Positions 1 through 64,000 of a stretch of 64,000 bases of DNA are shown one piece after another; within the stretch, counting starts at the first letter, position 1, and every line of letters begins with the position of its first letter. This DNA comes from Urechis unicinctus (taxonomy: Eukaryota > Annelida > Polychaeta > Xenopneusta > Urechidae), in the NCBI GenBank assembly GCA_034190875.2, contig CM067344.1, forward strand, positions 22,809,606 through 22,873,605. Direction: 5' to 3'. Under the pieces are notes generated by a model, which saw only the letters and a list, made by a program, of their open reading frames with translations, was not told the origin of the DNA and made no database searches. The translations under genes were made by a program, and so were the position numbers.

Positions 1-877
1 TAAGCTTAACGAGATTCTGTTCAATAACCCTTGATTGAGAGCACACTTTTCCACGCGTTTTTTAGCGCCACCAGGCGAATGTTCGAGAAGATATATTCCA
101 AGAGTCACATCATTCGGTGGCACCAACCTTCATGAGCTAGTTCGAATAAACCGAGCGCCAGGCACTTCACACGTGACAAACTTATCATGTCTGGAGGAAT
201 CTAATCTTTGCCCCACATATTTCATTTTTCTTTTAAAATGTTCTGAGGGAAGTTGTCCAAGCATTCTGTGTTTTCTCCGAACGAAAAGTAATTACCGTCA
301 TACAACAGCGTCATAATCAACTAATTTAGTTTGTTACCATACATATCGCTCTTTGTAATACAACATATTACAAATATTTGTATCCTTCGGGATGTCTAAA
401 TCGTGTTATTTAAATTTGAAGATCAATACGATACTAAATATCAAAGTTGTATTTCCTGAAAACGAAGACTTGCAAACCGATATAAAAGAATGGGTCGAAA
501 TTCTTGGAATTATCCTACGTTGGTATTTGATCATCAAAATAGATTGGGTAAAACACAAAAGGATCGATAATCGAAATGGAAAACATAATTCTTGTAATAT
601 TTTACAGACTACTGACTGACGTACGGGGGCTTTGGTGCTTCCCACGTAGTCACAGACAGAACCGTCGCCGAATTCAAAGACGTCGGGTTTTGAAGCCCTT
701 AAGGCTAAATATGTCCTTTCTCACCTCTAACATTTTAAGCGATAATTTTTCTGGAATACGAATGACGACAGGGATAACCTTATGAACACCTGCGCCCCAA
801 ATCAACTCGAAAGAGGTAAATCTCAGCAATGAATAATGCAGAATTAGGCTGCCTTGTCCTGGATATTGCATTTAAAC
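1..877. other. Intergenic, no gene seen
   Basis: No open frame here has a recognisable domain or a convincing splice-site chain. The sequence is AT-rich and ends in a G-run that opens the foldback element at 878. Nothing further can be supported. Confidence 0.6.
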
Positions 878-1146
878 GGGGGGGGGGGGGGCACTTAAGT
901 GTATAGAGGTAGTATATATGTGCCGCGCGACGGGGTATGTTTTTTCGGCCTCTCGACTTGTACGACGGGTTTTTTGGCCTCATACTTGTACGACGGGGTA
1001 TGTTTTTCAGCTTCATTCTGTACGACGGGTTATACATTCGCGTAATACCTTGTACGACGGGGTATGCTTTTGGCCATTTTGACCTTGTACGACGGGTACG
1101 GGTTTTCGAGGTCCCGCGGCACACCCCTATCCAGAATAAGGCCAAA

Positions 1147-1191
<45 letters not shown>

Positions 1192-2057
1192 ATGGATATA
1201 AACCCAGAGGCGCTTTTTTGTATGAAACTCTGACGGAATTAGAATTTTAACCGTCAGTTTACTCGACTGGTCAGAAATGGTGGAAAATGTATCTCTGTCG
1301 GCTTCGATGGATTACAACATTTGCGTGCGACCGAAACTATCGATGATATTAGAACTGTTTGAGCGGCAGTTCAACGGTTTTCCAGCAGCACTGACGAGTT
1401 AGTTGACCGTTATGATAGCACCTTAATGATCACATTATACATTTCACAGTATGTTCACAGAGTTTATAGCTACGCTGATAGTGTTCACTCAAGCCTCCGC
1501 CCGATAAAATATCTGAAGACGCCACTTGGCATTATCCCAGATATGAGTGTGCCACGGGACCTCGAAAATCTGTACTCGTTGTACAAGATGAAAATGGCAA
1601 AAAAAGCGTACTCCGTCGTACAAGGTATTATGCCAAATGTATAACCTGCGGTACGTCGTAGGTAGGATAAAGTGTCGGAAAATCTGATCAGCTGATTTCT
1701 GATTACAAGCAGTAACAACTTCGCGCGCTTGCACGGTCGAGAGTGTGATTCTCGGCGCGTCACACAAGGACCACTCATTGCATTTGAATTGTCAACGATC
1801 GGTGGAAAATCCCGGGAAAAAAACTCGACATACTGAAACAAAATATACATTAAACCCGCTGTACAAATGGGAAGAGAAAAACATACCCGTCGTACAAAAC
1901 GAAGCCCCCAAAAAACCAGTCGTACAGATTGCAGCTGAAATACCCCGTCGTATAAGTACGAGGCCCAACAAAACCCTTCGTACAAGTCGAGAGGCCGAAA
2001 AAACATACCTCACCACGCGGCACATGTATACTTCCTCTATACACTTAAGTGCACCCC
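878..2057. mobile_element. Foldback DNA element with TTGTACGACGGG subrepeats
   Basis: The two ends are inverted copies of each other. The left end reads GCACTTAAGTGTATAGAGG just after a 14-G run. The right end is its complement, ending in CACTTAAGTGCACCCC near 2057. The left arm (about 891-1148) carries about six units of roughly 31 bp centred on TTGTACGACGGG. The right arm carries the complement, CCCGTCGTACAA, in two blocks (about 1506-1665 and 1845-2054) split by about 180 bp of unrelated sequence. A 43-C run lies at 1149-1191. No transposase frame is seen, so it is non-autonomous. Long arms built from tandem subrepeats are typical of foldback transposons. No clear target-site duplication was found, so the superfamily is open. 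Confidence 0.75.
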
Positions 2058-2199
2058 ATTGTGATATAATCGTCTTGATGTAAGTGGGATTTAGAGGCGA
2101 ACTAAGTATTACAGTTGTGCTTGACAGAGGGCCTGTCATAATTAAACAATACATACACATTGTCTCGGAATGACGGATCATTGTACACAGAAAATGAGA

Positions 2200-2700
2200 G
2201 GCACGCAGATAACCACTTTCTGGATCACACGCCTTGCTATAATAACTACTGTAAATTGAATAATTTCCGCGGACGAGAAGTGAACTGAACATACCAAGTC
2301 GCTTAGAGTACCACTTTTAAGTTCACAAACGCAATGACATAAAACGATCTATGTATGCACAAGAGAATTAATCTGAAAGCACAAATGCTTTTGGCTTACA
2401 AACCTCTGCACAATGTAAGAGGAATGCATTTATAAAAGAAGTAATTTCAAAGTACCAAGTCGCTTACAGCACCACTTTCATGCTCACAAACGCACTGACA
2501 AAATAAGATATATTTTGGCTCTCCATACGCCTTGGCATATTGATGCATGTACAAGAAACGTACACCGGAGGTACTGAGGCATATTACTTTCTGGCTCACT
2601 GACGCATTGTAACGATTAAATCAATACGTATAGAATAATATCTTAAGTGAAGATGGCAACTATACTTTAAGTTCAGAGGCACACAAAAGACCGTTTTCTG
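2200..2700 (+). repeat. Degenerate repeat array, forward copies
   Basis: At least three diverged copies share a core resembling accactttcatgctcacaaa, followed by cgcactgaca and a tail like atctatgtatgcac. Two copies are preceded by taccaagtcgctta (near 2293 and 2453). Spacing is irregular, about 80-165 bp. The copies are old, with many differences. The same core occurs in reverse at 3330-3790. Confidence 0.5.
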
Positions 2701-3329
2701 AGTTATTTTGCGTTTAGTTATAATCCAGATATAAAATCAGTACTTTGTTTTAATTGTTTTAGTTATATATGATTTTATTATCAGTCGAATCGCACAAGTC
2801 ATCAACGCCAAAGGCCTAATTCTATTGAAAAAAAACCACTTTCTAAAGATACATGTAGGGCAATAGATGAAGTTAAACAACGAACCTCCCGTAGCCTCAA
2901 GCCACGTTAACTGACGAATATGTTCTAACCTCAAGCCAGATATTAAGTTTAGTGAAAATAAAGCGCTAACAGAACTAAAATTTTCGTGAGCACTTTCTTA
3001 CTTGGAGAAAAAAACCCACTATAGTAGGTACAATAGAAATACCAAATCAAAACAAGAAACACTGACTGGAACGAGTGCTAGTTTGACTGACCTTTTGGAA
3101 GGCCCTGTGGAGGTCTTGCAAGTTAGGGAATGTGCAGTGTTTGGAGGATATTAGGAGAGTCAAAGGTTGTACATGCAAATCACAAATGAGTGAATGAAAG
3201 CGTATTATATATATCCGATTAAGAGTTGTGTGATGACATAGTTCAATAGATAGTTTTGATTACGGAAAGCCAAAAGACGTATGTTCAGCCCCAAAGCTCA
3301 TTCCGCACATATATTTGGTAAGCTAGAAG

Positions 3330-3790
3330 GTTTTTTAGGCCTTTGAGATCTTAGTGTGCCTTTCATCCACTCCATGAAAATAATATTCAATGTATCGCAT
3401 TGTTTACGACGAGTCGTTTGTGAACCAGAAAGTTGTACTCAAAGCGCCTCATTTATTCCATCATATATACTTCTGTTGTACATGCATAGATGTAATTGTG
3501 TCTATAGACGTTAGTGGGAAAACAAATGGTAGTAAGCGCTTTTGACTCATGCACACGCACACAGACACCATTTTGTTACGGCGTTGGGGAGCCGGGTTGT
3601 GGTTCTCTAACCGCCAAAGCACCCTCTTCTACATGCCTAGATCTAATAGCGTCAAGGCGTTTGTGCACCTTGAAACTTTTAAATCACTGCACATGCATGG
3701 ATCCCATTGTGTCAAGACCTTAGCGAGCCTGAAAGTGGCACTCTATGTGCATATATCTTATTTTATCAATTTGTTTGCGATCCATAGAGT
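3330..3790 (-). repeat. Degenerate repeat array, reverse copies
   Basis: Read on the minus strand, this stretch repeats the unit found at 2200-2700: CACTTTCAGGCTC, then CACAAACGC and a tail like GGATCCATGCATGTGCA. About four diverged units are visible. Together with 2200-2700 they form a head-to-head arrangement around about 600 bp of unrelated sequence. This suggests an old foldback-type element or an inverted satellite block. Confidence 0.45.
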
Positions 3791-4871
3791 TGATGTTACA
3801 GACTGAGTAATTGAATGTGCCATTTAATTATGAACCCACCCACCACCCACATACACACACAATCCGTACACCTCCTTTAACTTCATAGTATTATCAATCA
3901 TTTGAGAAAACCAATTACATGAAAAAATGACGCTCCCTTTGAAACATTATGATATTTCAATTGTCCTTGGTCCAAGCAGTAAGGCATTTGTCAAGGCGGG
4001 AGAACCATTTCCGGTTTACTTCAATACGTCTGACAGCAGAGACAACATCAATCTATAAGAACATAGAGTACTCAGGTTTTAGGTACGGGGACATATCCAT
4101 TTTGGGATGGGTTGTGGCAGCTAATGTTTTTAATGGCTTTAAATGGATGTGAATACGATGTGTGTATTGTGTTGCTGTCATTGACATATACGGGTAGAAT
4201 TGTCTGTAATCAGTAGCCCAAAAGACCAACGTCAGGTTCTATTTATCACCTTGCATGCAGCACTACCCGTACTTAGTTCGAAAGAGCCAGTGATCAGACG
4301 AGGTAATGGACTAGACCTACAGTAGGCCTCTATGTCTAACACTAACAGGTAGTAGTTAGGTCTGTTAACCGGGCTAGTGTAAGGCAGAATATTCTGGAAA
4401 TTTATGGATAAATTCATCTTGAGTCAGATTCAGAGTGGCTCTTCTGCCAATTGATAGACAAGGCCCCTTGTGTATATAGAAAGCGTGTTTGATTGGAGTA
4501 AACACATGATCGAGTAACAACCGTAAACTTTAGATTATGTAAGAAAAGAATTTTCTCTTCTTTCATTTTCAATTGATGCTGCTATGTGCTTCATCAAACT
4601 TAGCACATATCAAGGGTTATTGTTTGTTAACAAGCACGTGTCTATATTAGAACTGATATTTTTGTATACCTACTCTGAAGTCCTGTAGAGCTACTGTCTA
4701 TACAAGTCGCTGGGAGTCGGGTCAGTCATATGTATATTTGTCAAAACCAAATTTTACGGAAGACTTATATTAGTTCCTCTTGTTTCAGATGCTGACTCCT
4801 TGGTTATTTGTTATGCAGACAGGATGAGTCTACGCCCAAGTCACCACAGATGCTCAATCCATTAGTTTAAC

Positions 4872-7800
4872 ATGGGTCACACAGTGTACCTCCTCACTCT
4901 CCTCTTGACATTCAATATGTCACACTCTACGGAGATCATGTCTCAAGAACATGACTGGTATTGCTCTTTTTTCAACAACAGAGCTCCTCAAGCACAGTCT
5001 GGATTAAAGAACTGCACTTGGTTCAAAGAAAACAGCTGCTGTTTACAGCAGGAAATAGAGGCAACGTTTGACACGATGAAGCCGTTAAAAGGAGCTTCTG
5101 TTTCCTGTCAAAATTACATCAACTATTTGATGTGTTATATTTGTGCCCCGAACCAGAATAGCTTCTATCGCAGTGGATATATGACAGTCTGCCTGGAGTT
5201 TTGTGATGCCCTTTATGATGCGTGTAATACGGCTGTGCTCAAAGGGTCTGTTATAGGTGAACTTTATCAAAGTGGTGAAGAATTTTGTAGAAGTCGACGG
5301 TTCAATGTAAACACATCAATGTGTTTCACATTTGATGCCAGCCATGACCCAAGATCATTTGCTTCCATGGCGAGTCATTCCCCTGTGGCTTTATTAAGCT
5401 GCTTGATTATCTATGTGGTAACCTGTATGTGTTGGCCTGGAACTGTTAATGATGCTAAAAGCTGCTCCATGCAATGGATGAGTCCTCAAGCTAAGAAGAA
5501 GGCTGTACAAGTGGAATGTAAATGCAAACCATACCACCTATGCCAATCAGCACAAAGTGTAAAGAACCGTACAGTTAAGAACAATGTTTTGCGACGCTTA
5601 GCATTTCATTCATGGAGTCCTCTGTTTTCTGGTGTGATCTTCTTCCTTCTGATGTTTCACAAATCTTATGGCGAGTCCCCTGATCCTGATATGAGAGAGA
5701 CAGTGGATATCTGGGCACAAAAGTTTTCTGAGGATTTGACAAATTTGGCTACAAATGGGCTGAAATTAACAGAATTGCAAATGCTATATGATGGTGCACA
5801 CTATGTGAAGGAAGACATAAATGGAACGGATAAAGTTGATCAGATACGGGATAAATTAGGTTAAGTAAACAATTCTTGGTTAAAACAGGGATGCCAATTT
5901 TCCGCAGATCCGCGGAAATCCGCGGATTACGTGGCCTTCAGGGTCCATTGGGATCCATTAATCCGCAGGGGGCCTTTGCGGCCCCATGGCCCCAGGCAAA
6001 TTTTCCTCTTTTTTTACAAAATCCTGTTGGCATCCCTGTTAAAAGTTCCAAGGTTCATTTGTCATAGATGTGATAAATCTGGTGGCAATGTCAGTGCCTT
6101 GACATATTAAGATGGTGATTTTTCATTCCGTGTCTTTGTGCTTTTTTCTACTACAGTGGAGTTTTTTAGGAAGAAGCGTACACTGGCTGAGGATCTTGCC
6201 GCCGAGGTGCAGCGTACACACCAGGAGTTTGTTGTGAGTGGCGAACAGGAGCGATGGCGAAATGAGGAGCTGTCTGGCGCGGAGGACCTCTCCATGCTCT
6301 ACTACATGGACACAGATCTGCTACATCGCTTACCTCCCAGCCTCCTCATGTACAACAGGTGAAAGACAGTCAATCGCTCCATCTCCCGTCTATTGGATTT
6401 GCACGCATTCTATCAATTATTTGAATTACCGGATATGTTATATTAGTTATTGTGTTTTATCGTACAGTGATTTTAAAGCCCATGTGATGGAGAACAACAG
6501 TGCTGTTAAAATACCCAATGAGGTGCCAAGCCGTAAAGAGGATGTTATGGAAACTGTTGTTTGGACCTCGTATCTAGATTCTGTTTTCATTAAGAACAGA
6601 CAAAGTGACACCCACTTAAGGTATAAGTTTAGTGTTCTTCTATGTGAAGATTGATCCGTATCTTTTGCATGTACATTATTTGTGTGGGTGCTTATGGGTA
6701 CAGTTAAAGCCAATATCAATTAATCAGTCAGGATTAGTTCTTATGTTATATTTCCTATAAGAGTAATATATTGTATGATATTACTATTACAGGTGGCAGT
6801 ACTTTGGATCCACTTCAGGTATCCTGAGAACTTACCCAGGGCATGAATGGAAGAGGAACTTTGTTGGTTTCCACGAGGACTATGACCCCCGTAGTCGCCC
6901 GTGGTACCAGGCTGCTATATCTAACCCAAAAGATATTGTTATCATTGTTGATGCTAGTTCATCTATGAAGACCATGGGCAGGTCAGATCCTGATTGTACA
7001 AATACAGATTTATTGTATATTATTTCCGCATAATAAACCCCATGGGACTATGATCATATTGAACTGTTCCATATGAGCTTTCCTCGATGATCTCTAGGAG
7101 CAGTAGCTTACGTACTGAGTTTGTTTGGTTAAAAGTGTATGGTTATTGTGTAAAATGATTATATTATACAATTATCTATAAACTGGAAGTGAACATTATT
7201 TGTGATTTTCTGTCATATTAAATACACAGGTTTAACCGTGCCAAGTTGGTGGCTAGAAGCTTGCTATCGACCCTCTCTACACAAGACTACGTGAAGGTCG
7301 TGGTGGCCCGCTCCCCATATTGGACTGAGGATGGCACCCACGTCAACTCCACGCTCCAGACGCTGGGCTGTCATGGCAACCACCTCCTCCCAGTAACGGA
7401 CTCGCATCGCAAGCTCCTGATCTCCTTGATCGATGATCTGGAGCCAGACGGAGCCTCCATTCACACGTGAGACACTTCTTCTCCTCCCCAGCATATCCCG
7501 TTTCTGTCGTGATGGCAAAATGGACACTTAATTTATGGTATGTCTTCAGTGATGCATTCCAAGAGGCTTACGACTATCTCAAGCATCACCAGAGAAGAGA
7601 CAGCAATTGTCACAGTTTTATTGCCTTTATCACAGATGGCGAGGAGTATGATGGCTCCCTGAGGTGCTCTGAAGGTCTGTTATCATTCCTGACACTCAGG
7701 GGTTTCATGTTAATTAAGTGGCTAAGCATCAGCTCACTGGATTTATATTCAACTAGTTACATAACAAAAATTATATAGGATCCCCGTGCATGTGTTGTCT

Positions 7801-10800
7801 TCTCTTTTCGGTTAGTATACCTAAGTTCACTATGTTTTGTAGGATACTACAAATATGATGAGGAGAGCAAGAGGAAATACATTCCTGGTGAGCTGTGTCA
7901 GTTTGATTACAGCGACATACATGGAGTGTGTAGTCAGCCTCGCAATCAGCTGGATTCCAAGGTAAAGCCTAGATCATTAACAAATCACTGTGATGACAGG
8001 TCTCCTTATTACTATAAACTGCTTATCTTCTAGTGTTCAATGTTTAATCACTAGAGAACACTTGTAGTCTTTAACATGGCAATGTGTTCCTTCTAAATCG
8101 CTTCATCGGTCTGGTTAACGCTCACAGATCCACGTCTTCCCGTTCCTGGTGCACGAGACACAGGAACACCTTCCCCTGAAAGATCTCTCTTGTGACCAAC
8201 ACGGCTCTCTCTCCACCGTCAGTAATGACACAGATATCCTCCACCAGATGGAGCCCTACTTTGAATTCTTCAAGTACAACCCGCACACAAGTGCAGCTCT
8301 TTGGACTTCACCATATGTGGACAAAGGAGGCCTGGGTTTAATGATAACAGTATCAGTGCCTGTATACAGCAACATCACAGACAAGTTAGTCACCAATACT
8401 GGTTGATTTGTCATACATGTGTGTTGTACGTGGAGCTATGTGGTGTGCATGCCTGGGGTGATTGTGTGCAGGTTACTGGGTGTGGTTGGGGTCGATGTCC
8501 CCCTGGATCACATTGAGAAGGAGATCGTGTATGATACCTGGGGCACTGCCTACTCATTCCTCGTCGACACGTCCGACATGAGTGCTGTCTTCCATCCCTT
8601 ATCCAAAACTGCTACAGAAGTATGACACACGTTCTTCATTTGCACAAATGTTGTACGAAAAATTTAAAAAAACCAATCAGCCAATGTACATAATGTGATA
8701 ACTCACATACATGAACGAATACTCAGGTGGAGGGAGAAATTTACCCATATACTCCTCTATCATGTATCATTTGAGTCAATATGTATGTGACCTATTTTAC
8801 CACTCTGTCTGTACAGCTCCTTGTTGAGCCTATGTTTGTGCCGCTGACCGATCTAGAAACGCACGAGGGAGAACCCCGTGACTTCCAGCATGTCATCGCG
8901 GGCATAGAGTCGATGAAAGATGGCGAGTACAAGATCACAGAGAACGCAGCTAGGGCCGTGTCGGTACGAAACTCACTCGTTTGGATGCCGACAGAATATA
9001 GCCACTACTTCTATGCTGGTGTGACAGGTAATAATAGGGAGGCACTGACTCACATTCTACCAAACATACCTCATGCAACAACTCGTTTCGTATGTATACA
9101 ACAGGACCTGATGTAAAATTAACTCTGGATATTCCACATTCATCAAACATACCTCATTGAACCACTCGTTTCATATGTATACAATAGGACCTGATGTAAA
9201 ATTCACTCTGGATATCCTGTGTATACATTACCATTGTAATCTTGTATTGTAACTATGTATCAATTTTGATTGTCTATGTTTTTCTCTGGTGAAGGGACCA
9301 GTTTTTCTGTTGTCCTCAACATGGCCCAGGCAGATGAGTCGTACCATGCATTGATAGGACCTGCTGAGGATACACAAGCTACAGCCTACCTACACACGCT
9401 TGGTCTGTATAACTCCAGCAAAGACCATCTGTCTGATGCTTGGGACCAACTGGCACCTGTATCCAATCACTCAAAGTACCCAGGTAAGTCTGTTCCCTTT
9501 TTACTATTTTCATCATTCTTTCATCTATGTACTTGATAGTTGTTATGAATCTGGAAATCCCCTTTCACTGTGGTGTTTCCTTTCATCATTTCAGGTAGAG
9601 AGATAAGTGTCAGGCACTCCACGGTGGTTCTGTCGCCCAGTTCATTCTGTGACCCAGCAGCCTATCTGGAGAAAGACTCGCCTGGCTTCCTGGACACCCA
9701 TCACCACATCAACTCCAGGCTCACCAGTGACAACCTCACCTGTCCCCAGGCTGTTTATCATGGTGTCAGGTGTGTTTTCATTGATAATTTACATATTTAT
9801 CCCATCTTTATCTAGGATGGCTGGTCGTTCAGATGGTATATGTACGGTTGTATGTTGGTTCTCAGATCCCATGTTCAGCTGACACAGCAGATCCAGGAAG
9901 CATGGTTAGGTCGACCATCAGACATACAGGATGAGGTTCTGTGGACCTACGTTGGCACCTCTAATAATGTGATGCGCATCTATCCAGGTGTGCAATTGGA
10001 CAAGGACTTCAGCCCTACAAGGTGTGCTTATTGTTGAATTCTTAGTGGCAGACTAATATTTTGGTCTTTTATTTGTGTATATCAGTTGCAATTATTGTAG
10101 GTAATATGACAAAATACTCTCAATATTCTACAAACATATAAGTTTCTAAGCCATATCTGTTATATTATAGCAGAAATACTTTTAACTTGACCTAGCCCAT
10201 ATTAAAACAGGGTTTAAAGTTGGTTCTATTTACTTTCCAATATTTAATTGCATGTGTAGTTTGTAATTCTGGGTTGTTTCCAGTCGTCCTTGGTTCACTC
10301 TAGCAGAGGCCCACCCAGGCCTAGTGGCCGTGTCCACTCCCTACAGAGACAGCATTCTGTCAGATGGGCCACCTGTTGTCTCACTGTCCCACACAATACA
10401 CAGTCCTAACTACAAATCCATGCCTCCCTGCAAAAGTAGGTCTGGTTTGAAATAGCAGACATTTTTGCATGATTTATAAAAAAACACCCAGGTTATTCAG
10501 TACCTGTAAATTACACAGTAAATTGCAATGTTAATATGTGTGCTGGGGTATTAATTTTTACTTACAGATGTGTGCTGGGATATTTTTTTTGACAAACCGA
10601 TGTGTGCTGGGATATTGTTTTTGACAAACAGATGTGTGCTGGGATATTGATTTTGACTAACCAATGTGTGCTGGGATATTGTTTTTGACTAACCAATGTG
10701 TGCTGGGATATTGTTTTTGACAAACAGATGTGTGCTGGGATATTGTTTTTGACTTACCGATGTGTGCTGGGATTTTGTTTTTGACTAACCGATGTGTGTT

Positions 10801-13203
10801 GGGATATTGTTTTTGACAAACAGATGTGTGCTGCGGTATTGTTTTTGACTAACCGATGTGTGTTGGGATATTGTTTTTGACAAACAGATGTGTGCTGGGA
10901 TATTGTTTTTGACTTACCGATGTGTGCTGCGGTATTGTTTTTGACTAACCAATGTGTGCTGGGATATTGTTTTTGACTTACCGATGTGTGTTGGGATATT
11001 GTTTTTGACAAACAGATGTGTGCTGCGGTATTGTTTTTGACTAACCGATGTGTGTTGGGATATTGACTTCAGACAAACTGGATGTGTGCTGGGATATTGT
11101 TTTTGACTTACCGATGTGTGCTGCGGTATTGTTTTTGACTAACCAATGTGTGCTGGGATTTTGTTTTTGACAAACAGATGTGTGCTGGGGTATTGTTTTT
11201 GACTTACCGATGTGTGCTGGGATATTGTTTTTGACTTACCGATGTGTGCTGGGATATTGTTTTTGACTTACCGATGTGTGCTGGGATATTGTTTTTGACT
11301 TACCAATGTGTGCTGGGATATTGTTTTTGACAAACAGATGTGTGCTGGGGTATTGTTTTTGACTAACCGATGTGTGCTGGGATATTGTTTTTGACTTACC
11401 GATGTGTGCTGGGATATTGTTTTTGACTTACCGATGTGTGCTGGGATATTGTTTTTGACTAACCGATGTGTGCTGGGATATTGTTTTTGACTTACCGATG
11501 TGTGCTGGAATATTGTTTTTGACTTACCGATGTGTGCTGGGATATTGATGCCGTGTCGATGACTGATTATTGACGATCTGCTGCAGTGAGATACACTGTA
11601 CAAAATGATACCGTCGAGTATGAAGCCCAGCCTCAAATGAGCCTCGGCTGTCCCTGCTCTGTCAACTACCACTGTCTATCGCGTCTCTGCTACCGGGGCA
11701 GGTGCTCTGGTAACAGTGTGCTGGCTGTAGTGGGCATGGATGTCTATTACAGCCAACTCAAGGCTCATCTTCACAAGCTGATCCAGCGAGTAGGCGAAGG
11801 ACTCAACTGTGATATGCAATACAGCTGTGTCAATTCTAAGGGGAGGAACGAGACCTGTGAAATGAAGTGAGATTCTAGTTCAGTTGACTTACTTTGAAAG
11901 CTTTCTTACTGTTTCACCGTGGTATATTTCAGTAAAGCACTGGGTCAATGAGTTAAATGTCATTGTGTTATATGTATGTTGTAAATAATGGATATATTTT
12001 AGAAACGTTATGATAATTATTTTTTTTATTACTTTTGAACAGTGATTGTTATTCTATATATCACAAGAAATCCTCAGCATTTGTAGCAGAGTCACTGGCT
12101 TAACCCCGGTGTGTGTCCAGGTGTCATATCGTGAATGACAAGGCCCAGTTTGTGGTGTACGACGAGCTGTCCTCCACTCACCACGTGTCACTTGCATCTG
12201 TGTTTGGTTATGTTTTTAATGAGCTCCTTCAAGATGAAGTGTTTATCCTCCATACGCGCACTGACTACCAGGGCGTGTGTTCACACACAGACAATGCAGT
12301 ACAGGTAACCCAACTATTGTATCCACAACCACAAAACTGGTGGAGATGGTTCCTAATTTGTTAATCACCTTTAGTTACCTTCGTTCAGAAATAGTTTTGG
12401 TTTGAATGATATCAATCTGTTGCATTTATCAAAGAGACTGTCACATACTTCTTGTTTGTAATCGGCCATAAATGGTTGGAATATAATATCTTGTATTGCT
12501 TTTTCAGGATGAGACAGGGACATCATATTCTGACCAGGGGCCCTTCCCTCCATTTCAAAACCACTATAGCTGTATCAAGGAGGTCACATATTACACATCG
12601 AACGTAGCTAAACTTGCTGAAATGGAAGGCGGAATGAAACTAGGGGAATTGAATAATGACCCATGTGCCAGTGGGAAATACTTCTTCAGTGTAATACCGG
12701 GGACAAACCTCTTTCTCCTCATTCTCACAGACTATGTTGACTTGTCACAGACTGCATTCAACTTCAACTGCCACATTCAGAAAAAGTAAGCATATATGTC
12801 GTTTATCAGCGGTTTTATTCAGGAAAAATACTTCTCTTTTCCCATGCTTAAAACATACTGATAATATCAAGACCACACATATACAGAGCTTCCTTGCTAA
12901 TTAATTATGATATATTAGTTTTACAAAGATATAGAATTTTGACTGATAATTTGTTGGAATGTTTTCAGCGTATTCACACCGACATCTACCGAAGTGGATC
13001 GCTTGGTGTGTCCGCGGAAAGCAGTGTATGATATCAGTTACCCTTCCCGCTATCGTTCTTGCCCTCATTTCTCTTACTCCAATGTGTCATGTGCAGCGAG
13101 CAGAGCCCCGGATACTCACGCACCACTCTTACACGCACATGGATATTCATTCTGCTTGATTTATATCTTAACAGTATTGATGATGATAGAAGTCAGCGCC
13201 TAG
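4872..13203 (+). CDS. CACHD1-like VWA/Cache protein with folate-receptor-like N-terminus
   Basis: Membrane-associated protein of the calcium-channel alpha2delta/CACHD1 family, about 1425 aa. Coding exons: 4872-5859, 6157-6358, 6468-6620, 6793-6981, 7230-7466, 7550-7674, 7843-7961, 8128-8384, 8472-8619, 8817-9027, 9295-9483, 9595-9769, 9866-10021, 10284-10435, 11587-11866, 12121-12304, 12508-12785, 12969-13203. They sum to 4278 nt. An in-frame TAG precedes the ATG. Order: signal peptide (1-20), Cys-rich folate-receptor-like domain (about 30-155), hydrophobic stretches (171-188, 249-263), VWA_N, VWA with MIDAS DASSS (501-505), two Cache-type regions (one with GVVGVDV, the next with RIYPG...SRPWF), and a C-terminal hydrophobic tail. 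The Cache half matches CACHD1 better than CACNA2D as I recall them. Known members traffic or modulate channels at the cell surface; the role here is inferred. The Cys-rich module is not in vertebrate CACHD1. The long cytosolic tail of CACHD1 is missing, so the tail may be a GPI signal or short membrane anchor. Confidence 0.85.
5884..6040. mobile_element. Small TIR element (MITE) in intron 1 of the CACHD1-like gene
   Basis: Perfect 14-bp terminal inverted repeats, AACAGGGATGCCAA at 5884-5897 and its complement at 6027-6040, bound a 157-bp non-coding piece. The interior is rich in CCGCGG-type sequence, unlike the AT-rich flanks. Flanking bases are TTAA on the left and AAAA on the right, so the target duplication is unclear. 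No transposase is present. Confidence 0.65.
9062..9225. repeat. 83-bp tandem duplication in an intron
   Basis: Two diverged copies, starting near 9062 and 9145, share aaacatacctcat, atgtatacaa and aggacctgatgtaaaatt at an 83-bp offset. They lie in the intron between coding exons ending at 9027 and starting at 9295 of the CACHD1-like gene. Confidence 0.8.
10538..11548. repeat. 32-bp minisatellite in an intron, about 31 copies
   Basis: A tandem array with a 32-bp unit built on GATGTGTGCTGGGATATTG followed by TTTTTGAC and a variable tail. Three tail classes recur: CTTACC, CTAACC and AAACA. Variants GCGGTATT, GGGGTATT and GGGATTTT are interspersed. The array fills most of the intron between coding exons ending 10435 and starting 11587. 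Long antisense frames run through it only because the unit contains few stops. Confidence 0.95.
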
Positions 13204-15852
13204 GGGCAGTTCAAAAATTATATGTAACACTTTTTTGGACGATTTTGACCCCCACCCCCTGTAAAGCTCCATAACACTAACTTGCACATCTCCCATAAGG
13301 CACCACAACGCAAGCCAACATACCCCCACCCAGCACTACATAATTGTTGTACGGTCCCCTAAAAACCTCATGCATGGTGCCAAGTAAAACCAGAGTTTCA
13401 TTTCAGTGTTGGACACATGCGGATAGGCTTTCTGTGTAGATAGCTTCCAATGACATTAAGTGATAGGTGAGGTTGTGTTATCTTTTTTTGCTGGTAATAT
13501 TGATGAGAGACTATGCATATTATTCACGAAAACTTTACAATGGCTTCTGCTGCATTTTAGCTGGAGATATATCACCGTCCTGTTTTGCTGTTGGTTGCTT
13601 TATAAAAATGAATGAACTTGCTAAGCAGATATATGTAAATCTTCTATCATGTTTCTTGATATTTGATACTGTTGGTTGACTTCAACAATGTAGAGTTGTT
13701 CTGGTATTTGTTTACTTGTTGCTTATTGTCTGGTCATGGTTAATAAGTATCATATGTGCGATTTATGCATTTCAAAGTTTTTAAATTAGCTGATTGACAA
13801 TGGTTACATTGTGCTATTGTTATCTTCCCTGTAGCATTTTATATGCATCAGCTTCAATAGAGAGGATGTTTCTCTGGGTGTTGCAATGTTGATATACATT
13901 TGGGTGTTGTCATCATGAGCATGTTTGTTTGTTTGTATATTTTTGGGGTAAATACAGCTTTATAAATCTTGCCTTATGACCAATGCATCATTCCATAACT
14001 ATCAGCTGAAATTCTGGGGATATTTTGACACATTATGTTTTATTATTGTTATCAAATCTATCTGTTTTATATTTTCATTCTTTATCGATTATTTCTGGAT
14101 GATTGATTGCATGGTTTGTGTAACCATATTGTACTTGAGAGAGAGGTTTTATGTTACAGCTGTTTTTGCATTTCTACCTTTGATCTCATGTAATATAATA
14201 AAGGTATTATGAATAGGTCACTATGTTCACATCAGGGCAGTTTTTGAAAATTTATATTATGATTGTTAAGATTGTATATTGTTTTGATATATTATTTGCA
14301 TCTGTCATCACTATACAAAACATAAGTTTGTCCAACCTGTATCATATTGTTATTTATATGTATGATTAACATGATTTTATGGGTGTTTTCTTTTTATTGT
14401 AGAATTTTGATATTTTGAAGAGTAGCTTTGATGATAGTTGACAGCCATTTATAATGACAAGGTCTCAATATCTTTTTGTAAGGTCCCAGGCAGCTTTTGG
14501 GGGTAAAAAATTCCATGGTCACAGGATGCTTTAATGGCAGCTTATTTGCAAAACCAATCAAAATAACCATGCACTGTATGCCAAAATAATGCTTTTTGTA
14601 GATGCACTCTGTTTATGGGGCATATCTTTGTGTACTTTTGCATTGATTGTTGGCACACACTGATGAAATGTTCATTGTATCCACAGATCACGGAAGATGA
14701 TTTTTTTCTAAATGATTAATGTATATTTAAAGACTATTATCAAAAGTTATAAACATCTCACTACTTGAGAAATTGTTTTTGGTTATGTTTATTGTTCTAC
14801 ATTTATTGTATGCAAGTCACCTTGCCCTGATGGTTGATGATCTGATACATCATATTGCGCGAAAATGAGTGATTGAAAGTAATCGGCTCAGATGCTGAAT
14901 GTTATACTTGCCATAAAAATTCTAAGTCATTTTTTCTCTCTCTTCCACAACACATTCTTTCACATACATTGATTCTCACCACAATAAATAATCATAACTG
15001 CCTTGAGTCTTTTTTATTTTCTCAAACCTATACACATTATATGTTTCTTCTATCATGATGTATTGACATAAACAACAATGGTTTTGATCTGGCCCATCAG
15101 AATTGGTCTCCAAACTAGCTCTTTTGAATCAAGTTTGGGAGACAGTGCTCCCTGTTAGCGTCTTCCAACAAGGTTATAAATCCCACTTGGTTTGTTCGAG
15201 GAGTTACTTCTTGAATCTTGGTCTGTTGGACTACTCCCAGCAGATGTGGTACACAAAGCAATGAGGACAAGGGGTTTGTGTCCACAGGGGTGGGTGAAGG
15301 GGGGGGGGGGTGGGTAACACATAAGGAAAGATTACAAATCATCACAAGAACTGGGATAATTGCTCGTTGTAAGCAACGTTGAAACCTATGTTTCATTTAA
15401 TATATTTCATTGCAGTTAAGTTAATATGGTGTCATAATAATAATAATAATAATAAAACTTTATTGCAGACTCAACATTTTTGTTTGAATGAGATCAGGAA
15501 TGCATACTGCATAGTACATGGCATTAGCTATGAATTTGATAAATTGTATCTTACACTGGAGGCAAGAATGGCACATATTAAGCTGTTGTGACATGAATCC
15601 AATCTAATCATAAACTTATATATAAACTTATATTGGTCATAATGATAAAAGTTTTGTTGAAGATCATAATGTTACCATTTACATTTATTTGATAAATATC
15701 TCGACTCATTAACGTAGATGTCTCCATTGAAATGTCAATTAATTATGCAGACGTAATGTTTTCGCGTCTGCATTCAACAAATTGCCTTGATGCAAGTAGA
15801 CGGTGCCTCATAACCCTATAAATAATGACCTGACTTCAGCTGGTGTTACCGT
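13204..15852. other. 3' region of CACHD1-like gene and intergenic DNA
   Basis: No further gene is supported. The sequence after the stop is AT-rich. The first AATAAA that looks usable as a poly(A) signal is at 14197-14202, with another near 14981, so the 3' UTR may be 1 kb or longer. A (TAA)n run lies at about 15434-15456 and a 12-G run at 15299-15310. Confidence 0.5.
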
Positions 15853-15901
15853 CACGTGGTTTAAAAACCCGATGTGATCATGTGACCACTTTGGCGGGAA
15901 A
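15853..15901 (+). promoter_or_regulatory. MCM3 promoter: E-box and E2F site
   Basis: A palindromic E-box CACGTG lies at 15853-15858. A textbook E2F site, TTTGGCGGGAAA, lies at 15890-15901, 75 bp before the MCM3 ATG. MCM genes are classic E2F targets switched on at G1/S, so the match fits the downstream gene. The transcription start is not visible from sequence alone. Confidence 0.75.
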
Positions 15902-15975
15902 GTGTGGAAGTGCTACAAAGGCGGCCTTGTCTCGTTACAATAAGAGGTTAATTTAGATATAATCTCTCCGTAATC

Positions 15976-22625
<6,650 letters not shown>

Positions 22626-24156
22626 ACCATGAACTTGGACAGTAATTACTGGATGGGTGTTGTAATATACAACTGGCCCGCATACCTTAGTACTCGCCAC
22701 GTCACACAGTGTACGAGTAAATTGTGTTGTTTCGAAGGGATCTGTTCTTAGGATTACAGAATCATGTGGTGATTTCGGCAGATATTAACTTTTTGACTTG
22801 CTGGGAAGTGCTTACAATTTGCGAGTAAATTTCCATTTTGGATTGATATTGTTAATACATCAAATAAACTTGTTTAGAGAGATGTGTCGTATGTGTGTAA
22901 ACTAGCTGATTGAGTGGATTGATCAGTTAATATCACCTTGCCTTAATCTGTCCATTGTATGTTTACATTGAATTGGCATCCAGGTAAATCATATAAGCCT
23001 CGCCTTAAATCGGACTGTTTACCCTGATCTTGCTGTATGTGACATATGTCATTTTGCATGGATGATATGAATGGTAGACTTGGTGCAGGCAATTCTAAAC
23101 CCATACATAGGATAGTTCTCCAGCATGAGGTGCCTTTGAACCTGCCCATGGGAGATCTTTGTCCCCACAAGATGCAACAGATAATAAAGAAAATATCTGG
23201 ATATTAATTTATTTAACGAGTACCCATGAATAGTTCTTTACAAAATACATGCTGCATTATATTTTCTCATTCATTGAATATAAAAGAATGAAGATGACAG
23301 TATCAGCTTAAAAAACCTGCCTGGGAACATTACTGGTCTATAAATTTTAATACCAACTCTGCATACACTGTAATAGTCCATTTCTGTAAGTGTCTTTGCA
23401 ATTGGCAAAGCATCTCAAGCAGCCATGGATATTATATGTTGGTGTAAACAGAGGATGAACTAACTGAAAGGTAAGAATATACTGGATAAGTAGTACACTG
23501 TGGTTCCTGCCACTATCAGATCATGAGCAAGTTAACATAATCACTTGAACGGGTTGGTGCTTGAGTCACCCTGGCCAGCAGAATGCATGGGATGATATTG
23601 ACCTTTAAACCAGTCCGTCACTTAACCCTCTGTACAATAACGAACAACATCCTCGCTTGATATCACATAACACTGGACCACAATGGTCATCAATTGCACA
23701 GATTGACAATACAGAATCAACATTCAAGTATTTCTAGTGAAGACAACATTGAAATGACCATCCTTGTGAAAAAGGCTCCATCCATGATCCCAAGAAAAAA
23801 TCACAGATTGAGAAAACTGCAGTCTTAAATTTGTCAGGAGCATTGCATATGCAGCAGGTTAGTGGTTCATGATTCACAGGGACCTTATCGAGCAGTCACG
23901 GGTTCTAGCACCATTGGGTAATGAGTCCCAGCCGAGCTGAGTATTGGGATATCAACTTCTTGGCATGTCCATCACCATTGCCAAACCTGCATGAACAAAC
24001 ATGGCATTGAAATTATGGCTAATACAGGTACAATAAACAAATTCCTGACACAGGTACAAATTTAGAAAAGGTAAAAATGGGGGAGCAATTTCTATAGAAC
24101 ATTCCCTCCCAGAAAAAGGGGGCTTGGCAATATGCAATTTCATTCATCATGTGTGT
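22626..24156. other. Convergent 3' regions of MCM3 and TRAF7
   Basis: No coding exon is seen. MCM3 has AATAAA at 22863-22868. TRAF7, coming from the other side, has its complement TTTATT at 23208-23213. This leaves about 340 bp between the two likely cleavage regions, and a TRAF7 3' UTR of nearly 1 kb. Confidence 0.55.
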
Positions 24157-30165
<6,009 letters not shown>

Positions 30166-30364
30166 CTATACAAACACACAAAAAATAAGAAACAATAAAA
30201 TCTCACAGGAAAAAAATGATGAATATATAACTACTTGCTATTTCAAATACAGACAGTCCATGCAGTTGGGAATTATGCTTCTATTCCAGGGTTACTATAC
30301 AATGGTATTCTTTTGCAGAAACTAATAAGACCCTGATGACCAGGTTCTTAGCCAAAGACCCATC

Positions 30365-30391
30365 TACCTGTCCATTGGACAGGTAATCGTC
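30365..30391 (-). CDS. TRAF7: Candidate first coding exon of TRAF7
   Basis: On the minus strand an ATG in good context (ccaaATGG) opens MDDYLSNGQ and meets a donor, CAG|gtagat. It ends in phase 0, which fits the phase-0 start of the exon at 30165. This would give a protein of about 648 aa. The exon is short and has no homology support, so it may be chance. Confidence 0.3.
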
Positions 30392-30571
30392 CATTTGGAT
30401 GGGCTGGAATTTTCCCCTTAACACCGTCCATTCGCCCGCGCCTCCCAGGCCGAATATAAGAAATTAGCATAGTCAGTATAAGCACTGCTTTGTTTGATAA
30501 TGCTTCTTATGATGCATGGGGTTTAATCAGCGTCATAATACTTGAATGATGGTGAATGGAGTGATGACCAG

Positions 30572-30744
30572 CTTCTGGTATTCATTATTCTTACAAACCT
30601 CAAACATATCGTGTATAATTTTAAAGAAGGTATAAAGTCCACATGGACCGGGAAAACAAGGTCTCGGTCCATGTCGACTTTATACCTTTCTCTAAAATGA
30701 TACACGATATGTTTAAGGTTTGTAAGAATAATGAATACCAGAAG
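30572..30744. repeat. Long hairpin, about 80-bp arms, upstream of TRAF7
   Basis: Arms 30572-30650 and 30665-30744 are inverted copies with about five differences and a 14-nt loop. The outer end cttctggtattcattattc pairs with its complement before 30744. Weaker pairing may extend outward on both sides. It is probably a palindromic non-autonomous element, or a source of hairpin RNA. Confidence 0.85.
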
Positions 30745-32801
30745 GGTACATAACACATGGTCGATTGGAGCATCATTCTGAAATGACTGCCTCATGGTAT
30801 CGCTTTTGCTATCATCTGAAGCTCATAAATTGTAATTTGGTAAAATATCATATCGACTCGGAGTCTTTGACCAAGTTTTTTTTTTTGCAGAACGTGCCAA
30901 AAGATATTGCAGTGATTGGGCAAAGGCTTGTGCTGGCGCAAGTTAACGTTGTGCAGACTGTCACAATTGCGATAAGGGTGTTGTGAAAGGAAAGCTCAAC
31001 AGTGTTAACTGTTGTCGCGGAGCGTCCTGGTGTGGTCCTTTGTGTATACACCCTCAGAAATGCTGTGTCGCGATGGCATGACCGATGGTCTGAGGGATTT
31101 TTATGATTCCTGTCGAGGTCGATGGCTGTACGGAGGCGGCGTGTTCAATGTAGGGGGGGGGGGGGTGCGACGGCAGGGGGGGTGGGGGGAGTTTGGGGAG
31201 TTGACAACAAGATAGGGTTAGGTGTTGAGTAAGTTTCCGTGTGATTTCGTCATATGCAATTGAATCCAGCCAGACACATTTTGATAAATCTGTTTGTTTT
31301 GGATGGCAAGGATGGTTGTGCATGCACTCGCTGAAAAGGTTCTTCGCAAGTGATTTATTGCGTCTTTATTACATAAGTACATGTGTCATTTGCAATAACT
31401 ACCTTTCAGGGGGATTATGTATTCAATGATATCACCTTGACAGTTAAAAAAATAACACTTCTGGATACCCGTAGCCACATGGCGATTGAAACTGAAACTG
31501 CATAATGTCACATCATATCACAATTTTAAGATGTTGAAGAAGGGTGCGATCCTCAAAGTTTATATGACAACTGCTAAATAATAACGACATAGTGGATTAC
31601 TCAAGTAGTGTCGATCAAGACCAGACATATTGATTCTCGACTTATATATATATATACGTAAGTACACAATATTGATGTGAAGAACTACCGCTTGAAATGT
31701 ATGTTTTTCTGCATCGTGGTTACAATATTTTCAGGATGGTATATATGTATATTGACCATCGACCGGGGCTACATTGCAGAGTGTAGATAATGTACCAAGA
31801 TGAGACTGAGACACCAGTTTAGGTGGAATGTAGCCGTGCACGACGTTTATGATATATTACCGTCGTGCGCGGCTAGGTGGAATGGGACCACAGGTGCTTG
31901 GTTCCAGATGTCAGGCTTCCGATTTACAGCAGTAAAACCAAATCTGTTAACACTAACAACCTCGTTCAGTCCGAACAGTGGTTGAATTAAAATGTGGATC
32001 ACTTGTTCTTCTGAGATTACGACATGCGAACGGTATAGTTATAATAAACATTTATGATCGTTTCACCTGTTGTCCGAGTTGACCTCGATTTGACATGGTT
32101 TGCTGTGGATTATTTCAAGTATTATACGTTGTTGAAGTTACAATCAGCCAAGTTAATGTCACTTGTTCATAACCTGTTAAGTTAGGTTCCTCTCGGTATC
32201 AAAATTCCAACAATATCCTTGATTGGTCCAATGGCGACCAGCCAATGACAGATAGAAATATTTTGTCGGCTTTGATACCTTATGATTTTCGATCATGACG
32301 AACATCTGAAATAAACCCATTATGATCTTACCATTATGATAGCGATTCATAACGAACTTCATAAATTTCACCATTATGATGTTATCAATTTACACCCGAA
32401 CGATATTTTTGAGAGCATCAAGGAAACTTAAAATTGAATATTTCCTTCAATACACAATAGCTTACTTAGTTATATAATGAGCTTTAAGACACGAAAGGCA
32501 ATTGAGTTTGTTCTCTACAACAATTTGCATCCGAGCTAAGATGTTTTAGTAAGTGGCACGTGACACGTAGGTCACTCATGGATCAGGGAAGCTGATGTTT
32601 ACAATTTATCATAAGGGATAGCTGTGTTGTCATGTTAATTTTGCGCTTAACACTAGGTGGCCAGGGCAAAAATACCTTTTGGTCCAAAGGTGCCCAGCCA
32701 ATGGTCGACAAAAAGAGGAGATTCTGGTTAGGGAAAGAATATTCCATTTACTCGGGATCACAATAAACCATAACAACAAAACATTTATCTAAACCAAAAT
32801 A
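30745..32801. other. Between TRAF7 and CDK11, no gene seen
   Basis: No exon with recognisable coding content was found. It holds a 13-G run at 31153-31165, a short (TA)n stretch near 31640 and repeated ccattatgat words near 32320-32380. The TRAF7 promoter and any 5' UTR exon should lie here. Confidence 0.5.
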
Positions 32802-32807
32802 TTTATT
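32802..32807 (-). terminator. Likely poly(A) signal of CDK11
   Basis: TTTATT on the plus strand is AATAAA on the minus strand, about 350 bp after the CDK11 stop. Confidence 0.5.
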
Positions 32808-33153
32808 TCATATTCTTCGCACACAAGCTGCCATACCGTACAATATGTACACAATTCATTTACATACAAGTCTAAGAAGAAGGAAAGATTGTATTGTTCA
32901 AGTTAAGAAGGATTGATAAACATGCTAGAATGTGCATTACTATTATAGCAACTAATCCTATATGCCTTCAATTTTTTCTAAGATATAGCAGCCTGATAAC
33001 TATGTCTGCCCTGGATACAAGCAACTAACTGGTATGGGAATACAAGCAAAATATTTCCACTACATTTCATGACCACATACAAGACAATATTTTTTTGGTA
33101 TAAAACATCAGTTTATATAAATACATTTTTTTTCACTAAATGGGTAGCAGCAT

Positions 33154-36100
33154 TTAGAACTTGAGAGAGAATCCCGGTCCTGAAGCTGCTGCATTTTTAG
33201 CCATACCTAGCATGAAGCTGGCTGCTTCATCTTCATCTCCCTGTCAAACACAGCATCACGTAACACGCCAGATGAGGATACCAGAAAACAAGGAAACAAC
33301 CAGGGAAATGCATAGAAAGTATAAAGCAAATAACTATTTCTATAAATATTCCTATTTGTTAATGGTTAAATACTGTTATAGTTTTCCCAGCGAAACTGAG
33401 ATACTAACCAGGAGTTTGGAGTAGGCCTTCCCTCCAGATGGGGGTTTTGGGGAGTGACCGCTGTTGGAGCGTTTATTGAGTTCACTCTTAGCAGGCCAGG
33501 TTGGGAACATGGAGGGATCCACAGGCAGTGGAGATTCAGAGAAAAAATCATGCTTTAAGGCATCATCAGCTGAGATCCGACGAGAAGGGTTGTATGTCAA
33601 AAATCTGAACAGTAGGAAAAAACATGTTTTATGTAAACTGGAAACGGTATGCAAATACATTTTGACATTGGTGACTGACACCTGACAAACTCTTGCTTCT
33701 AAAAATCCTGGATATGATAGAAATCATTCCTGTTCTTATAATATGATCAAAAGCTGGTCTCCTTGCAACAAAGAAAATTAAATGACATGAATGTGTCAGA
33801 TACAATATGGGTATATTTTGATAGCAAGGCCCCATACCATAAACTGCCAATCATGCAAGCATTCTTTTGTGGGCATATGTGATAACAGAAAAATGTTGTG
33901 ATTAGTGAAGAGATGAGAGAGTGTCATTTTATATGTCCTGACCTGTTCATAAGGTCAAAACCCTTGTCTGAGAGCATAGAGCCGAATCTATTGCGGAGTT
34001 GATTGTAAGGGTATTCTGTGAAGGTGCACTTCTTCATGGCAGGCAACTCTGACACACCTGGCCAAATCTTCTCGTTCGGGGTTCCCAACTCCTGAATAAA
34101 AATGACAACCCACAGGTTATCACCAGATAAATGATGAATACACCTCAAGCCATACCAGTGGTAGTTCTGCAGAGACCAATGTTAAGCAACCCTAACAACT
34201 TGACTGATCTTCATATTAATCAAAAACATCTCACCTAGTAAGAATCAAATTCAAAACACTTCGCAATATGCAGAATAATGTTCTATTTACATTTTGTCAT
34301 AATATTTGAAGGTTTTTAAGATTGTAAAACACGGTTTTTATCAACTTGCCTTGAATATGCGATTGAGTTCGTCTATTTCTGACTTTCCTGGGAAGAGAGC
34401 TTTCCTGGTGAGCAACTCAGCATAGATACACCCCACTGACCACATGTCTATATAGGTACTATACTCCTGTCAACAGAAAAAAAATCTTTCCATCAGATAC
34501 TTACACATCAATACATCAGGTAGGTGGGTTAATGAAAGCTGTTGCCATACAAGTGTAACGAGACAAAGCCCAGACTTACCTTGGCACCCAGCAGTAACTC
34601 AGGGGCTCGGTACCATAGTGTGACTACTATAGGGGTGTAGGGCTTCAGAGGCGAGCCATACTCCCTCGCCAGGCCAAAATCTCCTATCTAAATATAATAC
34701 AACAATATAATACTCGGTTATGATATTCAACCAACAAACGTGCATGAAAACACATATGCTCAAGATTTTGGTTGTTTCTCTAGATTATAAATGTTCCATA
34801 CATTACCTTTTAAACTGATATAACTTCTAATTGGTAGTTGACCGACTTACAGCAGTACAACCTACAACATAGGTGGACTAACCTTCAGGATGCCTTTATG
34901 ACTGAGAAGGAGGTTTGAGGTCTTGAGATCACGATGTATAATCCAGTTGTCATGGAGATGGGCCACTCCCCTCAGCAGCTGCATCATCAGTGTCTTCACT
35001 TCACCTGGGACACAGAGATAGAACACTGATTAACTTATAACGTCTTGAGAGTGACTACAACATAGAACTCACAATGAGGCAAGCGCACATCACGGGCCTC
35101 AGTTGAGGTTTTCATTCGTTTTTCAGTCAAACAAGCAATTGATCTCCTATGAGTTGCATTACACCATTCTTCGTAATACCTTTCATTTGAAGTCCCTAAA
35201 CATGTAGGTACATACAGCATTTCACTACCTTCACCATAACAGCACGCAAAAATAAGCCTTGACACTCACCTATAATGAAGGGTTCCTTCATGGTCTCCAT
35301 CAGACTCTTCATGTCGTGTTCTACGTAGTCCATCACGATGTAGATCTTATCCATGTTACTCCCCACCACGATCTCCTGCCAACCGCACCATCAACTCATT
35401 ACAACCGCACCATCAACTCATTGCAACCGCACCATCAACTCATTACAACCAGCTTTTTTTTTTAAAGATTTATAGGTAAGTTGACTAAAACTCATCCAAT
35501 AGTTTGATTAATCCAATGACTGCAATGGTGATGTTAATATGAGACCCACCCTGACAGTGACTATATTAAGATGCTGTGCCTTCAGAAGTGTGTTGATTTC
35601 TCTCAATGAAGTGATTGGGAAACCTTCTTTCTCTTTTTCCATCTTCAGTCTTTTCAGAGCTACAATTTCATCTATTAAAAGAAAAAAAGACAATAACATT
35701 AGAAAGATTGCTATGACACAAACTAGTCTTAATAACTTTTTTCAGCGTGCAGCAAACTGTTTTAAAGACTTTTTGTTCAAAATGGCATATTTAACTTCAA
35801 GCGTCCTCTGGAGGAAGCATGAACTTTTTGGGTGCATCTTTAGTGATGTAATTTATGACATACAGACCTATCTTTTTATCTCGCGCTCGATACACCACAC
35901 CATACGTTCCCTCCTCAATTCTGTTGAGGCAATGAAATTCTTCCACACTGCGACATCCCTGCAGAGCTGGGTAGTAGGGTGGTAACTCTGGGGCAAGTTC
36001 CACAGGAGACTCGGGTGGGGTGTCTGCTATATAGTTGCCATTGTGAACCTCTTCCATATCATCATCCGGCTCCGGTTCTGTATCATCCATGCTCTGTGTA

Positions 36101-39100
36101 CTGTGTTCTGATGCATCCTCAAATTTGGACCGTACTTTTTCTGTGACACAAGAAATCTTATTGTCAGTGCCATCACTTAAAGAAAAAGCACAACCCTACT
36201 TTTTCCGCGGCGACATTTTATAGAAACCAAAGCATGTAATGGAAGAAGCTAGTTTGGGATGCAAACACAATAAGCCAGAAACATAGCAAGGGAAGAAAGC
36301 AGGTATTGTATTAGGCAGATCCTCGCCACACATGACTTGTCTATGAGGGAACTACTGGGTATGTAAGCACCTGCATGTCTCATCTCGTCCTCCTCCTCCT
36401 CATCATCCTCATCATCATATGCCCCTTCCTGGTCATTGCCGTTACTTTCAATGGCTTCACTCCCTACACCACAACACACATATAGCTAATCTGTTACTTA
36501 TACTGGCTAATTTCCCCTGGCTGTTATGGGAGATTTTAACAACAGGCACATGGGAGGCATAGCGCATTTCATTCATGTGGACAACAAATCATGCTTGATA
36601 GGAAAACTATTCATATATTGGGATATGTGTGAAAGCATGGCACGGGTTGAAGCCTATTTAAAGCAAGCAGCATGCAATATGAACATATGGATGGTGCATG
36701 GGAAGCAAGGTAACCAGGCAACCAAATGAATAGAGAAATGACCCACACATCACCCATCAAATAGCCACATCATCAGTAATGCAGAATTAAGCTACCCCAA
36801 ATTATATGACAATATTGACTCCGGTATTTTACAGCATTATTTTCCTTATACATCCGACTCAACAAGGGAAAAACAATTACTGCCGACTTGATTTTCATTC
36901 TAAATCCTTCAAGAAGTTATCTTACAACTTTCAGACATGCAGTATGAATACTTATATGCAGCAAAATACCCCTACAGCAACAATGCAATGCAGGCACTAG
37001 ATGGGGATTGCCAACCTGAGTCAGAGTCTGTGTCTTGTGAATCAGAGCCACTACTGCTGGAACTGGAATGTTCTTCTACTGCTTGGCCTTCATCATAATG
37101 TTCTTCTACTGCTTGGCCTTCATCATAATGTTCTTCTTCATACACTTCATGATCTTCATAATGCACTTCATTCTCAGTGTAATCTATCTCTTCCTTGTAG
37201 TCTGGATTAATTTTAAATACATCATTGAAATATAAAAACAATCCATATTTGGTGATCAAGGTTTGAAAAGGGGAGTTTACATTTCGATGATACTCAACAT
37301 ATGATTAGCAAAACAATTAAAAAGAGATAGAGTTATTGAGTTATGGATCTGATTTAGCCTCTGAATTCTCACCCTCCTCTATAACAATGGGTTCCTCCTC
37401 TCTGTACCATTCAGTTACCTCTACTTGAGGATGTGGACTACGACTCCTGTTGCCACCTTCCTCATCTCGTTCGCGATGACGATGCCTCTCCTTGTGTCTC
37501 TTACGTTCTACAACAAATATAAAGGCACTGCAAAGGGAACATGCAAATAATTTCATCTTTCCTAAATCCAAATATGTTATTATCTAACTATTACAAAATG
37601 GCAGTCTTAACATTTAAAAATGCTAAAATAATAGACTGGAACTTCTAAAATAGTCATTTCTAAAATAATATTCAAGCTAAATTCTTTACCCCTGTTATAT
37701 CTCTAAACAAATTTGAATTTTCACCTTGTCTTGATGAAGGTCTGGATGAGGCTCTTCTACGTTCCTCTTCCTCTCGTTGCTGTACCCTTTCCATTCTTTC
37801 TTTCTCAAGTTCTCTCTCCTTCCTATCACGCAAAAGCTTTTCTCTCAAATCTTGCTCCTTCCTAATACGATCGCGATCTGATCTTCTTCGCTCCATCTCA
37901 AGTCTCTCAAGTCTCTCTCTAATTGTACAACAAATTTATAACAATAACGTATAAAGACAATTACAAATATGTTGGGGATCTAAACACAATATATCGAGGA
38001 ATTTGTCACTTGAAGAGCAAGAGAGACGGTTCATGTTTCCCTATGATTCGCTTGAATCTAACTATTGAACAGTAAAAATAAATAGGTGTACGTCCTATAA
38101 GAATCCAACCATCCCACCTCTCACGAATGGACTGTTCTCTTTGTCTCTCTTCATCATCCTCGTCCTCCCTTTGCTGTTGGCGGGATCGTCTTTGTCTCTC
38201 TTCATCATCCTCGCCCTCCCTTTGCTGTTGGCGGGATCGTCTCTTCTCTCTTTCTCGGAGCAGCTCAGCTTCTTGTCTATCTCGTTCTTTCCGTTCTAAT
38301 TCAAGTCTCTCTCTTTCCTTCCTCTCCATCTCCTTCATGATTCTTTCTTTTCTTTCAAGTTCCTTCCTCTCTTCTTTTTTTTCAGCTGCTTCTTTTTCTC
38401 TTTCCTTGAGCTCATGACGTTCCGTCTCCTTTCTATCTTTCCTTTCATTGTCTTTCCTTTCTCTCTGTCTTCTACTTGGATCTTTTCTATCAGTCTCCCG
38501 ATCTCTCTCTTTTCGTTCACTGTCTTTTCTGTCGCTATCTTTTCTCTCATGACCTTTGTCTTTTCCTCTGTCTTTATGCCTGGTGCCTACATAGAAATTC
38601 AACAATAACTTAATAGTATCAGCATATAGTGATGTCAGCTAAAATATGGTCCTAAGTACAAGCTTAAGAATGGATGGAAATTAACCAAACCAAGACAAGC
38701 CCTTTTGCACAAGTTTAATTTAAAAAAACATCTCTATATTTAAAAAGATCACAAACTGAATAGATTTCAAGCAACATGGTTTCATGAAAGCATACTTCGT
38801 TCTCTGTCTCTCGATCTGTCGGCATGCCTCTCACGGGATGTGTGTTTACGGTCCGATTTATGCTTATGTTTATGTTTTTCTCTACGGCCAGCATGAACTT
38901 GTGGAGGCTTGATGTCCAATGAATCCTCCGGTTCCTCATGCCTTACACAAGTATTGGGTATATTTTCAGTTAACATGCATTCCTATTATATTATATATAA
39001 CATCATTCATTAACACTAATTATGAAATGGTAGTATTGTAGTGGTATCCATCATCAAGTTTTAAATGGATTGATTAGAATGGATGTAAAATCATATAAAC

Positions 39101-39312
39101 AAACTATATAGGGCGAAAAGAGCGTACTTTTCAGTGCCATGGTCGATATCATAATCAGCTTGTTCGTGGTCGTATGCACTGTCTGTGTGGTGGCTTGAGG
39201 GTGCCCCCTCCCATTCATCAGGTGGTTCCAGTAATATGTCAGGTCCTGAGCTGAGTTCCCCGCCACTATTTTCCAATTCGCCCTGTTCCATTGGGCTCAA
39301 AGATGACGCCAT
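33154..39312 (-). CDS. CDK11: Cyclin-dependent kinase 11 (PITSLRE kinase)
   Basis: Nuclear Ser/Thr kinase that partners cyclin L in transcription and pre-mRNA splicing. Exons 5' to 3': 39312-39128, 38941-38796, 38586-38118, 37918-37725, 37507-37373, 37201-37016, 36463-36371, 36140-35868, 35671-35550, 35375-35270, 35004-34883, 34687-34580, 34466-34350, 34091-33943, 33604-33409, 33240-33154. They sum to 2688 nt, 895 aa. The ATG opens [18 protein letters not shown] long Arg/Lys/Glu-rich region and acidic stretches precede the kinase. The kinase has GTYGVVYRA, catalytic Lys567, the signature PITSLRE (579-585), HRDLKTSN (Asp662), DFG (680-682), activation-loop Thr695 and RAPE (704-707). The C-terminus GPGFSLKF is identical to vertebrate CDK11 as I recall it. 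The intron after exon 34466-34350 has a GC donor. Two in-frame coding duplications lie in the N-terminal half. Confidence 0.97.
35381..35446. repeat. 22-bp tandem repeat, 3 copies, CDK11 intron
   Basis: The unit aaccgcaccatcaactcatt plus two bases occurs at 35381, 35403 and 35425. The array starts only a few bases upstream, in transcript sense, of the acceptor of exon 35375-35270. Confidence 0.9.
37067..37126 (-). repeat. Coding duplication, 2 x 30 bp, in CDK11
   Basis: Two perfect 30-bp copies encode [10 protein letters not shown]-type decapeptides in the acidic part of CDK11. The repeat keeps the frame. Confidence 0.9.
38140..38241 (-). repeat. Coding duplication, 2 x 51 bp, in CDK11
   Basis: Two 51-bp copies (38140-38190, 38191-38241) encode RSRQQQRE[G/D]EDDEERQR twice. 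One base differs and changes Gly to Asp. The near-identity suggests a recent in-frame duplication. Confidence 0.9.
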
Positions 39313-40218
39313 AACCGGCACTATATGGTAAACAAAACAATGAAAATTGGTACACTCGACTTGGTAAGAATCAACATATTATCGCTCACACATGACAAAA
39401 CGCCGTTCGAACGTTTGAAAAATCGTCTTGTGAAGCACAAAAAGATCACCCAGATGCAAATTGTCAATTTCAATATTCGTCTGTATTCAACCATAATAAA
39501 AATGGTTTTATATATTTTTAAATTCTTTGAGAAACAATAATTTGGCAGAAATTAAACACTAACCAGAAATATCAAACGGGTGTGTTATAGGTCCGTTTAC
39601 TTTCATTCCCTAGTTCCCAGCTACAGCGCAATGCGAAACCAGCTCAATGACCAACGCGGACAGTAATTACCATGATATGAACGTAGCCCTGTCTATTACC
39701 GTTGGACCCGGACTAGATGTGAATGCAGATTGATTCAATCATTACCTCATGGTTCACACTACTGGCTTGGAAGGACTGGAGCGTCTGTTCAGCTTTGGTC
39801 TCTGGAGAGGACTACTGGAGCGGTATTACATTTGATGCAGCATATTTAGGTTGCATATAATACTTATCATTAAAAGGCTTTTACAGATAGAATTAATGTA
39901 TGCTTATTTACGTCATAGAGTACTCTATGTTACACAGTATACTGAGTCCCCTTTGTGTGTCCTCTGCTCAGGAGAATGCTGTGTCCACTGAGTAACCTGC
40001 ACGGCAATATTTCGAGGTATTGATTCTTGAGGCTAATCTCATTCAACTAAGTTCCCAGGCTTGCAATAAATGGAGGGTAAGCCGGGGAAAATGCTAGGTC
40101 ATCCACAGCCAACCTCGAAATGTGTAACATATTTTTAGTGCCTGCATGTATGCTTGCCCCGTGGCTAGGTTACAAAATAACTGTGACACGATTTATAAAA
40201 ATAGTAACATCCAGAAGG
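39313..40218. other. CDK11 upstream flank, no gene seen
   Basis: This is the 5' side of CDK11 and must hold its promoter. No TATA box or clear start-site motif stands out. No coding frame is supported. Confidence 0.45.
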
Positions 40219-43200
40219 TCAGACTCGACACTCAGAACTAGTTGATAACCCCACATGCAAAACTCGGACCGGCACTGTCATAGGATATTCATGGTCAAAA
40301 CCATTGGCACTATCACAGAATGACCACTCGTGCCTTCTATTAGCCAATGTACCCTTTTCTTCTGCCCAAATAGTAATGAGGGGCTTCAACGAGGTAATAT
40401 ATTCTTGGGTGGCCGTGTCTTGCACATTGTGTCCTGCTTCATCTTTTTGGCATGCTGGTTGAGGTCTGGGTCCTTAGATACTCGCTTTTATTGACATCTT
40501 GTAAATTCAAGTACAACATTAACAGGAATGTCGTAGTTGTCTAATAGGCTCCCTTTATTATCATGTAACTGAACGTTTTAAGACAGGATTAGGATTAAAA
40601 TATCACTGGAAGAGCCACCCTCTAAGCCCACAACATCAAGAAGCGTAGTGGGGGCTAACATGTTGTGCGTGGTAGTGACTTCATCGAGGTGAAGGTAAAG
40701 GTGGTAAATTTAATGTGCCGGTCGTCCGTGTAATTACCTGAAGAAATCCACGGCCAACAGAGGCCATCAACAAGACACAACATAGTCTACACTCCATCCG
40801 TAAGGCTCACAGTTCCATCAAGAAATGTAAGGGCAATACCCCATTCACAGCATTAACCTCTAAACCAAGACGAAATGCTGTTGTCTCCTGCTGAAGAAGG
40901 CTGAAAGCCGGATATTTTTTTTTCTCAAGAAGTCCACAGCCTGAGGCCTACCCATAAATAACATTCAGTGTAGTCAAGAATTGCCTCCCTGCTACAAACA
41001 TTTGTCAGGGTTTTTCCTACAACTTCAATATCAACGTAACATATAAAGGGGTCTTTTGAACCTTAGTGACAGCCTGGGGCTTGACCCGACCAAGCATTTA
41101 AGTCATTCACAGCGATAGTACCTTCACATCACACTTTCATGAGGTGTTCAGTTGTTACAAGATGCCACCAGTAACTGACATTGCAAGGCTGGGCCTCTAA
41201 GGCGATGGAGTTTTGGCAGAATCAGATCAACTTCGCAGTGTGGAGTGCAAGCACAGGCAGTGGTGTGTCATCACACGACCATCTCGAGGCCAAGGACCCC
41301 CTCGTCCAAGCTCTCTACACCTATCCCGTTTGTTACACTGTGTGGCGCCTGCTGGGAGAGATACGGGCCCCTCTCCCTCAGGACCAAGCCTACAACCCTA
41401 ATGACAGTCCATACAGTCACAGGGCCTATGTGAGACTCTGTAGCGAGTTTGGCATACAACGAACCATGGAGTTGCGCCATAAGTCAACAGTTGAAAAGTT
41501 GGGGTTTCTCTACTACGCACATGGCGTATATGGATACCGTGGTGTCATCATGTTCACCGGCTGCTACGGAAAAGGCCACATGCGAGCGACCTGCAGTCCT
41601 TTCAGGAGAAGATGGCTGCCGTCTTGTACCTTGCACAGGAGTCGGAGGCAGACGAGGCCTGGAGCACCTTCATCATCGACACGTCTGAAGGATTCATGCA
41701 GACCGGCATGAGTGCCCAAATGACAGGATTCAGATCTATTTCTGGGCACTGCTGGGGACACAGGCACAAACTACGAACCGAATCCTGGGTACTGGCACTT
41801 CTTTCAACGCCGTGAAACAATATTTGGCCAACGTGAGGCCGAGTCTAGTAGTAGTGTGCGGGATCCAGGCCGTACTGATGCAGGCGTGTCTTTTCAAAGG
41901 GTCTGTAACACCTTCGCCGAGAGGAGGACTGTGCAGTCATACAGATTGTGGTAGTCTCCTAGCGTCTCCTCTTTGGGTATGATTGTAGTCCTCTATGGAA
42001 AACATGTTCGTCTCAAATCCTGCAGTAGAAGTCCTCCTTTGGTGGTATGCAGGGCTCTTCAAAGCGCTACCAGATATTCATATATTGTAAGGGTAAACAC
42101 CCTTACGTAGCAGCAATGCAAACTTCTCGCTGTTAGGCTCATAGACAGCTGTTATTCGGAAGGCTTCTGACCGGCTCACCGTCACTAGTCTGTCAAGATT
42201 GTGGAACACAACCAGTATAGTGGTGGTTTTGGGGCTCAGGCGATCTGTACCTCTGTGGGTCCGGGGGAAGAATAGGCCCTCTGTATCCTCCTGCATCTAG
42301 TAAGAGGCGACTAATAGGGGACAACCTGTTGGCCGTGGGATGCGACTCGTGTCTGTGGACAATGGGATCCAGGTGGCGGCCCGGAATTCGCCTAGACGAG
42401 AGGCTTGAATGGCCTGGTTCAGTCAATCGGCTGGTGGTGACTTGATAATCGTTTCCATTTTTATCTTTTCCATCTCCATTTTCATTTATCTTAGAAGGCG
42501 GCTCTTAATCAGGTCAATCTTATCTATTAACCTTTCATGGCACCATATAACACACAAGTGTTGGTGTGCCTTTAAACCCTATTTTTACCTTACCTTACCT
42601 GATCTGAGGAAATGGTCCTCTGTATTCTTGGTAGTTCTGAAAGGTGAGAATCTTTATTCCCACCTCTGGCATCTCTACTCTTCCTGATGTTTGGGCGATC
42701 CCCAACATTCAGGCTTGTGCTTCTCTGAGAGGTCCTCCCATGAGAAGGTGTTTAGCTGCTCAGCCTACAATATCTGGGATATTGGTTGAAATTCGGCTTA
42801 TGATACTTGGATGGCCTGTCCATGTGGTCACTAGTTGGATTCAGGGTGGAGTTAATAGCCCACTCGAGGCACCTGTCGTCTGTCTTCTTTACATTGATTA
42901 TTCCCTATTTCAGCTGGCATTGATTGTATGAACCAACCTTCAGGGGCTGGTATCGAGCAATATCAAGCCAAAGGGTTAGCTCAATTGACCTCCCACCCTG
43001 AGCCTCTCTGTGTCCACCTTTCAATCGTCTCCAATATTTGAAGAGTGGCTCTGTGCTGTGCCTCCTGGGCAGCTGCTTATGGGGTCTGCTGATAGTGGCG
43101 AATCACTATCGTCTGGTTGAGGTTTTCTGAACATTAAGAGCTAACCCCCTGGAGAGCTAGAATCTCTTCTACAAGTTTCTGTGCACACACACCCTCTAGG

Positions 43201-43528
43201 AGGACATTGAGGTCAGCGTTGATCAGATGGCCAATCACCCAAGGAGTTTTTCTGAAGACTAGCTCATCCGTTTGAACAGATCCAGAACCTCTTTTGAGTA
43301 GCACCTTTTTACTGCTTCCAGAATGGGCTCGACCAGGCTGTTTTGGACAATATCCTGGAGAGGCTGTATTTTAGCAAGCACCTTGTCCACTAATACACCA
43401 ACGTTGTGACCTACCCATTTAGACATATTTGCTGATGGCGCAGTATCTGTATTTATAAACATGCCATCTAAATGAGGTGTTTTGGAGTGTGTGAATTTGG
43501 GAATAATATCAAGGTCACTGATAACCAT
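40219..43528. mobile_element. Decayed virus-like or large mobile element, family unassigned
   Basis: Several protein-like stretches with no introns lie here on both strands. At 41181-41711 (+) the frame contains EFWQNQINFAVW and related text. This resembles, from memory, a multi-copy family of uncharacterised proteins in cnidarian, mollusc and other invertebrate genomes. At 40219-40425 (-) there is a stretch with RRHEWSF, a wording I associate with fibre-like ends of element-borne proteins. A further unassigned frame is at 43259-43528 (-). The element is broken, with several breaks, and looks old. No terminal repeats or capsid gene were recognised. It could instead be a decayed host gene family; ends are approximate. 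Confidence 0.35.
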
Positions 43529-44287
43529 TTGACCTTTACAATTTAAGTCACTGCTTGGGATTATATTTTGCCTGAAAAAATTACATAAGTTCTTCTGATT
43601 GCTAAGAAACCAAGTTTCAATTTGCTTATAAATGCAAACAGAGAATATTACCTGATTTTCATTGGTAACTCATGGGTGATCAGGCTGATTTGAAATTGAC
43701 AAGATATATTGAGGCGACAGGGATTGCTATGTGGGGCTTCTAAAACAGACTCACCGAGGCTAGTGCTATGGCATGATAAAATTGCAATAGGCTATGGTAT
43801 GGAATTTTTGGGGGGGAACTAGGCTCTAAGCAAATTAGCATATCCTGCTTTTGATTGAACATGTCAGTGGCAAGAGGAAATGTTCTTTGGTGTGACACAA
43901 GTTTGATATCATAGCATTAGCCAAACAACATTTGGCAGCCTTAGCCTGTAGTTCTTTCATCACACCACAAAACATTTGAGTTGGGATATGTAACCAAGAA
44001 TGTAATTATGATTTTTTTTATATACCAACATATAACACAAAATATTTGTGCTTATGATAGTTTGCTAAATATTGTAAATACTTCTATGAAACACACCTCA
44101 AGTTTAATGAGTTTAAATAGAAAATGCCTACTCTGAATTAAATTCTACAAATTTAACCCATTTATAGAACAGTAACCTTATCATAAAAGACGATCTTATT
44201 AGTCTTAACTTAATCACAACCTCTGCTCAAATATTAGCATGTTTACACTTAAAATGACACACAGAGAGACACAGTATATGGGTTTTA
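43529..44287. other. Between the decayed element and RPS26, no gene seen
   Basis: AT-rich sequence with no supported exon. Confidence 0.5.
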
Positions 44288-44357
44288 TCTTGTTTTTATT
44301 TAGACAACTCGGTCAGATATCAGCATGACGGTCAAACTCCATGTTCATACCTGTGAT
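44288..44357 (-). other. RPS26: Likely 3' UTR exon of RPS26 with poly(A) signal
   Basis: An acceptor (tatcacag) near 44358 is followed on the minus strand by about 60 nt and AATAAA at 44295-44300. The last coding exon ends GTTTAG|gtgtgtg, a usable donor exactly at the stop. The 3' UTR may therefore be a separate exon. Confidence 0.5.
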
Positions 44358-44574
44358 AAAATTACACAAACAAAACATTTAATAAATTGCTTCAATGAAT
44401 TTTACTGTCAAGTGAATGAAATTATGGTTGAAAACTGTATGAACATAACGATAACCATAAACCAGTTATATTTATTATGTTCCTACCAACCATAAATACA
44501 AAAAAAAGATAACTTATGAAGAAATTAAATACTGACATAATCAAATCTGGTTTTAGATTGACATTTTCACACAC

Positions 44575-46290
44575 CTAAACTTTCATGCCAGGCCTGAAAC
44601 GTGGGGGAGGAGTACGGTCCTTTCTGTTTTCCTTAGAGCGATTCCTCACTACTTTACTGTGGATAGCACAACTGACACAGTAGTGGAGCTTGGCATAGAG
44701 TTTTGGGAGAGGGTAGCCTGGAGAACCACACAGAAAAAATATAAGCACATTATTTTTTTATGAGATGACATTTAGAAAGTAAAACCACAAATAAATTTTT
44801 TATCCAACATGCACTCTGTTCGCTATGTCAAGCTTCTGAGCTAAAAGCAGCTGGATCAATATTCAATACATGACACCTTATCAAATTCACTTGACACACT
44901 GGTCGTGAGTCTACATGCAGGCTGATTTTATTGAATTAGAGACACTATTTTGACTGCCAGCTAAATATGAAATCTTCTAGTTAAACTGACTGTTGACAGG
45001 ATAACATTCCATGATCAAGCACACTAATAGACTTACTTGAGTAAGCGGATGCTTCTCCTAAATCTCTCACTGCAGCGGCTTCAACAATGTTCCTGATGAC
45101 AAATTTTTTGATGGATTTGTCCTTGGGTACACATCTTGCACAGTTGGTGCAGCGCACAGGCTTCACATGTCCTCGCCCCTTCTTGGAACGTCCGTTATTT
45201 CTCCTCTTCTGAGTCTGTTAAAACAAGAATATGATAAGTTATAGGATTTAAGGGGTAAAATCCAAGCTTAAGCTGGCCCCGGTGGATGGCAACAGGAGGC
45301 CAATACAAAGCAAATATTTGTTTGATCTAAGATTCTGCCCTATGGCCATCTCTAGGTTATTTTCCACATAAACTATTAAAGACGAACATAAGACTAATGA
45401 TTAGTGCATCTCAGCCAGGATTAATACATTTTGGAAATGCATTGTCAAATCTAGCCCTACAGGACGTCCGAGTTTAAGTCCTACGATGTTCGATCCCAAC
45501 GCAATGCACAAATAGGAAGTTGAAGTTTCAGAACGGTATATGAAATATCACTGTTCAATCGGGGCTATGTCAAATCATGAGCACTAAATCAACGTTTCCA
45601 GTACCTGTGTCACAAATAATCACTGGAAAGAGAACATTTTCTGAGGTTGCATACAATTTATACCCCATTTTGACAACAAAATATGTCATTACTTTGTAAT
45701 GGGCTGTCCAATCCAAAAAAGCTTAAGCCATGCAAGCATTTAGAAATTGTCATTGCCCAACCTAGTAATTGGTGCAAAGCAGAATAGTTTATGGGCAGAA
45801 GCTTGACAAAGTAATGTACATGTAGAACACGTGTGATACTAAAATTGCGGTTTATATAATGGCTTGGCATGGATGTTTACTGGTCGCAAATTGATAGAGA
45901 CGCCATGCAGGGCAAATCGACCCCTTACACTGTTACATTTGCACCGGTCGGACGGTAGAATACATTAGTGCCTAACAGTTAGAATACAACAATGTTCTAT
46001 ATTCTTTACTAGAGGTATCGTGTCGTGCTATACGATGAGACTGACACCAAATATACATCCATGACAAGTGCAAAACAAGTAGAAATGGGGCAGGCACCAA
46101 TTCTAAATTACACGTGAGATACACAGACCGATACCTTGAAGTCGCATTAATGACGATCCGCAACTTCACGTTACATAGGATTTGAAACATAGATTGTTGG
46201 ACATATTATAAACAAAACAAAACTAATAACGGATACATGATGCAGGATATATCAAAGAAAATTTATGCACGTGTGCGCGGAACTCACCAT
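44575..46290 (-). CDS. RPS26: 40S ribosomal protein S26
   Basis: Small-subunit ribosomal protein near the mRNA exit channel. Exons: 46290-46288 (only the ATG), 45214-45037, 44717-44575, 324 nt in all, 107 aa (human 115). The sequence starts [19 protein letters not shown], carries the zinc-binding cysteines of CTNCARC and later CVSC, and has [15 protein letters not shown] and SKVVRNRS, all strongly conserved. The C-terminus stops at RFRPGMKV and lacks the Ala/Pro-rich vertebrate tail. An ATG-only first coding exon and a short 5' leader are common in ribosomal protein genes. It has introns, so it is not a processed pseudogene. Confidence 0.97.
45452..45510. repeat. Dispersed repeat copy B (also at 59975)
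   Basis: The stretch tagccctacaggac, with cgatcccaacgcaatg further on, recurs in diverged form at 59975-60032. Here it is in the first RPS26 intron. Confidence 0.6.
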
Positions 46291-46308
46291 CTTGATTCTT
46301 GACAAACC

Positions 46309-46316
46309 GGAAAGGG
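46309..46316 (-). promoter_or_regulatory. RPS26: 5'-TOP-like tract of RPS26
   Basis: On the minus strand CCCTTTCC lies 18-26 nt before the ATG. Ribosomal protein mRNAs start at a C within such a pyrimidine tract, which gives mTOR-controlled translation. The true start site is inferred. Confidence 0.5.
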
Positions 46317-48090
46317 TTATCAAAGCGGAAATTTCTTCTGCGCAACTTTTCACAAGAATGAATTCGTCAAAACGCATACCGAACAAGCGCGATGTGATTG
46401 TAAAGGCGCGTAATGATTGAAGTGGCCCCAAAGATTATGACAAACAAGAGCGCTGGTAAAGAACGGAAAATAGTAACATGTTCCACTACAAACTGTTTGT
46501 TGAATATAAGCAATATCCGAATACAAATAGGATAATATGTTATTCTTGTATGAATTAACAATCATTGATAAGAAATACCCTTTCTTTTTCCATGGTTTTC
46601 ATGGTGGACACCTCACAAATGAATAGCGACTTCATTCAGTAGACTGTATAATCAATATTCACAGCCTCCTTGAAGTGTATATATGGCTTTGTCTACTGAT
46701 GTAAATCTAAGGTTTGGTAAGTTCATACATGGTAGCAAGTCAACGAGGATCCCGTTGAGGCTGGTGACGCTACTGTTTGGACATCAGGGAGACAGTGTCA
46801 TAGGGCCACTTATGGCAGTTTGAGAACTGTTACCATCATAGAATAACAAATTAAGTATGATGTGCAACAGTCAGGGGGCAAGATAATTACTACAGCTTCA
46901 TACATATCAAAGTCTGCATGACAGGGACTGAACCATTAATTCGGGTGATAAATGAAGGACCCTTATATTTCTTGGACAAATGTAACACACAATTCCTCAA
47001 TGTGAAAAACAACCACATCAGTTTATATTGGATTGTATCTTAATTATGTGATCAGGTAATCCCAATGAAAATCATCAATGGCATGATATTTTCTAAATTT
47101 ATGTCTGGTATCGTTGCATTTCAGATATACTATACTGCATTCTCAACCATTCCTTCATTTGAAGTATGATGGTGAATATATAGACATTTGTATGGATATC
47201 AGGAAAACAAGAACATCAGGCATATGTTAAGTACTTTTATTTATAAGCATCATCATTGTGCGATAATGGCCTAACAGCAGGTACTTGCCCAGGTCGCCCA
47301 CAAAATGACTTAACTGGTGGCAATCTTGTCAAAACATTCTGGTAAATCATTGAAATAAATCAGATGAATATAAAATGAGTACACAATGTTTATTTCTTGT
47401 ATGTAGACATCAAGTAATCATTCAAATTATATCAAACACAAATGTTGAAAGAATCAGACATCAAAGCTTATCATGTCAATTAAGTGGGGATGAGGAACTG
47501 ATCAAAAGAAAATGGATATTAAAGCAAGGTTATCCTTTAAAATCCATATTAGTCAAACTGTAGTGGTAGTGTCAAAAAGCAAATAAAGCATACATGGTAC
47601 AAACACACAGTTCTATCAAGGCAGGTGACAATTAATCTGGTAAACTGTGGAACATAAAAAAAGAGAAAATGATGTGTCACAGAATATCATTTGTCATCCC
47701 ATAAAAGCGCCATTCAGTTTTTATGTGTTGTAATTTGCAATTGATTTGTCATGATGGTTTTTATGCAGGAAAATATAATTTTCATACAGAATATTATTTG
47801 TCATCCGATAAAAGAGTCATTCAGTTTTTATGTGTTGTAATCCAATTTTTTCATGATGGTTTTTTTTGCAGGAAGAAATCATTTTCACAATTATCCTCAT
47901 TTTACCAGGAAAACATTCATTAGTAACTGTACAGTAAACAATACAATGAAATAGGAAATTCATAACATATTCTTTGAAAAACTGGGAATAATTTTTGAGT
48001 GGAATAAGGACTTTGGAGCTAGATCATATTTACATTAATGGTGTTAAATGCATTTAAGCTCAGTAACACAAGCTGATAATTGGCAAGACC
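46317..48090. other. Between RPS26 and the caspase, no gene seen
   Basis: Apart from the tandem duplication at 47681-47890, only AT-rich non-coding sequence is seen. The 3' UTR of the caspase and the RPS26 promoter should be within it. Confidence 0.5.
47681..47890. repeat. 107-bp tandem duplication
   Basis: Two diverged copies, offset by 107 bp, share atttgtcatcc, cattcagtttttatgtgttg and catgatggttttt...gcagga. Confidence 0.85.
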
Positions 48091-51000
48091 CTATTCAACA
48101 AATCCTGGAAAGAAGTAGAGTTTCTTCAGAAGAGTGTCTCTGGTTTCGGTGATTTGCATGAAGCTTTCATCTGTGTGCATGGTTCTCATCTTGGACATCA
48201 GATGCCGCACCTGCAGCAATACATGTGACATGAGACTGATGAATTTCACAAATGGGGTGCTTGGATATGGGGCAATTTTCGAAATTTGTTCAGTGACTTT
48301 TGTGGTCAACAAATATCTTACACAAATGACCAAGGCATAACTTTTCTGCTTCTTCATCATTTTGAAAAAGTTTGATCATACCAATCTTTGTAATTTTTGG
48401 AGACCATATTGATTGATATTTCTACATGATGAAATCCTTGCTTTATTGAATGGTCATATATTACACGTTACAGTGGCTCTAATTTGGCATCATTAACAAT
48501 TTTTTCATTTGTGCATGGTTTGCCATGACAGGTTCGAATTATTGAAGGATAAATGTTACAGTATCCTAAACATTTTATGGTTGTTTGGGTGGGTATAATT
48601 TAAGCCAGTGTTTGACTTACCCTCGTAAGCAATTCTGTTGAATGTTCTCTATGGGAATACTTCGAGAAAACATAGACAATCGTGCGGACAAACCAACTCC
48701 CCAAATCACTATGTCGCCATGCCTTGTATCCTATCAACACATGGAAATGAGAACAAAATTATCCTAAGCACATGGTTTTCATAATAATTTTCCTTTTCAA
48801 GTCAACACATTTGAATTTTGAGCAGGATGTACAAGCTTCAAAACATGGGAGATAATCTTTCCATCGTTATTTTTGTGTCAATTGAGTAAAGCTTACACTG
48901 CTCCTATCAATTCACTGAATACATCTACAGTTGAAGCATATTATTTTCTCACAAAAAAACCTTCAAATCATGACAATGGTTGCACACAATTATGGTGATG
49001 ATGATTGAAAATATAATTAGGAACATAGTATAATTGATGTGATAACGACGATGGTGATTCTTAGCAAGTTCCAACATCTAACCAAGATGGATCTATGGTT
49101 AACCAATTATTACTGTTAGCTGACCTGGCACTGTAGCATATGCAAACAAGAAGTCACTCTTCTCGTGATCAGAGCGGGAGAAGGCAGGCACAGCATCCCC
49201 GGTGTCCTGTATACGAAGCTCCGCCATACTTTTCTCAATCAGGTGCTGATTGGTTTGATCTTCAAGACTCGACATGGGAGAGCGGGCATCGGTCATGTCA
49301 TGGTTTTGCCCTGCTGTGACTGCACCTAAACACACCAATATTACAAATCATTAACAAATATCATTCCAGAATGCTCAACAATAAGATATTAAGCTAGAAT
49401 CAACCTTGGATTAAACTTACTTCCTTGGCAGGCCTGAATGAAAAATAATTTAGGCTTGTTTATCAATGCAGGACAATTCTTTCCATCAAACTGAGATGCT
49501 ATGCATTCTGCTATGGACAACTTTTCGCCATCAGTGCAATACACATAGCCTTGAGTTCCATGAGACATGATAAAGCAAATGAAAGCATTAGCTTCTCTGT
49601 GGATGGGGTTTGCACTTTCTTGTTTCAGTATCTCTCTAAGTTCCTGTGTAAAAGAATATAGACAATAAAAGGACCATGAGTAAATAGCTCCTTTCATGAG
49701 TGAAAGGCTGCATGTTATATTTGATTTAGTTTGCCTTGCTCAACAATGAGACTATCAAAGACAATGTTTTAACAAAAAAACATAACTTGGTTTATATCAA
49801 AGTTATTATTATATCATAAATTGATCTTACCTTAGCTGTTACGTTTTGATGGTCCCTTGTCTCAAAATTAAGATTTTGCAGAAGTATTTTTATATTGGTA
49901 GTATCAAAATTAGCACCATCTCTCGTACTCAAGTTATTACTTATAAAATATTCGTTGCATATTATTAGGGCTAGGCCCCGCGTTGCCTTCTTCATCTGGT
50001 AGCAGCCCTGAAACAGAACATGTCTATAGCATGGCTTCATCATTGTAGGTAAATTATTCATACAATAAGTCATAAGTTGCCTATACTTTATATTTGCACT
50101 TTATGTATCACAAATATAATTACCAAGCAATATCATTCATAAGACCCCTCATTGGAGTTGAAATTTGGGCGAAGATATTTTTAATGGAAAATTACATGTT
50201 AGATGACACTTCTGTCAAGTTCACATAATGTCATATTTCCTATCAGCTTAAATAACCAATCAACTAATGTGCATAGACTGAAATGACAGCCCATAAACTC
50301 AAACCACGCACAGTGGTCTGGGATCCCTGTAACAACATGTGAGAGAAAAGGGAGCTGTGCAGAACAAATAGGTGGCTCTGAGTGCAACTCGGTTATGGCT
50401 AAGGCCGCTAGGAGCTATGCATTCAGTATTCATCAAAATGTTGACAATTTAGAGCGGCCAGTAGTGGTATGGCTTGGTAAAGATATCACTGCTCGGATTC
50501 TGAAGCGCCTTTTTAATAATCTCAAGTATGGATGATCTTTCTCTTCAGCAACTGATTTGGGTTACATACAGAAAGGCAAAATAGACAACGAGATACCTGA
50601 GATTCAGTAAGCTGTTTCGTCCATTCATCTTTCAGATTCACTGGTTCCAATTGTATTTTCATCAAACTCTCTTCCACTAGACAAGCAATGAACACATATT
50701 ATACCAATTATAAAGCTTGCAAATAATAAACCAAATTAGCATCAGTAACAATTTTACACACAGTCATCAGCATTTTAACAAAAATCAATGCTAACACTTT
50801 GATAAGATATAACTTATCAAAGTCAAATCTTCCAATAAAACATTACTGATACTTCACAGGTATTCTAATTGCCACAAATAAATATCTACAGAGCTAGGGT
50901 GACTCTATGTTAACATCATTATAACACACAATCATATAAACCACAGCACATTAAGAAATTTACAGATTTCTTGCGGGATTTTTTCTGAAGTGATTTCCAT

Positions 51001-51556
51001 TTCTAGAGGAGGCATTGCAGTGGGGTCAGGGCCAAAGTTCTGGCCAGCTACTTCTGCATCCATTCCCCTCTCTTCTGAAACCTTCCTCTCGTGTATAAAC
51101 GTAGTAGCTAAATTTTTATCTAGATGCATTGCCACGTGGTCATGGTCTGTTTCAACAAGGGCATGAATGAAAACAGAAAATGCTTTAGGTCCTCTCTTTG
51201 GCAAAAGGTCTAAGAGTGCTGCAACCTTGTCTCTTGAGGTAGGATGCAAGACTGACTGTAGAGCAACACAAATCAAGAACTATTTTGATCGTGACAAATA
51301 AAGAAAGAATGCTCAATTATTTATTACACACATATGGGTAATCAAGAATTTAATTATTAAGAATGAGCCGGCGATACAATGCATGACAAAAATTCAAGCA
51401 TCTCACCGTGATTTCTTCCGACATGTCAGATGTCACAATCCTCTCTTGTGATAGCTCACTGAGCAATGTTGCAGATATTTTAATATTTTTTACAAGAAAT
51501 ACACGGTTTCTGATCAACAGATCTGCATGCTGTTTCGACATGCAGTAAGCAGCCAT
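48091..51556 (-). CDS. CARD-containing initiator caspase (caspase-2-like)
   Basis: Cysteine protease that starts apoptosis after recruitment through its CARD. Exons 5' to 3': 51556-51407, 51255-50964, 50676-50597, 50007-49831, 49643-49421, 49325-49125, 48730-48621, 48210-48091. They sum to 1353 nt, 450 aa. The CARD (about 1-100) is split by an intron and holds LLDLLPKRGPKAFSVF, most like caspase-2 and CRADD. The large subunit starts near KKATRGLALIICN and has TRDGANFDTTN, the catalytic His in SHG and the catalytic Cys in QACQG. QDTGD before AVPAFSRSD is a plausible linker cleavage site. The small subunit has FAYATVPG and GSWFV. The ATG sits in an exon whose acceptor lies 17 nt upstream, so a 5' UTR exon exists further out. 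All catalytic residues are present. Assignment to caspase-2 against caspase-9 rests on the CARD. Confidence 0.92.
50184..50231. repeat. Dispersed repeat copy A' in caspase intron
   Basis: Second copy of the sequence at 28646-28694, same orientation, with a few differences. The similarity stops soon after 50231. Confidence 0.75.
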
Positions 51557-51830
51557 GTTGGTTAATTTGTAAACCTGCAATAACACACACGTGAAATATC
51601 TTATGTTAGCATAACATGTACCATGACTAATCTATACTGAAAGTGAACAAGATATAGCATTCACTGTCACTGGGTGGCCTGTGATGACATGATTGTCTTT
51701 ACCATAACACAATGCCACTTAAGCTTGTTATTCAGGTTCATCTTGTCCAGATCACATCAAATGAAAGGGGTACTATTTCTATACACTATTATTGTTTTAA
51801 ATTAGCCAGTTCTGCCATGCCAGAGTAATA

Positions 51831-51855
51831 TTCAACACCGAGTCTCGGTGTTGTG
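51831..51855. repeat. Short perfect hairpin
   Basis: CAACACCGA and TCGGTGTTG pair around a 3-nt loop (gtc), just before the longer hairpin at 51859. Confidence 0.7.
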
Positions 51856-51858
51856 GAG

Positions 51859-51977
51859 TAAAATGTAAGAATGTAGCGACCGAACCTTAATCCTAATGCA
51901 GCCCTAGTTAGCCAATCAGTGCACAACTAAGGCTGCATTAGGAATAAGGTACAGTCGCTACAATCATACATTTTATG
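51859..51977. repeat. Hairpin with about 50-bp arms
   Basis: Two inverted arms of about 50 bp share taaaatgta, gtagcgac and cctaatgcagcc, around a loop of about 16 nt. There are about eight differences. It is likely a small palindromic element. Confidence 0.8.
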
Positions 51978-54900
51978 TCAAAACATCCTCATTTATTTTT
52001 GCGCTTCTTGGTAAATTCAGTAAATATAGTAAGACCCGCTTCACATCAAATGTATCGCACTTGCTACTCATCTATTAATATGGACTCACCCTGCACGTCA
52101 AAGCTGCATGGCAGAAGACAGAAAACTTGATTGATCCACTCGAACTTACATTTTTGTGTCGCATTAGCTTCCTAGTATAACTATTTTGATTTTCTTGTTT
52201 CACATATTGAATGCTTTCCTCTCACTTTTGCCCCAGCTTTTATTTAGCAACAGGTCCTAATATCATATTTAAGTATGTTCAGAGCATGGAAAAATTCTAC
52301 CATAGTGGCAACCCGCTTGCAGCACTCAGTCATATTTTTCTAAAGCCCATGACAAGTTTCAGTTGCATCTGTCAAAAATTAATAGTATTTCAAATCCATG
52401 CTAGTGATACAGCTCTTGTTACTCCGTGCTTAGCTAACTAGTAAAGCAGTTAATCAACAAATGCCGCCCAGATAGTAGCTGGTCCATGGAGTGGCAGTCC
52501 TGGCTCGACCCTCATGCGCTCCACATCTCACTCCAAAGTTAAAGCTTTTCGGCCTTCATATCAGTGTAGAGTTTTCATTACACAGAACCAAAATAAGATG
52601 GCGCACAACATCAGTATGAGGTGAAGTTAAGGTAGCCCTATCGAACCAGGGGACATTTACATATTAGTAAATATTGTGTATGATGGTCATTTGGCTGGCA
52701 CCAATCCACAGACGAGCACACAAAAAAAAAAGGGGAGGGGGGTTCGCTGGGAAACTTATGCAACACAAAAATGTAATTTTGAGTGAATCAAATGTATGCC
52801 ATTTGACAATTTCTGCATTTATTTGGACCAAGCTGGAAAATTAAGTTCCTGCATGTGCATTTACAGGAATATGATGACCAATGATGACTGGATTGGCACT
52901 GAATGTTTTAGTTAAGCCTTTTCAATTTTAGTTTGATGACCAGGTTGAAATTGGCATTCGAGATGAAGTAGTGGTAGTATTAAATAATAGTCGTTGGTCC
53001 ACTGTCTGTCACCATGCCTATGACCCAATTGAAGTCTTTGAAAAGCGTAGTTTGTATAGTGAAACCAGGAACCATCAGGAAACACATGACCTAAATGTAC
53101 GTATTTAACCCGACCGGGGAGACTAAGAGTAGTTAAGTCGATTGTTTCACCATGGCACCTGCTTTGTAGCGCTTGATTATATTTTCTATTCATGTTATTG
53201 TATTACTTAGGTCATTATCAGCAGCAAGATATATACTGTACCTTTTTCAGTGACAGATGACACTTTCGATTTCTGGAGTTTCCAACAAAAGCTCCCAAAA
53301 GTACATCCGCTTGCTACGGTAAGCCGATTAACCTGTAAACATAAATGCTGTGAAGTCAAATGCGCGAACCTAGCCTTGTGTATGTTACAGGGTAAAGAAT
53401 ATTACCAGAACAGATGGAGGCGAAGTATATCGGTTGGTAGCAGAAGGTCCAAGTAGCTTCGGGTTCCAAAGCCCTGAGCTGTGAGCATGGTGAGGAGATC
53501 AACCGAGGACAAACCGTTGGCGGCTGCCCATTCCGAAACGGTTTCACTTTGAGTGGAAACGTTCGAACTCTACAACTCCCAATCATTGAATCACATATAA
53601 AACTTTCTCTCTATGTTCTACCATCTGTCGGGGTCATTGGTCGATAAATATATATCTTTCTATCTTCGTCCTACCTTCTTATACGAATCCCTGTGATTCC
53701 AATAATGCACGGGTCCTTGATGCAGCGCCTGGTCTGTGTTGCGCGGTTCTGAGGCGTTCAGGTTCCTGACCAAAGAGTGTAAATTGTCCACCTTCGCTAT
53801 ATATATTTACAGATGAGAACAAATAATTAATGATTTTGTTGAAGCTTATTGTTGCTACTGGCGTACTGCAGCATCTATTGTCTTGTGATGATCCTTGGGA
53901 CCTTAATATGGTTCATTTGTTGCAATGCTGTATAAAACTTAATTATGCTCTCACCAAACTGCTATTGTGTGCTAATTATTGTATTCAAACAATATTAAAC
54001 TACTTAAGTCTTTGCTGACCTTTATGTTATCATCCAGAAGTTTTCAATACCATTTTAAGAAGGGCTTTGTAGTGGTCCACAGAGACAGAAATCATTCGTT
54101 ATCAGTTATGAGCACCATATGGACATTATGATTAAAAGACTGGTTCTAATCAGGTTTATTCAATGAAATCAAATGTATATTTTTTTGCATTACCAATAAA
54201 CATAGTTACATCTTTTGTGGTTCACAAATTAATAGACAATGAAATGTAATGAACACATGGAAGGTAAGGAATAAATTACAAACATATATAAATACACAGT
54301 TTATTCATTTAGCGTTTCACATTCTAACTATGTCCAATCCCATCAGGCTGTGGGACCATGCTTCTTTGACCACCGTCATTCTATTGAGTTGCAAAACGCT
54401 CTTAATTCAACCTGCTAATATCGGAAATGAACACACGATTTAAAACAGCAAGAAATGAATCTGTCAGCTAACTCACAACCATGCTTACACAATCCAATAC
54501 AACCATTAAGACTTGTCATCTACTAGTAGCTTTTGAAATGCCCCCAAAAGTGTCAAAAGTAAAATATAGAAATACAAGCACATTTAACACCAAAATATGG
54601 TGCGCATGGTGCTGACCCAACAAGTCACTTTGAGGTTAATGGCAGAAGGTTTTTCTTTAAAGCCATTTTGGTAAAGTTTACTATTGAAAAAAGAAACGAT
54701 TGGTCATCAACATCTGACAAGACCAAGACTTGCCCAGGTGACAGCTGATAATTTAACCATTCCCATGTTGCAATATATATGCCAATAAGAACCTAAATGT
54801 TAATAGTAAAATAGTAAATAATATTTTACAAGGTGTAATACTATCAGTAGATTTAGAATATTGACTTTAATGTTTCTTTCAATGATAGACAATAATTTAC

Positions 54901-55062
54901 TGGAGACATTATTAACCCTGCTGATCATTGTATCATATATAGCATGGGTACAATTCCCATAAAATAGCTCATACATGTAGCATATTTATGATACACAGGC
55001 CCTAACACTACCAACACCAGCACCACAACATGTGTACCATGCCAAAAAACAGGAATGCCCAT

Positions 55063-57570
55063 CTAGTTGTCATCTCCGCCATCATTGTCGGCAATATCAG
55101 CCATCTCGGCCTCTGATGAGCCACTGTCAGAGCTTCCACTGATACTGGCATCTAGATCCCATACACTGGAGCCTGAACTTCCAGAGGTACCGTCTAGCAT
55201 TTGTAAACTGTCACCCATGATTGAACTGTGGCTGTGGAAGCTTGAGAAGGAATTCTCTTCCTTCTTGGCCATATCATCCAGGAACTTGAGCTGTAGATAG
55301 TCTCTGACTTCGTTGGGGATCATCAGGGTATCGGTTGCTTCCGTCAGAGGGACTTGAGATTCACAAATGCAGATGCGAATCACCATAGCACAGAGGGAAT
55401 AAAGTGATCGTGGCTGAGAGGTGATGTCTCTGAGGAAAGCATTCATGGCTCTACCCTGCGATGTTAAAGGGAAGTCTGTCGACAAAGCTGGGACGTGCGG
55501 TGGCAAAGAGGCTCCCGATTCCCAAAGCATCCGAGCAACCACAACCCATGGATCTCTGGCAAACACTACAAGTTCAAGTGCGGTAACAAGTCCCAGACTA
55601 GTATTCCACTTGGTATCCAACTGACAGCCATTCTGCAAGAGTCTTGACAGTATAATGAGATCCGAACAGTTACTGCGCACCCCAGTCAGGTTGATGAAAG
55701 CATGGCTACCATTAGTGTACTTCACCAGCTTCTGACAAGTGATGAACAATGCAGAGGTGAGCCCTTCCCAGTCCAGAGCCAGTTCATTGACATCATAATC
55801 CAAGTTGAAATCAACAGCCAGATCGGCTTTAGCTCCGTATTTTAGCAGTTGGTTCACAGCTGGCAGACTCCCATGAAGACAGGCCCACACCAGAGCCACA
55901 CTAGCATCCATTACCAGTCTCTCCCGATCGGCACATTCACAGTATTTTTCAAGCAGCAACTGCAAATGCGGCTCCTCCTCTTCGCGGCCGTAGAAGTGCT
56001 GGGCTGCAGCCTGGAGAACGCTCTTGCCTTGGGAGTCCCGCAGCAGCACCGACCACCCATACTGGAGAAGTAAGCGAGTGGAATCCAGGTTGGGTTGTTG
56101 GCACACCATATGGAGAGCCTCGTCATCAATACTGATGCCCTCTTTACCTAGTGCCTCTAGAATCAACTTCAGGGTGTCAAATCGACCGGATGAAGCCGCA
56201 CTGACCACGGTGCTCCAATTGCGTCTGTTCCTGTAAGTGGGATCGGCTCGGAAACTGAGCAGCAGACGCGACATGGGATTGTTGCCCAGCTCAAGGGCGG
56301 TCATGAGTGGCGAGTCGCCGTGTTGTACCGTCTGGTCAACGTTAGCTCCCGCCTCTAACAGAAGATGGGCACATTCCTGCGAGTCTTGCTGCACGGCGCA
56401 TGTCAGGGGACTCCATGAATCCAGACTGGCTTCATTCACATTGGCACCTGCATAATCACATCAGATCACAAATAGAACATAAGACAGCCATGCATGCATG
56501 GGGTCGACAGACTGCTGGGGATAACTATATATAATCAGATATTGCTGGGAAATAGAATGGTTGTGGGTGAACTGTACATAGATTACTGCATCAATACATG
56601 TAACCAAACTAACCATGCTTGATTAGTAAAGCAACTAGGTCAGCGTTGCCCGTTTCAATGGCCTGATTGAGGTAAGATGGATCTGGTTTTGTAGGATTCA
56701 TGCTGCAAATTAGCACCATGTTCCAAGAGCAGCTTGACACAGATAGTAGCCTTCTTGCCTGGGAGATTTAGAGCCAGACCCAGAGGGGATTCCTTCATCC
56801 TGTCATGCACATAACAGGAATAATTTTAGACACATATTGGCATGAGACTTCATAGAACAATGCACATGGGAGTGAAATGATGGAATAAAGGAAACAGCAG
56901 CACAGGTGTAAACCATGAAATGATGTCTTGTATTAATGTGCAAAGCACAAATGCCAATGCTTCTAGGCAACAATATAATACTCACAAAATCATATAATCA
57001 CCTTAAACAAATAACTACAGTTCACGAGTTCCTTTGAAACAATGAAAAAAAAAGAGTAGCTTTGAGAGAATTCTACAAAGGCACCCAATCACAGGGGATC
57101 TGATAACGCAAGTAAAACAGAACCTGCGTATGTAGGCAGGTGTGTTGAGAAGGTTAATTCGTTCCCTCCTGGAGCAGCTCTTACGGATAGCCTCCAGTAT
57201 AGGGGCTACCATGTGGGCGTGTCTATGGCTGAGACTGAGGTGAAGGATATTACGACCCCGCTCATCATAACTAGAAAACAGAGAAAGAGCCATGAGTCAT
57301 GACACTTATTACAAGGTGACCATTATTGTATTATCGGAATTGACTTTTACTATAAACTTGATCAGGTACTTACACTGATAAAGTGACTTTTTTCCGATGG
57401 AGAGCCTCAAAGCACTTGAGCTTTCCAAGTCTTGCAGATAGGAAGAGGGCAATGTTTTTACATGTCTGGTCAAGTTCACCAGTATCCAGCGCTCTCATCA
57501 AGTCTTTATACTTGTCCCCAGACACAACTTCTTGCACCCATTGGCTGGTGACGAACATATTTGCTATCAT
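55063..57570 (-). CDS. Ankyrin-repeat protein with SOCS box (ASB-like)
   Basis: Probable substrate receptor of a Cullin-5/Elongin BC ubiquitin ligase. Exons 5' to 3': 57570-57374, 57270-57124, 56799-56614, 56447-55063. Expected length is about 637 aa. Ankyrin repeats run through most of the protein (for example VKLLLEHGAN, LNQAIETGNADLVALLIKHG, DSQECAHLLLEAGANVD, SPLMTALELGNNPMSRLLL). A C-terminal SOCS box has a BC-box core, SLYSLCAMVI, and a Cul5-like IPNEVRDYL. A Ser/Asp-rich acidic tail follows. Exon 3 reads in one frame up to LLLEHGAN and in another from NPTKPDPS onward, an apparent one-base excess near 56700. Splice phases on both sides fit only if this is corrected, so a sequencing error, a polymorphism or a recent loss of function is possible. 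The particular ASB subtype could not be named. Confidence 0.85.
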
Positions 57571-59108
57571 TCAACATGATAAGAATAGATATATTGCTGT
57601 GGTTATCTTCTACAAGAAAGTAATAAAAAGTAAAATATTACGCATTCACAGGGCCCGCCATTTCATATCTTCTACGTCAAAACCTATTCCACAAAAATGC
57701 ATTATCGCAGATCCATTATGATTTGTTGGCCAAGTCATGGCGATTCCAGTCTTAAAATACCTCTAGTTAGATAGACACTTCCTAATAGGGGCATTTTAAG
57801 ACTTGAACGGCTGTGGACTCGAGTTTGTCTTCATGATGACAACACAAAGGGAAAATGGTACGACAGTTAAGGCACAAAATCATCACAATCATTCTCAACC
57901 GTCACTGTAGGGACATGACCTTCTGAGTTATAAGCAACAATAAACTCGGATGTTCATGTTGGTGGTATTTCAAGAACTGTAATTCAGGGCTCTTGAAAAC
58001 TTGGGGTCTTCCATCAGGTACTTGTGAAAGTTCCAGTGGTCATTTACCCTCAAGGTTACTGGTTACACATCCCAATAAAACAAAAGCATCTCCCTCCAGT
58101 CATCACTGCAGTTCGGGTGTTTGTGTGATTTGCCTCCATTAATTAAACATTTTCTTTCATCTTCACATTAAATTGAAAATTATTATATGCCATCCGCATG
58201 ACCAGGAAAAGTACACACAAACTGCTATGCATTCCAATCAAAATTGCATAAAATCTTTCAACCTTTGACCACATTTTAGCTAATCTTCAATTCACTACTA
58301 ATCATTTCTTAGAAACATGCCCCCTTTCTCCATAGTTAGATATAACCTTGGCTTGGAGATTGACACATCCCATGTCACGGTAAAATCTTTCTATTCCCCA
58401 TTTCACCTTACTTTGGCAGAACAAAACTTAGTAAATCTCTCACCCTGCTTATTCCCCCATCCATCCACCCTGCCTGACCTCTTTCTAGTGCTGTGACTAT
58501 TTGATAGGAAACACCTCTCAGCTATGCTTCAAGCTATGACAGTTTAAGCTGTTAAAAGCTTACTAAAAGAGATACCAATATAAGTAGGAAGTAAGCACAC
58601 CACATTAAATTCATATTGTCCAAAGATAATGGCAGGCATAATAGTGCGCTACCAATCGTCTATGTACTTACTGCATGTGATCTTATTTTCCATATGATAT
58701 TCTATTTATAAAGATTTCAACAAAATTTCAAGGCCAAATAGAACACTGCTGTGTCTGAGAAGTACAATCTGCTTCCTAATCTGTGAGTGGTACTGGGAGT
58801 TACCAATAATCACAGCACCCTAGTCCTGATACCAAGCTTCTGAGCTCCAAGCCACTTGATGAAGAAACATTACTTGTGATACAACTGTTCAGGTAATGTT
58901 ATTGTCTTGGAGTCAATATCTTAAATTTGGATGTAATTGTAGCTTTAAAGGGATCAGGTCATACGGCATCACCTGGGCACTGCCAGAGGTGAACATTCTG
59001 TATGATGAGACTCATATGTCTGCAGACAATAGGTCTTCAGAAAAACCAAGGAATTATCAAAATATATGCAATAATAAGGGATTGCTTGTATGACTGCAGG
59101 GTTAGAAC
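57571..59108. other. Upstream of the ankyrin/SOCS gene, no gene seen
   Basis: No exon is supported. The promoter of the minus-strand gene should lie near 57.6-57.8 kb, but no motif stands out. Confidence 0.45.
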
Positions 59109-59680
59109 TTAAAGAGACTGTTCAGCCCCATATTTAGAACGAGGTTGCCTAGCAAGCTGCTTGGCAACCGCACCTTGGAAACCAAAAGTTTTAAGTTTTC
59201 AGACTTTCAGTTGCTACGCAGTCCTGTGGTCTCAGAAAATAGATCCTTACTTTGGCTGTCGCCATTTATGTTGTCGGACATTACCCTTCTTGCTTGTCAG
59301 TCTAATGTGTGCGCAAAGATGCCCACAACTTAAATGAGCGAAGATTTGATGAAATCTACATTATGTAACCAAAGTGGAAGTATACAAATCGATAGCGAAG
59401 TAAATTCAGAGCGTGTTATGATTTACAGCTAACATTCGTGTGGTTCATGGTTTTAGGGAGGTACCGTTATCGATGGAACGACATAACTGAATACAACAGA
59501 TTTCCACAGTTGATCATGAATATTTCCAGTCAAATAATAATGTTAAAAACTTATCAACATAATTTTCCATCATGTAAACTTTGCGGCACAAATTAGAAGA
59601 CTTACGTCTGCGTTAAACGTAATAATGTAATAATGAAATGATCCCTGATTGCCTTATATGGGGCTGAACAGTCTCTTTAA
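59109..59680. mobile_element. 572-bp TIR element flanked by TTAA
   Basis: Perfect 21-bp inverted ends, starting AGAGACTGTTCAGCCCC (59113-59133) with the complement at 59656-59676, are flanked by TTAA on both sides (59109-59112 and 59677-59680). TTAA duplications are typical of piggyBac-type elements. A TA duplication with an AAGAGACTG end (Tc1/mariner style) would also fit. The interior has no transposase. The perfect ends suggest recent activity. Confidence 0.85.
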
Positions 59681-61727
59681 CTGATTTTGATGGTGGCCAT
59701 ATGTTTACCAGGCATCTATGGATGTGATATAGAAAATCAATGTTTGACAACACCCCTTCCCGTCTTCATTACATATCACTCACATTTTTTCTTACCACTG
59801 TTAGTGCATATGAATGAAAATATAAGGAAGATTGTAGGATGTTGTGAATAAAGTGGACCCTGACTTTGGCTGGTGCCCCAAAATTTTGAAACCTAAGAGC
59901 CTGGCTGGCCCCTGGATCAAGAGAGCTAATTGCTTTTAACGAGTTGAAAACATGTATGAATAGCATTGCATCACATAGCCCTACAGGACATCCATGTAGA
60001 TGTTCTATGACAACTGAATCCAACACAATGGATAAAATTTCAACGTAAATCAAATACCGTGAACTTTATTTGGTTTCATCGATGGTAAAGAGCAACTTGT
60101 ACCTATAATTATGAGTGATGTATTTATTTGATAGGGATAAACATTACAAGTGTGTTTCGTGGTGGCATCATTGATGTGCACATCTTGCCATGTTTATCCT
60201 TACAATTAGGTGGTAGCTGCGCACATGCACAGTTGGGTCTCTTTCAAACAGATAACAGTTCGAATAGCATCTGGGGGCACAGCCTTGCAACACATGTGTG
60301 GGTCACAATTGCGATCCAACTGTATAAAGAGAGTGAGTAAATTAAAATAGTCACCTCAAAAGTCTTGTCGCAACTTTTTAAATATGAATTAGGACATTGT
60401 TAATTGCATTCTTGACAGAATTGTATGTAGGTTTTATACTATAAAACGGTCATCAAAAAAAATTCTGCCTGTTGCTGGGCTAATCTAGTCTGAATCCGAA
60501 CTTTCGACGCCAGAAACCGAAATATATGTGCTGCAAGACAGCTCTTGTGTGATGGCACATGGAGACACCAAGTAGAACCCACTCCATAACCACCTAGCTA
60601 ATATGGTGGTTATCGCATCACAATTTTTCCTGACTCAACGTATAGATGGAATTTCTTAAATAACCACAGAGGTAAGCTTTTGCGAGGTTCCATATCTTTT
60701 TTTCACAGGCTCTTGATATATATTGTAGAGCGGTTCCTTCAAAACCTGATATGCCAAATTTGCCCATGATCAAAGCGAGTAACGCCTAGGATGTTGTAAT
60801 GAAATAGTACGTACACGCCGGGCTATGCGTCACAAAGCATGGCTCTTGCGAGTTTGTTTACTTTGCTCCAGGGTTTACATCGGGTAAATTAAACGTAGCG
60901 AGTATTGAACTAACAGTTGACAAAGCCATTTAATAGGCAATTTTGTTCACAAGCCATCACATTATATTCAGGCGAAAAAGTGTCTTGAACAAACTAATAA
61001 TAAATTTGTATATTTGAATAACAAGTTTTACAAGACGCAGTTTCGTCTTTTATCGCCCGAAGAGTAGTATTTCAAGGAAAGAAAAGATGGATTGACTGAT
61101 TTCAAATAAAAATAAATCAATAAACGACTTCATTATTTTTAAGTAAATGGAGGGAAACGCTGACAATACCTATTTTCACGCCAATCACGCAGATAAAATT
61201 CGAACGCAAATTGTTAAACTCGGTTAAACGATAACTAGCGTCCGACTCAGCCGGAAAAAATGTATTGCAGTTCATTAGAAGGTAACGTTATGACTCTCTA
61301 CTTTCGACCGACTCGTGGAAAGTACATCATTTTGCTTGGGGAGGGCCAGTCAAAAAGTATTTTCAGCGCTAAGTCACGAATGATTAGGATTTTCCTTCAA
61401 TTTCAACAACGAGTTCGTGTTGCGACGGTCTTGGATGGGCGCGATTACCAATAGGCGCGAACCTGTTGCCCTGACCGGGCAGAGAAACCCCGCCACTGAG
61501 ATGAATTAGGTACAGCACGTTAACATCAAACCATACGTTTGGATAAATTCCCCTTTCAGTGATGGGACTGACTATCACCTTGATATCTGAGTTATCTGTC
61601 AGATGTCACACCTTCGTAGCATCGAACATACAAACTAAACAGTCTTTGCCAACTGATGCTATATATTAAGTACCAAATATTTATTAAAAGCATGATTATA
61701 GAAAGCAATAGGTCAATTTGCCTCGAA
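59681..61727. other. Intergenic, no gene seen
   Basis: Non-coding AT-rich DNA. It holds the diverged repeat at 59975-60032 (see 45452) and a 9-bp-stem hairpin near 60585-60613 (ATAACCACC...GGTGGTTAT). Confidence 0.5.
59975..60032. repeat. Dispersed repeat copy B'
   Basis: Diverged relative of the stretch at 45452-45510. Both also share similar words just upstream (gcattg...atagccctacaggac). Confidence 0.55.
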
Positions 61728-62620
61728 GCACAGCTGCTTTAATTATGGTTAACAATGACAGCAAGATATGCACAGATTAAATAGACAAGAGAGAGAATAC
61801 TTCCCTGCCATACACCATTTGATACCATAAATGTATTTGAGGCAAACTTGCCCCAGCGAACACACATCATTTGGTTTGAGTACCAACCAATACATAAGCA
61901 ATCTGATCATATAAAATGGTACACCTCTGGCCAGTAATTATCAATTGAAGATATTTTTACCTTGATAACAGGAACAAGTACAACTGACATCAGCGTGTCT
62001 GAGAGAGCATCATGGACAAAAAAACTACTTGTGAAACAAATACTCAATAAAGCTAACAATCATCTTGATAAGAACTTGTTCAGCAAATATACCATCTAGT
62101 CCGCAAGATTTGTTACAGTCCATCTCATTAATAGCATTTTCTGTCTCTCAAACATCAATTTTTACATAACTGTTCAGACTGGAAAAATCTACAGAACAAT
62201 TTGGACTAGAATCAGTTTTAGTAACACTTAATTAAATAAAGAATTGTAATGCTGCCTCCATAACTTGGCTTTATTGGCCTCACCTGAGGTTCCAACAATA
62301 CTCGTTTGGAAGGGGTATTTTACTACTGTTGATATGTTTGACCTCTTTGATGGTTCATATCCCTAAGTTTGTTAGCAAGAGATTCTTTCTTCATTTGAGC
62401 TTCACATATCTACAAGCATTTTTAAACTTCGCTTTGCCAGCGCGATAAATACCGAACACATGTCACTGTCTTGGCTTACCAACACTGACCCACTTCATAT
62501 ACAATTCTCGAGATGTTTTTGTAGAGATCAGCAACATGATCTGACCAGCCAGGCTTATTGTGACCCGTTTTGGCACGAGAAGCACTGAGCACAACATTAC
62601 CTCATTGTTTTAAATAATCT
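61728..62620 (-). mobile_element. Dead LINE reverse transcriptase fragment
   Basis: Translated on the minus strand, pieces line up in the order of a non-LTR retrotransposon ORF2. First comes a pre-RT piece with KPGWSDHVADLYKN (near 62500-62570), then MDCNKSCGLDGIFAEQ (near 62080-62130), then VSNGVWQGSILS (near 61800-61850). This wording (GxxSCGxDGI, xSNGVxQGSxLSP) is typical of reverse transcriptases of CR1/L2-like or related LINEs. Many stops and frame changes break it, and no endonuclease or 3' tail is visible. It is an old, truncated copy. Confidence 0.75.
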
Positions 62621-64000
62621 ATAATATTCATGTAAAATTCACAGTTTTTTTTTTTAAAATTCAGTCATATGGAAGATATCGTTTGGTTGTTTCAACATGA
62701 AAAATTAAATTGAAATATGGTGGGACTTACGGGTGAAGCTGATCGAGAGGATGATGAGGCTATCAGCTTTTTATGTCTGAGAGTATATGACGTTGATAAA
62801 TCGCACACCTTAAATTAAATGAACCTGATTATTCAATTTACAGAGTACTGGAATGTACAACTGGTAATGATCAAACAATGGTCTTATTTAGCTAGTTTAC
62901 CAAACGGCTGAACGTGTTCATTTCAGTTACCGTAACTCTGCATGTACAGGAATACCTCCAGATCAACTATCGTTGCTGTCTCGTAGCCAACTGAATGGTC
63001 ATAACGCGTTAACAGAGCAGCCCTGCTTCAGCCTCGCATACATCACTCAAGTGTGCTTATTTGAAGGCATGCACGTTAATTGTCATCAAATTAGACATCT
63101 TTATTTTATTAAAGACGTACAGTATGAATATTCGCGGAGTCTTGATACAGTAGCCTTGCCATGTACCTTCAATATTTTGCTCATGGGGATGAGCGGCATG
63201 AAATCCAACCGTATGTGGTTATCACATGCATGCAAGACAACCCACTTGTGAGCGTGTGCAACGGGTGCTGGTTTACACTCACACAAACTAACCCAAAAGT
63301 GAATAGCTTTCATATAGCTGAAATTCGCAGCAACTTTTTGCAATAAGCGATCTTGTTGTGGTTCGCCTCATCTGGGCAGTTATCTGCTGGCATTAGCGGG
63401 ACTCGGCGAACACAGAAGACAGCAGTAATTATACTATTCATTAATCTATGCAATGCAACTTTAATATCCACGAATTGTCATTGATATTCCTGTAACGAAC
63501 TCGAGTGATTTAAATGTTCTGATTCTAGTTTTTAATACGCTGTCGTGATTTTCTTTGAAATGTGTATTCAGACAGTCGCTTTAATACGTCGTTAACAAGC
63601 TAGAGGTTTTGTGCGTTATGTCTACAAATGCATCAAAAGACAAGACAGGTATCTCATTAGGAATCTTCACCATGTTCACAAACTTTTACGAACAGCCATA
63701 TATCGCTGTGGTTCTAATAATCGGGACATTCACATGCTAGCAGCGGCATTGATCCTAGATGCATCGATCCATGGCAGGTGCGTTGGCGATGGGGTTGTCA
63801 TAATGCATATTTGAACGCGTAGGCGTTTCGATTTACCTGAGACCACTAGAATGTTGTTTTCTCAGAGAGCGCCATTCACCTGTTGGCTTGACTGGTCCAT
63901 CACGTACTTGTCTCATTTCTTGATCACAATCATGCATATTGCATACCATGTGTTGTATTTAACTGTTCGCACTCTTTGGGTGACATTGCATTTCAAATAA
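62621..64000. other. Intergenic end of window, no gene seen
   Basis: Short frames on both strands have no recognisable domain or splice pattern. Confidence 0.5.

Follow-up and report, generated by a model that had tools for sequence, protein, structure and literature searches.

The window analysed here, 64,000 nucleotides of contig CM067344.1 of Urechis unicinctus, carries on its forward strand a gene whose by-eye model, guided by splice consensus and reading frame, has 18 exons with a stop-free frame of 1425 residues; 17 of its 17 introns are of the GT-AG type. The first exon lies in an open frame from 4866 to 5864 (+), in which the coding sequence runs for 988 nucleotides from the ATG at 4872 to the GT donor at 5860. 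The remaining five frames hold 24, 24, 17, 15 and 19 stops across the same stretch. In this single frame, a signal peptide and a folate-receptor domain are followed by two hydrophobic stretches with a basic linker between them, and then by the opening of an alpha2delta-like protein (Table 1). An earlier note on this DNA had proposed the same order of parts, and it is borne out by the open frame, by the Folate_rec and VWA_N profiles and by hydropathy. The exon length given there also stands for the coding sequence (4872-5859), but 4872 is the start codon and the start of the exon itself is unproven. Both hydrophobic stretches exist, although hydropathy shifts their limits from 171-188 to 172-188 and from 249-263 to 248-262: the most hydrophobic 17 residues are 172-188 (KD 2.38), and in the second stretch the top-scoring 15 are 248-262 (KD 1.91). 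GC3 is 0.42 in exon 1 and 0.558 over residues 330-1425.

Several further features accompany the gene. A transcript left unspliced, or polyadenylated prematurely, would end at the TAA at 5862-5864; its product of 330 residues would hold the first module and the linker but break off about 63 residues into the second part. Intron 1 holds a dispersed repeat of approximately 155 nt (5884-6038) with at least 39 further matches in the genome at 90-97% identity (40 of 214 candidates scored). A tandem array with a period of 32, 31.6 copies and 89% matches occupies 10536-11547 in intron 14, which separates exons 14 and 15. An exon of an MCM helicase (MCM P-loop domain, 8e-35) follows downstream at 19149-19433, also on the forward strand. 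A single-sequence AlphaFold model of exon 1 had a mean pLDDT of 35.8 and was not used.

Table 1. Features of the fused gene, in window coordinates
Feature	Position	Strand	Basis or remark
Acceptor-like site ttatttgttatgcag, exon from 4819	4804..4818	+	score 7.2; adjoins 5' repeat copy
9-nt direct repeat GGATGAGTC, 5' copy; possible target-site duplication	4822..4830	+	41 nt before module ATG
Upstream in-frame stop	TAG 4863-4865	+	ahead of Met1 at 4872
N-terminal signal peptide, residues ~1-22, putative	4872..4937	+	core TVYLLTLLLTF; context aacATGg; TAG 4863-4865
Folate-receptor-family domain (cysteine-rich, pocket-type) with short stalk, residues 23-171, intronless	4938..5384	+	Folate_rec; C3 alignment
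Hydrophobic stretch 1, residues 172-188; predicted membrane span	5385..5435	+	KD 2.38; C3 tail alignment
Basic Cys-containing linker, residues 189-247, stop-free	5436..5612	+	11 K/R, 2 D/E
9-nt repeat GGATGAGTC, 3' copy, contains Met203	5476..5484	+	40 nt past hydrophobic tail
Hydrophobic stretch 2 with end HKSYG, residues 248-267	5613..5672	+	C9 signal-peptide position
Alpha2delta/CACHD1-like start within exon 1	5673..5859	+	C9 alignment; donor GT 5860
Exons 2-18, alpha2delta/CACHD1-like part	6157..13203	+	splice consensus, Pfam, PDB matches
Stop codon TAG of the 1425-residue frame	13201-13203	+	read from sequence

Relatives of the two modules

Which proteins does the first module resemble? 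Pfam Folate_rec (PF03024) matches residues 34-156 of exon 1 (E 1.4e-16; 61.3 bits, cut-off 29.8) and residues 34-155 of the joined exons. A genome search with this profile listed four places: the window, one gene each on C5 and C3 (the latter at 40.07 Mb), and a fourth match that stays below the cut-off. By-eye modelling gives the C3 gene four exons and 185 residues, with a signal peptide, a folate-receptor domain and a terminal hydrophobic tail; it matches Folate_rec at 3.6e-18 and, below threshold, the Frizzled-CRD profile (Fz, 0.032). Its protein ends HPLGLMPCVLLVILLNS-stop, and window residues 172-188 align with HPLGLMPCVLLVILLNS. Between the two proteins 62 of 177 aligned residues are identical, with the hydrophobic tail inside the alignment, and 13 cysteines are aligned, out of 15 in window residues 1-187 and 14 in the C3 protein; the identity of the first module to this stand-alone protein is 35-40%. 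The first module together with its tail appears to be the equivalent of the complete stand-alone protein. Because the alignment spans the terminal hydrophobic tail, residues 172-188 of the window protein were most likely once a GPI-type signal at a C-terminus. Unlike in membrane-bound folate receptors, this GPI-signal-like tail is internal in the window protein (residues 172-188 of 1425).

A two-row profile of the first module matches riboflavin-binding protein in the PDB (1.5e-6) and, weakly, Juno (0.088), with no folate receptor proper among these matches. The Juno Arg that follows a Cys faces Asn in the window protein, in a stretch of alignment that scores just -0.2 bits. Judged by its profile matches, the first module belongs with the pocket-type cysteine-rich domains, a class that includes folate receptors, riboflavin-binding protein, NPC1, Juno and HHIP-N (PMC8660895).

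In the second part, the joined exons match Pfam VWA_N (1.8e-27, 96.9 bits, cut-off 34.7), VWA_2 (6.6e-7, 30.4 bits, cut-off 27) and MCP-like_PDC_1 (1.6e-13, 51.5 bits, cut-off 27), while VWA (22 bits, cut-off 23.8) and dCache_1 (31.8 bits, cut-off 45) stay below their thresholds. These matches point to VWA_N, VWA and cache-like domains in the order of the alpha2delta/CACHD1 superfamily. Residues 269-1425 match CACHD1 (8s7c, 6.1e-42) and alpha2delta-1 (2.7e-36) in the PDB. Pfam VGCC_alpha2 (PF08473) is absent from the joined exons at E<=0.1, and the genome search with it listed one place at E<=0.01, on C2; no Pfam family matches window residues 1138-1425 at E<=1. The C-terminus is a short hydrophobic tail of the alpha2delta kind (residues 1409-1425). 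The VWA domain holds DASSS, which we take to fit the DxSxS of an intact MIDAS, as in alpha2delta. The term CACHD1-like, under which this part was first described, is therefore a loose label: it suits the domains and the PDB match, CACHD1 proper does not suit the alpha2delta-kind C-terminus, and VGCC_alpha2 is unmatched as well.

The closest relative found outside the window is a paralogue on C9 (61% over 59 residues; 34 matched places overall), which opens with an ordinary N-terminal signal peptide and seems to end in a hydrophobic tail. Its first coding exon, delimited by eye, is MSCHNTQLILILLSLPAPVPGYYRLTQDEVGTLAGDVQNWAQLIQNYILQ, and the following exon reads LASEGIKRDF. Window VDIWAQKF...LATNGLKL aligns with VQNWAQLI...LASEGIKR of the paralogue, and this VDIWAQ/VQNWAQ alignment brings the C9 signal peptide onto stretch 2 of the window protein. 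The idea that the second hydrophobic stretch, with SYGES, is an ancestral signal peptide thus receives support from a relative, and we infer that stretch 2 is the former signal peptide of the alpha2delta-like protein. The C9 gene is not among the four genome places listed for Folate_rec. The C9 intron (LQ|LASEG) is missing from exon 1 of the window, so introns vary in this family regardless.

Nine places matching the second cache-like region (query approximately 727-786) were listed at C16:42.58-43.03 Mb, a cluster that suggests a tandem expansion of CACHD1-like genes. A protein search for the fused exon (residues 151-353) listed, besides the two places in the window, only two at E ~6, one of which is the C9 paralogue. 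A DNA search for other copies listed, among the 40 of 214 candidates scored, the window itself and 39 places, all of them the intron-1 repeat. The viral and other genome contig collections gave 4 and 25 pattern matches, with no relatives by tblastn. In the open-access literature searched (titles and abstract openings), no report of a folate-receptor/CACHD1 or folate-receptor/cache fusion was found.

Origin of the fused exon

The fusion exists at the DNA level: one stop-free frame crosses both modules and the linker. Because the stand-alone C3 gene matches the first module with its tail, and the C9 paralogue starts with a signal peptide at stretch 2, the joining of two complete secreted proteins head to tail is well supported by sequence comparison. 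This agrees with one of the two options in the earlier note, namely two secreted proteins fused in frame. The other option, an exon with two start sites (Met200/Met203), fares worse for the present day. Both of these codons have T at -3, against A at -3 and G at +4 for Met1, which is preceded by an in-frame stop; their use as starts today is unlikely, and translation presumably begins at Met1. A 13-codon upstream open reading frame (4824-4865), in frame, starts in the 5' repeat copy and ends 6 nt before Met1.

Does the linker belong to the coding sequence? Residues 189-247 include 11 K/R, 2 D/E and 4 Cys. A run of 59 stop-free codons arises by chance in 2.0, 2.7 and 2.3% of simulations from three source sequences (407, 532 and 464 of 20000), and the chance that both parts share one frame is a further one in three. 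Codon usage, modelled on exons 2-18, is uninformative for the linker because it does not set even the folate-receptor domain apart from noncoding sequence: among 970 overlapping noncoding windows without a stop, 44% reach or exceed the score of the linker, and the domain does barely better. A cryptic intron that removes the linker was judged unlikely. A scan with the donor after 5300, the acceptor before 5760 and a length of at least 60 nt gave 118 in-frame stop-free pairs, the best with a weaker-site score of 1.6; 16 of the 17 modelled donors and 14 of the 17 modelled acceptors score above 3.

The first module has no introns, against three in the matching stretch of the C3 gene, which is a relative and not a proven parent. 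At the best-aligned of the three C3 junctions, the window DNA resembles the spliced product. In the folate receptors of amphioxus and human, the GPI site shares the last exon with no more than a portion of the domain (PMC10199209); introns inside the domain are therefore probably old and were lost in the window copy. An RNA-derived copy would have lost its introns in this way. The identity of the module to the C3 gene is too low for a recent copy.

The module lies between two copies of the 9-nt repeat GGATGAGTC. For flank lengths that were chosen post hoc, dinucleotide-shuffled flanks share at least 9 nt in 4 of 400 cases (60 nt), 3 of 400 (80 nt), 9 of 400 (120 nt) and 22 of 150 (200 nt). Across the whole 1.1 kb, 9-nt repeats are common by chance, with four exact 9-mers and longer ones listed. 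No poly(A) tract precedes the 3' copy: the longest run of A between 5436 and 5476 is 4. It would also be surprising for a perfect 9-nt repeat to last since an old insertion. The acceptor-like site ttatttgttatgcag is the best scored in 4600-4900 (7.2, compared with 0.6-11.3 for the 17 modelled acceptors, leave-one-out). When the flanks are joined, they read acceptor, ACAGG, ATG AGT CCT and then the linker frame; the C9 gene starts in a like style, with an acceptor, 14 nt ending in ACAG, and ATG AGT. This layout points to Met203 as the ancestral start of the alpha2delta-like gene, in which case most of the linker would be open since it was already coding.

The following sequence of events would account for these features. 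A folate-receptor-like mRNA would have been copied back into DNA without its introns. The copy would have landed where an alpha2delta/CACHD1-like gene begins, in a GGATGAGTC that held the gene's own start codon; the site before insertion would have read acceptor, ACAGG-ATGAGTCC, without the folate-receptor module. The copy would then have lost its stop codon, so that the GPI-signal-like tail reads on in frame through the linker and the old signal peptide into the alpha2delta-like ectodomain. Taken as a whole, the reading of a chimeric gene with a retrocopied module, an insertion at the start site and a membrane-hairpin product lies, in our judgement, just on the probable side of even.

What else could produce such an exon? 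One alternative keeps the single frame and divides its product: signal peptidase would cut after SYG (residue 267), separating a folate-receptor-like protein with two membrane passes from a free alpha2delta-like protein. Stretch 2 keeps the layout of a signal peptide (RR ahead, a short hydrophobic core, S-Y-G/E), it sits at the position of the C9 signal peptide, and it would presumably insert oriented like an N-terminal signal peptide. Against this, the internalised signal peptide of a trypanosome surface protein went unrecognised (PMC6513831), although this case may not apply behind another signal peptide. We consider the cut unlikely; apart from it, this alternative overlaps the chimeric-gene reading, and the probabilities given here do not sum to one. 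If instead there were two overlapping transcripts, the alpha2delta-like protein would be made from Met200 or Met203 and the fused frame would seldom or never be translated. Met203 does stand at the presumed ancestral start, but the T at -3 of both codons compares poorly with the context of Met1, the hydrophobic core would come only after at least 45 residues rich in K/R (about 7 residues in C9), and the missing stop of the first module would be left unexplained. Such an arrangement is decidedly improbable.

Two adjacent genes linked only by occasional read-through transcription, as in the amphioxus FR/Slit case, would have a published precedent that shares the first module type (PMC10199209). 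In amphioxus, however, the upstream stop is spliced out, whereas the window has no stop and no plausible intron between the modules, which makes read-through highly improbable here. Slightly less probable again is an artefact, in which an assembly error masks a stop or frameshift, or the true first exon of the alpha2delta-like gene lies elsewhere. The sequence does rest on a single assembly, but both modules are intact and in frame, no second copy of the region was among the genome matches listed, and an acceptor directly ahead of SPDPDM is not among the ten best of the exon.

Predicted topology and comparison with known systems

On the chimeric-gene reading, the first signal peptide would make the cysteine-rich module extracellular. 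The old GPI tail, now internal to the chain, would act as a stop transfer and form membrane span 1; the basic linker, from its charges, would stay inside; and the old signal peptide would return the chain as span 2. The VWA/cache part would then lie outside and may be GPI-anchored through its own hydrophobic C-terminus. The charge pattern around the stretches fits the positive-inside rule. We infer a two-pass hairpin with both modules outside, a product predicted to tether a cysteine-rich domain of the small-molecule- or lipid-binding type to a channel- or receptor-modulating ectodomain.

If expressed, the protein would be a clear case of two complete secreted proteins fused with the membrane signals of each kept, the old GPI signal becoming a span and the old signal peptide a return span. 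Moreover, a fold related to the Frizzled CRD would be paired in one natural protein with a relative of CACHD1, which in vertebrates binds that fold in trans (PMC7615972). The pairing in cis would give a testable handle on whether this link is old, convergent or accidental. A more specific proposal is that a retrocopied GPI-anchored receptor gene captured the start codon, that the ER signals were reused as a hairpin and that the pocket-type cysteine-rich domain, related to the Frizzled CRD bound by vertebrate CACHD1, could serve in cis as a built-in ligand sensor, decoy or autoinhibitor of the alpha2delta-like ectodomain; we regard this proposal as quite unlikely.

How does the second part compare with its known relatives? 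Like alpha2delta-1, it has a hydrophobic, GPI-like C-terminus, and its N-terminal region and VWA domain align (query 8-386, residues 276-654) within the whole match of 2.7e-36; in contrast to an alpha2delta subunit proper, it has no VGCC_alpha2 match. It shares VWA_N, VWA and cache-like domains with CACHD1, which is also its best PDB match (8s7c, 6.1e-42). In vertebrates, Cachd1 spans the membrane as a type I protein, and its MIDAS is disrupted (PMC6231325). The window protein, in contrast, ends in a short hydrophobic tail and not a type I transmembrane segment, and its DASSS fits an intact MIDAS. Binding of vertebrate CACHD1 to the Frizzled CRD goes through a C-terminal domain, FZI (PMC7615972). 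The sole stretch aligned near the CACHD1 C-terminal region scores -2.4 bits; the window protein has a different kind of C-terminus, which leaves a direct transfer of the FZI mechanism unsupported.

The first module carries Folate_rec, as do folate receptor, riboflavin-binding protein and Juno, and it differs from the folate receptor family in that its hydrophobic tail is internal and not C-terminal. The Folate_rec gene at C5:26.07 Mb continues into a further domain and, judging from the sequence after Folate_rec, is presumably HHIP-like. The partner domain of HHIP and HHIPL is a beta-propeller, and no internal hydrophobic hairpin is known in these proteins. They resemble the window protein in holding a folate-receptor-type cysteine-rich domain inside a larger protein (PMC8660895).

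That folate-receptor modules can become the N-terminal parts of other receptors is illustrated by amphioxus FrLRR, as described in PMC10199209, on which the following comparison draws. FrLRR likewise joins an N-terminal folate-receptor domain to an unrelated ectodomain, with a GPI site predicted at the very end, and a GPI-anchored stand-alone relative lies on the same amphioxus scaffold (PMC10199209). The partner in amphioxus is a Slit2-N-type LRR, whereas in the window it is VWA/cache. The folate-receptor part of FrLRR is spread over exons 2-4, in contrast to the one intronless exon of the window, and its fusion arises by read-through with the stop spliced out, in contrast to the genomic in-frame fusion seen here. 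A further difference is that the window protein has two internal hydrophobic stretches. Thus, relative to the amphioxus precedent, the window gene differs in its partner, its intronless single exon and the apparent reuse of two ER signals.
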